From contig JAAVZU010000093.1 of the NCBI GenBank assembly GCA_022791815.1, positions 1 through 64,000 of the forward strand: DNA of 64,000 bases, written 5' to 3'. Below are positions 1 through 64,000 of the stretch, piece after piece; the first letter of the stretch is position 1, and each line of letters begins with the position of its first letter. The translations under genes were made by a program, and so were the position numbers. Source of the stretch: Lachnospiraceae bacterium (GTDB lineage: Bacteria > Bacillota > Clostridia > Lachnospirales > Lachnospiraceae). The notes under the pieces are model-generated. The model had not been told where the DNA came from and made no database searches. It saw only the letters and a program-made list of their open reading frames with translations.

Positions 1-1
1 A

Positions 2-304
2 GAGACATTAAAAAATGAAATTATCACATTAAATTCTGTTACTTTTGAAGAAACTATCAATATTGGAACAACCGCAGGAACAACTTACATATTTGAAAAT
101 AATGGCTATCTGCAAGTTTTTGCGGATTATGAAGCAAATTCCAATATATGTGTGTCACTGAGTGGAATTGAAATCCGAGTAACGACTGGCAGCTCGGGTG
201 CCACGTCAGGAAGTTCTCAATGTGTGTATGTAAAAAGGGGAATGAGAGTAAATGTTGTATCGTCAAACGGGATATGCCTTCTTAAATTTTTTCCGTTAAT
301 ATAA
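2..304 (+). CDS. Phage protein, C-terminal part (5' end outside window)
   Basis: An open frame runs from the window edge to a TAA stop at 302-304 and has no start inside the window. The visible 100 residues are rich in Thr, Ser, Val and Ile (for example the stretch TGSSGATSGSSQ), which resembles a small beta-sheet structural or decoration protein. It lies upstream of the scaffold gene, where virion accessory genes are common. No family is recognised. Confidence 0.6.
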   Translation, partial: ETLKNEIITLNSVTFEETINIGTTAGTTYIFENNGYLQVFADYEANSNICVSLSGIEIRVTTGSSGATSGSSQCVYVKRGMRVNVVSSNGICLLKFFPLI

Positions 305-344
305 AACTATCAAAAGAGTATATCAAATAAAATAAAGAATCAGG

Positions 345-370
345 AGTATCGAGTAATTGGTACTTTTTTA
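345..370 (+). terminator. Candidate weak terminator after the partial phage gene
   Basis: AGTATC at 345-350 can pair with GGTACT at 359-364 (one G-T pair), followed directly by a T run. The stem is short, so in the late operon it would at most reduce read-through into the scaffold gene. Confidence 0.4.
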
Positions 371-435
371 TGTCCAAAACCGCTTAAGACACAAAACTGT
401 GCAGAGAAAAATATTAAGAAATGGAGGAAAAGATT

Positions 436-1047
436 ATGGCAAATGTAACAGGAGGACAAGCAGGCGGAGGAACTGAACCAGGAACACAGGAACCAGCACA
501 GCAAACACAAAATAATCAAGGAACACAAGAACCAGTACAGCAGGTACCTACAATTGATTATGAAAAAATCCAGAGCATGATTGACAAGGGGACCCAGCAA
601 AAAGAAGATGCTATTTTGAAAGGTTATTTTCAAAAACAGGGATTGACAGAAGAAGAAGCACAGCAGGCAATGGCAGCATTCAAACAGCAGAAGGCAGCAA
701 ACACACCAGATGTTGCAGGATTGCAGACCCAGTTACAAACTTACCAGGCACAGGCACAGCAGGCAGTCATTGAAAAAGATGCAACTGTGGAGGCTATTGG
801 GTTGGGATTGGATGCGAAGCAGGTACCTTATATTTTAAAGATGGCAGATTTTTCTAAGGTGATGGATAAGGATGGAAAAACAAATCCAGAAGCAATAAAA
901 GAAGCTATCAACAAGGTATTAGAAGATTTTCCACAATTAAAGCCAACTAAGGAGGAAAACAAAGGATTCCAAAAAGTTGGGGCAAGTGGTGGGAATCAGG
1001 TAAATCAAAACATGGATGATGCTTTAAAGCAGGCATTTGGACTTTAA
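436..1047 (+). CDS. Phage scaffolding protein
   Basis: Predicted 203-residue capsid scaffold. The first 45 residues are low-complexity (Gly, Gln, Thr, Pro), followed by a helical, Gln/Lys/Glu-rich middle typical of gp20/DUF4355-type scaffolds, and a short basic end near FQKVGASGG and ALKQAFGL. It lies just before the major capsid gene, the usual place for a scaffold. ATG 436 is preferred because GGAGG lies at 423-427; an upstream in-frame ATG at 421 overlaps that ribosome site. The function is inferred from composition and position. Confidence 0.75.
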   Translation: MANVTGGQAGGGTEPGTQEPAQQTQNNQGTQEPVQQVPTIDYEKIQSMIDKGTQQKEDAILKGYFQKQGLTEEEAQQAMAAFKQQKAANTPDVAGLQTQLQTYQAQAQQAVIEKDATVEAIGLGLDAKQVPYILKMADFSKVMDKDGKTNPEAIKEAINKVLEDFPQLKPTKEENKGFQKVGASGGNQVNQNMDDALKQAFGL

Positions 1048-1067
1048 GAAGAAAGGAAGGATAAGAT

Positions 1068-1952
1068 ATGGCAGTATATGATTATGCAGAAACATTTTTA
1101 CCAGTTTTACAACAAAAGTACGCAACTGCTCTTTGTTCGGATACATTATCAAAGAGCAACACAGGTGTGCAGTTTATAAATGCACAGACAATTAAATTAC
1201 CACACATTTCTTTAAGCGGTTATAAAGACCATTCAAGAACCCCTGGATTCAATAATGGTACAATGGAAAACAGTTGGGAACCAAAGAAATTATCACATGA
1301 CAGGGATAGACAGTTTTTTATAGATCCAATGGACATTGATGAAACAAATCTTACACTTTCTATTGCCAATATTCAGAACACTTTTGAAACAGAGCAGGCA
1401 ATTCCGGAAAAAGACAGCTATCGTTTTTCTAAATTGCATGCAGAACTTACGACTTATAGCGGAAGAATTAACACAGATGTAATTGAGGCAGCAAATTTCC
1501 TTGAGGTGTTTGATGAAGAAATGTGCAGGATGGATGAGGCTGGCGTACCAGAGGAAGGACGTATTCTATATGTCACTCCGACTATGCGAAAAATCATAAA
1601 AAATGCAGATGGTATTGAACGGATGATTTCCGTCAGCACGCCGACCAATATTAATCGAAAGGTACATAGTCTTGATGATGTAGAAATTAAGATGGTGCCA
1701 TCTGCAAGAATGAAAACTAAGTATGATTTTACGGATGGATGCGTTGCCACAGCAGATGCAAAACAGATTAATTTTATACTGATACATCCATCCGCTGTTG
1801 TCTGTAGGGATAAATATGCTTATATGAAACTATTCACACCTGGAACAGACAGCATGACCGCAGACGGATATCTGTATCAAATTCGGGAATATGGAGATTT
1901 GTTCTTACTAGAACAAAAAATAGAAGGTGTAGCAATGAATGTACAAGCATAG
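1068..1952 (+). CDS. Phage major capsid protein
   Basis: 294 residues, the right size for an HK97-fold shell protein. The N-terminus (MAVYDYAETFLPVLQQKY) and the segment around SWEPKKLSHDRDRQFFIDP match the type of capsid protein found in Lachnospiraceae prophages. It lies between scaffold and connector genes, with GAAAGGAAGG before the ATG. There is no scaffold domain fused to the N-terminus, in line with the separate scaffold gene upstream. Confidence 0.85.
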   Translation: MAVYDYAETFLPVLQQKYATALCSDTLSKSNTGVQFINAQTIKLPHISLSGYKDHSRTPGFNNGTMENSWEPKKLSHDRDRQFFIDPMDIDETNLTLSIANIQNTFETEQAIPEKDSYRFSKLHAELTTYSGRINTDVIEAANFLEVFDEEMCRMDEAGVPEEGRILYVTPTMRKIIKNADGIERMISVSTPTNINRKVHSLDDVEIKMVPSARMKTKYDFTDGCVATADAKQINFILIHPSAVVCRDKYAYMKLFTPGTDSMTADGYLYQIREYGDLFLLEQKIEGVAMNVQA

Positions 1953-1964
1953 GAGGTATGATAT

Positions 1965-2222
1965 ATGCAGGCAGTAAAAGGAAATAAAGTTTATACGATT
2001 AGTGAAACGGAAAAGTCTCGTTATATTGCTATGGGATATGATATCACAGAAGGCGAAGAGATTATCGCTTACGGAAAAGGTAAAACGGTATCTTATGATG
2101 AATATGTAAAGATTGTAAAAGAGAATGAAGCTTTAAAAGCTGAGTTAGAAGCACTAAAGCAATATGATCCTGGCAAGGAAGAAACAGAAAAGAAAACAGT
2201 AAAAAAGACTGCTAAGGAGTGA
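1965..2222 (+). CDS. Small phage head-associated protein
   Basis: 85 residues. The first half (MQAVKGNKVYTISETEKSRY...) looks like the short head-adjacent protein often found directly after capsid genes; the second half is a predicted coiled coil (VKENEALKAELEALK) with a Lys/Thr-rich tail. An AGGAGG site precedes the ATG. Its stop overlaps the ribosome site of the next gene, implying translational coupling. The exact role is unknown; a connector or capsid accessory is likely. Confidence 0.6.
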   Translation: MQAVKGNKVYTISETEKSRYIAMGYDITEGEEIIAYGKGKTVSYDEYVKIVKENEALKAELEALKQYDPGKEETEKKTVKKTAKE

Positions 2223-2227
2223 TGCGT

Positions 2228-2605
2228 ATGTATGCAGATACAGTGTATTATTTTAATGAATATGATGGCTCAATTATTGCAGAGGAAGAACTGGAAAAAG
2301 CATTAAAAAAGGCATCCAGACACATTGACACCCTTACTTACAACAGAATTGTAGGTAAGGGTTTTTATAACCTGACAAAATTCCAGCAGAGCATAATAAA
2401 AGAAGTATGCTGCACCCTTGCCGATTTTGAAACTGAAAACGCAGAACTGATTAACAGTATGCTAAAAAGCTACTCTATTAATGGAGTGTCTATGACACTT
2501 GGAAGCAGCTGGAATGTTTCTGTAGAGAGTGGCGTTGCAATACGTTCTGATTTGTATGAGAGATTACAACAAACAGGTCTGTGTTGTAGGAGTTTGGGGG
2601 TGTAA
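2228..2605 (+). CDS. Phage head-tail connector (adaptor) protein
   Basis: 125 residues, mostly helical, with the motif SRHIDTLTYNRI near the start, typical of the gp6-like head-tail adaptor that sits under the portal. AAGGAG at 2214-2219 fits ATG 2228 (8 nt spacing) better than the in-frame GTG 2219 or ATG 2222. It is the first of four connector-type genes, each separated by a few bases or overlapping. Confidence 0.7.
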   Translation: MYADTVYYFNEYDGSIIAEEELEKALKKASRHIDTLTYNRIVGKGFYNLTKFQQSIIKEVCCTLADFETENAELINSMLKSYSINGVSMTLGSSWNVSVESGVAIRSDLYERLQQTGLCCRSLGV

Positions 2606-2607
2606 TT

Positions 2608-2943
2608 ATGTATCCATGCCTGATACCGAAATTCATGTGTAAGACACCTATCCATATAGAGATAGAACCAGAAGGACTTAACGAATATGGTGACCCTCCA
2701 GATAGTATAGAGATTGATACAAAATGCAACTATCAGGATAAAGCAAAGACAATCTATACAAAAGAAAAGAAGGCGGTTAAAGTAACAGGGAATGCCTATA
2801 TATCGGGAGACATTGCTCCAGAACTTCCAACCATACCTGGCGGAACGGTTAAAATATTTGGTGTGGAAAGAAGAATTATAAGCGGTACAAAAGCAAGGAA
2901 TCCTGATGAAACAGTAAACTACACCCTTTTAGAGTTGGAGTGA
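2608..2943 (+). CDS. Phage head closure / stopper-type protein
   Basis: 111 residues, beta-rich. Motifs such as EGLNEYGDPP and YQDKAKTIYTKEKK, together with its place second after the adaptor, suggest the head-tail joining (stopper) protein that seals the connector. GGGGGTG lies before the ATG. No catalytic features are seen. The assignment rests mainly on gene order and size. Confidence 0.62.
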   Translation: MYPCLIPKFMCKTPIHIEIEPEGLNEYGDPPDSIEIDTKCNYQDKAKTIYTKEKKAVKVTGNAYISGDIAPELPTIPGGTVKIFGVERRIISGTKARNPDETVNYTLLELE

Positions 2944-2947
2944 TGAC

Positions 2948-3328
2948 ATGTTAAAAGTAAAAAGCAAAGTAAAAATCAACAACATGCAATTGAAGCGGCT
3001 TGAAGGAGCTGCTTTAATTGCGTTGGAACAAACAGCGGAAGCACTGCACACAGAAGTAATACAGGCACAGGTAGTACCTAGAGATACTGGAAATTTACAG
3101 AATGAAAGCACTTTTGTAGATTACACAAATGCTTCCAAAGGAAAGGTGAGTCTGGTGTCTACCACTCCTTATGCAAGAAGAATGTACTTTCATCCCGAGT
3201 ATAAATTTTCAAAAGACGAAAATCCTAATGCCCGCGGCAAATGGTACGAGCCTTGGGTATCAGGAAAAGAAAAGGATTTTTGTAGAGATGCATATAAGAA
3301 ATTATTTAAGAAGGCAGGTGGTGTATAG
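2948..3328 (+). CDS. Phage minor capsid / HK97 gp10-like neck protein
   Basis: 126 residues. The segment VVPRDTGNLQNESTFVDYTNAS followed by STTPYARRMYFHPEYKFSK has the pattern of minor capsid (gp10/Minor_capsid_2) proteins: 'vPyDTGnLq.S' then 'tpYArrlyyhp'. This family acts at the head-tail neck. The stop TAG overlaps the GTG start of the next gene by one base. Confidence 0.75.
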   Translation: MLKVKSKVKINNMQLKRLEGAALIALEQTAEALHTEVIQAQVVPRDTGNLQNESTFVDYTNASKGKVSLVSTTPYARRMYFHPEYKFSKDENPNARGKWYEPWVSGKEKDFCRDAYKKLFKKAGGV

Positions 3329-3717
3329 TGCTTGTATTGAGTAAAATAAGGGATTACATAGAATCCTTGAAAATAGCAGAAATGGTATACTCTGGAAAAT
3401 TGGATAGTAAGCCAAAGCATTGCATAGGAGTATACAATAGAAATGCAAGATATCCCCCAAGGGAATGTGTAGGGGATGAATCCTCATACCAGATAAAACC
3501 AATATCCATTTTGGTACATTGGGATAAGAAGCAAAGAGATACCGAAGAGAAAGCATGGGAGTTATACCTTGCACTGAAAGATAAGGAAAATTTTGATATA
3601 GACAGTACAAAAATACAATTCATCAAAATGCTGCAGAACGAACCTGTTGATGTGGCAACGGATGAAGACGGAATATATGAATTTGTAATAGAAACAGATT
3701 TCTATTACAAAGTATAG
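3328..3717 (+). CDS. Phage tail terminator-like protein
   Basis: 129 residues starting with GTG that overlaps the previous stop. The profile (short mixed alpha/beta protein with ISILVHWDK and FVIETDFYYKV) and its place directly before the tail tube gene fit the tail terminator or minor capsid protein that caps the tail tube. GGCAGGTGGTG before the GTG serves as ribosome site. The family match is moderate. Confidence 0.65.
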   Translation: MLVLSKIRDYIESLKIAEMVYSGKLDSKPKHCIGVYNRNARYPPRECVGDESSYQIKPISILVHWDKKQRDTEEKAWELYLALKDKENFDIDSTKIQFIKMLQNEPVDVATDEDGIYEFVIETDFYYKV

Positions 3718-3734
3718 AAAGGAAGGAATAAGGC

Positions 3735-4244
3735 ATGAACAATAAACTTTATGGCTATGACAACAGTGGTACAGCTCAGGAAGGTGTAACCGTAACAAGT
3801 AGCATGAAATTTGGTATTTGTACCAAAGGAAGAAAAGAATCAGATGATCCAATGACAATAGCGACTACTTTAGTAAAAGATGCAGAAAGCTTATCTGTTA
3901 CAACGGATAACGGCGTGGAAGAATGGAATGCTATGGATCAGGATGGCTGGGTAAGGAGACTGGTAACAAGTAAATCTCTTTCCGTCAGTCTTGGAGGAAA
4001 ACGGAATTACGGAGACCCTGGAAATGATTATGTAGCAAATTGTGCGTATGAGAACGGCCAGGGATGTGATTCATGGTTTTCTGTTATTTTTCCGAATCAG
4101 GACCAGTTAATTATCCCATGCATCGTTAATGTAACCTCCATGGGAGGAGATGCAACAGCGGTAAATGCATTGGAATGGGAAATACAATCGGATGGTAAAC
4201 CTACCTATGTAGCATACACAGGTTCATCATCCAGTAGTTTGTAA
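3735..4244 (+). CDS. Phage major tail tube protein
   Basis: 169 residues. N-terminus MNNKLYGYDNSGTAQEGVTVTSSMKFG; middle contains SLSVSLGGKRNYGDPGNDYVAN and the end holds the ALEWEIQSDGKPTYV segment common in tail tube proteins. It lies between the terminator and the tail chaperone pair. A GAAAGGAAGG site precedes the ATG. It polymerises into the tail tube around the tape measure. Confidence 0.8.
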   Translation: MNNKLYGYDNSGTAQEGVTVTSSMKFGICTKGRKESDDPMTIATTLVKDAESLSVTTDNGVEEWNAMDQDGWVRRLVTSKSLSVSLGGKRNYGDPGNDYVANCAYENGQGCDSWFSVIFPNQDQLIIPCIVNVTSMGGDATAVNALEWEIQSDGKPTYVAYTGSSSSSL

Positions 4245-4286
4245 AACATAAAAAAATAATTTTATAGCGGAAAGGAAGGAATTAAC

Positions 4287-4604
4287 ATGGCACAGATTAT
4301 AGATATTTCAAAGAAAATTACAAACGAGTTACCAGTTGTAAAAATTACAGAGGAATTGGTAGTGACCGTAAATAATAGAAAATCCGTAGTACTGAATATA
4401 CAGGCAATGGTAGAACAGATGGAGCGAGAAGGCAAAGACGAAGATACTGCATTTATGACAAAAGTAATGGAAATGTTGATTGGCAAAAAACATGCAGATG
4501 AAGTTGAAAAAATGGATTTGCCACTAAATGAGTACACTATGTTATTTGAAACCATTATGAGTGTTGCCACGGGTGAGTATGGAAGTACACCCTCAGAAAA
4601 ATAG
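4287..4604 (+). CDS. Tail assembly chaperone, short product (G-like)
   Basis: 105 residues: ELVVTVNNRKSVVLNIQAMVEQ near the N-terminus, then a helical region and a short end at EYGSTPSEK. Size and position fit the first tail assembly chaperone (lambda G type). The last 44 bases overlap an open frame in +1 register (4561-4947) encoding a Gp15-type domain, the arrangement that in many phages yields a fused G-T protein by programmed frameshifting. GGAAAGGAAGG before the ATG. Confidence 0.75.
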   Translation: MAQIIDISKKITNELPVVKITEELVVTVNNRKSVVLNIQAMVEQMEREGKDEDTAFMTKVMEMLIGKKHADEVEKMDLPLNEYTMLFETIMSVATGEYGSTPSEK

Positions 4605-4947
4605 TGGGGAAGCATACTATGATTTTGTAGAGGACTGGAACCTGATAGAATCCAGCTTCGTCAAACAATATGGTATCCGCTTGAGGCAGGATGATGACAT
4701 GTCATGGGACGAGTTCTGTTCTTTGCTAACTGGAATCATGTATGATACCCCATTAGGCAGAGTAGTAGAAATCCGTTCCGAAAAGGATCCAAAGGTAATC
4801 AAGGAATTTACAAAAGAGGAAAAACGGATATATAACGAATGGAGATACCGCAGAAGAGAAAAAATATGCCAGGGAAAAATAGAAATACTAACTTATGAGA
4901 ATTTTTGGAAGGATTTCCAGAAGGAAGCAAAAAGAATGTTTTCTTGA
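4561..4947 (+). CDS. Tail assembly chaperone, Gp15-family (T-like) domain
   Basis: The frame opens after TGA at 4558-4560. Its core (DFVEDWNLIESSFVKQYGIRL, then SWDEFCSLLTGI and VVEIRS) is the Gp15 family seen between tail tube and tape measure genes. Possible starts are GTG 4561, GTG 4573 and ATG 4579, but none has a good ribosome site, which argues that it is made as a +1 frameshift extension of the upstream chaperone. Gp15 proteins bind the tape measure and tail tube during assembly. Confidence 0.75.
   Translation: MLPRVSMEVHPQKNSGEAYYDFVEDWNLIESSFVKQYGIRLRQDDDMSWDEFCSLLTGIMYDTPLGRVVEIRSEKDPKVIKEFTKEEKRIYNEWRYRRREKICQGKIEILTYENFWKDFQKEAKRMFS
4590..4593 (+). promoter_or_regulatory. Candidate +1 programmed frameshift site (CCC-T)
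   Basis: In the zero frame the codons read ACA CCC TCA GAA AAA TAG. A +1 slip of tRNA-Pro from CCC to CCT joins frame 4287-4604 to the Gp15 frame as P-QKNSGEAYYDF. +1 slippage at overlapping proline codons is known for Listeria phage PSA. Inference from sequence only. Confidence 0.5.
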
Positions 4948-5057
4948 AGAAAAGAACTGTATTGTTGAAATACCAAGAAATGTATGTTAAGATAAAATAT
5001 AGCAGTCGTGTACAAGGTGTGTTGACCTCCATTTTACATAGAATGGAGGTGGTGCAA

Positions 5058-5147
5058 ATGAAGAACAATTTTGACTTCAATGATTTGATGCAATTTGGAC
5101 TATTCATTATCGCATTGCTGACATTCATTTACTTGATATGTCACTAA
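5058..5147 (+). CDS. Holin-like type I toxin peptide
   Basis: A 29-residue peptide: MKNNFDFNDLMQFGLFIIAL then LTFIYLICH. One hydrophobic helix after a short polar start, with the FDFNDLMQFG...LLTFI pattern of the 'putative holin-like toxin' (Hol-Tox) family. GGAGG at 5045-5049 gives 8 nt spacing to ATG 5058. The following 3' region carries an opposing promoter and a hairpin that can end both transcripts, as in Fst/TxpA-type type I toxin-antitoxin loci. It sits inside the tail operon between chaperone and tape measure genes. Membrane damage is the expected action; not shown here. Confidence 0.75.
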   Translation: MKNNFDFNDLMQFGLFIIALLTFIYLICH

Positions 5148-5149
5148 CA

Positions 5150-5240
5150 TAAAACAAAACCACCCTTGTACTTTGGCCGGTCTTGGGTGGCTTTGCTAAC
5201 CAATTAATAGGTCAACCCCTTGTGGGCGACTGCTTCTTTA
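5150..5240 (-). ncRNA. Predicted antisense antitoxin RNA
   Basis: Transcribed leftwards from the promoter at 5246-5274 and predicted to stop after the hairpin formed by CCACCC and GGGTGG (about 5161-5193), whose minus-strand 3' side runs into a T-rich tail (TTTTGTTTTA). That makes an RNA of roughly 85-90 nt ending just downstream of the toxin stop codon and fully complementary to the toxin mRNA 3' UTR. Layout known from Fst/RatA-type systems; the RNA itself is inferred. Confidence 0.6.
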
Positions 5241-5245
5241 AATTT

Positions 5246-5274
5246 AATATAGCACAGTTTTTAGAAATTGTAAA
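5246..5274 (-). promoter_or_regulatory. Promoter of the antisense RNA
   Basis: On the minus strand: TTTACA (5274-5269), 17-base spacer, TATATT (5251-5246). This near-consensus sigma-A promoter points towards the toxin gene. The -35 box overlaps the foot of the next hairpin. Confidence 0.75.
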
Positions 5275-5303
5275 GCACTATACAGCGTGTATAGTGCTTT
5301 TTT
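5272..5303 (+). terminator. Strong intrinsic terminator downstream of toxin cassette
   Basis: AAAGCACTATACA (5272-5284) pairs perfectly with TGTATAGTGCTTT (5288-5300) around a 3-base loop, followed by more T. It would end rightward toxin transcription and, unless anti-terminated, also late-operon transcription before the tape measure gene. Confidence 0.85.
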
Positions 5304-5389
5304 GTACTCTTTTTTAGAAAGAGTTTTAGAGTTGTGTAAATTGAATGGAAATAAAATGTAAAGTTGCACTGGTGCAACCAAGAACAATA

Positions 5390-5416
5390 AAGGCACTCGT
5401 TTGAGTGTCTTTTTTT
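5390..5416 (+). terminator. Second terminator-like hairpin before tape measure gene
   Basis: AGGCACTC pairs with GAGTGTCT around GTTT, followed by seven T. A further hairpin (GTTGCA/TGCAAC) lies at 5363-5378. No obvious promoter was found between here and the tape measure gene, so late transcription probably reads through. Confidence 0.7.
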
Positions 5417-5449
5417 GATACAAAAATTCAAGAAAGGCAGGTGGTAGCA

Positions 5450-8400
5450 GTGGCAACAACAAGTGTAGGTGAAATAGAATTAGATTTAGTTCTAAATGAA
5501 AAAGACATAGATAAAAACATTAATAAAGTTGCAAAAAGTGCATCGAGCAAGATTTCAAATTGCTTTGGAAATATGAGTAAAACTATGAAAAATTCTTTTT
5601 CTTCTGGGTCAAGTAGAGTGGAAGATTTGAAAAATAAAATATCTCAAACAGAGAAAGAAATCAGTAAATTAATAGATGAGATAACAAAACTTTCTAATAT
5701 TTCTGCTCCAACGCAACAAATGCAGAAATATAAATCACTTATTAGTAGCACCCAAAAGGAAATAGAAGAACTGTCTGCAAAAATGGAAAAAATAGCAGAT
5801 ACAAAAGTCCAGACAGATGAATACAAAGAATTATGCGACTTTTATGAGAAACTAAACAAAAGACTGAATACTCTCCTAGAAAAGCAAGAAAAATTTAAAA
5901 ATACAAATGTCAGTCAGAACGGCAAACAGTGGAAAAATTTGCAATACGACATTGACGAAGTAAAAAAATCAATCATGTATGCAAAAGGAGAGATAAAAGA
6001 CATGAATCTGTCTGGCACTGCCTTTAAAAGTGGTAAGCAGACAGAAGAATATAAGAAAGTTGCAAAAGAGATAGAAAAGGCAAATGAGAAGTTAAAGACT
6101 TATAGAAAAAATTACAATCAGGCTTTTGCTGAGGCAGAATCAAAAAGAAACAATGAATTGACCAAAAAAAGTCTACAACTGGATAAATTATGTGACAAGT
6201 TAGATGTCTACAAAATGAAATTGCAGGAGACTTCTAACAAAGAAAAAAATACGGGAGGATCCAGTTCCAGATTAAGCAAAAATTTAGGAAAGATTAGTAA
6301 TGCCACAAAGAAAGCTACAAGTAGTATAACAAAACTAACCAGTTCAGTGAAATTTCTTGGAAAAATGTTTGCAATGTCATTGATGTTTCAGGGGATAACT
6401 TATGCCATGAACGGAATGAAGGAAGGATTTAACAATTTAGTATTATACAGTGCAAAGGCAAACAAAAACGCATCTGCAATGGCAACATCTATGTTGCAAT
6501 TAAGAAATGCTCTTGCATCCGCTTTCCAGCCAATAATAACAGCAGCAGTGCCATACTTACAAATATTTATAAATCATCTTATAAAAGCAATTGATTTTGT
6601 CGGAAAGTTTTTTACTGTATTGCTGACGGGGCAAAAAACTTACACAAGAGCAAAAAAAGCACAAGTAGACTATTCCAAAACGTTAAAAAATACTGGAAAA
6701 ACAGCAAAAAAGACGGCAAAAGATATAAAAAGTATCATGTCATTTGATAACATAAATATGTTAAGTCCAAATGACAAAGAAGAGGATTCTGATAAGGACA
6801 ACGATAACGGAATGCCTTCTACGAAAGAAATGTTTGAAGAAGTTCCGATTGAATCTAACATAACGAAGGCGGTAGAGAAGTTAAGGAAAGTACTTGAAAA
6901 GCTAAAAAAGAAACTGGAACCAGTCAGGAAAGCATTGAAAAAATTGTGGGATGAAGGACTTAGTAAGCTCGGCAATTTTGCATGGGGAACCTTAAAGGAC
7001 TTTTATCATGATTTTCTAGTACCTGTGGGGAACTGGACACTAGGAAAAGGTTTACCTAGATTTATCAATGCAACGAATACTCTTTTAAATAATATTGACT
7101 GGAAAAAGATACAAAAATCATTAGACAAACTGTATAAGGCTCTGGCACCTTTTGCTATAAACATTGGAGAAGGATTACTGTGGTTTTATGAAAAGGTCTT
7201 AGTGCCTCTAGGGACATGGGTGGCAAATGAAGTTGTACCAAGATTTTTAGATACACTGACGATTGCAATTAAAACATTAAATACTGTAATAGATATTCTA
7301 AAACCTTCCGCAAAGTGGTTTTTTGATAAGTTGCTGAAACCCTTAGCAGAATGGACAGGAGGTTTATTCTTAAGCGTTTGGGATAAAATCAATGAAGCAT
7401 TGTCAAAATTTCAAAAGTGGTGTGAAAAAAATCCAGAAACAATAGAAAATATTGCGACCGTAATTGGATCTTTTGCAACTGCTTGGGGATTAGTAAATAC
7501 TGCAATTAAAATATGGAATGCCATAGGTGCAATTGCTACTGTTGTAACAAATGGACTAGCAGGAGCAGTAGCATTTTTAACCTCTCCAATAGGAATCGCA
7601 GTAATTGCAATCGGAAGCCTTATCGCAATAGGAGTGTTACTATATAAAAATTGGGATAAGGTTAAAGAAAAAGCAAAAGAAATCTGGAATAAGATTTATA
7701 GCAATGTAGCTCGTTATGTAGAAAGAGCAAAAGAAAGAATAAAAAATTGTATAAACAAAATTAAAGAAGTGTTCAATAAGTTTAATACATTTCTTAAAGA
7801 TGTTTTCCAGAAAGACTTCTCAAAAAGTTTTGGAGCATTCGGAGAAATCATAAATGCCTTTAAGAAAAATGTACAAAACATCTGGAACGCAATAAAGAAG
7901 ATATTTAGCGGAATCATTGATTTTATAACAGGAGTATTTACTGGTGACTGGAAGAAAGCTTGGGAAGGCGTCAAGAAGATATTTGGTGGAATATTTGACG
8001 GATTGGTTGCGGTAGCGAAAGCACCGCTTAATTTAGTTATTGGGCTGATTAATACAATGTTGAAAGGCATTTTCGATGGTATGAATGGGGTAATAAAAAA
8101 AGTAAATAAACTTGCTTCTAAACTGCCCGATTGGATGCCTGGAGGAGGAGGTATACCAACCATTGATACAAGCAAAATTAAAATCCCACCTCTTGCAACT
8201 GGAGGCTACGTAAAACCAAATACTCCGCAGCTAGCTATGATAGGAGACAATCGCCACCAAGGCGAAGTAGTAGCACCAGAAGATAAACTAGAACAGTTGC
8301 TCAATAATGCCATTTTACAGAACACAGCTATGATAGTAAGAGCAGTAGAAAACGCTATGTCAAAGCAAAAGGGTGGAGATATAGAGCTTGTTGTTAACCT

Positions 8401-8485
8401 GGGCGACAAAAAGATTGCAAGAGCAGTGTTGAACGTGGCAGCAGCAGAAAAGAAACGTATGGGAAAAGTAGTGTATGATATATAA
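5450..8485 (+). CDS. Phage tail tape measure protein
   Basis: About 1011 residues. The N-terminal third is long coiled coil (heptads from about 45 to 290), then a hydrophobic helix near FLGKMFAMSLMFQGITYAM, a central run of alternating helices with Trp motifs (GNWTLGKGLP, ATAWGLVNTAIKIW), a strongly hydrophobic segment (LTSPIGIAVIAIGSLIAIGV) that could enter the membrane at DNA ejection, and the end motif GGYVKPNTPQLAMIGDNRHQ shared by Firmicutes tape measures. GTG 5450 with AGGTGG upstream is preferred; a GTG at 5405 lies inside the terminator hairpin. It sets tail length. Confidence 0.9.
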   Translation: MATTSVGEIELDLVLNEKDIDKNINKVAKSASSKISNCFGNMSKTMKNSFSSGSSRVEDLKNKISQTEKEISKLIDEITKLSNISAPTQQMQKYKSLISSTQKEIEELSAKMEKIADTKVQTDEYKELCDFYEKLNKRLNTLLEKQEKFKNTNVSQNGKQWKNLQYDIDEVKKSIMYAKGEIKDMNLSGTAFKSGKQTEEYKKVAKEIEKANEKLKTYRKNYNQAFAEAESKRNNELTKKSLQLDKLCDKLDVYKMKLQETSNKEKNTGGSSSRLSKNLGKISNATKKATSSITKLTSSVKFLGKMFAMSLMFQGITYAMNGMKEGFNNLVLYSAKANKNASAMATSMLQLRNALASAFQPIITAAVPYLQIFINHLIKAIDFVGKFFTVLLTGQKTYTRAKKAQVDYSKTLKNTGKTAKKTAKDIKSIMSFDNINMLSPNDKEEDSDKDNDNGMPSTKEMFEEVPIESNITKAVEKLRKVLEKLKKKLEPVRKALKKLWDEGLSKLGNFAWGTLKDFYHDFLVPVGNWTLGKGLPRFINATNTLLNNIDWKKIQKSLDKLYKALAPFAINIGEGLLWFYEKVLVPLGTWVANEVVPRFLDTLTIAIKTLNTVIDILKPSAKWFFDKLLKPLAEWTGGLFLSVWDKINEALSKFQKWCEKNPETIENIATVIGSFATAWGLVNTAIKIWNAIGAIATVVTNGLAGAVAFLTSPIGIAVIAIGSLIAIGVLLYKNWDKVKEKAKEIWNKIYSNVARYVERAKERIKNCINKIKEVFNKFNTFLKDVFQKDFSKSFGAFGEIINAFKKNVQNIWNAIKKIFSGIIDFITGVFTGDWKKAWEGVKKIFGGIFDGLVAVAKAPLNLVIGLINTMLKGIFDGMNGVIKKVNKLASKLPDWMPGGGGIPTIDTSKIKIPPLATGGYVKPNTPQLAMIGDNRHQGEVVAPEDKLEQLLNNAILQNTAMIVRAVENAMSKQKGGDIELVVNLGDKKIARAVLNVAAAEKKRMGKVVYDI

Positions 8486-8498
8486 GAGGAGTGAGACA

Positions 8499-8873
8499 AT
8501 GAACAGAGTATTTCAAGCTGGTAAGGCACAAAACAGCCTGTCTAATATTATATTTCCTTCATCTATCCAGTGGAGCTATAACGAAATTAGTTCGGAAAAG
8601 TCTGGCCGTGCTAAATCTGGAAAAATGAATAAGAAGATCATAGCATCAAAGCGAAAATTGGAATGCAGTTGGAGTATGCTTGATGATGGAGCTGCTAGCA
8701 AATTGCTAAAAGCTATAAAGCCATTTACATATATTTATTTGAGGTTTCCTGATCCTTTTGAGGGAAAAGATATTACAAAGCGTTTTTATACGGATGATGC
8801 AGTGGCAGATTCTAATATTAAGCTAGATGGGAAATATATCTGGAATGTGTCATTTAGTTTTATAGAACAGTAG
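8499..8873 (+). CDS. Small tail protein after tape measure (DUF6711-like)
   Basis: 124 residues, beta-rich: NRVFQAGKAQNSLSNIIFPS, later RKLECSWSMLDDG and FTYIYLRFPDPF. A small protein of this type commonly sits between tape measure and the large tail-tip protein in Clostridia siphophages, possibly as a distal tail component. ATG 8499 is chosen because GAGGAG lies 7 nt upstream. The DUF label is from memory and tentative. Confidence 0.6.
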   Translation: MNRVFQAGKAQNSLSNIIFPSSIQWSYNEISSEKSGRAKSGKMNKKIIASKRKLECSWSMLDDGAASKLLKAIKPFTYIYLRFPDPFEGKDITKRFYTDDAVADSNIKLDGKYIWNVSFSFIEQ

Positions 8874-8884
8874 GAGGTGACAGT

Positions 8885-11227
8885 ATGAGAGATATGGTAC
8901 TTTATACAAAGATGAATGAATTAGGAATCGAAATAGAAGATATAGAGATTTGTCTAAGTTTATATGTTTTCAAGCATACAAAGGAACTTATGCAGTATTT
9001 AAAAGCAAATCTTTACACGATTCATCTTGACAATTTGATTTATGAGGTAATAGACAATGAACTTTGCGAATCACAAAAGTATGAGCATTTAGAATTTACT
9101 TATGATGAAGTGGATTCACTAGAGTACGTCACAAACTGTACAGAAGAAAATGCATTTTCGGTAGGAACTATTGCAGCAGCAGGATTCAACTTTAGTATCT
9201 TTGAAGAAAAATACAGTGATGATGGAGATATTAGTTATTATGATTATGATTTTGCTCAGGCAATGATAGTACCGAGATTTAAATTTTATTATGATGATGT
9301 ATGTCTGGATGAATTGCAGTTAGGAGTATTTCATGTAGATTCTTATGAAAAAGAAGATGAAATGATAAAGTTTATCTGTTTGGATAATGCTAAATTTTTA
9401 GACAAAAAGATAAAAAAATATGTTACAGAAACAATCAAACTACCTCAATCCATGAAAAATGTTATTTCGGGAATTGTAACAAGTGCATGCAAGATGTCTA
9501 TGAGTGAAGTAAATGCAGAAATAGCATATCCAACAATCACAAACCTGTCTGGTGTAAAAAATATGACAGCAAGAACCATTCTAAGCTACATGTTAGAATT
9601 GATTGGAGCTTTTGGCTATTTCAATAACAGAGGAGCATTTACTTATAAAATGTTTAATAAAAACAATGGGCAGGATGTAATGATACCTATTGACAGGGTA
9701 ATGGAATATAAACGAAACGGTTACAGTGCAATTATGAATGGTGCAAGATTAAGTTATGGTGATGATGTAGGTGTAGGAAGTTTTTCGTGGTTACAGGAGT
9801 ACATACCAGCGGACATTGATGGCGACGGGGAAGATGAAGAAACAGAATCTCCGATACCTTTAAGCGAAGACAATCCTATTTTAAAAGGAAAAGATAATCA
9901 GGAATGCCAGACAATACTACATAATTTACTTGATAGAATGCGGAATTTTAATTTTAAACCGGGAGAAGTCACAACAATTTTACCAGATTTTAGAATAGAA
10001 CCAGGGGATTTTGTTGCAGTAGAAGATAAGCTACAATATACAAGAAAATTTCTGGCCAGTCAAATCACTTATCGAGATAATCTCGAAATGGAAATTGTGT
10101 CAGCCTGGGACGGAGAAACTTATAATATTAAAAATGATGGAAGCGTGTTCGTAGGTAAAAAATCAATTGCATTATTAAATAATTCACTATTAAGTAGTTT
10201 CCTTTTTAAGTTAAAAGGAGGATGGGAAGAAGATAAAAGAGACAACTATACAAAAATTATTTGTAAAAAAGAGACATTTAAAGAGGAACTGATAGAGAAT
10301 GAAGAAGACTATGCAGATGTCACAGAGGGTGAAGGAACAAAAGTATATGCATACAGAGACAATGATACTATCGTAATATGTTCAGAAGCAGATATTTTAA
10401 GTCCACACAGTGGCGATTCTGAAAATCTTTTTTCGGATTTTATAAGGATTGACACATTAGATTTATCTATGCTTGATACAAGTAACATATCTAATATGCA
10501 AAGCATGTTTAGACAAGTATGCTTTATGCCGGATACTCAAAGTGTATCCATAAATTGGGGAAATTATTTTGATACAAGAAAGGTATATAATATGTCATAC
10601 ATGTTCAGCAATTTTGGTCATGATGTAGAGGAACTTGCACTTGATTTATCTCATTTTAATACTTCTAATGTGTCAGTTATGACTTGTATGTTTTCTGGAA
10701 CTGGTGCTAATTCAGAAAAATTTGAACTAAACATTTCAAATTTTAATATGGAAAATGCAAGTATGCTAAATAGTATGTTTAGTGGAACAGCTAAGAAAGC
10801 AAACAATGCAATAGTACATATCGGAGACTTTTATACTTTAAATGCAGTAGATATGTCATATATGTTCTATGAATGCAACATAGAAATCATAAATACGGTA
10901 GTAACTAATCAATCTTTTACAACGATTAATGTAACAAATATGAATAATATGTTTGCTGGTGTTGGAGAAAATAGTAATGATATTATATTAGATTTAACAA
11001 AACTTGATACATCAAATGTAAACAACATGGAACGAATGTTTGCTGGTGTGGGTCTAAACTCTACAAATTTTGTTATAAAGCTTGGAAAAGGATTTGATAT
11101 GTCAAAAGCAGAATACAAAGATAAAATGTTTGAAAATCACGGAATATCAAAAATTCTTTGTCCGAAAAGGGGGATTCCACTAATGCTAAGAGAAGTGTAC
11201 GATGGAGTGATTGAAACGTATGAATAA
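8885..11227 (+). CDS. Tail tip / host-binding protein with BspA-type DUF285 repeats
   Basis: 780 residues. Residues 1 to about 420 resemble a tail-hub/baseplate-type domain (for example QLGVFHVDSYEKEDEMIKF and RNGYSAIMNGARLSYGDD). From about 510 on it carries DUF285 repeats: units with LDLSMLDTSNISNMQSMF, LDLSHFNTSNVSVMTCMF, LDTSNVNNMERMF, the leucine-rich fold of BspA-like surface proteins. About seven repeat units are visible, some irregular. A hub fused to a solenoid adhesin is likely the receptor-binding protein. AGGAGGTGA precedes ATG 8885. It is the last prophage gene before the terminator. Confidence 0.8.
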   Translation: MRDMVLYTKMNELGIEIEDIEICLSLYVFKHTKELMQYLKANLYTIHLDNLIYEVIDNELCESQKYEHLEFTYDEVDSLEYVTNCTEENAFSVGTIAAAGFNFSIFEEKYSDDGDISYYDYDFAQAMIVPRFKFYYDDVCLDELQLGVFHVDSYEKEDEMIKFICLDNAKFLDKKIKKYVTETIKLPQSMKNVISGIVTSACKMSMSEVNAEIAYPTITNLSGVKNMTARTILSYMLELIGAFGYFNNRGAFTYKMFNKNNGQDVMIPIDRVMEYKRNGYSAIMNGARLSYGDDVGVGSFSWLQEYIPADIDGDGEDEETESPIPLSEDNPILKGKDNQECQTILHNLLDRMRNFNFKPGEVTTILPDFRIEPGDFVAVEDKLQYTRKFLASQITYRDNLEMEIVSAWDGETYNIKNDGSVFVGKKSIALLNNSLLSSFLFKLKGGWEEDKRDNYTKIICKKETFKEELIENEEDYADVTEGEGTKVYAYRDNDTIVICSEADILSPHSGDSENLFSDFIRIDTLDLSMLDTSNISNMQSMFRQVCFMPDTQSVSINWGNYFDTRKVYNMSYMFSNFGHDVEELALDLSHFNTSNVSVMTCMFSGTGANSEKFELNISNFNMENASMLNSMFSGTAKKANNAIVHIGDFYTLNAVDMSYMFYECNIEIINTVVTNQSFTTINVTNMNNMFAGVGENSNDIILDLTKLDTSNVNNMERMFAGVGLNSTNFVIKLGKGFDMSKAEYKDKMFENHGISKILCPKRGIPLMLREVYDGVIETYE

Positions 11228-11228
11228 A

Positions 11229-11260
11229 AAGGAGGACATTGACCTCTTAATGTCCTCCTT
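11229..11260 (+). terminator. Hairpin closing the prophage tail operon
   Basis: A perfect 12-bp inverted repeat, AAGGAGGACATT (11229-11240) with AATGTCCTCCTT (11249-11260), loop of 8. No long T run follows, so it may work as an RNA-stabilising or bidirectional stop. Confidence 0.75.
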
Positions 11261-11261
11261 G

Positions 11262-11719
11262 TAAACTTTACGAAAAATAATAACAATTAATGAAATGTAA
11301 CAAAAAATACTTGAGAGTACTTTTTATAGTCAATTTAAAGCTATTGAAAAATACAAGAAAATACTTTAAAGTATAAAGAAATAAGCACGTATTACAGAGT
11401 TTTCATGTGGAGTGTGTCGTGTTGATGTCAAGGGTTGAAAAGTAGATGTGTGAAAAGGCTTTGATTTCAAGGGATTTGTGGCATTTGCAGGGCGGTTTTT
11501 CAATGTTAATAATCCTGTCACATGCCGCAAAATCAAGGCTTTGGGAACATATCAAATGGCAAGCCTGAGTTGACAGAATGACTTTAGGGGGTAGGTTGTG
11601 TAGACAGGATTATTGTGGTTGATAGGATTGATGTATAGAAAAGAAACGGATAAATACTGCGAGGAATGAAAATGGAACTGTAAAGAGGAAAGACTCTAAA
11701 TACAGTTCCCAGAAGTAAG
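11262..11719. other. Gene-free accessory stretch with a 12-bp inverted repeat
   Basis: No credible gene. AATAATCCTGTC at 11508-11519 is repeated inverted as GACAGGATTATT at 11603-11614, separated by 83 bases. The sequence between 11450 and 11575 has short open stretches in two frames (one reading GFDFKGFVAFAGRFF) and looks like a remnant of mobile DNA; I cannot name it. Confidence 0.45.
11674..11709 (-). terminator. Terminator of the minus-strand gene 11720-12082
   Basis: GGAACTGTA (11674-11682) pairs with TACAGTTCC (11701-11709); an inner GAG/CTC pair extends the stem. On the minus strand it is followed by ATTTTC. Confidence 0.6.
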
Positions 11720-12082
11720 TTATATATAAGGATAATAGGCTGTCAGTGTTACATTACCATTGTCCTGTTTGTCAAGCGCAAAACATATCATATCTTCCTC
11801 TTTGTTCAATTCTTTCAAGCGGAGAAGAGATAAGATAATTGTAATGCACACATATAAGTTTTCAATAGACATATTCGGAAAGGTGTGGGTGGTTACAGAG
11901 TCATACAGCAGACATTGCAGTTCTAATTTTTCGCCAAATATGTCTTTACCATCAACATGAAAGTACATATTCGGCTCGAATGGATCAGCAGTAACTTTGG
12001 CAGTATACCGATTTAATTTGCAATACAGCTCATTAAGTCGTAGATTAATGGGATTAAAAATTGATATGTGTATTTCTTTCAT
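11720..12082 (-). CDS. Hypothetical protein of the accessory island
   Basis: 120 residues, not recognised. It begins MKEIHISIFNPINLRLNELY and ends in a beta-rich segment (GNVTLTAYYPYI). There is no signal peptide or membrane span. AAGGAGG lies 8 nt before ATG 12082, so this start is firm. Single gene with its own terminator, reading away from the XRE regulator gene. Such small proteins are common cargo of Clostridia mobile elements; the link is inference. Confidence 0.55.
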   Translation of the reverse strand: MKEIHISIFNPINLRLNELYCKLNRYTAKVTADPFEPNMYFHVDGKDIFGEKLELQCLLYDSVTTHTFPNMSIENLYVCITIILSLLRLKELNKEEDMICFALDKQDNGNVTLTAYYPYI

Positions 12083-12241
12083 AAAGTATTCCTCCTTTGG
12101 TAGTCTCACATATTAACTCTAGAGAAGCATAAAATCAACGATATAAGAAGAGAGTTATCGATTTATTAAAGTTTTTTAATTGAGTGAGGGCGGATGGGTA
12201 ATTTAGCCTATGGTTTGAAATCGTATGTATGTTCGATGTAC

Positions 12242-12293
12242 TTGACTTTTTACAAAATGTATGCTATAATATAATAAAATATGTTATATTATA
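12242..12293 (+). promoter_or_regulatory. Promoter and operator of the XRE-cupin/MBL operon
   Basis: TTGACT (12242-12247), 17-base spacer, TATAAT (12265-12270): near consensus. A perfect inverted repeat, TATAATATAA (12265-12274) and TTATATTATA (12284-12293), covers the -10 box and the transcription start. This placement suits repression by the encoded XRE protein. Confidence 0.75.
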
Positions 12294-12307
12294 AAAGAAG
12301 GGTGAAA

Positions 12308-12850
12308 ATGAAAGATTTGAATATTGGAAAACATCTTAAAAACATTCGTCAGAATCGTGAGCTATCTTTAGATGAAGCTGCGGAAATGACAGGTGTAAGC
12401 AAGCCAATGCTCGGACAGATTGAGCGTGGACAGTCCTCACCGACTATCACTACACTCTGGAAAATTGCAACGGGGCTAAAAGTGCCTTTGTCGTCATTCT
12501 TGCAGGAGGAAAAAACGAAGTATTCTGTAGTTGATCTTTTGGAAGAAAACGAAGTATCGGCTGAAAACGGTGCTATGAGAGCGTATACTCTCTTTTCGTA
12601 TGATCCGATACGGAATTTTGAAGCTTTTTATATTGAGTTTGATTCAGGTTGTATCCACACTTCGGATAAGCATAATGATAATGTTGAGGAAACAGTTTAT
12701 GTCATAAGCGGAAGGCTTGACATGGTCATAAACGGAGAGAAAGTCACGTTGTCGGAAAAGCAGGCAATACGCTTTTCGGCAAATGTCACTCACAGCTATC
12801 AAAATAATTATGACGGACTTTGTTGTGTCTACAATACGATTTTTTATTGA
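12308..12850 (+). CDS. XRE-family regulator with C-terminal cupin domain
   Basis: 180 residues. Helix-turn-helix at about 5-60 (GKHLKNIRQNRELSLDEAAEMTGVSKPMLGQIERG shows the XRE pattern in two adjoining parts), cupin sensor domain at about 105-178 with the VEETVYVISGRLDMVINGEK core. This HTH-cupin class usually senses a small metabolite. ATG 12308 is used; an upstream ATG at 12281 falls within the operator. The next gene starts 12 bases after its stop, so they form an operon. Probably autoregulated through the 10-bp palindrome. Confidence 0.88.
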   Translation: MKDLNIGKHLKNIRQNRELSLDEAAEMTGVSKPMLGQIERGQSSPTITTLWKIATGLKVPLSSFLQEEKTKYSVVDLLEENEVSAENGAMRAYTLFSYDPIRNFEAFYIEFDSGCIHTSDKHNDNVEETVYVISGRLDMVINGEKVTLSEKQAIRFSANVTHSYQNNYDGLCCVYNTIFY

Positions 12851-12861
12851 GGAGAATTTTT

Positions 12862-13746
12862 ATGTATGAATTAAATCAGGTAGGAGAAAAAAGCTATTAT
12901 ATCAACTGTCCCGCAAAAATCGGGATATATCTTGCTGATGATAAAAACGTGTATCTCATCGACAGCGGAAATGATAAGAACGCAGGCAAAAAGGTTCGTA
13001 AGATTTTAGATGAAAAAGGCTGGAATCTCTTAGGTATTCTGAACACTCATTCCAATGCCGATCATATCGGCGGAAATCAGTATTTGCAACAGCAGACAGG
13101 GTGCAAAGTTTTTTCAAGTGGAATTGAAAAAACATTTACAGAGTACCCTGTTTTAGAACCATCATTTCTGTACGGCGGATATCCCTGTAAGGATTTAAGG
13201 CATAAGTTCTTGCTTGCGGGGCCAAGCAAAGTTACAGATTTTTCAGATGAAAGTTTCCCGAAAGAAATTGAGATAATACCGCTGCTAGGTCACTTTTTTG
13301 ATATGGTAGGTTTCAGAACGCCAGATGATACTGTGTCTATTGCCGATTGTCTTTCAAGTAAGGAAACACTTGATAAATATCAGATTGGCTTTATCTACGA
13401 TGTGGCAGAGTATCTGAAAACCTTTGAAACGGTAAAATCCATGAAAGCAAAAATGTTTGTTCCTGCCCATGCGCCTGCAACTGATGATATTACTGAATTG
13501 GTAGATGTAAATATTGCAAAAGTGCATGAAATTGCTGACAAAATTTTATCGATATGCAATGAACCGATTTGCTTTGAAAATATTCTGCAAAAGCTGTTTT
13601 CCGACTATGGCTTAACAATGAATTTTGAGCAGTATGTTTTGGTGGGAAGTACTGTCCGCTCTTATCTGTCTTGGTTGAAAGATAACGGAAAACTTTCTGC
13701 TTTTTTTGAAGATAATATATTGTTATGGATAAACGGGAGAAAATAA
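12862..13746 (+). CDS. MBL-fold metallo-hydrolase
   Basis: 294 residues with the metallo-beta-lactamase fold. Motif NTHSNADHIGGN at 61-72 is the metal site, but the usual HxHxDH reads H63-S-N65-A-D67-H68, with Asn in place of the second His. Further likely ligands: His in LLGHFF, Asp in VSIADCL and His in VPAHAP. GAGGAG overlaps the regulator stop and gives 7-8 nt spacing to ATG 12862. Substrate unknown; cotranscription with a cupin-type sensor suggests detoxification or turnover of the sensed compound. The altered ligand may mean one-metal catalysis. Confidence 0.82.
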   Translation: MYELNQVGEKSYYINCPAKIGIYLADDKNVYLIDSGNDKNAGKKVRKILDEKGWNLLGILNTHSNADHIGGNQYLQQQTGCKVFSSGIEKTFTEYPVLEPSFLYGGYPCKDLRHKFLLAGPSKVTDFSDESFPKEIEIIPLLGHFFDMVGFRTPDDTVSIADCLSSKETLDKYQIGFIYDVAEYLKTFETVKSMKAKMFVPAHAPATDDITELVDVNIAKVHEIADKILSICNEPICFENILQKLFSDYGLTMNFEQYVLVGSTVRSYLSWLKDNGKLSAFFEDNILLWINGRK

Positions 13747-13877
13747 TCAGACTGAGGTTTGAAATGTGGCTGCAAAAGAAAGACTTAGGCATTGCCGATA
13801 TTTTTTCTGATGACGCTGTTTATACAGAAAGCTGGGGACCTGAGTATAAAGGAAAACAGCTCCAAATGAAACATTAG
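13725..13877 (+). pseudogene. SnoaL/NTF2-like protein, N-terminal fragment
   Basis: Starts with ATG 13725 inside the end of the MBL gene and reads MDKREKIIRLRFEMWLQKKD followed by IADIFSDDAVYTESWGPEYKGK, a clear match to the start of nuclear transport factor 2-like proteins (usually about 140 residues). It stops at TAG 13875 after 50 codons, where similarity ends. A further open stretch (LEERLRRYQREADKQYAER) follows in another frame, apparently from a different gene. Deletion fusion is likely. Confidence 0.75.
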
Positions 13878-13964
13878 AAGAAAGATTACGGAGGTATCAA
13901 AGAGAAGCTGACAAACAGTATGCAGAAAGAACTTACCATACAAGAAAAAATTTCAATTTATCTC

Positions 13965-14717
13965 TTAACCAAATATCTTCTTTTTTTTATCTATTGTTAT
14001 AATTATAAAAGAAACTGCAATCAATATTCCTGTCGTAACAATATTGCTCAAAATATTCTCGTGGATCTTATAAATTCCTAACAATGAATTAACAATACAA
14101 TGTAATAAAACGCATAGCCAAACACTCTTTGTGCATTTTCTAATACATGCTAATGCAAAACTTAATCCAAATACTCGTATTCCAAAAGCAAAATAATGAT
14201 TTCCTTGCAATAAACCCTGTATATAAAGCAATGGGTAGTGCCATAGCCACCATATCAATGAGACAATTATCGTTGATGTAACAAATGAGTGTCTTTCTTC
14301 CAAATCTGGCTGTAAAATATAACGCCATCCTGCTTCTTCTAGTCCTCCGAGTATTAACATCATAGGCATCATCACAATAATTGCAAAGAATGGTGTACCA
14401 TTATCATAGCCTGCAATAAGACATTGAGGCAAAATGAACAAAACACTCAAGCCAATTACTAACAAATATGATAAAGCATTATGCTTGAAATCAAAAACAT
14501 TTTTTACCCATCCCTTAAAACTATCAATTTGTTTATTTTTCTTCAACACAATATAAGATGCAATGGTTGGTGACCAGCCTATTAACAAATAGGGTATATA
14601 CAATGCATAATTGTCATTTAACGAAACACCGTTATAACTACAAATCATATACACTCCCCAACAAACCATCAATATAGAAAAAGTGCATATTATAAAATCT
14701 TTACTCACTTTACTCAT
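13965..14717 (-). CDS. CPBP-family membrane endopeptidase (CAAX protease-like)
   Basis: About 250 residues with some eight membrane spans. Catalytic motifs are present in order: EEAGWR (Glu-Glu and Arg), WWLWHYPL (His) and LLHCIVNS (His, Asn), which form the Abi/CPBP glutamic protease site inside the membrane. In Firmicutes these proteins process peptides or confer bacteriocin immunity. ATG 14717 is used, with GGAGGA about 9 nt before; two upstream in-frame ATGs are less well placed. Stands alone on the minus strand. Confidence 0.85.
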   Translation of the reverse strand: MSKVSKDFIICTFSILMVCWGVYMICSYNGVSLNDNYALYIPYLLIGWSPTIASYIVLKKNKQIDSFKGWVKNVFDFKHNALSYLLVIGLSVLFILPQCLIAGYDNGTPFFAIIVMMPMMLILGGLEEAGWRYILQPDLEERHSFVTSTIIVSLIWWLWHYPLLYIQGLLQGNHYFAFGIRVFGLSFALACIRKCTKSVWLCVLLHCIVNSLLGIYKIHENILSNIVTTGILIAVSFIIITIDKKKKIFG

Positions 14718-14857
14718 CTTCATTCTCCTCCATAGGCATAAAAATAGGAATTTCATTCCATTGCTTATTATAACAAATAAGCAATGGATATTCTACTTGA
14801 ATTTCGGATGAATGAAACAATATAGACAGACTGCCAAGAGCAATCTGTCTATAGAAA

Positions 14858-15097
14858 TTACTGTACTTCCAAACTATCAATCGAATCTATCCAAGTCTGC
14901 ATTTCTCCATCTAATATAAGCCTTGCATATTCTAAAGGTTCATCTATTGCCAAGGCATTAAGAGCATTTTGTGAGCAGGGAGTAGTTTTCAGCTCATCCT
15001 CAGCCTTGCTACAATCCATCCGCAAAATGTAATTATCAAATGTGGTTATATCAATGCTGTTGGTTAGCGGGTTGTATTCTGCATATATCAATCTCAT
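14858..15097 (-). CDS. DUF6061-like small protein
   Basis: 79 residues. It starts MRLIYAEYNPLTNSIDITTF and includes LRMDCSKAEDELKTTPCSQN then PLEYARLILDGEMQTWID, the pattern of DUF6061 proteins carried on Clostridia mobile elements (Cys-containing middle, 'P..YA.L.L.G.mq' end). No function is known for this family. AAAAGGACAG lies before the start on the minus strand. It supports the view that 11.3-16.5 kb is transferred DNA. Confidence 0.65.
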   Translation of the reverse strand: MRLIYAEYNPLTNSIDITTFDNYILRMDCSKAEDELKTTPCSQNALNALAIDEPLEYARLILDGEMQTWIDSIDSLEVQ

Positions 15098-15142
15098 TTT
15101 TTATCTGTCCTTTTCTATAATTATATGAAGCATTTCAATCAG

Positions 15143-15173
15143 TTCACACAGTCCATTTATATTGTGTTATAAT
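15143..15173 (+). promoter_or_regulatory. Candidate extended -10 promoter
   Basis: TTCACA at 15143-15148 and TGTTATAAT ending at 15173, with a 19-base spacer; the TG before the -10 box compensates for the wide spacing. It points to the structured stretch just downstream, where no gene starts. Confidence 0.5.
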
Positions 15174-15177
15174 GTGT

Positions 15178-15345
15178 TACGTGAGTTGGCTTCCCCTATT
15201 TTTGCCCTTATGAGGGTTCACAAAGCCTTGTGAAACGATATAACACAAGGGAAAGCTCACTTACAGAAAAGTTAGTGTTTATAAGGGTTAGCGGAGAATT
15301 TATTAATAAAATATAACAGCTAATGAAACCCTTAAATTATGTGAT
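15178..15345 (+). ncRNA. Candidate structured non-coding RNA
   Basis: Gene-free but rich in pairing. GTGAG...CTTCCC near 15180-15197 can pair with GGGAAAGCTCAC near 15250-15262; inside it TTCACAA and TTGTGAA form a 7-bp hairpin with a 4-base loop. CCCTTAT (near 15208) is complementary to ATAAGGG (near 15283), and AAGGGTT to AACCCTT (near 15330), giving alternative folds. An extended -10 promoter lies directly upstream. It could equally be a mobile-element end. The rest of the gap to 15498 shows nothing else. Confidence 0.4.
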
Positions 15346-15498
15346 TATACAATCGGAATTTGCAGAGGTAGATTTATAATAAAAAAATCGGATAAGGAGT
15401 AAAAATAATAAATTTATCAGAATTTCACAGTTATGTTGCAGATAACCAGTCAAATATCTGTCAAGTGACAGTTATTTAAAACGGCAAGACAATTTTAT

Positions 15499-16181
15499 GT
15501 GTTAGATTATTTTTCTGATTGCAAAATCAAACGAGGAGAAAAGACAATTCAAAAAGTCACATTGAAAAATCTTCTGACAATGGCCGCACCCTATAAGTAT
15601 AAATCAGAGCCTTGGTCAAAAATATGCGTGCAGGAAGATAGGAGCATTGCCGCTTTGGATTTTTTGGGTGGCAGGCGTGGCATGACAGGAGAATTTCAAT
15701 ATTCTACCTTGGGTATTCATATTCTCACAGGTATCATCGCAGTAGTAAGCAAAATGACAACGGTAGATTTTTCAAATAAATATCTATTTGAGCCGTTGAC
15801 GATTGCACCAAGGAAAATATATGGTTTTCAGACGATAAGGGAGTTGGGGCTGCTGGATATGGCCTTTGTTTGTCTGCTGAAGAAATGTCAAAGATAGGAT
15901 AGCTCTGTCTGAAAAAGGGTGTTTTTAATAACAATTGTATTGTTTCTGAAAAATGGCTTGAAGAAAGTACAATGGTTAGGCTGTGTTGTGGAGAAAAATT
16001 TCGGGATATGAAGTATGGTTATTTGTGGTGGATTATTGATGAAAATGAGGGAAGCTATGTGGCTATCGGCAATAGCGGAAATGTTATTTATATCAATCCC
16101 CAAAAGGAATTGGTAGTAGCGGTTTCTGGCTATTTCAAACCGACAGTGTTTGACCGAATTGATTTTCAGAAATTTTTCTGA
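15499..16181 (+). pseudogene. Serine hydrolase (beta-lactamase family), decayed
   Basis: The first part reads LDYFSDCKIKRGEKTIQKVT, LKNLLTMAAPYKYKSEPW and EFQYSTLGIHILTGI, matching the middle of class C beta-lactamase-like hydrolases. The frame is lost near 15825; similarity continues in another frame (DDKGVGAAGYGLCLSAEEMSK), is cut by an in-frame TAG near 15899, and ends with YGYLWWIIDENEGSYVAIGN and PQKELVVAVSG. The N-terminal part holding the nucleophile motif SxxK is missing. Not functional. Confidence 0.82.
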
Positions 16182-16234
16182 CAGACTTATAACTTCTGAT
16201 TTGTGGAGATAAGTCAAATAGGAGGGAAGGATAA

Positions 16235-16447
16235 GTGAAATGCCCAATTTGTGGAAACGAGATGTTGAAAGGAAAAGTTGTAGCAAGTCTGACGAATTCA
16301 CTTACATCAATGACGTGGTATTCTGAAGAACAAGCACAGAAAAAGTTTATGCGAAAGGGTATAAATTTAAGGATAGAGGGAGAAGGCTTTTTCCCGTTTA
16401 CGGGCAGACATACATATCATCAAAGAGCCAGACGCATAAGACGCTAG
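16235..16447 (+). CDS. Zinc-ribbon protein (PF20097/DUF6487-like), probably truncated
   Basis: 70 residues from GTG 16235 with AGGAGGGAAGG upstream. MKCPICGNEMLKGKV is the zinc-ribbon start of this family. Normal members end with a second Cys-x-x-Cys pair; here the tail becomes GRHTYHQRARRIRR, which has no cysteine and looks frameshifted. It follows the decayed hydrolase and may itself be a remnant. Confidence 0.5.
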   Translation: MKCPICGNEMLKGKVVASLTNSLTSMTWYSEEQAQKKFMRKGINLRIEGEGFFPFTGRHTYHQRARRIRR

Positions 16448-16753
16448 GAGAAATGAATCAATATAACGAGGGGTAACTACTATATACATACTTATTACGA
16501 TCTAGTTCTTTTTTGGCATCAATTTCCTTTATTTTTTGTTTGGAGTTGCTGTTGTAATGGAACGGAGTATGTTCCTTTAAATAAGGATATATTTTTATTC
16601 GCCAATATGACATGATAAATTATACCTTCATCTATGTTTATACAAGTCACTATTTAATGACTATATGTAATTATACAGAGAAAAAAGTAGGAAAAAAGGA
16701 ATTATATATAAAAATAAAGATGAAGTTTTAGATAATAAAAAATTTGCTGTTAC
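16448..16753. other. AT-rich gap without genes
   Basis: No gene or RNA recognised. Only the terminator of the minus-strand glycosyltransferase at its right end (16743-16771) can be supported. Confidence 0.5.
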
Positions 16754-16771
16754 TTAATAAGCAACAGCAAA
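16743..16771 (-). terminator. Terminator of the GT-C glycosyltransferase gene
   Basis: TTTGCTGTT (16743-16751) and AACAGCAAA (16763-16771) form the stem around the stop codon; on the minus strand it is followed by ATTTTTTATT. Confidence 0.7.
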
Positions 16772-18286
16772 ATTTTGGAATTCTTGTATACGAAATCCAA
16801 GTCCCTGATATGCATCTTTTTCCGATATGTCAATAATATAGGTTGCATCCAGAGTTATCTGGTTAATATCATATCCAAAATGAAACCGGTCAAAACTGCT
16901 TACATCTAAAAAGGCAGATGGGTAATTGGTATACTGGACAGTCTGGCGGTATAGCTTAGGATCTGTTTGGGAGCAATACAAAACTTTTGTATAGGAAACA
17001 TTATTTATATAAATATCCCCTTCTTGCAGAGTTGCAAACTTAATTGCATCTTGGATTCCTGCTTGAAAGTAGAATCCAATTTCCTTATTATAATCAGTCA
17101 CATAATAATGCCCAAATTTTAAAAATGAAATAAAATATAATAAAACTAAAAAATATATGGAATATTTCCATATTAATTTTCCACATGCTATAATTCCCCA
17201 AATAATACAGAAAATAATTGGGATAAAGACGCTGTTGATGCGATTAATGTTGACTTCAATCAGACAACCTAAAAATATAGCAACAAGCAGATTTAAAAGC
17301 AAGAAAATAGTACCATTGCATTCTTTCTTTCTAAAATTCTTTATGATTATGTAAATCATGTAAATAAGTCCTATTCCTGCAAACAATAAACTGAAGTTAT
17401 AAAAAAGACCAAATGGCTCTGTAGCATTCCAGGGCAAACCATCGCTTTGATTCCAGATAATGGAGGCAAGGTTTTGCAGCTTGTGAAAAAAATTATCAAA
17501 TGAAATTTCACTTTCCCGCATATACAAAAGTTTTGGAATGGAAATAACAGGTGTTTTTATCTCATTAATTATATCTTTATTAACTAACAGAAACAGTAGA
17601 AGAGGCAAAGCGAAAAGAGTAACAATTCCTGCAGATACAATAAAATATTTATCTAGTTGGATTTTTTTATAGTATGCTGCGTAAATAATCTGAATCAGGA
17701 GAATTACAGGAACAATTGGCCAAATGGTTGCATAACTATATAGACTGAGTCCATACATAATGGCAGAACCAATGTAATATTTGGGTTTCTCCATTCCATA
17801 TACAAAAAAGCACAATCCAAAGAGTAGAAATTCTGGAGCAAGATTACAATCCAATCCCCACCTTGACTCCATAATATGCCATGGCATAACTGCTAAAATA
17901 AACATCGCAATCAGACCTGCTTTTTCATCCAGTAATTTCTTAAACAGCAGATAGATTGCCAACAGAGACATGCATCCAACTATTGCCTGAGGCAGGCGGA
18001 TGCAAAATGTTTTCATTCCAAAAATTTTTATAAGGGGTGCAATCAGATAACTGTTAAGTGCACTTTGACCACTTCCCCAAACGGTCAGATAAACTGGATT
18101 TTTATACTCAAATGAATCAGCACCTGTGGTTGCCAGGCAATATGCTTCATAACCAGAAAATGCCTCATCTTGATTCAACCCAGCTGGATAGTTGGATAAT
18201 CCTAATAAACGTATTAAACTTCCAAAAAGAAAAACGGCTATTATCAGATAAGTGATGGGTTTTATTTCTTTTAGTTTATTCTGCAT
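16754..18286 (-). CDS. GT-C family membrane glycosyltransferase (PMT/ArnT-like)
   Basis: 510 residues with about 11-12 membrane spans and a soluble C-terminal part (about 410-510). The first outer loop holds GLNQDEAFSGYEAY, the acidic DE motif of lipid-phosphate-sugar dependent GT-C enzymes (GT39/GT83). Later PWHIMESRWGLDCNLAP is also typical. It would transfer a sugar from a polyprenyl carrier to a cell-surface acceptor. ATG 18286 with AGGAGA upstream is preferred to an upstream in-frame ATG. It is a single gene with its own promoter and terminator. Confidence 0.8.
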   Translation of the reverse strand: MQNKLKEIKPITYLIIAVFLFGSLIRLLGLSNYPAGLNQDEAFSGYEAYCLATTGADSFEYKNPVYLTVWGSGQSALNSYLIAPLIKIFGMKTFCIRLPQAIVGCMSLLAIYLLFKKLLDEKAGLIAMFILAVMPWHIMESRWGLDCNLAPEFLLFGLCFFVYGMEKPKYYIGSAIMYGLSLYSYATIWPIVPVILLIQIIYAAYYKKIQLDKYFIVSAGIVTLFALPLLLFLLVNKDIINEIKTPVISIPKLLYMRESEISFDNFFHKLQNLASIIWNQSDGLPWNATEPFGLFYNFSLLFAGIGLIYMIYIIIKNFRKKECNGTIFLLLNLLVAIFLGCLIEVNINRINSVFIPIIFCIIWGIIACGKLIWKYSIYFLVLLYFISFLKFGHYYVTDYNKEIGFYFQAGIQDAIKFATLQEGDIYINNVSYTKVLYCSQTDPKLYRQTVQYTNYPSAFLDVSSFDRFHFGYDINQITLDATYIIDISEKDAYQGLGFRIQEFQNFAVAY

Positions 18287-18317
18287 TAAATTTTCTCCTA
18301 TCATAAAATATATCAAA

Positions 18318-18346
18318 ATTCTATCATTATAAAAAGATTGTGTCAA
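18318..18346 (-). promoter_or_regulatory. Promoter of the GT-C glycosyltransferase
   Basis: On the minus strand TTGACA (18346-18341), 17-base spacer, TAGAAT (18323-18318). Confidence 0.75.
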
Positions 18347-18511
18347 GTTTATACGGTAAATCAATGTATGTTGAAATACAAAAGAAAAAGCCGCCTATAG
18401 TTAAAAATGAACTGTAAAATTTTGGTGCCGCCCAAAGGTAGAATAGAATAAAAAAGTAATAAGAAACTTAAAATTGGTAGGACATGTATTACACAATGTT
18501 ATATAGGTAGG

Positions 18512-18580
18512 GAAGTTGTAAAACCATTTGAAATGTTGGAATTAATAGCAAGAATAGGAGTAGTATTACAAAGAAAAGAA
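18512..18580 (+). pseudogene. Response regulator fossil fragment
   Basis: About 23 codons read EVVKPFEMLELIARIGVVLQ then RKE. This is the end of an OmpR-type receiver domain (the conserved Lys-Pro-Phe followed by 'eLlARI..vLrR'). Neither a start nor the rest of the gene is present. It is a small relic of a two-component gene lost between the GT gene and the TetR gene. Confidence 0.6.
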
Positions 18581-18610
18581 ATATTTGTTTACGCACTTTA
18601 CAATAAACAA

Positions 18611-18660
18611 TTGACAAACATACCAATGGTATGATATTATCAAAACATACTATCGGTATG
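18611..18660 (+). promoter_or_regulatory. TetR promoter with two operators
   Basis: TTGACA at 18611-18616 and an AT-rich -10 near 18634-18640. Palindrome CATACCAATGGTATG (18619-18633) fills the spacer and CATACTATCGGTATG (18646-18660) lies over the start of transcription. Both have CATAC-N5-GTATG and suit TetR repression. Confidence 0.75.
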
Positions 18661-18678
18661 TTAGGAGGTGAGAGAACA

Positions 18679-19332
18679 ATGGCAAGAAACAAGCATCCAG
18701 AAGAAACTGTGAATTTAATATTGGATGTTTCTTTTCGTTTATTTATGGAAAAAGGTTATGAGCATACTTCTATTCAGGATATTATTGATAATTTAGGCGG
18801 ACTTAGTAAAGGGGCTATCTATCATCATTTTAAGTCGAAGGAAGACATTTTAGTTGCAGTAACAGACAGGATGACAGAAGAATCAAATAAAATGCTTGCA
18901 GTTATTCGTGACCGTTCGGACTTAAATGGGAAAGAGAAGTTGAAAACTATTTTTAAAGAATCAATTAAACGGCCTGTTCAAGATGATATATTTACTGTAG
19001 CCCCCAGTTTGAAAAATAATCCAAGATTGATATTTAGTATTTTTCGTGAAACGATAGATCAAGCTGCACCTGAATATATTCAACCCATTGTTGAACAGGG
19101 AATTTTAGATGGCTCTATCCAGACAGATTATCCAGCAGAATTGGCTGAACTAATTATACTTGTTGCAAATATCTGGATGAATCCTATGATATTTGACAAT
19201 TCAGCAGAGGAGGCTTATCATAAGTTTATGGTATTTCGACAGATGATGCAAGGGTTTGGATTGGATATTGTGGATGAAGAATTACTAGACAGGCTGCAAG
19301 AACTAGCAGTAATTTATCAGGAAAGAAAATAA
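18679..19332 (+). CDS. TetR/AcrR-family transcriptional repressor
   Basis: 217 residues. HTH at about 10-55 (FRLFMEKGYEHTSIQDIIDN, then LSKGAIYHHFKSKEDI), followed by a helical ligand domain. AGGAGGTGA lies before ATG 18679; an upstream frame start at 18631 lies within the promoter. The MFS gene follows 78 bases after, behind another palindrome of the same half-site. Together they form a self-regulated repressor-exporter pair; the inducer is unknown. Confidence 0.9.
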   Translation: MARNKHPEETVNLILDVSFRLFMEKGYEHTSIQDIIDNLGGLSKGAIYHHFKSKEDILVAVTDRMTEESNKMLAVIRDRSDLNGKEKLKTIFKESIKRPVQDDIFTVAPSLKNNPRLIFSIFRETIDQAAPEYIQPIVEQGILDGSIQTDYPAELAELIILVANIWMNPMIFDNSAEEAYHKFMVFRQMMQGFGLDIVDEELLDRLQELAVIYQERK

Positions 19333-19338
19333 AAAGTT

Positions 19339-19354
19339 GCCTGCGTTAGCAGGC
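19339..19354 (+). terminator. Short hairpin after the TetR gene
   Basis: GCCTGC, loop GTTA, GCAGGC, followed by ATTTAAGTTT. A modest terminator separating TetR from MFS transcription. Confidence 0.55.
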
Positions 19355-19366
19355 ATTTAAGTTTAC

Positions 19367-19392
19367 TATAATTCATACCGTCATGCGGTATG
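19367..19392 (+). promoter_or_regulatory. MFS promoter -10 box and operator
   Basis: TATAAT at 19367-19372, then palindrome CATACCG-TCATG-CGGTATG (19374-19392). The CATAC/GTATG half-sites are those of the TetR operators but lie 4 bp further apart. Confidence 0.6.
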
Positions 19393-19410
19393 ATATATGG
19401 AGGTTTTGAA

Positions 19411-20652
19411 ATGAATCAAAAATTATGTTCAAAAGATTTTACTTTAGTTGTGATTGGTCAGATTATATCACTATTTGGCAATGCCACAATTCGGTTTGCT
19501 CTGCCGTTATACTTGTTAAATCTTACAGGTTCCTCGGCACTTTATGGAATAGTTACAGCTTGTGCATTTATTCCAGCAATTTTGTTATCCCCTATTGGTG
19601 GTATTGTTGCAGATAGAGTAAATAAGCGGAATATTATGGTTGTATTAGATTTTCTGACTGCGGCAATTATTGCAGCTTTCACATTACTTATGAATGGAAT
19701 AAATATTGTTGTTTTACTGACAATTACAATGATGCTCTTGTATGGAATAGCAGGGGCTTATCAGCCTTCAGTGCAGGCAAGTATCCCGGCATTGGTAAGT
19801 CAGGATAAGTTTATGGCAGCTAATTCTATCATAAATACCATAAGTTCTTTTGCTTCTTTAATGGGACCTGTCCTTGGAGGAGTTTTATATAGTATGTATG
19901 GATTAAAGCCTATATTGTGGGTTTGCACAATATGTTTCCTAACATCAGCAGTAATGGAGATTTTTATTCATATACCATTTCAAAGACAAGTTTCTGATGG
20001 TGGGATATGGCAAATGGTTAAAACAGATTTTACAGAGAGCATACATTTTATACGAAAAGATAAGCCAGTTATCGGAAAAGAACTTCTTGTAATCTGTGGA
20101 ATTAATTTATTTTTATCTGCAATGATTATTGTGGGGCTGCCATATATGATAACTGAGGTACTAGATTTAGGCGGTGTACAAGCAAATAAATTTTATGGAT
20201 TTGCAGAAGGTGCTTTAGCAGCAGGAGGGCTGGCTGGTGGTATTTGTGCTGGAATCTTTGCAAACAAGCTGCGTATTAAGAAATCAGGAAGTTTAATCAT
20301 CATTTGTGCTTTGTGTGTATTTCCTATGGGAATAGCACCTATATTAGTTTCTTCAGGAATGATAAACTATATTGTCATGACAGTATGTTGTTTTGTTATT
20401 ATGATATTTTCTACAATTTTTATGGTGCAGATGATGTCTTTTGTCCAAGCAGAAACACCACAAAATTTAATTGGAAAGGTAATCGCAGTTATCCTTACTA
20501 TTTCTATGTGTGCACAGCCCTTAGGTAATGCATTATATGGTGTTTTGTTTGAAATTTGTAAAGGGTTTGAATATGTAGTAATTCTATTTTCTGGTGTTGT
20601 ATCCTTAGTAATTGCAGTTAGTACAAAAAATATCTCGAAACAGATTTTGTAG
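19411..20652 (+). CDS. MFS efflux transporter
   Basis: 413 residues with 12 predicted spans. The loop between spans 2 and 3 has GGIVADRVNKRNIMV, the MFS signature (GxxaDRxgrR). The protein resembles the macrolide/multidrug exporter group with a substrate-binding region in the N-half (GAYQPSVQASIPALV). GGAGG lies 8 nt before ATG 19411. Its link to an adjacent TetR with shared operators suggests drug-inducible export. Substrate not known. Confidence 0.87.
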   Translation: MNQKLCSKDFTLVVIGQIISLFGNATIRFALPLYLLNLTGSSALYGIVTACAFIPAILLSPIGGIVADRVNKRNIMVVLDFLTAAIIAAFTLLMNGINIVVLLTITMMLLYGIAGAYQPSVQASIPALVSQDKFMAANSIINTISSFASLMGPVLGGVLYSMYGLKPILWVCTICFLTSAVMEIFIHIPFQRQVSDGGIWQMVKTDFTESIHFIRKDKPVIGKELLVICGINLFLSAMIIVGLPYMITEVLDLGGVQANKFYGFAEGALAAGGLAGGICAGIFANKLRIKKSGSLIIICALCVFPMGIAPILVSSGMINYIVMTVCCFVIMIFSTIFMVQMMSFVQAETPQNLIGKVIAVILTISMCAQPLGNALYGVLFEICKGFEYVVILFSGVVSLVIAVSTKNISKQIL

Positions 20653-20683
20653 TAAATGATAATGTTGCCTTATATACAGTTTA

Positions 20684-20817
20684 ACTAGCCTGATGGCTAT
20701 ATTTCTTTATGAACTGCGATAGTTCGGAGAAACTAGCTTTTTAGGGTTTGCATGAAATGCAGTTGTTTATCAGCAACTTAAAAATGAAACTAAAAGAATT
20801 ACAGTAAAGTAATTCTT
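20684..20817. other. Intergenic cluster of short hairpins before fbp
   Basis: Several small stems lie in a row: TAGCC/GGCTA near 20684-20697, GAACT/AGTTC near 20711-20725, TGCAT/ATGCA near 20749-20761, AGTTG/CAACT near 20761-20778, and AAGAATTAC/GTAATTCTT at 20794-20817. The first may end MFS transcription. No known RNA family is recognised. Confidence 0.4.
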
Positions 20818-20868
20818 ACAATAATTAATAGTAAAATGCAATAAAGGGAAATTTTTTTGTACAAAGTG

Positions 20869-20897
20869 TTGACACAGGTGCATATTTATGGCATGAT
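20869..20897 (+). promoter_or_regulatory. Promoter of fbp
   Basis: TTGACA (20869-20874), 17-base spacer, CATGAT (20892-20897), 29 bases before the start codon. Confidence 0.6.
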
Positions 20898-20925
20898 TGG
20901 AAAAAAACGGAAGGAAGTAGAATAG

Positions 20926-22788
20926 ATGCATGAACAGGAAAAAAAATATTTAAAATTGTTGTCAGAGAAATATCCTACAAAACAATCTGTATGTAGAGAA
21001 ATGATTAATCTAAATGCAATATTGAATCTTCCAAAAGGGACAGAACACTTTATGAGTGATCTGCATGGAGAATATGAGGCATTTTACCATATATTAAATA
21101 ACTGTTCTGGGGTAATCCGGGAAAAGGTGAACCGTCTGTTTGGTGATGTATTGACTGATATGGAGAGACAGGAAATTTGCACATTAATCTATTATCCAAA
21201 GGAAAAATTGGAAATGCTGCAAAAGGAAAGAAAACTCTCACGGGAATGGTATCGGATGACCTTAAATCAGATGATTGAAATTGCAAAGCTGCTTTCTTCT
21301 AAATATACCCGTTCTAAGGTCCGTAAGGCAATGCCAGAGGAGTTTGCCTATATTATTGATGAATTGCTTCATGTGCAAAAAGATGAAGACGATAATCAGG
21401 AATTATATCATCGTAAAATTATTGATACTATATTAGACATCAATAATGCAGATGAATTTATTATTGCACTCTCTGCGTTAATGAAACAGCTTGCTGTGGA
21501 TCATCTGCATATTGTGGGGGATATTTTTGATCGTGGTTCTTGTGCAGATAAAATATTAGATTTGTTATCTCATCATCATTCTTTGGATATTGAATGGGGA
21601 AACCATGATATTTTGTGGATGGGAGCAGCAGCAGGAAGTGAGGCATGTATTGCCAATGTGATACGTAACAATTTACGGCATCATAATATGGAAATATTGG
21701 AAAGTGGATATGGAATCAGCCTTCGGTCATTAACACTTTTTGCAGGACAGACATATCAGAATGAAGATCCTGTGGAAGGAGCAATAAAGGCTATTTCTGT
21801 AATATTGTTTAAACTGGAAGGAGATATTATAAAAGCACATCCAGAGTATGAAATGTCAGACAGATTACTTCTGGATAAAATAGATTTAGAAAAAGGAATA
21901 GTAAAGATTGGGGAACAGGAATACCAGTTAAAAGAACTTGATTTTCCAACAGTGGATAAGGAATGTCCATATAAATTAACGGAGGAAGAACTTGCTGTTG
22001 TAGAAGAATTAAAAGCCTCTTTTTTAAATAGCACAAGACTGCAAAAGCATATAGAATTTCTTTATCAAAAAGGAAGTATGTATCGGATTTTTAATGAAAA
22101 TCTTTTGTTTCATGGATGTGTTCCAATGGATGAATCGGGAAACTTTGAGGGAGTGACCTTTGAAGGAAAGACTTATCAGGGAAAGGCTTATTTTGATTAT
22201 GCAGAGCAAGTGGCAAGGCGGGCATATTTTGATAAAGGCGACAAAAATGATTTAGATTTTATGTGGTATCTCTGGGGTGGAAGAAAATCACCTCTTTGCG
22301 GAAGAAATATCAAAACTTTTGAACGGGCATTTGTGAAAGATAAAAGTGCATGGGCAGAAGAAAGTGATCCATATTATAAGTATCACGAAGATGAGAGAAA
22401 ATGCAGTATGGTTCTAAGAGAATTTGGTTTATATTCAGATGCATCCCATATTATCAATGGACATACCCCTGTCCAAACGGGAAGAGGAGAGAAGCCAATT
22501 CGTGCAAATGGAAAACTTTTTGTTATAGATGGTGGATTTTGCAGAGACTACCATAAAACAACGGGTATTGCCGGATATACTTTGATATATAATTCACATG
22601 GACTCCGTATTATAGAACACCAGCCATTTGAAAGTGTTTATCAAGCACTTCAGGAAAATAAAGATATTGAATCAGAATCTTTGGTGGTAGAAACAACAAA
22701 GAGTCGTGTTATGGTAAAGGATACAGACATTGGGAAACATATAATGGAAGATATTTCAGATTTAGAAAAATTATTGCAAAGTTATTAA
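20926..22788 (+). CDS. fbp: Fructose-1,6-bisphosphatase, class III
   Basis: 620 residues, the Firmicutes-specific class III enzyme, which removes the C1 phosphate of fructose-1,6-bisphosphate in gluconeogenesis. It has a calcineurin-like metallophosphatase core: SDLHGEYEAFYHIL at about 43, GDIFDRGSCADKILD, WGNHDILWMGAAAG and, near the end, INGHTPVQTGRGEKP and DGGFCRDYH. Length fits the family (about 640-670). GGAAGGAAG precedes the ATG. Single gene with its own promoter and a strong bidirectional terminator. Confidence 0.96.
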   Translation: MHEQEKKYLKLLSEKYPTKQSVCREMINLNAILNLPKGTEHFMSDLHGEYEAFYHILNNCSGVIREKVNRLFGDVLTDMERQEICTLIYYPKEKLEMLQKERKLSREWYRMTLNQMIEIAKLLSSKYTRSKVRKAMPEEFAYIIDELLHVQKDEDDNQELYHRKIIDTILDINNADEFIIALSALMKQLAVDHLHIVGDIFDRGSCADKILDLLSHHHSLDIEWGNHDILWMGAAAGSEACIANVIRNNLRHHNMEILESGYGISLRSLTLFAGQTYQNEDPVEGAIKAISVILFKLEGDIIKAHPEYEMSDRLLLDKIDLEKGIVKIGEQEYQLKELDFPTVDKECPYKLTEEELAVVEELKASFLNSTRLQKHIEFLYQKGSMYRIFNENLLFHGCVPMDESGNFEGVTFEGKTYQGKAYFDYAEQVARRAYFDKGDKNDLDFMWYLWGGRKSPLCGRNIKTFERAFVKDKSAWAEESDPYYKYHEDERKCSMVLREFGLYSDASHIINGHTPVQTGRGEKPIRANGKLFVIDGGFCRDYHKTTGIAGYTLIYNSHGLRIIEHQPFESVYQALQENKDIESESLVVETTKSRVMVKDTDIGKHIMEDISDLEKLLQSY

Positions 22789-22794
22789 ACAGCA

Positions 22795-22851
22795 CAAAAA
22801 ACCGACCTTCAATTGTTAGGTTTTCGATCTAACTTTGATGGTCGGTTTTTT
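22795..22851. terminator. Bidirectional terminator between fbp and DUF3021 gene
   Basis: AAAAAACCGACC pairs with GGTCGGTTTTTT, with A and T runs on either side, serving the convergent genes. Confidence 0.9.
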
Positions 22852-22880
22852 CATTTTATGGTATAACTAATTTGGGGGAG

Positions 22881-23327
22881 TTATTTTAACTTTTCATTTA
22901 TTTTTTTTACATCATGCATGTTAGAAAGATATTGTGTCAACCATATCAAGATAAATATCATAACATATATTCCTAGATAACTAAGAAAACTGGTTACCGT
23001 ATGTTCCATCCAACGCAAAAACCAGGCAGTTGGCATCATTACGAAAGAGGAAATTAAAAAGTAGATACCAGTCTGCTTTGCAATGCTCCAATGTTCCATT
23101 TCCCATACAACAGAGCCTGATCCAAAAACTACTCCAATTAATGCACAAAGAATTGTTTGTAGAATAACGGCATTAATTTCATTGCCCATTTTAGATACAA
23201 GTTCAGGCACGCAAGGCGAATAATACCCCTTTCCCAAAACAAGGGAGCTAAAAATGGTTATTAAATATCCTATTGTTATTCCTGTAGGAATACCAATAGT
23301 TCCACGCAAAATAATTTTCTTTTTCAT
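22881..23327 (-). CDS. DUF3021 membrane protein
   Basis: About 148 residues with four predicted spans, of the DUF3021 family that typically accompanies a LytTR regulator, as here. The sequence starts MKKKIILRGTIGIPTGITIG and includes EMEHWSIAKQTGIYFL, the family's central motif ('w....qt..H'). It follows the LytTR stop by about 10 bases; either ATG 23327 or GTG 23336 could be the start. It likely senses a membrane state or restrains the partner regulator; inference from the pairing. Confidence 0.8.
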   Translation of the reverse strand: MKKKIILRGTIGIPTGITIGYLITIFSSLVLGKGYYSPCVPELVSKMGNEINAVILQTILCALIGVVFGSGSVVWEMEHWSIAKQTGIYFLISSFVMMPTAWFLRWMEHTVTSFLSYLGIYVMIFILIWLTQYLSNMHDVKKINEKLK

Positions 23328-23337
23328 TTTTTTCACC

Positions 23338-23778
23338 TCATACTCCTAATATTTGTTTAATTTTAGAAACATATCGTCTTGAGACGTATGTTGTAAAGCC
23401 ATTTGACAATTTAACACAAATGGTTCCTGTAAAACTTAAATCGAAGTTTTCAACCTTTCTTAAGTTGATAATCTCAGAATTTGAAATACGGACAAATTGA
23501 TTTTTATCAAGTCGTTCTTCTAACTCATAAAGTCTAAGACGAACCACATATTCGCCCTTATCTGTTACAGCATAAATTTTCCCTGAGTTAGCATACATGC
23601 GAATCAAATCTGTTTGTTCTAACACTTCCAGTTTGTCATCTTTCATTCCCGAAATAATTTGAGGGGAATCCATAGATAACTTTTTTATAATCATATTGAC
23701 ATCTTCTGTCATAGAAGCAGTCACAACAATTATTTTAGGCTCAGTATATGAACTGTCAATTTTTATTTCAATTTGCAT
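23338..23778 (-). CDS. LytTR-family DNA-binding regulator
   Basis: 146 residues. C-terminal LytTR domain (about 45-146): EVLEQTDLIRMYANSGKIYA, LYELEERLDKNQFVRISNSE and the TYVSRRYVSKIKQILG end. There is no receiver domain; this short form is usually paired with DUF3021. AAGGAG before ATG 23778. It is the first gene of a two-gene minus-strand operon with a near-consensus promoter and a palindrome in its leader (23812-23839) whose half-site AACAGTTAC resembles AgrA/LytTR sites. Confidence 0.88.
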   Translation of the reverse strand: MQIEIKIDSSYTEPKIIVVTASMTEDVNMIIKKLSMDSPQIISGMKDDKLEVLEQTDLIRMYANSGKIYAVTDKGEYVVRLRLYELEERLDKNQFVRISNSEIINLRKVENFDLSFTGTICVKLSNGFTTYVSRRYVSKIKQILGV

Positions 23779-23811
23779 TTAGCCATCAACTCCTTGTATT
23801 TTTATTTCAGT

Positions 23812-23839
23812 GTAACTGTTTAGAACCATGAACAGTTAC
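23812..23839. repeat. 28-bp palindromic repeat, copy 1
   Basis: GTAACTGTT, 10-base loop, AACAGTTAC. An almost identical copy (26 of 28 bases, inverted orientation) lies at 42594-42621. It is located in the 5' leader of the LytTR operon. It is either a dispersed hairpin element or a LytTR-type binding site. Confidence 0.8.
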
Positions 23840-23878
23840 ATCTCAGTTCATATTTTATAATTACCTCCTTGTGACACC

Positions 23879-23907
23879 ATTATAGGAAAATTAGAAATTA
23901 CTTTCAA
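23879..23907 (-). promoter_or_regulatory. Promoter of the LytTR-DUF3021 operon
   Basis: On the minus strand TTGAAA (23907-23902), 17-base spacer, TATAAT (23884-23879). Confidence 0.8.
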
Positions 23908-24065
23908 TAAGTTTGCGATAGTCGGTTAGTTTTTAATCATAAGTGGTACTGTTCATGGTAAGAGTAAGATTAAACTCAATTAATATAAAAAGTTGTAAGA
24001 TATTCAAAAAAATGTTGTCATATATAGTGAAAGATAAACGAACTTGCAAGTTAGGGGGATTTGGA

Positions 24066-24626
24066 ATGACAGACGAAAAAATTATTCAAATGTTTTTTCA
24101 GCGAAAGGAGGAGGTTATTGATATAGTTTCAAAAAAGTATGGAGCATATTGTTATAAGATTGCAAACAACATTTTAAAAAACCAGGAAGATGCAGAAGAA
24201 TGTTTGAATGACACATGGTTAGAAACATGGAAATCCATACCACCAGCCAAGCCAGTGTATCTTAATTTGTATCTGGCAAAGATTGTTCGTAATTTATCTT
24301 TTAACAGATATAAAGCGAAACATACAAAAAAAAGAGGGTGCGGAGAAATTGCATTAATCTTAGACGAATTAGAGGAATGCATAGCAGGACAGTCAGAGGT
24401 AGAAGAAGAGTATATTGCAAAAGAATTACATAATAGTATAAACCAATTTGCATATTCCCTTTCTAAACGGGACTGTAATGTGTTTATAAGAAGATATTTT
24501 TTTGCAGAGTCTATACAGGATATTTCAAAACGTTATCATATTTCTGAAAACAATGTTAGTGTTATTTTAAATCGTTGCCGTCAGAAGTTAAAAACCTATT
24601 TGAAAAAGGAGGGGTATATATCATGA
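24066..24626 (+). CDS. ECF-type RNA polymerase sigma factor
   Basis: 186 residues. Region 2 at about 25-90 (ILKNQEDAEECLNDTWLETW is the conserved 'n..dAeeclndtwl..W' core) and region 4 at about 125-180 (FRR-like CNVFIRRYFFAESIQDISKR followed by SENNVSVILNRCRQKLK). ATG 24066 is preferred, with GGGGG upstream; a longer open frame lies before it. Its stop overlaps the start of the next, membrane-anchored gene by four bases (ATGA), implying an operon of sigma factor and partner. Confidence 0.88.
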   Translation: MTDEKIIQMFFQRKEEVIDIVSKKYGAYCYKIANNILKNQEDAEECLNDTWLETWKSIPPAKPVYLNLYLAKIVRNLSFNRYKAKHTKKRGCGEIALILDELEECIAGQSEVEEEYIAKELHNSINQFAYSLSKRDCNVFIRRYFFAESIQDISKRYHISENNVSVILNRCRQKLKTYLKKEGYIS

Positions 24627-25588
24627 AAAAAGAAGATTTATTTGAAGGTTTTGCAGACTTGGATGATCAGTTACTAAGAAGAAGTGAAGAAGGAGGTTTT
24701 AATATGAGTTGGAAAAAAATTGTAAAGTGGGGAAGCATGGCAGCTTGTTTTGTAATAATTTTGGGAACGGGAATACACTTTTTTAATGATAAAGAAATGT
24801 ATTCCAGCACCCAGCAAAATGTTGCAGATAAAAGTATAGAACCAAAGAAAACGATTGTTGAGAAAGATAAACAAGAAAAGAAATATGTTAATACAGAATC
24901 ATTACTGGCACCAGATGGGCTTATACAAAAAGAAACATTAGAGATTTCAGATATTCAGATAGGCAAATATCATGCATTATACACAAAAGTTGTATCTAAT
25001 GATGAGAAAATTCTAAAATCAAGTATAGGTGATCCAGCAGAGGGTACAGATAAGTGGTTTAGAGTATCTGGACATGAGGATTTGCAGTATTTAATTCATA
25101 TAAATAAAAAGGATGAGTATTCTCTATGGTCATTTGCATATTTCCAAAGCAAGGAATATCCATACAATGATGTATTACAGAAAATATATAATATATATTC
25201 ATCAGATGATATTGAAAAAATTATTTCAAATCCAGCTAATATGGATAATACCGACGAAGGAAAGAGGATTCAAGATGAAATAGGAACCACTGTGATTACA
25301 GATAAGAAAGATATTGAAAAGATCTACAAAATATTAACTGGGTTGACATGTTATGGAAGTGACAATTGGAATAGAATAGGATTAGGTGACGATTCGGAAA
25401 CCGCCATGCAGGAATATGTTAGAATGGGCAGATATTTATCTTTGGAAACAGCAGAAGGAAACAGCATTGACTCATTAAAATACGCAGGAATATCAGGAAT
25501 GTTTTATGAATATAATGGAGTTGCATATCATAAATTAAAGGAAAAGGATAGAAAGATTATAGAAAAAATTCTGGGAATCCATAAATAA
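24623..25588 (+). CDS. Membrane-anchored partner of the ECF sigma factor (anti-sigma-like)
   Basis: 321 residues. A short cytoplasmic N-terminus (MKKEDLFEGFADLDDQLLRR), one span at about 35-50 (MAACFVIILGTGIHFF) and a large outer domain. No known catalytic motif. In Lachnospiraceae such proteins follow short sigma-70 genes with an ATGA overlap, and the N-terminus could hold the sigma factor. The outer domain would be the sensor. The role is inferred from topology and coupling. Confidence 0.65.
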   Translation: MKKEDLFEGFADLDDQLLRRSEEGGFNMSWKKIVKWGSMAACFVIILGTGIHFFNDKEMYSSTQQNVADKSIEPKKTIVEKDKQEKKYVNTESLLAPDGLIQKETLEISDIQIGKYHALYTKVVSNDEKILKSSIGDPAEGTDKWFRVSGHEDLQYLIHINKKDEYSLWSFAYFQSKEYPYNDVLQKIYNIYSSDDIEKIISNPANMDNTDEGKRIQDEIGTTVITDKKDIEKIYKILTGLTCYGSDNWNRIGLGDDSETAMQEYVRMGRYLSLETAEGNSIDSLKYAGISGMFYEYNGVAYHKLKEKDRKIIEKILGIHK

Positions 25589-25638
25589 AATAATAAGGTG
25601 TAACAAGACAAGAATGTCGGTTACACCTTATTATTTTA
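25589..25638. terminator. Bidirectional terminator
   Basis: AATAATAAGGTGTAAC (25589-25604) pairs with GTTACACCTTATTATT (25620-25635), flanked by A and T runs. Ends both the sigma operon and the TauE gene, whose last codons it overlaps. Confidence 0.85.
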
Positions 25639-26401
25639 TTTTGTTTACGACTAATATAGTAATACCTAGCACAGCAAGAACAATTCCAGTAATTCGGTTC
25701 AAAGTTTTTGGTGTTGCTTTATTTGCAAATTTTGCTGCAATTCTTGCCCATAACAGTGTGGAGAAAATACAAAAAAGAAGACACCAAAAGTCAGGAATAC
25801 CTTTTATTACAAAGTGGCTGGCAGAACCGGTAAGAGCAGTAAAAGTCATAATAAAAACACTTGTGCCAACAGCAGTTTTCAATTCATAGCCAAGTACACT
25901 GGTGAGAATAAGCAACATCATCATACCACCGCCTGCTCCAATAAATCCACAGATTAGACCAATTATCATACCACAACCAATGGATTGTATCAGGCGTTTT
26001 TTGAAGTCAACTGTTTCCATAGCCTTTTTCGTTGTCATAACAGGTTTAATGATAAATTTTACACCAAGAAGAAAGGTCATAAATACAGAAAAGCTTCCCA
26101 TTGTAGTATTAGGAACCAGACTTGCAAGAAAACTTCCAACCACTGTAAATAATAAAACAGTAAACATCATTACAAGACCATTTTTTATATCCAGATTTTT
26201 ATTTTTTCCATAGGTATATGCACTTACTGCACTAGCCAGAACATCACTTGCTAATGCAATACCAACAGCATCATAGGCAGGCATATCAAGAAATGTAATC
26301 AGCATAGGACTGATTACAGCAGCAGCACTCATTCCTGCAAAGCCAGTTCCAAGTCCCGCACCAATACCTGCAACAAAACAAATTATAAATTTAAGTAACA
26401 T
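25631..26401 (-). CDS. TauE/SafE-family permease (sulfite/anion exporter-like)
   Basis: 256 residues, about eight spans in two repeats. N-terminus IICFVAGIGAGLGTGFAGMS and the mid-protein CGMIIGLICGFIGAGGGMMM are the repeated 'GxxaGfvsgxxGxGGG' signatures of TauE/SafE (DUF81). Members move sulfite, sulfoacetate or other small sulfur or organic anions; the substrate cannot be told here. GGAGATGAGG precedes ATG 26401, with a consensus promoter at 26491-26519. Confidence 0.88.
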   Translation of the reverse strand: MLLKFIICFVAGIGAGLGTGFAGMSAAAVISPMLITFLDMPAYDAVGIALASDVLASAVSAYTYGKNKNLDIKNGLVMMFTVLLFTVVGSFLASLVPNTTMGSFSVFMTFLLGVKFIIKPVMTTKKAMETVDFKKRLIQSIGCGMIIGLICGFIGAGGGMMMLLILTSVLGYELKTAVGTSVFIMTFTALTGSASHFVIKGIPDFWCLLFCIFSTLLWARIAAKFANKATPKTLNRITGIVLAVLGITILVVNKIK

Positions 26402-26490
26402 CGTATCCTCATCTCCTAACGTTCTGAAATTCCGCCAGAAGATTTATTTTAGATGGTGGAACGACAGAAAAGCTAAAATGTATTGGTACA

Positions 26491-26519
26491 ATCATATTAC
26501 ATATTATAAGATTTGTCAA
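26491..26519 (-). promoter_or_regulatory. Promoter of the TauE/SafE gene
   Basis: Minus strand TTGACA (26519-26514), 17-base spacer, TATGAT (26496-26491). Confidence 0.8.
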
Positions 26520-26640
26520 AGAAGAAAGGCATAACCGTTTAGGCAGATATGAAATAGTATAATAAAGAAGGAACTATTAAAAAGAAATACTAATATGATA
26601 GTTCTGTTATAAATAGTTTATTATATAAGGTAATCTCCAA

Positions 26641-27135
26641 TTATTGTGTATGTCCGTATGCTTCAATAGTTTCCAAAGTGTTAAACATTTTTATAGATGT
26701 ATTAAGCATTTCCTCAATATAGTCGCCATCAGCCATTGTTGCAAAAAATAGGATATCCTCTCTCCTATAATTATTTTTAACAAATATTTCATTGGGGATT
26801 TGCTTAATGTTTTTTTCAAGAACAGTGAGTAAAGTTTCTGCAAAATCCCATTTTTCATCTGATTTAGTACAAAAGTCAATTTCACAAGATTCAACAACAT
26901 CAACAAGAGGCTGGTAAAGAAAGGCTGGCTCAAGACCATCTTCCCAATCATAAAACTCATCTAAATTGTTTTTCATGTAATCATAGGATAAATAAAAACC
27001 ATAAAAATCATCTACTGTTATAAATCCAATGGCACAGACCTTTTTTTCTTTATTAGCTTTCAAAATTTCATCAATTGCATTTGGTAAGTTTTTAGAGCAT
27101 TTATTACTGAAGTTTTCAAAAATTGATAAATCCAT
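26641..27135 (-). CDS. DUF4303-like protein
   Basis: 164 residues, soluble. It has KKVCAIGFITVDDFYGFYLS and EFYDWEDGLEPAFLYQPLVD, then CTKSDEKWDFAETLLTVLEK, matching the DUF4303/SMI1-neighbour class found in immunity clusters. AAGGAGG lies before ATG 27135; an upstream in-frame ATG is less likely. No toxin gene is seen beside it, so it may be an orphan immunity-type protein. Function unknown. Confidence 0.65.
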   Translation of the reverse strand: MDLSIFENFSNKCSKNLPNAIDEILKANKEKKVCAIGFITVDDFYGFYLSYDYMKNNLDEFYDWEDGLEPAFLYQPLVDVVESCEIDFCTKSDEKWDFAETLLTVLEKNIKQIPNEIFVKNNYRREDILFFATMADGDYIEEMLNTSIKMFNTLETIEAYGHTQ

Positions 27136-27447
27136 TCTTTTATCCTCCTTGTTATTATGGTTGTCTATATCCACCACTAAAGTTTTTTTATTTTAACTTT
27201 AATTTGAGGAAATGTCAAATTAAACAGCAAAGTAGTTGTCCTATATTTTGATAATTTTTGCAGGTATTATGAAAGAGAAAAATAGGGTTCTCTTTTAAAA
27301 TATATATATTGGTAAAAAAATTAGATAATTAGTGCAAGGCATAGTTTTTAGAGCATTTTGTATGTGACATATAAGTCTGCACAAAAAAATTAAGTAGAAT
27401 AGTATTATAATTACCAAGTAAAAGAATAGCAGAAGGGAGACGTTAAT
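27136..27447. other. AT-rich intergenic stretch
   Basis: No gene. AAAGAGAA (27272-27279) and TTCTCTTT (27288-27295) form a hairpin, and TATAAT at 27406-27411 may be the -10 box of the following gene though no good -35 box is seen. Confidence 0.4.
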
Positions 27448-27864
27448 ATGACAAAAGAAGACTTATTTCAGATTATGAATGAAAATCCAGTATTTCACTT
27501 AGCAACTATGGACGGAGACCAGCCAAGAGTAAGAGGTATGCTTTTATTTCGTGCAGATGAAGAAGGGATTATCTTTCATACTGCTTCAACAAAGGAAGTA
27601 TATGCCCAGATTCTAGCTAATCCAAAGGCAGAGCTTTGTTTTCAAGGGCAGGGTATACAGGTAAGGGTAACAGGAACATTGGAGCAAGTAAAAGATGAAA
27701 GACTAAAAGAAGAGATTTTTGCACATCCAACCAGAAAGTTTCTACAGGCATGGAAGGAACAGGGAATTGACGGATTACTACAGATTTTCCGTTTGAAAAA
27801 TGGAACAGCGGTAACATGGACTATGGAAACAAATTTTGAACCAAAAGAATCAGTGCAACTTTAG
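27448..27864 (+). CDS. Pyridoxamine 5'-phosphate oxidase-like flavin-binding protein
   Basis: 138 residues, split-barrel FMN-binding fold: PVFHLATMDGDQPRVRGMLL (the family's 'fLATvdgdgpRvrpm' start), IIFHTASTKEVYAQILANPK and ELCFQGQGIQVRVTGTLEQV. Similar small proteins reduce quinones or act as general stress flavoproteins rather than making vitamin B6. AAGGGAGACG before the ATG. Single gene with a strong terminator. Confidence 0.85.
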   Translation: MTKEDLFQIMNENPVFHLATMDGDQPRVRGMLLFRADEEGIIFHTASTKEVYAQILANPKAELCFQGQGIQVRVTGTLEQVKDERLKEEIFAHPTRKFLQAWKEQGIDGLLQIFRLKNGTAVTWTMETNFEPKESVQL

Positions 27865-27868
27865 AGGT

Positions 27869-27906
27869 AACAAGAGAAGATAGTATTTTTCCTATCTTCT
27901 CTTGTT
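27869..27906. terminator. Terminator after the flavin-binding protein gene
   Basis: AACAAGAGAAGATAG pairs with CTATCTTCTCTTGTT around TATTTTTC; a T-rich tail follows. Confidence 0.88.
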
Positions 27907-28108
27907 TGCTGTATATTTGTAAATTAAACTAATACTGGAAACAATTACAAAAAAATTTTCAAAATGTGTAGCTTTTTTTCGGGCGTAAAAGTATTTATAA
28001 TAGATAGAAATTTGGAAATACATTTTCAAAGATATAGAGAAAAAGTTATCTGAAGGAATACTGTGTTTCAAAGAGCTGTTATAATAATGAAAAAAGGAGA
28101 ATGGTCAT

Positions 28109-29932
28109 ATGAGAAAAAGAGCAGACATTAACTGAGCCATCGGTAAAGAATACATTAGAGAGTGATGATATGAAGGTGCGGATAGAAGATTTCATTGTAA
28201 CTAAAAAATATGATGAGGATGAAAAGGAAAAAGTTTGGTGGATAGAGAGTTATTTAGGAAATAGTAGTAAAGTTATTATTCCTGATGAATATCAAGGTCA
28301 AAAAATAGAAGGGATTGCGACGGCTACATTTTTGGATCATACAGAGTTGGAAGAAATACAATTGCCTAAATCATTGAAAATAATAGATTATCGTGCGTTT
28401 GAAGGGTGTACTAATTTGAAAAAAGTAGAGATACCAGAGACAGTAGAAACAATTTCTATTCAAGCATTTCAGGGATGTGAGCATTAAAAAAATGTACAAT
28501 TGCCAAAGGCATTACATACAGTGTATGGTTCTTCTTTTAAGGGGGCAGGTGTGGAAAAATTTACTATAGATAATAAGAATTCTTTTTTTACTACAGTAGA
28601 TGGAGCCGTTTATAATAAGAAATGCACTACACTGGTAGCAGTTCCATCTAGAAAATCAAAATTGGAATTACCTAAAACAGTAACAAAAGTCGGTTATTGT
28701 GCGGCAGTGGGGAATAAGCAGTTAACAGAAGTAGGTTTTTCTAGTACACTAAAAACAATTGACAAATTTGCATTTGAGAATTGCAGTGCACTGAAAAAAG
28801 TGAAATTTCCTAAAACATTAAAGACGATTGGTTATTCTGCATTTAAAGGTTGTAGTATACTAAAAGAAGTAAAATTTTCTAATGCACTAAAGACCATTGA
28901 AGAGTATGCATTTGGTGACTGTAAAAAAATAAAGGAGATTGTAATTCCTGCTTCACTTACTGAGCTTAATCATTATGCTTTTATCGGGTGTGATAATATA
29001 AAAACTTTTAAGATAAATAAAAACAATAAAAAATATAGTGCATGTAGTGGAAATTTATATAACAAAAACAAAACAGTTTTTTTGCATCTGTTACAAATAA
29101 AGAAACAGTCACTTTGTTAAAATCGGTGAGAAAAGTAAAAAATCTATCTCTCTTGTGTGATGGAAATGTAAAGAAAATAAAAGTAGAAAAAGGAAATAAG
29201 TATTTTAGTGATTATGACAATGCATTGTATAATAAAAGGAAGACGAAACTATATGCTTGTCCAGAAGGCAAAACAAATATACTATTGCCAGCTGCACTTA
29301 CCAGCATAGGATCAGGAAGTGATGATGTTGATGAGCTTGATGAGATGTTTGGAAAGGTGAAGGAAATTCAAGTGAAAACAGGTAATAAGAAATATAGTTC
29401 ATACAAGGGGCTTTTATATAATAAGAAAGTTACAAAAGTTCTCTTTTGTACAAAAAATAAAAAAACAGTAGTACTTCCTAAAACAGTAAAAAGAATTGAA
29501 AAATATGCATTTTATGGATGTAATAAATTAAAAAACATAACATTTCCTGAGAAACTAGACGAGTTAGCACAATTTTCTTTCAAAAATTGTTCCAGTTTGG
29601 AATATGTAAAATTTCCAGATGATGCAGGAAAAACTTCTGATGATTTCAAAAAAAGAATTTGTATATATCCGTTGGCTTTTATGAATTGTTCTAGTTTAAA
29701 ATGGGTTTATGCTCCTGAAAATATGTATTTTTGGGGGGAAGCTAATAAATGGATATTTATAGGATGCAATAATCTTAAGGATATATATTATTCAGGAAGT
29801 GAAAATGAATGGTTGGATTGTGTGAATCAGAGCGTATTAGATGATTTATGGGAATTATATTCTGATTATAAAAATAGCATGACTGTAGAGCCGCTTATAA
29901 CTATTCATTTTGAAGCAAAAGCACCATTATAA
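28109..29932 (+). pseudogene. BspA-like leucine-rich repeat surface protein, disrupted
   Basis: Continuous LRR_5/BspA similarity (units such as LPKSLKIIDYRAFEGCTNLK, FPKTLKTIGYSAFKGCSILK and LPKTVKRIEKYAFYGCNKL) is spread over three reading segments. Lesions: after ATG 28109 (AAGGAG upstream) the frame stops at once (MRKRADIN-TGA) and no signal peptide follows; a TAA at 28485-28487 breaks the frame; a T7 run at 29077-29083 appears to have lost one T, shifting the frame. Eight T would restore FFASVTNKETVTLLKS. Readable parts are 28170-28487, 28500-29120 and 29114-29932. An intact form would be a secreted adhesin. Confidence 0.8.
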
Positions 29933-29965
29933 AGAACATAAATAGGAACAGAATGTAATGAAATG

Positions 29966-29995
29966 AGGGAAGATAGTATTTTTGCTATCTTCCCT
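29966..29995. terminator. Terminator after the BspA-like gene
   Basis: AGGGAAGATAG (29966-29976) and CTATCTTCCCT (29985-29995). The loop (TATTTTTG) and stem core match the terminator at 27869-27906, suggesting a duplicated element. Between here and 30220 nothing else was found. Confidence 0.85.
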
Positions 29996-30221
29996 TATTT
30001 GTTAATTATCTGTAAATTATATAATATTATTAGGTGTACATTATAATATTTGAAATAATTTTAGAAGAATAAAAGTTTGATATTGTAATTATATTAACTA
30101 GAAACTAAAAAAATAAGTATTGTGGGGATATCTACAATACTATATATAGAGAAAAATATATAAAAGGAAAAAAAGGAAATAGAGTAGCTATTGAAAAAAG
30201 CAGCAATTAAGGAAAATTCAC

Positions 30222-30279
30222 TTGACAAATACCCATAGGGGGTATAAAATACAATTACATAGATACCCATAGGGGGTAT
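30222..30279 (+). promoter_or_regulatory. csoR-copA promoter with two CsoR operators
   Basis: TTGACA (30222-30227), 17-base spacer, TAAAAT (30245-30250). The spacer is itself the operator ATACCCATAGGGGGTAT (30229-30245); an identical copy sits at 30263-30279, 34 bp further. G-tract palindromes of this form are typical CsoR sites. Confidence 0.9.
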
Positions 30280-30320
30280 GAGTTTGGTGACTTAAAAAGT
30301 ATAAAGGGGAGATAAATAAA

Positions 30321-30647
30321 TTGCATAGACATGAAACAAAAGAAGATACAAAACAAAATTGTTGCAGCAACAAGAAGAAAGAGAGAAGTGAAAAGGAATT
30401 CAAAAGCCTTATGAACCGCCTGAAAAGAATAGAAGGACAGGTGAGGGGAGTACAGTCCATGTTAGAAGAGGATGTGTATTGTGCTGATATTTTAATACAG
30501 GTCTCTGCTATTCATGCAGCATTAAACAGTTTCAATAAAGAGTTGTTGGCGAATCATGTGCGGACTTGTGTTGTAGAAGAAATCCGAAATGGTGATGATG
30601 AAATTGTAGATGAATTGGTTATACTATTACAAAAACTAATGAAATGA
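30321..30647 (+). CDS. csoR: Copper-sensing repressor CsoR
   Basis: 108 residues from TTG 30321 (GGGGAG upstream). It is the four-helix CsoR/RcnR fold: MNRLKRIEGQVRGVQSMLEE, then the Cu(I) site Cys54, His79 and Cys83. The spacings (25 and 4) match C36-H61-C65 of Mycobacterium CsoR, so copper is the likely metal. The N-terminus has an extra CC pair (14-15). It precedes copA and two matching operators; copper binding would release DNA. Confidence 0.92.
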   Translation: MHRHETKEDTKQNCCSNKKKERSEKEFKSLMNRLKRIEGQVRGVQSMLEEDVYCADILIQVSAIHAALNSFNKELLANHVRTCVVEEIRNGDDEIVDELVILLQKLMK

Positions 30648-30695
30648 TAAGACAAGTGTAGCAGTTTTGATTTTCCATAAAAGGAGATGTTGTTT

Positions 30696-33230
30696 ATGAA
30701 ACAATATGAGGTAACAGGCATGAGTTGTGCAGCTTGTAGTGCCAGAGTAGAGAAAGCAGTTTCAAAGGTAGAAGGTGTTACCGCATGTTCTGTCAGTCTT
30801 TTAACTAATACTATGGGGGTAGAAGGAACAGCGGCTGCCGAAGATGTTGTTGCTGCTGTAGTAGAGGCAGGGTATGGAGCTTCATTAAAGGAAAAGGGAA
30901 GAAAGCATACAAAGGAAGATAAATCTGGGGCAGATGCACTGGAAGATAAAGAAACACCAGCTTTAAAAAAACGATTGGCAGCCTCCATTGTTTTTATGGT
31001 TCTTTTGATGTATGTATCTATGGGACACATGATGTGGGGGTGGCCTCTTCCAGCTTTCTTTGATGGTAATCATGTAGCAATGGGACTTTTGCAGCTTATA
31101 CTGACTGTAATTATAATGATAATTAACCAGAAGTTTTTTATAAGCGGTTTTAAAAGTTTGTGGCACAGATCACCGAATATGGATACTTTGGTAGCAATCG
31201 GATCTGCAGCTTCTTTTGTCTATAGTACTTATGCTTTGTTTGCTATGACAGATGCACAGATATATGGCGGGTCAGAAGCTGCTATGGAATACATGCATGA
31301 ATTGTATTTTGAAACTGCCGCAATGATTCTGACATTGATTACCATAGGAAAAATGTTAGAAGCACGTTCCAAAGGAAAAACTACGGATGCCTTGAAAGGT
31401 TTAATGAAACTGGCACCACAAAGTGCTACCATACTTGATAAAAATGAAGAAAGAACAGTTTCCGTTGAGCAAGTGAAAAAAGGAGATATTTTTGTGGTTC
31501 GTCCAGGAGAGAATATTCCTGTGGATGGAATTGTGTTAGAAGGGCATAGTGCCATAAATGAATCTGCATTAACTGGGGAAAGCATACCAGTAGATAAGGC
31601 AGAGGGAGATTCTGTTTTTTCGGCTACCATAAACCAATCAGGTTTTTTAAAATGTCAGGCAACAAAAGTAGGAGAAGACACCACCTTGTCAAAGATTATC
31701 CAGTTAGTAAGTGATGCGGCTGCAACCAAAGCACCTATTGCAAAGATTGCAGATAAAGTGTCAGGAGTATTTGTTCCTGTTGTAATAGGAATTGCTCTTG
31801 TAACTATGTTAATCTGGCTTATTATGGGAGAGAGTATAGGATATGCACTGGCAAGAGGAATTGCTGTATTAGTGATTAGCTGTCCTTGTGCATTGGGACT
31901 TGCGACACCAGTTGCGATTATGGTAGGAAATGGATTGGGTGCGAAGCATGGTATTTTATTTAAAACAGCAGTTTCCCAAGAAGAGACTGGAAAAGTACAG
32001 ATTGTGGCATTAGATAAGACTGGAACCATTACCTTGGGAGAGCCAAAGGTTACAGATATTCTTCCAATTAATTGTGAAGATGAGAAAGAATTATTGGAGC
32101 TTGCCCATGCACTGGAACAAAAAAGTGAACATCCTCTTGCAAAAGCAATTTTACAAAAGGCAGAAGAATTAGGGATAGAAAAAGAAGAAGTTGCGGATTT
32201 CCAAGCACTTCCTGGAAATGGATTGACAGCAACATGGAAGGGAAATGTATTAAGTGGTGGTAATGAAAATTTTATTGAAAAACAGGCACAGGTTTCTACA
32301 GAAGCAAAAATAAAAGCAGCCAAGTTGGCAGAGGAAGGAAAAACACCATTATTTTTCAGCCGAAATCATGAACTTGCAGGAATAATTGCTGTTTCTGATG
32401 TAATAAAAACAGACAGTCCACAGGCAGTGAAGGAATTACAGAATATGGGAATCCATGTAGTTATGCTGACAGGAGATAATGAGAAAACAGCAAGAGCAAT
32501 TGGAAAACAGGCTGGTGTAGATGAAGTTATTGCAGAAGTTTTGCCAGAAGGAAAAGAAGAAGTTATCCGCACATTAAAAGAAAAGGGTAAAGTTGCTATG
32601 GTTGGAGATGGCATAAATGATGCTCCTGCACTAACCAGAGCGGATATTGGAATTGCCATTGGGGCGGGAGCAGATGTTGCTATAGATGCAGCAGATGTGG
32701 TATTGATGAAGAGCAGGCTTTCTGATGTGCCTGCAGCAATACGGTTAAGTCGTGCCACATTAAGAAATATTCATCAGAATTTATTCTGGGCATTTTTCTA
32801 TAACACTATTGGAATACCATTGGCAGCAGGTTTGTTTATCCCTATATTTGGATGGGAATTAAATCCTATGTTTGGAGCAGCGGCTATGAGTTTATCAAGT
32901 TTTTGCGTGATATCCAATGCATTAAGATTGAATCTTTTTGATTTGCGTAATGCAAAAAAAGATAAAAATATAAAAAGAAATTCTAAAAAAACAAATCAAA
33001 CAGGAAAGGTGGAAATGACAATGAAAAAAACAATGACAATTGAGGGTATGATGTGTGGACACTGTGAGGCAAGAGTGAAAAAAACTCTGGAAGGTCTGGA
33101 AGGTGTGGCATCCGCAGAGGTAAGCCATGAGAAAGGAACAGCAGTAGTTACTTTAGAGAAAGAAATAGAAGAAAGTGTATTAAAAGAGGCAGTGGAGGAA
33201 CAGGATTATAAAGTAGTTTCAATTTCATAA
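30696..33230 (+). CDS. copA: Copper-exporting P1B-type ATPase with N- and C-terminal HMA domains
   Basis: 844 residues. N-terminal metal-binding domain (GMSCAACSARVEKAVSKV), eight spans, TGES actuator motif, CPC at 396-398 in the transport span, DKTGTIT at 440 (phosphorylated Asp), HP motif in SEHPLA and GDGINDAPAL. A second HMA domain (EGMMCGHCEARVKKTLEGLE) is fused at the C-terminus after a basic linker. AAGGAG suits ATG 30696; an ATG at 30687 abuts it. It exports Cu(I). The fused end resembles a CopZ chaperone and carries an internal ribosome site. Confidence 0.95.
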   Translation: MKQYEVTGMSCAACSARVEKAVSKVEGVTACSVSLLTNTMGVEGTAAAEDVVAAVVEAGYGASLKEKGRKHTKEDKSGADALEDKETPALKKRLAASIVFMVLLMYVSMGHMMWGWPLPAFFDGNHVAMGLLQLILTVIIMIINQKFFISGFKSLWHRSPNMDTLVAIGSAASFVYSTYALFAMTDAQIYGGSEAAMEYMHELYFETAAMILTLITIGKMLEARSKGKTTDALKGLMKLAPQSATILDKNEERTVSVEQVKKGDIFVVRPGENIPVDGIVLEGHSAINESALTGESIPVDKAEGDSVFSATINQSGFLKCQATKVGEDTTLSKIIQLVSDAAATKAPIAKIADKVSGVFVPVVIGIALVTMLIWLIMGESIGYALARGIAVLVISCPCALGLATPVAIMVGNGLGAKHGILFKTAVSQEETGKVQIVALDKTGTITLGEPKVTDILPINCEDEKELLELAHALEQKSEHPLAKAILQKAEELGIEKEEVADFQALPGNGLTATWKGNVLSGGNENFIEKQAQVSTEAKIKAAKLAEEGKTPLFFSRNHELAGIIAVSDVIKTDSPQAVKELQNMGIHVVMLTGDNEKTARAIGKQAGVDEVIAEVLPEGKEEVIRTLKEKGKVAMVGDGINDAPALTRADIGIAIGAGADVAIDAADVVLMKSRLSDVPAAIRLSRATLRNIHQNLFWAFFYNTIGIPLAAGLFIPIFGWELNPMFGAAAMSLSSFCVISNALRLNLFDLRNAKKDKNIKRNSKKTNQTGKVEMTMKKTMTIEGMMCGHCEARVKKTLEGLEGVASAEVSHEKGTAVVTLEKEIEESVLKEAVEEQDYKVVSIS

Positions 33231-33240
33231 TAAACACAAA

Positions 33241-33279
33241 TTGCAGACAGGAGATGTGGAAAGTAACTTCTGTCTGCAA
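33241..33279 (+). terminator. Hairpin after copA
   Basis: TTGCAGACAG (33241-33250) and CTGTCTGCAA (33270-33279), perfect 10-bp stem, no strong T run. Confidence 0.65.
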
Positions 33280-33282
33280 TGC

Positions 33283-33475
33283 AATTTATCTAAAAAAAGC
33301 TCACTATTAGTTGATTGTGAAACTCAATTTATTCACTTCGTTTTAGTACAATGTTCACATATCTACACAAGGTACGTTTTCACTGTACTCAACCGCAGTG
33401 GTACACATAAGGCGTTAAAAGACAACACCTAAGTACTGACGGTCTTGAAAGCACCTTGTTTATGATATGTAAATT
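33283..33475. other. Unexplained non-coding fragment between copA and AraC gene
   Basis: About 190 bases, more mixed in composition than neighbouring gaps, without a gene. It contains nested complementary words such as GGTACGTTTTCACTGTAC and AACCGCAGTGGTAC. Read on the minus strand it looks like the non-coding end of an insertion sequence, possibly of IS200/IS605 type, but no transposase is nearby. Identity open. Confidence 0.35.
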
Positions 33476-33547
33476 TACACAAAATAATTTAGAATAATGA
33501 GAATTTCGCAAATGCCTATTAGCAAAAGATAAAAGAAAGGAACGGTT

Positions 33548-34402
33548 ATGAGAAATTTTGAACAAATAAAAGCATTAGTTGGAGAGGAAGTAACTAAAGA
33601 AGATTTACAATGTGTAGATTGTTATGTATTAGAAAAATTTGGTCTATTCATACCAAGTCTTGGTGCTTGTGGCTATGCCAGCAGACCACAACATAGCCAT
33701 CCTTCTTATATGTTTACTCTTATTTTTGGGGTAGAAGAAAATCCTTCGCCTATTCCGATAAAAGAAAACCAGTATTTAGGAATGGTAATGTCTCCAGGAG
33801 TTCCTCATAATGATTTAGAGTCTATACATTATTATTGCATTTTAATTGAGAAAGAGTATTTTGAACAACAATATAAACTATATGAAGAGGAAATTCCTAA
33901 TTTTTCATATCAGTACTTTGGGATTTGTCATGATATCCTCCATGCACTTAATACTTTTGTCTTTGAATATAGTAAGAATATGAAAAATGCAAATATAACT
34001 TTAGAAGCCCAAGCTAATATAATAACTCATTGGCTGATTCGGAGTATTATCGGAGAGACTTATGATATGCGTGCTGTATCTACCAATTATAGTGTTGCTC
34101 GTGCCCAGCAATATATGGAGGTACATTTTCAGGAGAAAATTACGGTAGAAAACCTTGCGAAATTAGGGAATCTGTCAGTTTCTGGATTTAATCGGACATT
34201 TAAAAGAGAAATTGGAGAAACACCAATGGAATATTTAATAGCACTTCGTATAGAGCAGGCAAAAAAGCTTCTTCGCAGAAAGGAAGTGCCAATCACAGAA
34301 ATTGCACTACGTTGTGGATTTAACAGTAGTGCACACTTTTCTGCAAGTTTCCGGAAATATTATAAAGTGACACCAACCCAATATCGGAAGAAATATATAT
34401 GA
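33548..34402 (+). CDS. AraC-family transcriptional regulator
   Basis: 284 residues. An N-terminal cupin-type sensing domain (about 1-165; QHSHPSYMFTLIFGVEENPS) is followed by two HTH motifs at about 185-284: ITVENLAKLGNLSVSGFNRT and VPITEIALRCGFNSSAHFSA, ending TPTQYRKKY as usual in this family. AAAGGAACGG before the ATG. The adjacent small gene at 34538 could be a target, but no shared operator is visible. Confidence 0.9.
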   Translation: MRNFEQIKALVGEEVTKEDLQCVDCYVLEKFGLFIPSLGACGYASRPQHSHPSYMFTLIFGVEENPSPIPIKENQYLGMVMSPGVPHNDLESIHYYCILIEKEYFEQQYKLYEEEIPNFSYQYFGICHDILHALNTFVFEYSKNMKNANITLEAQANIITHWLIRSIIGETYDMRAVSTNYSVARAQQYMEVHFQEKITVENLAKLGNLSVSGFNRTFKREIGETPMEYLIALRIEQAKKLLRRKEVPITEIALRCGFNSSAHFSASFRKYYKVTPTQYRKKYI

Positions 34403-34537
34403 GTTTTTAAGCATGAACATATCTGCAATTTTCAACAATTATTTTGTCAGAACAAGTAAGGTTAATTCTATTGATCGTATAGAAAGTTTGAGGGTGGTTA
34501 TACTATCCCCAAAGATGACGAAAGGTAGGAGATAAAT

Positions 34538-34735
34538 ATGAATATCAATGATTCTTTATCCAATGATATGCCAGAGGGGTTAGGATTTTCCATGGCAATG
34601 AATGTAGATGCTATGAAAAACTTTTCAAAAATGACAGAGGAAGAAAGAAAAAGATTTATGGAAGAGAGCAGACAGGTGAAGTCAAAAAGTGAAATGAACC
34701 AATTGGTGAACCGATTAGGGAAAGATATGTTTTAA
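34538..34735 (+). CDS. Conserved small protein of unknown function
   Basis: 65 residues, soluble and acidic/helical: MNINDSLSNDMPEGLGFSMA, then MTEEERKRFMEESRQVKSKS and a short end. AGGAGA before the ATG. I recall related small proteins in Lachnospiraceae but no function. It has no signal peptide or metal motif. Lies alone after the AraC regulator. Confidence 0.65.
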   Translation: MNINDSLSNDMPEGLGFSMAMNVDAMKNFSKMTEEERKRFMEESRQVKSKSEMNQLVNRLGKDMF

Positions 34736-34938
34736 TGGTTGTTTCTATCCAGAGAAAATAGTATACTATTTTATGGAAAGAAAAGGCAATTTAACTGAAA
34801 TTATGTATAGTATTGAACATGACTAAGTTTTTATGTAGGGCTAAAATGGACATACATAAGGCTTAGTCATAATTTTAGCAATAGTTCTGACATTCATATT
34901 TGAACGGTTACTAATTTTAGAAAAAGGGAGAAAGTAAA

Positions 34939-37071
34939 ATGCAGATACAGAATGTTTCAAAGCAGAGCAATAACCAAGACTTGATACATATAATACAAGC
35001 AAACTTAAAGAGAGTGCTATTTATATTGTTGGGAATTATTTTTTTATTTCTTATGGCAGGATCTACTCAGCATATTTCTGTTTATGCCAGAATGACTGCA
35101 GAGTACACACAAAATCAGCAATATTGGATATTTTTTGGAATGATAGTGTTGCTAATATGTATGTGTGCATTTTTTAACTTAGTGACAAAGATGGAAAGAA
35201 ATAGGAAATGGGTTGTGAGAATATTATGGGTGGCTCTTTTTTTAGGAGAAGCCTTATATGTGATTTATTTCTATTGTTATCCAACCAGTGACTCTGCAGA
35301 AGTTGTGAATGCAGCCATTCAAACAGCAAACGGAAATGCTGATTATCTGCAACAAGCAGAGTATTTTCAAAAATATGGGAATAATAATCTTTTAACAATA
35401 GTAACCGCAAAGATATATCAAATTAGCCAATTTATTTGTAGTGGAAAAACAGATTATATTCTCCTAAATAATTTGATAAATATAATTTTATTAAATGCAT
35501 CTGTGTATTTGGGATATCGTTTGATAAAAAAAAGCAAAGGGGGAAAAAATGCATGTAACATGTTGTTGTTATCTGTTTTGAATCCTGTTATGTATATGTC
35601 TATTTCATGGTACTATTCTGCAACCATAAGTATATTTTTTTCTATGTGTATACTATACTTGGCGATTATTTCTAAAGATACTATGCAGAAAAAAATAATG
35701 GCAAGTATTGGAATTGGTATTTGTGCTGCAATTGGATATTCCTTACGCCCAACAGTAATTATTACGGTTATAGCTGCTGTTTTAGTGTCATTCTTTAAAA
35801 GTGTAGAGCGAAAGGATACTTTTATTGATTACTTACGAAGATTAGGTATAGGTATAATTATTTTTATTATTTCTATGATAGGAATACATAGTCTTTCTAA
35901 TAGATACATTCCTAATCAAAGTCAGACATATCCGATTACCCATTGGATTTCCATGGGAACAGAAGGTGATGGAACGAATTCATCTTATGGTGAAAATTAT
36001 CTGAAAGATATCGCAGAGAAAAAGCAACGTAAAGATTATGATATGGACAGAATAAAGAGGAACCTGTCACAATATAATCTTTTGTCTTTTGGGAAACATC
36101 TTGCCAAGAAATTGTATATAAACTGGTGTGATGGCAGTTCGGCAATGATTGTAAAGCTAAAAAGTGATATTAAATTTTCAAAATGGTATTATACCTTAGT
36201 ATCACAAAAAGCAGATGGCTGGTTGATTTATTGTCAGGCATTTCGTGGTATTACATATTTATTGATTTTGTTTTCTCTTGTAAAGAATTTTAAGAGAAGT
36301 TTATGTAAGGAAGATATTCTTTATTTAAATGCCTTTGGTGCTTTTTTGTTTTATTTGATATGGGAAGTAAAGAGTGATTATAGCATTCCATTTTTACTGT
36401 TATTTTTCTGTATTGCATCGGATGGTATGGACTGGCATAGAAAAATTATTCCAGAAAAGGTACAAAAACAAGGGAAAAAGGTGGCAATAGTGAGTGTTCT
36501 TCTTGCGGGTATGGCTGGTATCTTGCTGTTTTGGAATTATCGTGAATTTTATACAAAAAGGCTATATGATATAACGAAAGATGTCATTGCTATGAATGGA
36601 ATAAAGCCAATGAAAATGGCAGAAAAAATAGGGGAAAGTAATACGGTTATTACACAAAATATAAGAGTAGACAATGCATTTAATACTTTAAAACTATACT
36701 GTAAAAAAAGAAAAGGGAATGGAACCTATACAATAGGTTTGTATCGTACTATAGATGGAAAATCTGAGTGTGTACAGGAATGGAAAAAAATATCAGGAAA
36801 TAAAGTACAACGTGGGCAAGAGAAGGATAGTCTTTTATATGATGAGTGCAATGAAAAAGGATATCTGCTTTTTTCATGTGATAATCTTTTGGAAAAGGGG
36901 AATTATATATTGAAAATCACCCCAGACAGCGGGAAAGACAGTATTGCATGGTATTATAATCCTTTTGTAGAATTTGATTATTATAAAGGAACTATGTTTT
37001 GGAATAAAACGGAGGAACAGGGTGAATTAGAACTTTGTCTTTCAAAACGCACGAAACAGAATTATTTTTAG
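34939..37071 (+). CDS. Large membrane glycosyltransferase-like protein (GT-C fold)
   Basis: 710 residues. A basic cytoplasmic start, then about 11-12 spans up to residue 530, and a soluble C-terminal domain rich in beta strands (about 540-700). The first big outer loop has CYPTSDSAEVVNAAIQTANG, with an Asp in the place of the GT-C catalytic acid, and later YFQKYGNNNLLTIVTAKIYQ, a motif of GT39-like mannosyltransferases. It probably adds sugars to a surface polymer or protein using a lipid-linked donor. GGGAG before the ATG. Confidence 0.68.
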   Translation: MQIQNVSKQSNNQDLIHIIQANLKRVLFILLGIIFLFLMAGSTQHISVYARMTAEYTQNQQYWIFFGMIVLLICMCAFFNLVTKMERNRKWVVRILWVALFLGEALYVIYFYCYPTSDSAEVVNAAIQTANGNADYLQQAEYFQKYGNNNLLTIVTAKIYQISQFICSGKTDYILLNNLINIILLNASVYLGYRLIKKSKGGKNACNMLLLSVLNPVMYMSISWYYSATISIFFSMCILYLAIISKDTMQKKIMASIGIGICAAIGYSLRPTVIITVIAAVLVSFFKSVERKDTFIDYLRRLGIGIIIFIISMIGIHSLSNRYIPNQSQTYPITHWISMGTEGDGTNSSYGENYLKDIAEKKQRKDYDMDRIKRNLSQYNLLSFGKHLAKKLYINWCDGSSAMIVKLKSDIKFSKWYYTLVSQKADGWLIYCQAFRGITYLLILFSLVKNFKRSLCKEDILYLNAFGAFLFYLIWEVKSDYSIPFLLLFFCIASDGMDWHRKIIPEKVQKQGKKVAIVSVLLAGMAGILLFWNYREFYTKRLYDITKDVIAMNGIKPMKMAEKIGESNTVITQNIRVDNAFNTLKLYCKKRKGNGTYTIGLYRTIDGKSECVQEWKKISGNKVQRGQEKDSLLYDECNEKGYLLFSCDNLLEKGNYILKITPDSGKDSIAWYYNPFVEFDYYKGTMFWNKTEEQGELELCLSKRTKQNYF

Positions 37072-37298
37072 GAAAATTCAATTTGATAGGACAAAGTTGT
37101 TATGTGGTTATGAATAAAGGAAAAAAGAATAGTTCATATGATACAAGTCAAGTAGCAAGTTTTGAAAAATCAGAGATTGAAAGCATAGATATCAAAAAAG
37201 TCAACAAGAAAAAAACAGTATTCTATACAGCAAATGTTAATGCTGGTGGTGAAGATTCTGGAAAAGGTGATTATGTTGGGAAACTTGTATTGAAATAA
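37035..37298 (+). CDS. Short uncertain reading frame, possible gene remnant
   Basis: The frame can open at TTG 37035, overlapping the GT gene, or at ATG 37110 (62 residues, MNKGKKNSSYDTSQVASFEK). It ends with NAGGEDSGKGDYVGKLVLK. The C-terminal half looks like a genuine lysine-rich beta protein, but no ribosome site suits either start. It may be the tail of a lost lipoprotein-like gene. A strong terminator follows. Confidence 0.35.
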   Translation: MSFKTHETELFLGKFNLIGQSCYVVMNKGKKNSSYDTSQVASFEKSEIESIDIKKVNKKKTVFYTANVNAGGEDSGKGDYVGKLVLK

Positions 37299-37333
37299 TA
37301 TATAATAAGGCATAATTAAAAACAATACATACA

Positions 37334-37386
37334 TTTTAGGCTTTCTGTGATAAAATATATATCATAGAAAGCCTAAAATTTTTTAG
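37334..37386. terminator. Strong terminator before the two-component operon
   Basis: TTTTAGGCTTTCTGTGAT and ATCATAGAAAGCCTAAAA form an 18-bp stem followed by TTTTTT. Confidence 0.9.
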
Positions 37387-37434
37387 CCAATATTTATTGA
37401 TAACACTTTCATAGGAAAGCCAAGGAGAGATAAT

Positions 37435-38139
37435 ATGCATTATAATTGTTTAATTGTAGATGATGAAGTAGATTTAGCGAAGATGACCTGTGAATATTTT
37501 GAAATGTTTGATGTAAGTTGTACATATATGGATACAGCAAAGGGTTGTCTTTCCTTTTTGGAAAAACATACAGTAGACATTTTGCTTTTGGACATTAATC
37601 TTATGGAAGAAAGTGGTTTTGATTTGTGCAAAAAAATAAGAGAGAGATGGAATACACCTATACTTTTTATTAGTGCAAGACAAAGTGATGATGATATATT
37701 AATCGCACTAAATATAGGTGGAGATGATTATATCAAAAAACCTTATACCCTTAGTGTACTTTTAGCTAAAGTTAAAGTTATTTTAAAACGTATGAATACA
37801 ACAGAACATTATGAGGAAGTGAAAAATGAGTCAGAGGGAGAGGAGATTCGTTTGATAGAGGAGAAATTATCTGTAGTCATAAGAAATCAGGAAATTTCTC
37901 TAAAGGCAAAGGAATTTGCTTTATTAAAGTGTTTGTTTATCCATCGAAATTCTATAGTAACAAAAGAGCAATTATTTCAAGAGGTTTGGGGAGATTCTTT
38001 TTTTAGTGATGGAACTCTAAATGTGCATATTCGTAAGTTGCGGGAAAAGATAGAGGAGAATCCCAATAAACCAGAAATAATTCAGACAATCTGGGGAACG
38101 GGATATATTTTAAGAGATGGGAGTGAGAATAAAAATTGA
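37435..38139 (+). CDS. OmpR-family response regulator
   Basis: 234 residues. Receiver domain with acidic pair D9-D10, phosphorylation site D53 (VDILLLDINLMEESGFD), and the switch Lys in YIKKPYT. C-terminal winged helix (FALLKCLFIHRNSIVTKEQL and LNVHIRKLREKIEENPNKPE ... TIWGTGYIL). AAGGAGAG before the ATG. Its stop overlaps the kinase start by four bases. Likely binds the 11-bp phased TTTAAGA-type repeats upstream of the ABC gene (39377) and the hydrolase (42635). Confidence 0.93.
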   Translation: MHYNCLIVDDEVDLAKMTCEYFEMFDVSCTYMDTAKGCLSFLEKHTVDILLLDINLMEESGFDLCKKIRERWNTPILFISARQSDDDILIALNIGGDDYIKKPYTLSVLLAKVKVILKRMNTTEHYEEVKNESEGEEIRLIEEKLSVVIRNQEISLKAKEFALLKCLFIHRNSIVTKEQLFQEVWGDSFFSDGTLNVHIRKLREKIEENPNKPEIIQTIWGTGYILRDGSENKN

Positions 38140-39371
38140 AAGTAAGGTATTGGATAATTTTCTATACAGTGGGAATGCTACTTTTGCTATTGGGGATAAA
38201 CTGGCTATTTCATAATCATGTAACTAAGTCAAGAGATATGGTTTACTACAATGAACAGCAAATTTTAGTGGAAACAGCAATAAATCAAGGAGAAAAAATA
38301 AAAGATATTGAAACAGAATATGACTGCCATATTCTGTTTTTAAATGATGAAAACTATGAGATGGAAATACAAAGTTGGTTGCAAAAAGAGGCACTTATTT
38401 TAGACTACCGAAATAAAGAGGAGTTGGTTGGAAAAATAATATGGAATGTAAAAGAGGAAGGTTATCAAAGGATGGAAAATAAGTTAAAGATGCAGTCCAC
38501 AATAATATGGCTGATATTTTTTGTTGGTGGTTATCTTTTATTTGCTTTTTTCTATATGCAATTAATACGCCCTTTTCAAGACTTGAAGCTTTTTTCTAAT
38601 CAGATAGCAAAAGGAAACTTGGACTTTCCTTTAACTGTTCATAAACATAATTATTTTGGCATGTTTACGGAAAGTTTTGACATGATGAGGGAAGAATTAA
38701 AACGGGCAAGAGAAAGTGAATATCAGGCAAACCAGAGTAAAAAGGAATTGATAGCAGAATTATCCCATGATATTAAAACACCGATTTCTACCATTCAGGC
38801 AACTTGTGAAGTTCTGGAAATAAAAGAGAAGAATAAAGATACATTGGAAAAGATAACAGTAATTAATGGAAAGGCAAAAATGGTCAATGATTTGATTGAC
38901 AATCTTCTTCATGCCAGTTTGGAAGAACTTACTGCATTGAAGGTAGATCCAATGGAAGAAAGTTCCCTTTGTATCTATGAGATGATACAGGAACAGCAGA
39001 TATATGGCGAAATTAAAATGATTGAAAAACTGCCAGAATGTTTAGTATATCTTGATAAACTGAGACTTTCCCAAGTAATCGATAATTGTTTTCATAATGC
39101 ATGGAAATATGCCAATACACCAGTTACTGTTTCTTTTGATGAAAATGAAGAAGGTATTTTTATTCATATAAAAGATGAAGGAAAAGGTGTGGAGGAAGAA
39201 GAACTTCCACTTATTATTGAAAAGTTTTACCGAGGAAATAATGCCAAAGGAAAGGCTGGTTCTGGTCTTGGTTTATATTTGGCAAATATGTTCATGGAAC
39301 GGATGCAGGGAGGGATGGAATATTATAATGAGAATGGATTTGTGGTAAAGTTGTTTTTAAGGAAGGTATGA
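38136..39371 (+). CDS. Sensor histidine kinase
   Basis: 411 residues from TTG 38136. Span 1 at about 8-25, an outer domain of about 95 residues, span 2 at about 123-145, HAMP-like linker, then HisKA with ELSHDIKTPISTIQ (phospho-His) and the ATPase domain (NCFHNAWKYANTPVTVS, DEGKGVEEEELP, GSGLGLYLA). The sizeable outer domain separates it from the loopless BceS type. Partner of the response regulator with which it overlaps. The ligand may be an antimicrobial peptide given the ABC genes next door. Confidence 0.92.
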   Translation: MKVRYWIIFYTVGMLLLLLGINWLFHNHVTKSRDMVYYNEQQILVETAINQGEKIKDIETEYDCHILFLNDENYEMEIQSWLQKEALILDYRNKEELVGKIIWNVKEEGYQRMENKLKMQSTIIWLIFFVGGYLLFAFFYMQLIRPFQDLKLFSNQIAKGNLDFPLTVHKHNYFGMFTESFDMMREELKRARESEYQANQSKKELIAELSHDIKTPISTIQATCEVLEIKEKNKDTLEKITVINGKAKMVNDLIDNLLHASLEELTALKVDPMEESSLCIYEMIQEQQIYGEIKMIEKLPECLVYLDKLRLSQVIDNCFHNAWKYANTPVTVSFDENEEGIFIHIKDEGKGVEEEELPLIIEKFYRGNNAKGKAGSGLGLYLANMFMERMQGGMEYYNENGFVVKLFLRKV

Positions 39372-39376
39372 AGGAA

Positions 39377-39442
39377 TTTAAGAACTAGTTAAGAAATAGA
39401 CAAGAAACAGATTAAGACTTTTATTCTTCTATTTGTTAGAAT
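39377..39442 (+). promoter_or_regulatory. Promoter with four 11-bp phased repeats
   Basis: TTTAAGA, GTTAAGA, GACAAGA and GATTAAG start at 39377, 39388, 39399 and 39410, exactly 11 bases apart, followed by a -10 box TAGAAT (39437-39442) with no proper -35 box. This fits an activated promoter bound by an OmpR-type regulator. Confidence 0.72.
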
Positions 39443-39469
39443 AAAGACATCAGATAGGAGGAATAAAAT

Positions 39470-40225
39470 ATGAGTGCAATTTTAAAGGCAAAAGATTTAT
39501 GTAAAACATTTTCTAATGAAAGTATGCAGCAACATGTTTTGAAAAATTTAAATGTAACAATAGAAAAGGGAGATTTTACTGTAATTATGGGGAATTCTGG
39601 TTCTGGGAAAAGTACCCTTCTTTACGCATTGTCTGGTATGGATAGGCCAACTCTTGGAAGTATTTCTTATCAAGGAGAAGAAATATCTGGTTACAGCAAT
39701 GATAAATTGGCAGTATTCCGAAGAAAACATTGTGGATTTGTATTTCAGCAAAATTATTTAAATGATACTATGAGTGTTTTGGATAACATTATGGCGTGTG
39801 GACTATTAGTTAGTAAAAATAGAAAAGAACTTGCAGAGTGGGCAAAAACCCTTTTATTGCAGGTGGGACTTTCGGAAACAGTTTTCCGCAAATTTCCTAC
39901 CCAGCTTTCTGGTGGAGAACAGCAGAGAGTAGCAGTGGTGCGGGGAATTATAAATGAACCGGAAATATTATTTGCAGATGAACCAACTGGGGCGTTAAAC
40001 TCCCAGAATACAGAAAATGTACTAAATGTATTTACCCAATTAAATCAAAAAGGTCAGAGTATTGTTATGGTAACCCATGATATGAAATCGGCACGAAGAG
40101 GGAATCGAGTACTATATTTAAGTGATGGAGTGATTACTGGCGAGTGTAATCTGGGAGTTTATGAAAGCAAACATCCAGAGAGACATGAAAAGTTACGTAA
40201 CTTTTTGCAGGAAATGGGGTGGTAA
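39470..40225 (+). CDS. ABC transporter ATP-binding protein (MacB/BceA type)
   Basis: 251 residues. Walker A GNSGSGKST at 41-49, Q-loop VFQQNYLNDTMSV, signature LSGGEQQRVAVVR, Walker B ILFADEPTGALN and the switch His in VTHD. These are the features of the LolD/MacB/BceA class that works with FtsX-like permeases. AGGAGG before the ATG; it overlaps the permease start by seven bases. Controlled by the phased-repeat promoter. Confidence 0.94.
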   Translation: MSAILKAKDLCKTFSNESMQQHVLKNLNVTIEKGDFTVIMGNSGSGKSTLLYALSGMDRPTLGSISYQGEEISGYSNDKLAVFRRKHCGFVFQQNYLNDTMSVLDNIMACGLLVSKNRKELAEWAKTLLLQVGLSETVFRKFPTQLSGGEQQRVAVVRGIINEPEILFADEPTGALNSQNTENVLNVFTQLNQKGQSIVMVTHDMKSARRGNRVLYLSDGVITGECNLGVYESKHPERHEKLRNFLQEMGW

Positions 40226-42582
40226 GGATGCAGGCACTTATATTTATTGCAAAAAATAATATTAAAAAGAAAAAAGGAGAAACAGGGGTGCTTTTCTTTT
40301 TAATTGCTTTAGCAACACTGCTTCTATATACCAGCATATCTGTATTTTCCGAAATGGGGACAGTGCTTGATAAAGCTTACGATTCAGCACATACCTGCGA
40401 TTATATGTTTTTAGCACCTATAGAGAAACAGAAGATATCTGGTATATTATCAAGTCAGGAAGAAGTGGCAGAGTATGAAATTTCCCGGGTGATATGGAAT
40501 CAGGATGTAAAGTACCGAATGAGCAAAGCTGAAGAAAAGAAAGAAATGTCCTTTATACTTGGAAGAATTGAGGAAGAAAGAAAAATTGGCAAAACGGGTA
40601 ATGACATAAAGCAGGATTCAAAAAATGAAATTCTTCTACCCTATTATATGAAGGTATCAGAAAAGCTCCATGAGGGAGATGAATTTTATCTTACCTTAGG
40701 TTCAAAAGAGTACAAATTCATAATCGCAGGTTTTGTGGAAGACCCATTATTTGCAACACCTCTAAATTGTAATGCATATCGCTCTTATATTAGTAAAGTA
40801 ACCATGGATAGGATCTTAAAGGAAAACAATGCTGTAAAATCCTCTACATATACAGAATACAAGCTGCGATTGAAAGAGGGAGAAAGTAGCTTTGATTTTG
40901 ATAAAAAGATATCAGCCATCCTTACTCAAAAAGTTCCCCAATTGTCTCAAACAGTAAATTTAGGTTTAAATTGGGAAAGTATGCGCGGCGGGGATATGGT
41001 TATGTCTAATATTAGTATGAGTATTATCCTTGTTTTTTCATTACTTCTTATTGTGGTAGTATTGATTATTATACGATTTAGTATTTATAACTTTATGGAA
41101 ATGAACCGAAAGAATATTGGAATTCTGCAGGCAGCAGGATATACTTCCAGACAACTTACTTTATCAACCATTTTGGAAATGGGCATGACTACCGTTGGTG
41201 CTGTTGTGGTTGGTATTTTACTAGGAATTGCAGGAAGTGGAATCATTGGTAACTTTCAAGGAATGATGCTTGGTGTCCATTGGAGTGGGAAAGTACATTT
41301 CCCATCCATAATTCTTACTATATTAGTTGTGTTTGCTGTAGTTCTTGGAGTTTCTTGGTTGTGTGGACGAAGTTGTAAAAAGATTACTGTTCTGGAGTCT
41401 CTTCGGGGTGGTATATGTACCCATAATTTTAAGAGAAATCATTTTTCTTTTGAAAAAAGCCGATTGCCAAAGAATCTGATTTTCACTGGTAAAAATTTAT
41501 TCAATGAAAAAGGGAAAACAGTTTCTATATTCTGCATTGTAGCTCTATTGGCATTTTCTGCCTGTGTGGGACTGGGACTTTATGAAAATTTTGCTATAGG
41601 GGAAGAACAACTATTGAAAATGGTAGGTGCTGAAGCAGGAAATATCGGCATTACAGGTAAGGATTTGGAACATGTGGGAAAAAAAATGGAGCATTGGGAT
41701 GAAGTAGAAAGAGTGCTTTATTATAATAATATCAGTGTACATTTGGAGAGTGGAAAGGACGAAACAGATATAACATGTGATGTTTGGAAAAAGCCTGACC
41801 AAGTAAAAAATGAGATGGTATTGGAAGGAAGACTGCCAAAGTATGACAATGAAATTATTTTATCTACTAATGTTGCAAAAATTTTGGAAGTGCATACAGG
41901 AGATACCATATATGTTACTGGGGAAGGGGAACGGCTTGATTATGTTGTTTCAGGGCTTGACCAGAAAATGAATAATATGGGACTTAAAGCAATAATGACA
42001 GAGAAGGGAGCCAAACGTTTAAATGAAACCAGTTATACAACAGCTTTGTATGTCTATACAAAAGATGGTATAGATTATGGCACAATTTCTAAGAAAGTAT
42101 TGAAAAATTTTTCAGGTGTATCTGTCTTAGATAGTAAAAAACAAATTGAAAATGTTATGGCGAGTGTGACATTGGCAATGGTAGCAATTTGCGTAATTTT
42201 TGTGTTAATTACAATATTTGTAGTGACCATTGTGGAAGTGCTTCTAATTAGGTCAAAAACTATTAAAGAATGGAAAAATTTGGGTATTCAAAAGGCATTG
42301 GGATATACTACCAGAGAGCTGATTGGGCAGATGATGATGACCAATCTTCCTGTGATTGCAGCAGGAGCAGTTTTAGGAGTGGTTTTGAGTAACTTTTTTA
42401 TGGAACCTTTATTGGTAGCATGCCTTTCTTACTGTGGAATTCAAAAATGTCCATTTTCCATACATCCTATTTGGATGCTGGTAACAGTAATTGGAATTAT
42501 ATTAGTAGCAATCATAACTTCGTTCCTATCTTCGGTTAAGATTCGGAAAATCCAGCCAGTGCAGATGTTGACAGAGGAGTAG
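40219..42582 (+). CDS. FtsX-like ABC permease
   Basis: 787 residues. Two FtsX modules: spans at about 19-40 and 265-385 with an outer domain between, then a second outer domain (about 445-635) and spans at about 640-780, ending SVKIRKIQPVQMLTEE, typical for this class. Size exceeds BceB (about 650). With the upstream ATPase it would act as a mechanotransmitting exporter or a peptide-resistance pump. The stop is followed by the 28-bp palindrome, which may terminate transcription. Confidence 0.9.
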   Translation: MVRMQALIFIAKNNIKKKKGETGVLFFLIALATLLLYTSISVFSEMGTVLDKAYDSAHTCDYMFLAPIEKQKISGILSSQEEVAEYEISRVIWNQDVKYRMSKAEEKKEMSFILGRIEEERKIGKTGNDIKQDSKNEILLPYYMKVSEKLHEGDEFYLTLGSKEYKFIIAGFVEDPLFATPLNCNAYRSYISKVTMDRILKENNAVKSSTYTEYKLRLKEGESSFDFDKKISAILTQKVPQLSQTVNLGLNWESMRGGDMVMSNISMSIILVFSLLLIVVVLIIIRFSIYNFMEMNRKNIGILQAAGYTSRQLTLSTILEMGMTTVGAVVVGILLGIAGSGIIGNFQGMMLGVHWSGKVHFPSIILTILVVFAVVLGVSWLCGRSCKKITVLESLRGGICTHNFKRNHFSFEKSRLPKNLIFTGKNLFNEKGKTVSIFCIVALLAFSACVGLGLYENFAIGEEQLLKMVGAEAGNIGITGKDLEHVGKKMEHWDEVERVLYYNNISVHLESGKDETDITCDVWKKPDQVKNEMVLEGRLPKYDNEIILSTNVAKILEVHTGDTIYVTGEGERLDYVVSGLDQKMNNMGLKAIMTEKGAKRLNETSYTTALYVYTKDGIDYGTISKKVLKNFSGVSVLDSKKQIENVMASVTLAMVAICVIFVLITIFVVTIVEVLLIRSKTIKEWKNLGIQKALGYTTRELIGQMMMTNLPVIAAGAVLGVVLSNFFMEPLLVACLSYCGIQKCPFSIHPIWMLVTVIGIILVAIITSFLSSVKIRKIQPVQMLTEE

Positions 42583-42593
42583 ATTAATAAAAC

Positions 42594-42621
42594 GTAACTG
42601 TTCATGGTTTTGAACAGTTAC
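42594..42621. repeat. 28-bp palindromic repeat, copy 2
   Basis: GTAACTGTT, 10-base loop, AACAGTTAC; differs from copy 1 (23812-23839, opposite orientation) at two loop bases. Followed by a T-rich stretch, so here it can serve as a terminator for the ABC genes. A degenerate copy (GTAATTGTTCAGG...) lies at 42708-42734. Confidence 0.8.
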
Positions 42622-42634
42622 CTATTTATTTTCT

Positions 42635-42689
42635 TTTAATCTAAATTTAATCTTTCTTAAAAGTAGATTTAAGAAAAACACTGTATAGT
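42635..42689 (+). promoter_or_regulatory. Hydrolase promoter with phased repeats
   Basis: TTTAATC at 42635 and 42646, TTAAAAG at 42657, TTTAAGA at 42668, all 11 bases apart, with a -10 box TATAGT at 42684-42689. The 27-base distance from the repeat at 42657 to the -10 box equals that at 39410, suggesting the same regulator. Confidence 0.6.
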
Positions 42690-42771
42690 GATATATGTAA
42701 GATAAACGTAATTGTTCAGGCACTGAATAGATACAATAAAACATAAACAAAAATTTTGGAGGAAATTTATA

Positions 42772-44337
42772 ATGATTCACTTTGGATTTTCGTACATAGG
42801 GTTCATTTGGCTTTTCATGCTTTTTGTACCCAATATTATTTGGACAAAGAACAAACCTAAGGATTACGAAAAGTATGTAACAAAGGAAAATAAAATATTA
42901 CAGATATTAGAAAGAATTGGGGAAATTGCTGTATGTTGTTGTGTTTTAATTTTTTCTGATTTTAATATAAAAGAAATCTCCTTATGGTCAATATGGCTAT
43001 TGCTTTCATTTGTGCTGATGGTTTTGTATGAAATCTACTGGCTTCGGTATTTTAAGAGTAACCAGACTATGCAGGATTTTTACAGTAGTATCTGTAAAAT
43101 CCCAGTAGCAGGATCCACATTACCAGTATGTGCTTTCTTTCTATTAGGATTGTATGGTGTGAATTTTCCTTTAATGTTATCTACGATTATTTTGGGAATT
43201 GGACATATTGGAATTCATAGGAATCATCAAAAAGAAGTATCTGAAAAGAAAAAAGCCAGCATATTTAGAGGTATCTGGAAGGGGATAGGAATTATAATCC
43301 TTGGAATCTTTCTTTTAATAAGTACTGGAATAGTAGGCTTAAAAAATATAACTTATCTTAGTTGTTGTATTCATACAAGTAATGGTATAGATGAGCAGAG
43401 TTATGTAATGCTTGGCGGGCAGGAACAGTATCTTCATATTCGTGGAGAAGATGTTCATAATCCTGTGATTATCTGGCTGCATGGAGGACCTGCTGGCCCA
43501 GATGGCTATTTTACCTATACATTTTCTAATTACCTTGTTGATGAGTATACGTTTGTATGCTGGGATCAGAGAGGATGTGGAAGGACTTATTTCAGAAATC
43601 AAACTATAGACCCTGATAATGATAAAGTTTCTTTTGAACAGGCACAAATAGATTTAGATGAGCTGGTAGATTATTTATGTACCCACTTTAAAACAAAAAA
43701 AGTTATTATTATGGGACATTCTTACGGAACTTTATTGGGAAGTCAATATTCTATAAATCACCCTGAAAAAGTATCTGCTTATATTGGTGTTGGACAGATG
43801 GTGAATATAGAATGCGATATTTATAGTTATGAAGATGCACTTGCTGCTGCTAAAGAAAATAAAGAGGATGTATCTTCAATGGTTGAGGCATACGAAACAT
43901 ATATCTCTAAACCAACTCTTATGAATATGCTTAACTTGAGAAGTTATGTGAGTCCATACCATGTTGCCAAGAAGGAAGCAAATGCTCTTTGGCTTGCATT
44001 AAGGTCTCCATATATGGGAATAAATGATTTTAGATGGTTTACGAAACAGCTTGGCAGTCTTGATGATTATATTTCTCTTAATTCCCAATTATTTCAATAT
44101 ATTCAGACTGTTGATGTGCGGGACTATGGTTTAGAATATCAAATGCCAGTCGGTTTTATTTCAGGTGCCAAGGATTGGACAACACCAGTTAAGTATACAG
44201 AAGATTATTTTCATGCGATAACTGCACCAAAGAAGAATTTACAGTTGCTTGAAGATTGTGGGCATCAGCCGCAATATGATTCTCCAGCGGAATTTTCCGA
44301 AATACTACGGGAAATGTTGGATGAATATGTAAAATAA
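42772..44337 (+). CDS. Alpha/beta hydrolase with N-terminal membrane domain
   Basis: 521 residues. The N-terminal 200 residues hold about six spans; the rest is an alpha/beta hydrolase of the proline iminopeptidase/S33 group: oxyanion motif WLHGGPAGPDGYF, CWDQRGCGRTY, nucleophile S317 in GHSYG and catalytic His498 in CGHQPQ, with an Asp in ISGAKDWTTP. GGAGG before the ATG. Such fusions appear beside peptide-resistance transporters and could cleave a peptide at the outer face. Substrate unknown; its promoter repeats tie it to the two-component system. Confidence 0.85.
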   Translation: MIHFGFSYIGFIWLFMLFVPNIIWTKNKPKDYEKYVTKENKILQILERIGEIAVCCCVLIFSDFNIKEISLWSIWLLLSFVLMVLYEIYWLRYFKSNQTMQDFYSSICKIPVAGSTLPVCAFFLLGLYGVNFPLMLSTIILGIGHIGIHRNHQKEVSEKKKASIFRGIWKGIGIIILGIFLLISTGIVGLKNITYLSCCIHTSNGIDEQSYVMLGGQEQYLHIRGEDVHNPVIIWLHGGPAGPDGYFTYTFSNYLVDEYTFVCWDQRGCGRTYFRNQTIDPDNDKVSFEQAQIDLDELVDYLCTHFKTKKVIIMGHSYGTLLGSQYSINHPEKVSAYIGVGQMVNIECDIYSYEDALAAAKENKEDVSSMVEAYETYISKPTLMNMLNLRSYVSPYHVAKKEANALWLALRSPYMGINDFRWFTKQLGSLDDYISLNSQLFQYIQTVDVRDYGLEYQMPVGFISGAKDWTTPVKYTEDYFHAITAPKKNLQLLEDCGHQPQYDSPAEFSEILREMLDEYVK

Positions 44338-44391
44338 TCATTTTGCATTTATAGTTTTATGGTGAAACCTGCAAAAGACTTAGAAGAACAA

Positions 44392-44434
44392 AAATTTACA
44401 GAATTGGAATTATTTTCTAATTCTGTAAATTTTT
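44392..44434. terminator. Terminator after the hydrolase gene
   Basis: AAATTTACAGAATT pairs with AATTCTGTAAATTT, followed by TTG and T-rich sequence. Confidence 0.85.
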
Positions 44435-44435
44435 G

Positions 44436-44463
44436 TTGAATTTCTGGAAAAATATGTTATAAT
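44436..44463 (+). promoter_or_regulatory. Promoter of the secreted-peptide operon
   Basis: TTGAAT (44436-44441), 16-base spacer, extended -10 TGTTATAAT ending at 44463. Confidence 0.75.
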
Positions 44464-44518
44464 ATTCCAGTAACTTGAAAAATATGGTGATTTATGGAGT
44501 AGAAAGGATATTATAATA

Positions 44519-44956
44519 ATGAAATTGAAATGGAAAAAGAGAATTGCATTGGGAATAGCAGGTGTTGCAATAGGTTTATCTGCAATGACAGTAAAAGCAC
44601 AGGTGTGTTCAGTTCGTGCTGATAGTACAGTTACCATAGCTGGCAGTGTAAATCTGGAAGCAAATGACTGGTATTCGCTGTATGGAAATGTTTATACTTA
44701 TAGGGGATGGTTGTCTGGAAGTAATTGTCATGCTATTACTAAAGGAACGGCTTACTTTACTGTTGGTAAATGGAAGAATGGCGAAAAGCAAAATTTTACA
44801 AATGTCGTTTCTAGACATGAATTGTATGGAGCAAAGTATTATACCTATACAAAAACAGGAACTATTGGTGATAAGTATAAAAATATGGGAGTTAAAATCC
44901 ATATAAATAATGGTTCAAGATGGTTAGATAATTCCACCTATGCAACATGTAAATAA
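44519..44956 (+). CDS. Small secreted protein, candidate bacteriocin-like
   Basis: 145 residues. Signal peptide 1-27 (MKLKWKKRIALGIAGVAIGL, cleavage likely after VKA). The mature part of about 118 residues is rich in Tyr, Trp, Gly, Thr and Lys, with three Cys (near the start, in GSNCHA and in ATCK at the end). It is followed by a hairpin attenuator and then two FtsX permeases and an ABC ATPase, the layout of lactococcin 972-type loci. Sequence similarity to lactococcin 972 is weak at best, so it may be a distinct family or a sensed signal protein. Confidence 0.65.
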   Translation: MKLKWKKRIALGIAGVAIGLSAMTVKAQVCSVRADSTVTIAGSVNLEANDWYSLYGNVYTYRGWLSGSNCHAITKGTAYFTVGKWKNGEKQNFTNVVSRHELYGAKYYTYTKTGTIGDKYKNMGVKIHINNGSRWLDNSTYATCK

Positions 44957-44963
44957 TATTAAG

Positions 44964-44997
44964 AAAAGGAAAAAGGGGTTCTTCTTTTTCCTTTTTG
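44964..44997 (+). terminator. Attenuator between peptide gene and ABC genes
   Basis: AAAAGGAAAAAG pairs with CTTTTTCCTTTT, loop GGGTTCTT. Its likely effect is strong expression of the secreted protein and lower expression of the transporter genes. Confidence 0.75.
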
Positions 44998-45016
44998 TAA
45001 TGAAAGGATTTTTATA

Positions 45017-46129
45017 ATGAAAATAAATCAGCTCATTAGAGATAAAAGTATAACATGTCTGCTATTGCTGGCTTTGGCTCTTTCTTTTTTTATTACTTTT
45101 ATTGGGGGAGATATTATTCTTCAAATGAAAAGTGAGACTGCTACTCGGGAAAAGGAAGATTATGAATATGAATATACTTGGTATTATTCATCAGAAGGTT
45201 ATATGGAAAGAGAGGTGGATGAAACCATAACATTGGTTCCAGATATAGAAGTGGGGCAGGGAAATCTAATTTTAGGTGGAGTGAATGTTTCTATTGCCAA
45301 TTCTGTAAACACTGTTCCATTGGAATTGGTTATGTCATCAAAGGAAGAAATCAAACATGATTTTTTATGGGGAGAATTATCTAACAAAAAAAATACAGTA
45401 GTTATTTATGAAAGCTTAGGTAATTATACTTATGAGAGAGAGAGTAATATATATATTACCATTGAAAAAGAGGAATATAGAGTAACAGGAGTGATAAGAG
45501 AGACAGGAAAAGGTTATTATGATAGTGGCTGTTTTATGTCTTATGATAGTGTATCAGAAGACTTAAAAGAGTATATTAGTGCTTATTATTCCGATATAGG
45601 GAATCTAAATATAGTGGAGTTTTTCTCGGATACCAGAATATCAGAGGAACAGTTACAATATGTGACTGACTGGTGCAAGACTTGGTGTGGGGAGCGAGAA
45701 GTTACATTTGAGCTAGGTACTCAAATGGATGAGGATGTGGATTACAACGAAAAGGATCGGATGTCCTTTTATTTTTCCATTGTTTTATTGGTATTTTCTC
45801 TGGTAAATTGCATAGTTATAGCGAATACTTGGATAGAGAGGAGAAGAAAGGAATTTATTATCCGTAAAACATACGGAGAAAGTGCAGGGCAGATTTTTCA
45901 AAGACTATTTGTGGAATTAAGTCAACATGCAGCAGTATGTGGTATATTGATTTTTCTTTTTAAAAGTATTTTTCAGATAGTGAGGAGAGATTTTACTCTT
46001 TCTGATTTGTTTTTCAATTTTATTATATTGTTGGCAGCCATTGTGATTCTCTCCCTGGCTATTGGTTTGGCTATGATTGCTAAAATTGCAAGGATAAAAC
46101 CAGGAAAAGCCTTGAAAGAATATCAGTAA
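45017..46129 (+). CDS. FtsX-like permease, first of pair
   Basis: 370 residues. Span 1 at about 14-34, an outer domain of about 210 residues (MacB-like periplasmic core) and three spans between about 252 and 360, ending ARIKPGKALKEYQ as in FtsX-type permeases. AAAGGA before the ATG. It precedes a second permease by 16 bases; the pair probably forms a heterodimer with the ATPase at 47469. Confidence 0.85.
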   Translation: MKINQLIRDKSITCLLLLALALSFFITFIGGDIILQMKSETATREKEDYEYEYTWYYSSEGYMEREVDETITLVPDIEVGQGNLILGGVNVSIANSVNTVPLELVMSSKEEIKHDFLWGELSNKKNTVVIYESLGNYTYERESNIYITIEKEEYRVTGVIRETGKGYYDSGCFMSYDSVSEDLKEYISAYYSDIGNLNIVEFFSDTRISEEQLQYVTDWCKTWCGEREVTFELGTQMDEDVDYNEKDRMSFYFSIVLLVFSLVNCIVIANTWIERRRKEFIIRKTYGESAGQIFQRLFVELSQHAAVCGILIFLFKSIFQIVRRDFTLSDLFFNFIILLAAIVILSLAIGLAMIAKIARIKPGKALKEYQ

Positions 46130-46145
46130 AGAAAGGAATGGGAAT

Positions 46146-47399
46146 ATGCATATAAAAAGTTTATTAGGCTTTGTCTTGGAAGAGTTTAGCAGAAACTTAA
46201 AGCAGTTAATGCTGGAGCTTATATTATTGGTAAGCTCCTTTATGTTGATTGGATTGGTTTCCTTTTATGGAGATGGTATTACATATAGTAAAGATTCTGT
46301 GGAAGAAATCATAAATGGAGATATTTCACAAACAGGAGAACTATTTATTGAGATTCCCTTGTGGAATCCTTTAATGAAGGAATCCCGTGGTGTGATGGAC
46401 GAAATCAATAATTTGGAGGAAGTCAAAGCTATAGGAGAACAGATTGTTGAAGGATTTGAAGCTAGTGGTTTTGAACAATTGATAGAGATACAACAACAGC
46501 ATAGGAATTATGGTATATCCTATGGGGAAGAGTACACAAATTCTTTGGAAGCATTATTTATTTCTGATACTTTACTGGGTTTATGTGATCTAAAGACTGT
46601 TGAGAGGATAGAAGGAAGTGGAAAAGCGGATTATGAATTTTATCTGGGAAGTAATTTTTCGGATACTCCAGTAGGAACTGTTTTTACAAAAAAATTGGGA
46701 GAAGAAACATATACATATGAAGTGGTGGGAATTTTAGAAAAGAATTCTTATTGGATAGATCCAGATGTTTATACAGAAACGGAAGCAGGTAATATTAATG
46801 CAAAAATCTGTCTTGATAATCTTGTTGTTTCGGTGGACAAGAAAACGGTGGGTGCAACAGGCTGGACGGTTTTATTGGAAGATGGGGCATCTTGGGAGGA
46901 TTTAACAAAAGAAATTATGAAGCTGGAAGATAAATATGATGTGAATTTTAGAATTACAAAATTAGAATCTACTTTATATGATAAAAATTTGTCTAGTAAA
47001 GAAATCACAGAGTATACAAGACAATTTTTTCCAGTACTTGTTTTTTCGGTGATTATCATTATACTTTGTATGCAAATTACAAATATGCTAAAGCGAAAAA
47101 AGGAGTATGGAATATTATTTAGTAATGGGGTATCGGTTTTTGAAATTTGTAAGGTTTGGATGCTGGCTTTTTTATGTAAAATAGTAATATCTTTAGTTTT
47201 TGCAATTGCAATTTTTACGGGACTTGTTTATATGTCAGGAATTACTCCTCAGCTTTTAGAACAGGGATTTATTGTATTCCAGCATTATACAGTATGGAAA
47301 ATGGCAGCTCTATCAGTTGTGTTGTACCTAATAATTTCTATAATTCCAATTACCATTTTCAGTAAGATGAAACCAGCACAGATGGTGAAAGGTGAATAA
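46146..47399 (+). CDS. FtsX-like permease, second of pair
   Basis: 417 residues. N-terminal span at about 20-42, outer domain up to about 295, three spans at about 297-405 and the end motif FSKMKPAQMVKGE. AAAGGAATGGG before the ATG. The outer domain differs from that of the first permease, so the complex would be asymmetric, as in MacB-like or lactococcin 972-type exporters. Confidence 0.85.
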   Translation: MHIKSLLGFVLEEFSRNLKQLMLELILLVSSFMLIGLVSFYGDGITYSKDSVEEIINGDISQTGELFIEIPLWNPLMKESRGVMDEINNLEEVKAIGEQIVEGFEASGFEQLIEIQQQHRNYGISYGEEYTNSLEALFISDTLLGLCDLKTVERIEGSGKADYEFYLGSNFSDTPVGTVFTKKLGEETYTYEVVGILEKNSYWIDPDVYTETEAGNINAKICLDNLVVSVDKKTVGATGWTVLLEDGASWEDLTKEIMKLEDKYDVNFRITKLESTLYDKNLSSKEITEYTRQFFPVLVFSVIIIILCMQITNMLKRKKEYGILFSNGVSVFEICKVWMLAFLCKIVISLVFAIAIFTGLVYMSGITPQLLEQGFIVFQHYTVWKMAALSVVLYLIISIIPITIFSKMKPAQMVKGE

Positions 47400-47468
47400 T
47401 GGTTGCTGTTTGTACCGATTGAAAAGAAAACTTGTTGTATTGGAAAGAGATAGAAAGGTGGAAGATAA

Positions 47469-48170
47469 ATGGCAGAAAGAGAAGATATGCAGATTTTAAT
47501 AGAGTTAAAAAATGTATCAAAAGAATATAAAATGGATAGTGGCGAAACAGGAACAAAGGCCTTGAATGATGTATCACTTGTAATACATAAGGGAGAATTT
47601 GTTGCAATTATGGGGACATCAGGTTCAGGGAAGTCTACATTGCTTAATATGATTGGAGCTATGGATGATATGACATCTGGTGAGTACTATTTCAATGGAA
47701 AAATAATAGATAATAAGAATAATAGGGAAATTTATTTATTCCGAAAAGAACATATCAGTTTCGTTTTTCAGAATTTTGCACTTATGGATCACTACACGGT
47801 ATTTGAAAATGCAGAATTACCATTACGGGCAAAAAATATCTCAAAAAAACAGCGGAAAAAGATTGTGATGGAACAATTAAAGAAACTTGGCATAGAAGAA
47901 TTGGCAGAAAAAATGCCAAGACAGCTTTCAGGAGGGCAGCAGCAACGGTGTGCAATTGCAAGAGCATTGGCCTCTGGTAATGATGTTATTTTGGCAGATG
48001 AGCCTACAGGGGCACTTGATTCCCAAAATAGCAAGGAAATCATGGAGATTTTTAAAGAACTAAATAAAGAAGGAAAAACTATAATTATTGTAACACATGA
48101 TGAAAATGTTGCAAGAGAAACTCAACGTATTATAAAAATAGAAGATGGAAAAATTCTTATTGACAGATGA
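47469..48170 (+). CDS. ABC transporter ATP-binding protein (MacB type)
   Basis: 233 residues. Walker A GTSGSGKST, Q-loop FVFQNFALMDHYTV, signature LSGGQQQRCAIARAL, Walker B VILADEPTGALDS, switch VTHDENVA. AGGTGG before ATG 47469. Completes the peptide-permease-permease-ATPase operon and is followed by a terminator. Confidence 0.93.
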   Translation: MAEREDMQILIELKNVSKEYKMDSGETGTKALNDVSLVIHKGEFVAIMGTSGSGKSTLLNMIGAMDDMTSGEYYFNGKIIDNKNNREIYLFRKEHISFVFQNFALMDHYTVFENAELPLRAKNISKKQRKKIVMEQLKKLGIEELAEKMPRQLSGGQQQRCAIARALASGNDVILADEPTGALDSQNSKEIMEIFKELNKEGKTIIIVTHDENVARETQRIIKIEDGKILIDR

Positions 48171-48231
48171 CGTTTTGAAATTTATAATGGGATAATTGAA
48201 CATAATATCTTATGTAACAAAATTGGAAGAG

Positions 48232-48258
48232 AAGGTAATCCTTGTGATTACCTTTTTC
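48232..48258 (+). terminator. Terminator of the peptide/ABC operon
   Basis: AAGGTAATC, loop CTTGT, GATTACCTT followed by TTT. Confidence 0.8.
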
Positions 48259-48393
48259 CTCGTGTGTAAAATATGCAGTTGGGTGGCATCTTTTTGCAAA
48301 GAACACCAAAAGACATACTATTCAACTAAGGTGCTGCTACGCACCAAAACAGGGCTTGCAACACCAAAGTTTCATAGCAAAGGAGGAAATTTT
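48259..48393 (+). other. Leader region of the MATE gene
   Basis: About 135 bases without a gene. GGTGC and GCACC (around 48331-48346) form a hairpin, and the word AACACCAAA occurs twice. It could be a short regulatory leader; no known riboswitch is recognised. Confidence 0.35.
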
Positions 48394-49746
48394 ATGAAAG
48401 ACAAAACAACGGATATTTTTCAAAATGCTCCAGTACCCAAAGCGGTATTAGTAAATGTAATTCCGTCAATTATTAGTATGATAATGGTACTGGTTTATAA
48501 TTTGGCAGATACTTTTTTTATTGGACAGACAAAAGATCCTCTTATGGTAGCAGCAGTATCTGTTGCAACACCTGCATTCTTGTTTTTTATGGCAGTAGGA
48601 ATGCTTTTTGGTATAGGCGGAACATCCTTAATTGCCCGTCTGCTTGGAGAAGGAAGGCAAGGTGATGCAAAGCATGTATCCTCTTTCTGTTTTTGGACAG
48701 GAGGAATTATTGGAGTGGTTTCCTGTTTGTTGATGTTTTTTTGCTCATCACCAATTAGCAGGGCAATTGGTGCCAGTGATGACACTATTTCCTATGCATC
48801 CCAATATTTATCTATTGTAGCATTAGGAATACCTTTTTTAATTATCAGCAATATGTTTAGTAATATTATTCGTGCAGAAGGAAATGCAAAGATTGCTATG
48901 GCAGGAATGATTCTTGGTAATTTGGTGAATATCGTTCTGGATCCAATTATGATACTTACCTTAAAATGGAATGTAGCTGGTGCAGCTATTGCAACAGTAC
49001 TTGGAAATATTGCTTCCAGTGTTTTTTACATTGCACATCTGCTTTCTAAGAAGTCTTTATTATCTATTCATCCAAAGGAATATAAGGTAGGTGGGAATGT
49101 GGCAGCAGGAGTATTTGCCATAGGTATACCAGCATCTCTTAATAGTATTTTACTTAGTGTATCTAATATTTTTATTAATTCCTTAATGAAGGTTCATGGA
49201 GATATGGCACTTGCTGGTTTGGGAGTTGCCATGAAAGTAAATATGATTGTGGTCATGCTCTTAATTGGTCTTGGAACAGGAATCCAGCCATTGCTTGGTT
49301 ACTGTTTTGGTGCCAGAAACCGTAAACGTTATGTTGCTGTTATGAAGTTTTCTCTTTGTCTGGCATTTTGCTTAAGCCTTATTATGACTGCTATTTGTTA
49401 TTTTGGAGCTGGACCTTTAGTAAAAGCTTTTTTAGATAATAAAGATGCTTATGCTTATGGATTTTCTTTTGCAAGAATCTATATTTACTCTGGACCAATT
49501 TTAGGATTACTATTTGTATTTATCAATGCAATTCAGGCGACTGGTGCGGCATTGCCATCTTTAATTTTGTCTGTGAGCAGACAGGGGCTTTTATATTTGC
49601 CAATACTAATTGTTATGAATGGAATATTTGGAACAGAAAATATGCTGGTAATGGCTCAGCCAATCACAGATTATCTTGCAACAGCATTGGCAGCAGTGTT
49701 GTTTATATTTACTTATAAGAAGTACTTTGCAGGTATAAAAGAATAA
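48394..49746 (+). CDS. MATE-family multidrug efflux transporter
   Basis: 450 residues with 12 spans. NLADTFFIGQTKDPLMVAAV near the N-terminus and GIGGTSLIARLLGEGRQGDA are MATE hallmarks, repeated in the second half by GLGTGIQPLLGYCFGARNRK. It exports drugs or metabolites in exchange for Na+ or H+. ATG 48394 with AGGAGG is firm; the open frame upstream covers the terminator of the previous operon. Stands alone. Confidence 0.92.
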   Translation: MKDKTTDIFQNAPVPKAVLVNVIPSIISMIMVLVYNLADTFFIGQTKDPLMVAAVSVATPAFLFFMAVGMLFGIGGTSLIARLLGEGRQGDAKHVSSFCFWTGGIIGVVSCLLMFFCSSPISRAIGASDDTISYASQYLSIVALGIPFLIISNMFSNIIRAEGNAKIAMAGMILGNLVNIVLDPIMILTLKWNVAGAAIATVLGNIASSVFYIAHLLSKKSLLSIHPKEYKVGGNVAAGVFAIGIPASLNSILLSVSNIFINSLMKVHGDMALAGLGVAMKVNMIVVMLLIGLGTGIQPLLGYCFGARNRKRYVAVMKFSLCLAFCLSLIMTAICYFGAGPLVKAFLDNKDAYAYGFSFARIYIYSGPILGLLFVFINAIQATGAALPSLILSVSRQGLLYLPILIVMNGIFGTENMLVMAQPITDYLATALAAVLFIFTYKKYFAGIKE

Positions 49747-49767
49747 TTGAGACTAATAGAATTTGAG

Positions 49768-49794
49768 AAAGAGGACTGTTATCAGTCCTCTTTT
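49768..49794. terminator. Bidirectional terminator
   Basis: AAAGAGGACTG pairs with CAGTCCTCTTT around TTAT; ends the convergent MATE and protease genes. Confidence 0.87.
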
Positions 49795-49814
49795 AAGTGT
49801 TCTTGTGAAGGATA

Positions 49815-50471
49815 TCAATTAGCTGTATAATTTTGAATCAATGTTACCAAATCAAGTTTCAAAAAATAGAAAAGAATTGCCATTAGAACAATTACAACCA
49901 GAAGTCCACCTTTCATTACTTTAATATCTTGTTTACTTAATGACATGTGAAGAACAATGGAAATAAGTACATAATAGAAGAGACAAATACTCCATATGTT
50001 TTCCATTGCCATAGGACGAATATAAAACCAAAGTAGGTAGCTGGAAAGAAATCCGCAAATAATTGGAGCAATAGAGGTAACTACTTTTTGAATACTTTGT
50101 AGAATAAAATTTCCCTTAGGTGCATAAGCAACATAGCCAAGAGCACCATCGTTATGGTGAATGCGGAATAATTTAACATCTGTTACCTTCGCTCCGCTTA
50201 AAAAGGCAAGAAGGGCATGGGATAATTCATGATGCATAACACCCAAAAAAGTAATATAGTTAATAAGATTAGCTCCCATAGGATTATGTTTTGCAGCAAA
50301 GTTACGGATAAAGCTAAAGAAAAATCCTAAACAGATTCCAAGTAAAAGAATTATAATAACACTGATAAGACTATGTAATAATAATGTGTAATTTATCTTT
50401 GTGTTTACTTCATTAGGTGTTATTATATTTAATGTGCTGATACAATTATGTAATAAAAATCTATCATTCAT
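49815..50471 (-). CDS. M50-like membrane metalloprotease candidate
   Basis: 218 residues with about five spans. HHELSHALLAFLSGAKVTDV holds an HExxH zinc motif (His81-Glu82, His85) in a membrane helix, followed by the 'G.k...v..f' stretch typical of site-2-type proteases. A second NPDG-like motif is not evident; a late Asp may serve as the third ligand. ATG 50471 is used (AGAAGG upstream). It might cleave a membrane-bound regulator, but no partner is obvious. Confidence 0.7.
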   Translation of the reverse strand: MNDRFLLHNCISTLNIITPNEVNTKINYTLLLHSLISVIIILLLGICLGFFFSFIRNFAAKHNPMGANLINYITFLGVMHHELSHALLAFLSGAKVTDVKLFRIHHNDGALGYVAYAPKGNFILQSIQKVVTSIAPIICGFLSSYLLWFYIRPMAMENIWSICLFYYVLISIVLHMSLSKQDIKVMKGGLLVVIVLMAILFYFLKLDLVTLIQNYTAN

Positions 50472-50647
50472 ATAATACCTTCTTTCGTTATTCATTTTAT
50501 GTAATAAAACGGCAGGGCTACAGCGATTTCATTATAATATAAAGAATAAATTCTTTCAATATAGAAATTGGTAACCATTTAATTATGTTATTCAGATTTA
50601 AACCCAATATACATTATAACTAAAAATGTTAAAGTTGCACAGAAATG

Positions 50648-50676
50648 TTGTGCTAAGGTGAAAATTTTGGTATAAT
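50648..50676 (+). promoter_or_regulatory. Promoter of chemotaxis receptor 1
   Basis: TTGTGC (50648-50653), 17-base spacer, TATAAT (50671-50676). Another TATAAT lies at 50702-50707, closer to the gene. Confidence 0.6.
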
Positions 50677-50730
50677 ATATCCATAAAGTTAGGAAGAGTA
50701 TGGTATAATTTATGAGGAGGTACAGTAATT

Positions 50731-52008
50731 ATGAAAACAAACAAAATAAGAAACAAAATTATGATTCCCATTATTGTTTTATTTGTGGTTATGATTGTGT
50801 GGCAGTTGGTCTTGCTGCAACTGTTGAAAAATCAAGTGTTTAATCTAATTACTACATTAATCTTTTTGATTATTGGTACTATAGTAATTTTTGGTGTGAT
50901 TGGAGCTGCTGGAAAATATTTGATAGATGTGGTTCGTCTAATTGCATCTGGAAAGACAGAAGAAGAATTAGAAAATGATAAGATGGCACAAAGAGCAAAA
51001 AGAATTGCAGCCAGAGAAGATGAAATTGGTGAGATGATGCGTAAGACAATGGGAACCATTACACAGATTGGGAATGTACTTGGTGGAATCAACAGAGCAA
51101 CAGGAGAATTAGGGGAAGTGTCAGATGAATTTCAGAGTATTTTTTCTAATATGACAGAGTCTTTGGAATGTACAGATGAACTGGTAGAGAGAATTACAAA
51201 TAATACAATTGCACAAGCTGGACAAACAGAAGAGATGAAGAATAAGATTGAAGCAAATATGGAATCTATTTCTTATGTATCAGATGGTATGGAAAAATTA
51301 AACCAAAGTGCAGAAAAAATGGAGAATTATAATGTTTCAGCAGAGGAAATTATGAAAGAGTTAATTACTATTAGTAAGAAAAATGATGTTGCAATTGAGC
51401 ATGTAAAAGAACATACTACACTTACTAACCAATCTGCACAGCAGATTCAATCTGTAACAGAGATTATTGCTAATATTTCAAGCCAAACCAATCTTTTAGC
51501 ACTAAATGCCAGTATTGAAGCGGCAAGTGCTGGAGAAAATGGACGGGGATTTGCGGTGGTAGCAGAGCAGATTCGTGTTTTGGCAGATGAATCTAAGAAA
51601 GCTACAGAGCAGATTAGTAAACTGGTAAATGACTTGATGGATAAAGCAAATGCAAATGTAAAAATTACAGAAAGTGTATCTGCAGCTGTGGTAGAACAGA
51701 ATGAAAAGATACATAGTACAGAAGAAATTTTTCATTCTTTGAATCAGGAAATTACACAAGTTATCCAGTCTGTAAACGGCATTACAGATGAGATTGCTGA
51801 CTTAAGAGAATATAGTAGAGTAATGGAGGGGGATATTGAATCTTTGACTAGGTTTGCAACAGAGAATGCAGATAGTGCAAAAATAACAGCGGAGAATATG
51901 AATGGATTAAAAAAGACAGTGGAAAGCTGCAATGAATCTACAAAACGTGTAACGGGAGTATCAGAAGAGTTAATTGGATATCTGAAAATTAAAGAGAATG
52001 TGCTTTAA
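50731..52008 (+). CDS. Methyl-accepting chemotaxis protein without outer sensor domain
   Basis: 425 residues. Two adjacent spans (about 12-32 and 38-60) leave almost no extracellular loop. A helical linker follows, then the signalling domain with the hairpin tip ISSQTNLLALNASIEAASAG and ENGRGFAVVAEQIRVLADES. It has no PAS or other ligand domain, so it may sense membrane state, a cytoplasmic cue, or join receptor arrays as a helper. AGGAGG before the ATG. Confidence 0.9.
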   Translation: MKTNKIRNKIMIPIIVLFVVMIVWQLVLLQLLKNQVFNLITTLIFLIIGTIVIFGVIGAAGKYLIDVVRLIASGKTEEELENDKMAQRAKRIAAREDEIGEMMRKTMGTITQIGNVLGGINRATGELGEVSDEFQSIFSNMTESLECTDELVERITNNTIAQAGQTEEMKNKIEANMESISYVSDGMEKLNQSAEKMENYNVSAEEIMKELITISKKNDVAIEHVKEHTTLTNQSAQQIQSVTEIIANISSQTNLLALNASIEAASAGENGRGFAVVAEQIRVLADESKKATEQISKLVNDLMDKANANVKITESVSAAVVEQNEKIHSTEEIFHSLNQEITQVIQSVNGITDEIADLREYSRVMEGDIESLTRFATENADSAKITAENMNGLKKTVESCNESTKRVTGVSEELIGYLKIKENVL

Positions 52009-52077
52009 GCAGTATTTTAGTTACTATTAGCAACGTAGGTGTAAACAGTAACGAATTTTAGGTAAAACAGTAAGATA

Positions 52078-52120
52078 AAGTCTCTAATTAATTTGTATGG
52101 TTTATGATTAGAGACTTTTT
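52078..52120. terminator. Terminator after chemotaxis receptor 1
   Basis: AAGTCTCTAAT pairs with ATTAGAGACTT, followed by TTT. Confidence 0.82.
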
Positions 52121-52166
52121 CTTATGGGTATTTTATGATAAGAAGAAAAATGAAAGGATGAGAATT

Positions 52167-53753
52167 ATGGTTGAAAATATTTTGGAAGAATTTAGAGAAG
52201 ATTTACAGGAATTTTATGATATGACAGAGAAATTTTATAATAAAGAAATCACAGTTGCAGAATATAAAGGATTTTCTGGGGGATTTGGAAGTTATGCACA
52301 GAGAGGCGGAGAGAGAAGTATGTTAAGGCTTCGCCTGCCTGCTGGTGAAGTGGAGAAAGAAAAATTAAGATTTATTGCAGAATGTATTGAAAAATATCAG
52401 ATTGATATGGCTCATTTTACCACATGCCAGACTATTCAGCTTCATAATCTAACTAAGGATACTGTTTGCACATTGATTGGCGAAGCAATGGAACATGGAA
52501 TTATAACAAGAGGAGGGGGAGGAGATTTCCCAAGAAATGTTATGTGTTCACCGCTTTCTGGGGTTGAAGATGGAGAATATTTTGATGTGACTCCTTATGC
52601 AAAAGTGGCAGGGGATTATTTACTTGGATTTATCAAAAAAGTAAAGTTGCCAAGAAAATTGAAAGTATGTTTTTCTAGCAATAAAAAAAATGAGACACAT
52701 GCTACTTTTCGTGATTTGGGATTTGTAGCAAAAGAAAATGGAAAGTTTGATGTATATGCTGCTGGCGGGCTTGGAATTAAACCTAAGTTTGGAGTATGTG
52801 TGATAGAAGATTTAGAGCCTTCCAAAGTGCTTTATGTAGTAAAAACTATGGTAGATGTATTTACTGCTCATGGAAATTATACGAAAAGGGCAGCATCAAG
52901 AAGCCGTTTCTTACAGGATACATTAGGAGTAGAAGGATTGCAGAAAGTTTTTAGGGAAACATTTGAAAAAAATATAAAAATAGAAAATTTGGATATTCAG
53001 GAAGAAATATTCAATACTTATATAATTGAAAAGAAAAAAATAGAGGATAAAGCAAAAAAAGCAGTAGAAGAACAGAAAATAGAGAATACAAAGGTAGTGG
53101 AACAAAAACAAAAAGGATTATATGCTGTTCACTATCATCCAATTGGTGGTGTACCTGAAATAACATTTTTCCGAAAATTGTATGAGGTAATAAAAGACAT
53201 GGAAGAAGTGAAATTACGTCTTACACCAGAGCAAGGAATTTATGTGGTGAATTTGTCAGCCAAAGAAACAGAGAAGGTGTTAGCTCTTACAGAAGATGAT
53301 CAGGGAACAGAATTTGAACGTTCCACAGCATGTATTGGTGCTGATATCTGTCAGGTGGGGATTGGAAAATCCCGTATTATGTTAGAACAAATTCTAAAAC
53401 GTGTGAAATCAGAGAATTTTTCTAATGGAGTGTTGCCAGCTATTCATATTTCAGGTTGTCCATCTTCTTGTTCTGCCCACCAGACAGCAGCAATTGGACT
53501 CCGTGGGGGAAAGAAACCAAGCCAGGAGGGACCAAGAGATGCTTTTGCTATTTATGAAAATGGTAGCCAGAAGCAGGGTGAGGAAGCATTTGGTGAGGAA
53601 TTGGGAGTACTAGCAGTAGAAGATATTCCAGAATTTTTTGTCGAAATTGGCAGAACTATACAAAAAGAAGGGATGACATATATACAATTCAGGAGGAAAT
53701 ATCCAGAAAAAATAAAAGAAATTGCACAATTATTTTGTGAAGATAAACAATAA
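52167..53753 (+). CDS. Siroheme nitrite/sulfite reductase-like protein
   Basis: 528 residues. N-terminal ferredoxin-like half-domain (SYAQRGGERSMLRLRLPAGE, TTCQTIQLH), then a central domain with FPRNVMCSPLSG, a charged helical insert (about 290-330), a second half-domain and the 4Fe-4S/siroheme ligands Cys-x5-Cys (TACIGADIC) and Cys-x3-Cys (GCPSSCSAH). This is the ferredoxin-dependent type; no flavoprotein or siroheme gene is beside it. ATG 52167 follows AAAGGATGAG. It likely reduces sulfite or nitrite for assimilation. Confidence 0.88.
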   Translation: MVENILEEFREDLQEFYDMTEKFYNKEITVAEYKGFSGGFGSYAQRGGERSMLRLRLPAGEVEKEKLRFIAECIEKYQIDMAHFTTCQTIQLHNLTKDTVCTLIGEAMEHGIITRGGGGDFPRNVMCSPLSGVEDGEYFDVTPYAKVAGDYLLGFIKKVKLPRKLKVCFSSNKKNETHATFRDLGFVAKENGKFDVYAAGGLGIKPKFGVCVIEDLEPSKVLYVVKTMVDVFTAHGNYTKRAASRSRFLQDTLGVEGLQKVFRETFEKNIKIENLDIQEEIFNTYIIEKKKIEDKAKKAVEEQKIENTKVVEQKQKGLYAVHYHPIGGVPEITFFRKLYEVIKDMEEVKLRLTPEQGIYVVNLSAKETEKVLALTEDDQGTEFERSTACIGADICQVGIGKSRIMLEQILKRVKSENFSNGVLPAIHISGCPSSCSAHQTAAIGLRGGKKPSQEGPRDAFAIYENGSQKQGEEAFGEELGVLAVEDIPEFFVEIGRTIQKEGMTYIQFRRKYPEKIKEIAQLFCEDKQ

Positions 53754-54007
53754 TATAAGCAATATGCCAATAAATTTATTGAATTTTACCTTGAAAGAGT
53801 GTATAATGAATAGTATCATATCTTTGGTGGACAATCTGTTTAGAAGAATAAAGGAATAAGCGGCAATAAGGTGTATCAAATATGTGAAGTTATAAGGAAA
53901 AGAGAGTGATGAGGGGAAGCTGATGATGGATAGTGTGTTTAAGGGTGGAATGGAGATTTGGGGCATTTCAAAAACCGAAAATTCGGATTAAGAAAGGGGA
54001 ACTAACC

Positions 54008-55717
54008 ATGAATAAGGGAAAAAAGGGCAAAGATATGAGTATTAAGAAGAGGTTGACAATAGGATTTATTATAGCTTCATTAATAACAACTGTGGCTGCT
54101 GTAATTGGTTTGATAGCAATGGTAGTAATGGCGAATAGATATTCTTATACATTGACTAATTTTGGTTTTTCACAAGGGGATATTGGCAAGACAATGAATG
54201 CATTTGCCGAGACAAGAAGTTCGCTTAGGGGAACCATTGGATATGATGATGAGGGTACAATTAAACAATTAAGAGATGCTTATTATGAGAAGAAAGAGGC
54301 TTTTACGCAATATTTTGCAGATGTTGAGAAATATATGGTAACAGGGGAAGGCAAGGCATCTTATAGTACAATCGAGTCTTTGTTAGATGACTATTGGAAG
54401 CTGAGTGATGAAATTCTTGAACAGGGGTATACTACAGATAAGGCAACTGCTGAAAAAGCACAGGGAAGGGCAATAAATGAATTAGCACCTAAATATCAAG
54501 AGATTGATGATGAATTAGATGCTTTGATGACAATGCGTGTGGACAAAGGAAATAGTATGAGAAGTACATTGTCAACAGTGAGCATAATTTTACTTATTGT
54601 GATAGTCTTAATTATTATTGTTGCGATGGTATTTTCTGTGAAGTTAGGTGAGAGCATTGCAAGAGATATATCAAATACATTAGAAGTATTGTCAGCACGC
54701 TTGAAGACATTTGCACAAGGGGATTTAAGTTCGCCATTTCCTGAAACTAAAAATAGGGATGAAATTGCTGTTATGACAGAGGAAGCGGAACAGATGGCAA
54801 TTGATTTGAAATTGATAATTAGTGATACTGGTGAATGGTTGTCTGCAATGGCGGATGGAGATTATTCCAAGGAGACTAAGCTGCCAGAAAAATATGTAGG
54901 TGAGTTTTCGTTATTAAAAGATGCAATGCATCAAATGAATATTCAGATGAGTGAGACTTTACATCATATTGATGAGGCTGCAGACCAGGTGTCTATTGGA
55001 GCCAGCAATTTGTCAGAAGCTTCACAGGCTTTGGCAGAAGGTGCAACGGATCAGGCTGCTGCTGTAGAAGAAATACAGGCAACTATTGCAAACCTTGCAG
55101 AGGGTATACATACTACAGCAAAACATGTAGAAGTTTCCTTTAAACAGGCAGAACAATATGCCGAAGAAGCAGATCATAGCCGTGAAGAGATGGCAGCAAT
55201 GGTAAGTGCCATGGAACGTATTAATGAAACCTCAGAAAAAATCGAAAATATTATTGCAGAGATTGAAGATATTGCAAGCCAGACAAACTTGTTATCTTTA
55301 AATGCGGCAATTGAGGCTGCAAGAGCAGGTGAAGCAGGAAAAGGTTTTGCAGTAGTTGCTGATCAAATACGTAATTTGGCAGAACAGAGTGCACAATCAG
55401 CTATAGATACCAGAGAATTAATTGAAGGGTCTCTTCAAGAGGTTGCAGATGGTAATAAAGCAGCAGAACGTGCAGCTACATCTATTGAAGAGGTTGTGAA
55501 AGGAATTAAAGAAATTGCAAATACATCAAAAGAGTTAAGTAAAATTTCTAATGAGCAGGCGATAGCAATGGAACAGGCAGAAGCAGGTATTAATCAAATC
55601 TCGGAGGTTGTGCAGTCTAACTCTGCAACTGCTGAAGAATCTTCTGCTACAAGTGAAGAATTGGCGGCTCAAGCATCTTCTATGACTGATTTGGTAGGAA
55701 AGTTTGTTTTGAATTAA
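54008..55717 (+). CDS. Methyl-accepting chemotaxis protein with four-helix-bundle sensor
   Basis: 569 residues. Span 1 at about 18-42, an outer helical sensor of about 135 residues, span 2 at about 195-217, HAMP region, a second HAMP-like segment ([20 protein letters not shown]) and the signalling domain with [20 protein letters not shown] and [27 protein letters not shown] before ATG 54008; a longer open frame upstream lacks a ribosome site. A ligand is not predictable. Confidence 0.92.
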
Positions 55718-55744
55718 GAAAAAAGAATGTAAGAAAAAATAGTA

Positions 55745-55773
55745 AAAAGATGCTCTAAATGAGCATCTTTTTT
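55745..55773. terminator. Terminator after chemotaxis receptor 2
   Basis: AAAGATGCTC, loop TAAAT, GAGCATCTTT then TTT. Confidence 0.9.
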
Positions 55774-55932
55774 GTTTTTGTATTATTAGGAACATAAACT
55801 ATTAAAAAATAAGACAGTTCAAAAAAGAATAGACTTGCTTTGTGTATATAACAGGGGAAGGAGGAAGAAGTAATGAGAACAAACGAGAGTGATTGTTCTA
55901 TAGGTTGTTGTTGTTTTTCTATATATAATGTA

Positions 55933-55956
55933 TTCACTTTTTGTGAAAATTTAACA
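55933..55956. promoter_or_regulatory. Candidate redox-regulator site upstream of pflB
   Basis: TTCAC-N5-GTGAA palindrome (55933-55947) running into TTGTGAAAATTTAACA (55941-55956), which partly resembles a Rex site. It lies about 60-80 bases before the pflB promoter. The match is imperfect. Confidence 0.3.
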
Positions 55957-56013
55957 GATAAATTTTTGCAAAAAATGTATCTATAAAAATACAAGGATTT
56001 AGGCAAATATTCA

Positions 56014-56042
56014 TTGCTTTTTTTTGAAATCGTAGTTATACT
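56014..56042 (+). promoter_or_regulatory. Promoter of pflB-pflA
   Basis: TTGCTT (56014-56019), 17-base spacer, TATACT (56037-56042). It implies a 5' leader of about 265 nt. Confidence 0.65.
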
Positions 56043-56071
56043 ATAGATAGTACAAGATATCCATTAGAAAG

Positions 56072-56216
56072 ACACAGAAGTTAGATTGAATCTGTGTAGA
56101 AGGATGGGTAAAACTGTACCAAGTGTCGGACACGTGACCCCTTAGTAATACAGAGGTGTCAGGCTCCTAAGGGATCAGGAGCTTATGGTGAAAGAATAAC
56201 CGGTTAGAACAGTTTT
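56072..56216 (+). ncRNA. Structured 5' leader of pflB
   Basis: ACACAG/CTGTGT hairpin (56072-56097). An outer stem AAAACTGT (56110-56117) with ACAGTTTT (56209-56216) encloses CCCTTAG (56139-56145) / CTAAGGG (56167-56173), and GTGTC (56123-56127 or 56156-56160) that can pair with GACAC (56129-56133). GCTCC/GGAGC (56163-56167 and 56178-56182) competes with the CTAAGGG pairing, as in a switch. It does not fit the ZTP (pfl) or other riboswitches I know. It could also be an inserted REP-type palindromic repeat. Confidence 0.5.
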
Positions 56217-56315
56217 GTAACTGGAAATGTTCATATCTAGTAAATGATTGGATATGAATAGTCAATATGTTTTGTAACATGAATCACATATATGATCAAA
56301 GGAGGAATTACTACA

Positions 56316-58574
56316 ATGGCAATGTTAGAAAGTCAGGCATGGGAAGGATTTGAAGGAAGACAGTGGAAAGAAGAAATCAACGTTAGAGATTTTATTCAGA
56401 AGAACTATACACCATATACTGGTGACGAGTCATTCTTGGCAGGTCCTACAGATGCTACCAATAAATTATGGGGAGCATTACAGAAATTACAAAAAGAAGA
56501 GAGAGCAAAAGGCGGAGTTCTTGATATGGATACCGATATTGTTTCTTCTTTGACCTCACATGGACCAGGATATATTGATGAATCTCTAAAAGATTTAGAG
56601 CAGATTGTTGGTCTTCAGACAGATAAGCCTCTTAAGAGAGCATTCATGCCTTATGGTGGTATCAATATGGCAAAACAGTCATGTGAAATGTATGGATACA
56701 CACCAAACCCAGAACTTATTAAAATCTTTACAGAATATCATAAAACACACAATCAGGCAGTATTTGATGCTTATACACCAGAGATGAGAGCTATCCGTAA
56801 GAATAAGATCGTAACAGGTCTTCCAGATACTTATGGTAGAGGACGTATCGTAGGTGACTACAGAAGAGTTGCTCTTTATGGTATTGATACTCTTATTCAG
56901 GAGAAAGAAAAAGATAAAGCAAATTGCGGATGTGGTGTTATGACAGATGACATCATCCGTCAAAGAGAAGAACTTCAGATGCAGATTAATGCATTGAAGG
57001 GAATGAAAGAAATGGCTCAGATTTATGGATATGATATTTCTAAGCCAGCAACAAATGCAAAAGAAGCTATTCAGTGGACATATTTTGGATACTTAGCTGC
57101 AATCAAGACTCAGAATGGAGCAGCTATGAGTATTGGACGTGTTACAACATTCTTAGATATCTATATTGAAAGAGACTTAAAGAATGGTGTTATCACAGAA
57201 GAAGAAGCACAGGAACTTGTTGACCACATGACAATGAAATTCAGAATGGTTAAGTTTGCTCGTATCCAGTCTTACAATGAATTATTCTCAGGAGATCCAG
57301 TATGGGCTACTTTAGACCTTGCAGGTATTGGTGTAGATGGTCGTCCATTGGTAACAAAGACAGACTTCCGTTTCTTACACACATTAGAGAACATGGGACC
57401 TTCACCAGAGCCTAACATTACAGTACTTTACTCTTCTGCATTACCAGAAGCGTTCAAGCAGTACTCTGCTAAGATTTCTATTTTAACATCATCAGTACAG
57501 TACGAGAATGATGATGCTATGAAGCCAGTATGGGGCGATGATTACGCAATCTGCTGTTGTGTATCTGCAACACAGACTGGTAAGGAAATGCAGTTCTTTG
57601 GAGCTAGAGCAAATCTTGCTAAATGTTTATTGTACGCTATCAATGGTGGTGTAGATGAAAAGAGCAAGACACAGGTAGGTCCTGCATATCAGCCAATTAC
57701 TTCTGAGTATTTAGATTATGATGAAGTAATTAAGAAATATGATGTAATGATGGATTGGTTAGCAGGAGCTTATGTAAATGTATTGAACTTGATTCAGTAT
57801 ATGCATGATAAATATTACTATGAAGCAGCACAGCTTGCTTTAATTGATACAGAAGTTCGTAGAACATTCGCAACAGGTATTGCAGGTTTCTCTCATGTAA
57901 TTGACTCTTTATCAGCAATTAAATATGCAAAAGTTAAGACAGTTAGAGATGAAAATGGTCTTGCAGTAGATTACGAGATTGAAGGAGACTTCCCTCGTTA
58001 TGGTAACGATGATGACAGAGCAGATGAAATCGGTGTATGGTTGCTTAAGACATTCCTTGAGAAAGTTAAGAAAAACCACACATACCGTAATTCTGAGCCT
58101 ACAACATCTATCCTTACAATTACATCTAACGTAGTGTATGGTAAAGCTACCGGAGCTATGCCTGATGGACGTAAGGCTGGAGAACCATTATCACCAGGAG
58201 CTAACCCAAGCTACGGTGCAGAGAAGAATGGTTTAGTTGCATCATTGAACTCATTAACAAAACTTCCTTATGAGTGGGCATTAGATGGTATTTCTAATAC
58301 TCAGACAATCAACCCAAGTGCATTAGGAAATAATGATGAAGATCGTAAGAATAACTTAGTGCAGGTTATGGATGGTTACTTTGACCAAGGTGCACATCAC
58401 TTAAATGTAAATGTATTCGGAAAAGAAAAACTTATTGACGCTATGGAACATCCAGAAAAAGAAGAATATGCTAACTTCACTATCCGTGTATCAGGATATG
58501 CAGTTAAGTTTATTGACTTAACAAAGGAACAGCAGATGGATGTTATCGCTAGAACATGTCATGGAGAGCTTTAA
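56316..58574 (+). CDS. pflB: Formate C-acetyltransferase (pyruvate formate-lyase)
   Basis: 752 residues. A glycyl radical enzyme converting pyruvate and CoA to acetyl-CoA and formate. Active-site cysteines lie in [20 protein letters not shown] (Cys413-415) and the radical glycine is Gly727 in [12 protein letters not shown] 56316 with AAGGAGG is preferred over ATG 56292, which precedes that site. Codon choice (for example frequent CGT and GTT/ACA) is more selective than in neighbouring genes, as in strongly expressed genes. The activase gene follows after 3 bases. Confidence 0.97.
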
Positions 58575-58577
58575 TTC

Positions 58578-59324
58578 ATGAACGAACCTGTTGTAGGTAG
58601 AATTCACTCTATAGAGAGTTTTGGTTCGGCAGATGGACCTGGAGTAAGATATATTATCTTTCTCCAGGGATGCCGAATGAGATGTAAATATTGTCATAAT
58701 CCGGATACATGGGCGTCGCAGAAATACGAAAGCCAGACATCAGAAGAAGTGCTAAAGAAGGCGTTAAGATACAAAACCTATTGGGGTAAGAATGGTGGAA
58801 TCACTGTAAGTGGTGGTGAAGCGTTATTACAAATTGATTTTTTAATTGATTTATTCCAGAGAGCAAAAGAAAAAGGAGTGCATACTACATTAGACACTTC
58901 TGGTAATCCTTTTACAAGAGAAGGTGAGTTCTTTGAGAAGTTTCAAAGGTTGATGGAAGTTACTGATTTGTTTATGCTGGATATTAAGCACATAGATTCA
59001 GTAAGTCATAAAGATTTGACAGGGCAGCCAAATGAGAATATCCTTGATATGGCAAGATATCTATCAGAGCAGAAGAAAGATATGTGGATACGTCATGTGT
59101 TAGTGCCAGGCTATACAGATTCAGAAGAACAGTTGAAGGCATTACAAGCTTTTATCAAGACTTTAGATACTGTAAAGCGGGTGGAGGTATTACCATATCA
59201 TACCCTTGGAGTCTTTAAATGGAAAGAGTTAGGTATTCCTTATGGATTAGAAGGAGTTCCAACACCAGATCAGGAACAAATTGATTTAGCTAATAAAATT
59301 TTAGAAACCAAGAGTTATTTATAA
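58578..59324 (+). CDS. pflA: Pyruvate formate-lyase activating enzyme
   Basis: 248 residues. Radical SAM enzyme with the cluster motif Cys32-x3-Cys36-x2-Cys39 (GCRMRCKYCHNPDTW) and the GGE-type motif VSGGEALLQ. It installs the glycyl radical on PflB. Length matches the family. The start is 3 bases after the pflB stop, so the pair is one operon, with a clear terminator after it. Confidence 0.96.
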   Translation: MNEPVVGRIHSIESFGSADGPGVRYIIFLQGCRMRCKYCHNPDTWASQKYESQTSEEVLKKALRYKTYWGKNGGITVSGGEALLQIDFLIDLFQRAKEKGVHTTLDTSGNPFTREGEFFEKFQRLMEVTDLFMLDIKHIDSVSHKDLTGQPNENILDMARYLSEQKKDMWIRHVLVPGYTDSEEQLKALQAFIKTLDTVKRVEVLPYHTLGVFKWKELGIPYGLEGVPTPDQEQIDLANKILETKSYL

Positions 59325-59327
59325 AAG

Positions 59328-59360
59328 AAAGAGTCATCTACCTAATTAGATGACTCTTTT
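59328..59360 (+). terminator. Terminator of pflB-pflA
   Basis: AAAGAGTCATCTA pairs with TAGATGACTCTTT, loop CCTAAT, T tail. Confidence 0.9.
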
Positions 59361-59447
59361 CTGTACTAGAAGAGTTTGGAAACAGGTTAAACATACCTGC
59401 ATATTTATGTATATCTGTATTGTTACCGAAAAAGAAAAGGGAAAAAA

Positions 59448-60983
59448 ATGGATTTAGAAAGAAAAGTAATTGCATATATGAAACAACATCATATAATAAA
59501 ACAAAGAGAAAAAATTATATTAGGTTTATCGGGTGGAGCAGATTCTGTGTGTTTGTTTCATATTTTAATTGTATGTAGAGAAAAATACCAAATAGAAATT
59601 TTTGCAGTACATGTGAATCATAAAATCCGGGGTTCACAGGCAAAGGAAGATCAGAATTTTGTGAAGAAATTATGTGAATCCTATCAAGTGCCTTTTGCTA
59701 TTGTGGAAGAAGATGTACCAGCACTGGCAAAAATAGAAAAGAAGTCGTTAGAGGAAACTGGAAGAATTGTAAGATATAAGGCATTTCGCAAATTTCAACA
59801 GGAATTAGAGGCGGATTATATTGCTGTAGCCCATCACAAAAATGATCAAGCAGAGACGGTACTTCACAATTTATGCAGAGGGAGTGGTATAGCAGGGCTT
59901 GCAGGTATGGGAGTGGAACAGAATGGAATTATTCGTCCATTACTCTGTCTGGAAAGAGAAGAAATAGAAGAATATCTAAAAACAAAGGGGCAACCCTATC
60001 AAATAGATAATACCAATTTAGACAATAATTATAGAAGAAACAAGTGGAGAAATGAAATAATTCCACTAATGAGAACAGGAATAAATGCAAAAACAATTTC
60101 TCATATTGCAGATACAGCATCAATTATGGGGGAGGTTGACAGTTTTGTAGAGCAATCAGGGAAATGTGCATGGAAGAGAATGATAGAAACAAAAGAAAAA
60201 AAAATTATTTTAAATTTAGAAGAATGGAAGAGGGAGCATACAGTTATTCAGAAATGGATTGTACAAAATATGATGTATTGTTTGTCTGGTGAGCAAAAGG
60301 ATATTGGACAAGTACATGTGCTAGCACTGATGGAGTTGGCAGAAAAACAAGTAGGAAAATCTATTTATCTTCCATATAATTTATATGCGAAAAGGGTCTA
60401 CCAAGGACTTTTACTGGAAAAAAAAGAAGATGCGATGTGTGAAAGTGTTGCAGTTTATAAAACATTAAAAGAAAAGAGTGATGAAGTAAAAGAATACATA
60501 GACGAAAAAATAGCATGGGAAATAAATTTTATGGATATGAAATTACCAGAAGCTAAAGTAATAAACTTTTCTACATATCAAACAGAGAAGTTAATTGTAG
60601 GAAATGGAGAAAACAATACTAGAGAAATCTCTTTAAATAAGACAATAAGAGAAGGATGTGACTTGAATTGGGGTATCTTGTCAAAAAAAATACCAAAAAA
60701 TAACTGTACGAAATGGTTTGATTATGATAAAATAAAAGGAACTGTACTATTTCGTAGAATGGAACAGGATGATTTTTTGCAAATAGATAATGTGGGACAC
60801 CACAAAAAGATAAAGAAACTTTTTAAAGATGAAAAAGTGGATGCAAAAGAACGAGAGAAGATATGGTTACTTGCAGAAGGGAATCATGTAATTTGGATTC
60901 CTGGTATTCGTACAAGTGAAGCATATAAGGTAGATGAGAATACAAAAGTGATTTTAAAAGTAGAAATAAGGGAGGAGGAATAA
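59448..60983 (+). CDS. tilS: tRNA(Ile)-lysidine synthetase
   Basis: 511 residues. PP-loop LGLSGGADSVCLFH (ATP binding), then HVNHKIRGSQAKEDQNFVKK and VAHHKNDQAETVLHNLCRGS, the TilS core. The C-terminal domain (about 430-505) includes GTVLFRRMEQDDFLQ and IPGIRTSEAYKV. It modifies C34 of tRNA-Ile2 so AUA is read as Ile. Essential. Its stop overlaps the hpt start by one base. The long middle part is rich in Lys and Glu, diverged from other genera. Confidence 0.95.
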   Translation: MDLERKVIAYMKQHHIIKQREKIILGLSGGADSVCLFHILIVCREKYQIEIFAVHVNHKIRGSQAKEDQNFVKKLCESYQVPFAIVEEDVPALAKIEKKSLEETGRIVRYKAFRKFQQELEADYIAVAHHKNDQAETVLHNLCRGSGIAGLAGMGVEQNGIIRPLLCLEREEIEEYLKTKGQPYQIDNTNLDNNYRRNKWRNEIIPLMRTGINAKTISHIADTASIMGEVDSFVEQSGKCAWKRMIETKEKKIILNLEEWKREHTVIQKWIVQNMMYCLSGEQKDIGQVHVLALMELAEKQVGKSIYLPYNLYAKRVYQGLLLEKKEDAMCESVAVYKTLKEKSDEVKEYIDEKIAWEINFMDMKLPEAKVINFSTYQTEKLIVGNGENNTREISLNKTIREGCDLNWGILSKKIPKNNCTKWFDYDKIKGTVLFRRMEQDDFLQIDNVGHHKKIKKLFKDEKVDAKEREKIWLLAEGNHVIWIPGIRTSEAYKVDENTKVILKVEIREEE

Positions 60984-61513
60984 TGAAGGAACAGAAGATG
61001 CAAATAATCATTACTAAAGAAGAAGTGGAGTCCAGAATTAGACAGATTGCCAGTCAGCTAAATGAAAAATACAAAGATGAAAAGTTATATTTAATTGGAA
61101 CACTGAAGGGAAGTATATTTTTTTTGTGTGAACTTGCTAAGCAGCTTACAATGCCAGTTATTCTTGATTTTGTACAGGTTTCTAGTTATGGGGAAGAAAA
61201 AGTAAGTTCTGGCATAGTAGATAAAAAATTGGATATTTCCTGTGATTTAGAAAAACAGAATATTTTAATTGTGGAAGATATTATTGACACAGGAAGAACG
61301 ATTCAATATTTGAAGGAATATATTAGTGAAAAAAATCCAAAACATTTGGAAATTTGCACACTTCTTGATAAGCCAGCACATAGAGTGGTAAAAGATATTG
61401 TGGCGGATTATACAGGATTTGTAATGAAAGAAGATAAGTTTGTAGTAGGATATGGGCTGGATTATGCACAGATGTATCGGAATTTACCATATATTGCTAC
61501 AATAGAGGAATAG
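60983..61513 (+). CDS. hpt: Hypoxanthine phosphoribosyltransferase
   Basis: 176 residues. PRPP-binding loop ILIVEDIIDTGRTIQYL, the LIGTLKGSIFFLCELAK start and the flexible loop QVSSYGEEKVSSG are the HPRT signatures. It salvages hypoxanthine and guanine. It lies between tilS and ftsH as in most Firmicutes, and is translationally coupled to tilS (TAATG). Confidence 0.96.
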   Translation: MKEQKMQIIITKEEVESRIRQIASQLNEKYKDEKLYLIGTLKGSIFFLCELAKQLTMPVILDFVQVSSYGEEKVSSGIVDKKLDISCDLEKQNILIVEDIIDTGRTIQYLKEYISEKNPKHLEICTLLDKPAHRVVKDIVADYTGFVMKEDKFVVGYGLDYAQMYRNLPYIATIEE

Positions 61514-61754
61514 TTATATAACCGAAGGAAAAAATAATAAATCCAAGATTGTTTAGTATCCTTAACATGTATAAACTCTCTATGTAAGACAAATACTTAC
61601 AAATTAAAATGGAGTTATGCATAGAATGTCAATAGATATTGATTAAAGAATGGTGATGTTAAATAAACTTTTATGTATGTTAACATGACTTATTATATTG
61701 GTTGTGATAATCTTGGTTAGAGATAAGATGGGAAAGAAAAGGAGGTATGTTCCA

Positions 61755-63581
61755 TTGAAAAGACCAATGAGAGTGGGATTATTTTATTTATTAGCTGTTG
61801 TTTTTATTCTGATTGCTGTAATATATTCAGAAAATCTGGCAAGGAATTCGTCACAAACTTACACTGTGAATACGTTGTTAGAAGATATTAAGTCGGACAA
61901 TGTTTTATCTGTACAAATTAAACAAAATCACGAAGTTCCAACTGGAAGTGTAGAAGTCCGAAAAAAAGATAATACCAGACGTAGTTTTTATGTATCTGAT
62001 GTAAATGAACTTCAGGAGCAGTTAAAAGAGATTGCACCCAATATTTATACCGTATCAGATATAAAAGGGGATAGTATTCTTCCGCAATTGCTTCCATATA
62101 TTTTTGCATTATTAATCTTTATGATTGTAATGGGATTTTTAACCAGCCAAGTAGGAGGAGGCAGTGGCGGTGGTAATAGCAAAATGATGAATTTTGGTAA
62201 AAGCCGTGCAAGAATGTCAACCGATGAAGATGCCAAAGTGCGTTTTGATAATGTAGCTGGTTTAAAAGAGGAGAAGGAAGAACTAGAAGAAATAGTTGAC
62301 TTTTTGAAAGCACCAAAGAAATATACAGTAGTAGGTGCAAGAATCCCAAAAGGAGTTTTATTAGTAGGACCTCCGGGAACTGGTAAAACTTTGCTTGCAA
62401 AAGCAGTGGCAGGGGAAGCAGGAGTTCCATTTTTTAGTATTTCTGGTTCTGACTTTGTGGAAATGTTTGTTGGTGTAGGTGCATCACGAGTAAGAGATTT
62501 ATTTGAAGATGCCAAAAAGAATGCACCATGTATTGTGTTTATTGACGAGATTGATGCGGTAGCGAGAAGACGTGGTAGTGGTCTTGGCGGTGGACATGAC
62601 GAAAGAGAACAGACTTTGAACCAGATGTTGGTAGAAATGGATGGTTTTGGTGTAAATGAGGGAATTATCGTTATGGCAGCGACCAACCGTGTGGATATTC
62701 TAGATCCTGCTATATTAAGACCAGGCCGTTTTGACAGAAAGGTGAATGTAGGCCGTCCTGATGTAAAGGGGAGAGAAGAAATTCTTAATGTGCATGCAAA
62801 GAACAAGCCATTAGGAGATGATGTAAACCTTCAAAATCTGGCACAGACCACAGCTGGTTACACAGGAGCAGATTTAGAGAATCTTCTAAATGAATCTGCA
62901 ATTCGTGCTGCTAGAGAGGATAGAGCATATATTGTACAAGAGGATATAAATAAGTCCTTTATTAAAGTTGGAATTGGAGCAGAAAAGAAGAGTCGTATAA
63001 TTTCAGAGAAAGAAAAGAAGATAACTGCATATCATGAGGCAGGTCATGCAATCCTATTCCATGTACTACCAGATGTAGGACCCGTTTATATGGTTTCCAT
63101 TATTCCAACTGGGGGAAGTGCTGCAGGTTATACAATGCCTCTTCCAGAGAGAGATGATATGTTCAATACAAGGGGCAAAATGTTACAGGATATTACCGTT
63201 TGCCTAGGTGGACGTATTGCAGAAGAATTAATTTTAGATGATATTACAACTGGTGCATCTCAGGATATCAAACAAGCAACAGCACAAGCCAGAGCTATGG
63301 TTATCAAATACGGTTTTTCAACGAAACTTGGATTGATTAACTATGAGACAGAAGATGACGAAGTATTCCTTGGAAAAGACTTAGGGCATGCGAAGAATTA
63401 CAGTGAAGATACTGCCCTTGAGATTGATATAGAAGTAAAAGCAATAATAGATGAATGTTATAAACGTGCTAAATCTATATTGGAGGAACACATGAATGTG
63501 CTGCATAATTGTGCGGAACTCTTGATAGAAAAGGAACGGATCACTAGAGAAGAATTTGAGGAATTATTTACAGCAGGATAG
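61755..63581 (+). CDS. ftsH: ATP-dependent zinc metalloprotease FtsH
   Basis: 608 residues from TTG 61755, which has a strong GGAGG 9 nt upstream; an ATG at 61728 is possible but has a poor ribosome site. Two spans (about 8-26 and 107-125) flank a short outer domain. AAA ATPase: Walker A GPPGTGKT (205-212), Walker [15 protein letters not shown], second region of homology [20 protein letters not shown]. Protease zinc site HEAGH at 427-431. Membrane quality-control protease acting as a hexamer. Confidence 0.95.
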
Positions 63582-63693
63582 TAATTATTCTGTTGTAAAT
63601 AAAAAAATAGATTTTAGTCACTTGTTTGAAGTTTGCCATAACCGTTTATGTAATACAGAACAGTAGGCTGCAATAAATGGGATTTTTTTCGTA

Positions 63694-63722
63694 GTGACGA
63701 TGGATGTAATTTATGTTATAAT
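63694..63722 (+). promoter_or_regulatory. Promoter upstream of the c-di-GMP riboswitch
   Basis: GTGACG (63694-63699), 17-base spacer, extended -10 TGTTATAAT ending at 63722. Confidence 0.6.
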
Positions 63723-63821
63723 AAGTTTAAAGTATAAACATATAATTAACTGTTTGTATTGGAATGCAGACAGTAAACTACATATTATTAATTAAAACAC
63801 AGAAAAATTAGAATTTCGTGT

Positions 63822-63905
63822 TGAAAGGCAAAGCAGGTGAAAGCCTGTGACGCAAAACTAAAGGGTCTACGTTTAACAACTTGACAGCCAGTTGCAATTG
63901 ATAGG
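63822..63905 (+). ncRNA. Cyclic di-GMP-I (GEMM) riboswitch
   Basis: Contains the conserved core: AAAGGCAAAGCAGGTGAAAG then CCTGTGACGCAAAACTAAAG, GGTCTACG, and the second hairpin CAACTTGACAGCCAGTTG. The GAAA-type tetraloop, the GACGCAAA joining strand and the AGCC in the second stem are the hallmarks of the class that binds c-di-GMP. An intrinsic terminator follows, so control is by termination. The regulated gene lies past the window. Confidence 0.88.
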
Positions 63906-63919
63906 TATGAGGAATTTTT

Positions 63920-63961
63920 GAAAGCTCATGGTCCAAATGCAATAGGTACATGGGCTTTTTC
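63920..63961 (+). terminator. Riboswitch expression-platform terminator
   Basis: AAAGCTCATG (63921-63930) pairs with CATGGGCTTT (63949-63958) with one G-T pair, followed by T. Folding is expected to depend on ligand binding upstream. Confidence 0.8.
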
Positions 63962-64000
63962 ATATTTTTCTTAAAAGATATACTACGGTCTCTGGAAAGA

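Follow-up and report, generated by a model that had tools for sequence, protein, structure and literature searches.

A clade-restricted, structured 5′ leader upstream of pflB in a Lachnospiraceae bacterium

In the window (by which we mean the whole 64,000-nucleotide stretch of Lachnospiraceae DNA analysed), about 265 nt lie between a promoter-like pair of elements and the ATG start codon of pflB at 56316, which raises the question of what, if anything, this leader does for the message that it heads. A sequence-only reading had described a structured leader with competing folds, proposing a switch or an inserted repeat, and had pointed out a short open frame inside it.

The pflBA locus and its leader

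The long gap upstream of pflB was borne out, with both gene products exceeding the curated NCBIfam cut-offs by which they were called, and with pflA starting 3 bases past the end of pflB. The elements of the locus outside the folded part of the leader are as follows.

55976–55993, no strand assigned: palindrome-like TGTATCTATAAAAATACA, which may be an operator, upstream of the pflB promoter; read from the sequence
56014–56042, + strand: probable promoter TTGCTT-17-TATACT, common to G002 and G006 (two congeners, see below)
56300–56305, + strand: pflB Shine-Dalgarno (SD) sequence AGGAGG, mean unpaired probability 0.62–0.72 across three species
56316–58574, + strand: pflB, formate C-acetyltransferase (TIGR01255, 1158 bits, cut-off 994)
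58578–59324, + strand: pflA, activating enzyme (TIGR02493, 318 bits, cut-off 232)

The −10 element of the probable promoter agrees with consensus at five of six positions and the −35 element at only three of six. A consensus scan also returned an alternative, TTGAAA-16-GATAGT at 56024–56051; its use would leave the outermost 5-bp stem of the leader incompletely transcribed, and would count against a stabilising role for the RNA. The TGTATCTATAAAAATACA site carries two differences in G002 and is weaker in G006. Exact TGTATACA words occur near pflB promoters or leaders in 11 of 92 upstream regions (within L012–L126) and in none of the shuffled controls, and their recurrence suggests that these genes share a DNA operator recognised by a pfl regulator; TGTATCTATAAAAATACA is possibly a local version of such an operator.

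The leader itself (56050–56315) is predicted to fold as a row of hairpins, followed by a conserved tail. Folding z-scores are given for the window and for G006.

56050–56119, + strand: P1 domain; z −4.3 (window), −3.2 (G006)
56123–56133, + strand: P2, small hairpin GTGT/ACAC; identical pairs in three species
56135–56161, + strand: P3 hairpin; z −2.0 (window), −1.7 (G006)
56162–56183, + strand: P4 hairpin GGCTCC/GGAGCT; pair probability 0.91–1.0
56200–56224, + strand: P5 hairpin CCGGTTA/TAACTGG; z −2.7 (window), −4.9 (G006)
56228–56260, + strand: P6 hairpin; z −6.0 (window), −3.7 (G006)
56259–56280, + strand: conserved tail TAGTCAA(T/G)ATGTTTTGTAACA; one differing base across three species

The P1 domain, which probably begins at the transcript 5′ end or a few nucleotides from it, consists of a 5-bp stem (GTACA/TGTAC), an 8-bp stem (56058–56065/56103–56110) and a hairpin (56072–56078/56091–56097), the last two being present as previously described. 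P1 is significant in two species and all three of its G002 substitutions preserve pairing, but its place at the transcript end depends on a putative start site, and its outer 5 bp have a pair probability of about 0.23 in the window RNA. P2 shows no covariation, the sole change across the three species being one-sided, and P3 has two one-sided changes in G002 that preserve pairing. In G006, a hairpin is found at the position of P4 with a stability no better than that of shuffles (z −0.4), while P5 is written as TCTATTG/CAATGGA in an unchanged position. P6 has outer pairs common to the window and G006, and inner pairs that, as read from the sequences, have been replaced. The 22-nt tail before the SD is nearly invariant, and further conserved stretches stand amid the varying stems, namely AGAAG(T/C)TAG(A/G)TT in the P1 loop and TCCTAA near P4.

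In full-length folds the P3 and P4 arms occasionally pair with the SD, which is mostly open once the coding sequence is included in the folding ensemble. No terminator was found within the leader, and the single terminator nearby belongs to the upstream gene.

The hairpin layout is conserved in three species

The same leader lies 5′ of pflB in two congeners, one 90% identical (G002) and one much diverged (G006). By BLAST, pattern and covariance-model searches it is single-copy in its own genome, and its locus is always pflB. This bears directly on the suggestion that a REP-like or some other mobile palindrome has inserted here. The word GTGTCGGACACGTGACC does appear palindromic; genome-wide, it has one exact site and one further site with three mismatches, against five for the reversed control, and is therefore not enriched. 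Because the leader is single-copy, and because three species have inherited it in one and the same position, an inserted palindrome is exceedingly unlikely: the counts, which cover the assembled part of a draft genome (completeness 96.9%), refute it unless copies lie in the missing part.

Among seven genomes sampled in the genus, three carry the window-type leader and three others (G005, G004 and G001) an unrelated long leader, which we call type B; in the seventh, which is 83% complete, pflB was not found. Every pflB locus found in the genus, six in total, is preceded by a hairpin-rich leader of 200–330 nt, even where the sequence is unrelated. The type B leaders upstream of pflB (L015, L016 and L017) have a common core, AATTCTGG...GTAACT, and two of them lie downstream of what, judged by eye, looks like a lactate dehydrogenase gene. 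They gave no Rfam match at gathering score, and a DNA search of 299 family genomes returned short, weak matches only. The G005 leader (L015) also holds a 26-bp nearly perfect hairpin (GGTTCTATATGTGTAAG...), about 150 to 80 bases upstream of the pflB start; in that leader it has the look of an inserted palindrome.

Beyond the genus, the covariance model gave no convincing match in about 790 sampled genomes (397 of the family and 392 of the order), the best reaching E 0.01 across 50 bases of the model. Two weak matches were rejected, one in the gap separating a LacI-type regulator from a divergent gene (L138, E 0.05) and one inside a long open frame (L139, E 0.18); the other weak matches were L142 (E 0.01) and L143 (E 0.07).

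Is this structure under selection, or is the leader transcribed filler, its hairpins kept by inheritance or arising by chance, because the pflB promoter merely happens to lie far upstream? On its own, the window leader folds with z −2.6, with 2 of 200 shuffles as good, and the G002 leader reaches only −0.7. However, the 250-nt regions upstream of 92 pflB genes have a mean z of −2.15, among which the window leader ranks 46th; since it is ordinary in this respect, folding energy alone is no proof of function. The comparison between species is more informative, with the caveat that the structure under test was taken from the minimum-energy fold of the window leader itself, and that the comparison involves three sequences, two of them close. 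The window (G000) and G002 leaders differ by 24 substitutions, of which 12 fall in paired columns; the pair is kept in nine of these and broken in three, whereas substitutions placed at random would break 8.3 on average (P about 0.008). Folded as a three-row alignment, the leaders outscore every one of 200 column shuffles (z −4.1). G000 and G006 alone, on a sequence alignment, give no significant folding (z −1.3), because the hairpin loops vary in length and the alignment slips; folding G006 block by block places hairpins at matching positions, clearly so for P1, P5 and P6. A structure-aware model scores G006 at 34.5 bits and a sequence-only model at 19.6 bits, to which we attach little weight because some of the alignment made by the structure model has slipped out of register.

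Together, these results show that the leader is present in three species, occurs in single copy, retains pairs between G000 and G002, and keeps its hairpin layout in G006. The retained pairs argue against functionless filler, as do the hairpins significant in place in G006 and the nearly invariant tail. Nevertheless, the leader is 74% identical between G000 and G006, a divergence exceeding that of pflB four-fold sites; because it evolves this fast, and given its ordinary folding energy and the unrelated leaders of similar length elsewhere in the genus, we still give some weight to filler, while considering it rather unlikely.

Sensing, switching and the short open frame

That the leader matches no known riboswitch was upheld: no Rfam family reached its gathering score in the window leader, nor in those of G002 and G006. 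The ZTP or ‘pfl’ motif (RF01750) is a known riboswitch of some pfl genes (PMC7266159; PMC10085676) and is likewise a structured RNA able to precede them; the window leader differs in being longer and in its layout of consecutive hairpins, it gave no RF01750 match even at E 10, and RF01750 is absent from all seven genus genomes. The sole Rfam match in the window is a c-di-GMP-I riboswitch at 63817–63899 (62 bits, gathering score 35), located after ftsH, with its downstream gene beyond the window end.

The proposal of a switch had rested on mutually exclusive pairings. The strings concerned (CCCTTAG/CTAAGGG, GCTCC/GGAGC and GTGTC/GACAC) are all present; their exclusivity, however, could not be confirmed as meaningful, since P3 plus P4 is favoured over CCCTTAG/CTAAGGG by about 4.4 kcal/mol and the latter is broken in G002 (CCCTCGG). 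The second GTGTC/GACAC pairing has a probability of about 0 in the window RNA and reaches 0.34 in G002. We found neither a competing expression platform, the leader having no terminator, a mostly unpaired SD and no conserved alternative pair, nor a broadly conserved aptamer core, the leader model (R1) matching three species of one genus. The reading as a metabolite-sensing switch is not supported by these data.

A sensing leader in the broader sense, acting on pflBA translation or decay either as a riboswitch with an unknown ligand or as a target bound by a regulatory protein or small RNA, would be in line with the conserved stretches in the P1 loop, near P4 and in the tail before the SD, with the weak alternative folds, and with pfl genes being known riboswitch targets (PMC7266159). 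The same absence of an Rfam family, a distribution that is unlike that of metabolite riboswitches, and an SD that is not sequestered speak against it, and we judge it distinctly unlikely. It is very unlikely that the leader is the first of a new class of cis-regulatory RNA, sensing the state of fermentation through formate, pyruvate, acetyl-CoA or redox and tuning pyruvate formate-lyase, with a small conserved core made up of AGAAGYTAGRTT in the P1 loop and the tail GTCAAKATGTTTTGTAACA on a fast-evolving scaffold.

The 13-codon frame at 56104–56145 does exist, and G006 has a frame opening near the corresponding ATG, which could hint at attenuation through a leader peptide. However, the window frame encodes MGKTVPSVGHVTP and the G006 frame a wholly different peptide, while the G002 frame lacks that stop and runs on longer; the ATG has no spaced SD upstream, and no terminator follows. 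Because the frame is not conserved, the hint fails, and we give attenuation almost no credence.

A possible stabilising role for the leader

Our best explanation, held tentatively and at somewhat less than even confidence, is that the leader is a lineage-specific structured 5′ UTR that sets the stability or the steady output of the pflBA mRNA. Transcription would start near 56046–56050 from a sigma-70-like promoter, giving an RNA predicted to carry a 5′-terminal stem domain, then the conserved row of hairpins, the tail and an open ribosome-binding site. Acting in cis and without a ligand, the 5′ stem and the hairpin chain may slow attack from the 5′ end on a highly needed message and leave its ribosome-binding site accessible, and would in this way set both the stability and the steady output of pflBA. 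On/off control would probably be exerted through DNA operators around the promoter. The unrelated hairpin-rich leaders elsewhere in the genus accord better with a requirement for structure than with one for a particular ligand pocket.

Stem-bearing 5′ leaders such as those of ermC and aprE are known to stabilise Gram-positive mRNAs, and long-lived leaders in these bacteria commonly owe their persistence to an occluded 5′ end and a strong SD (PMC3997798). The window leader resembles the ermC, aprE and cryIIIA stabilisers in its putative 5′-proximal stem and its strong, open SD; those leaders were tested experimentally, whereas this one, of about 265 nt and six hairpin blocks, is known from sequence. 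The 5′ UTRs of acetogenesis genes in Acetobacterium bakii are likewise long, stably folded, attached to central anaerobic genes and free of clear attenuation, but concern other genes in another organism and have a median length near 90 nt (PMC6239172).

The finding is a modest one, a clade-restricted and uncatalogued structured 5′ UTR without a demonstrated switch. If the leader does stabilise or tune pflBA, a key fermentation enzyme of Lachnospiraceae-type bacteria would be set post-transcriptionally by a long RNA leader, and by one that species replace instead of conserving.
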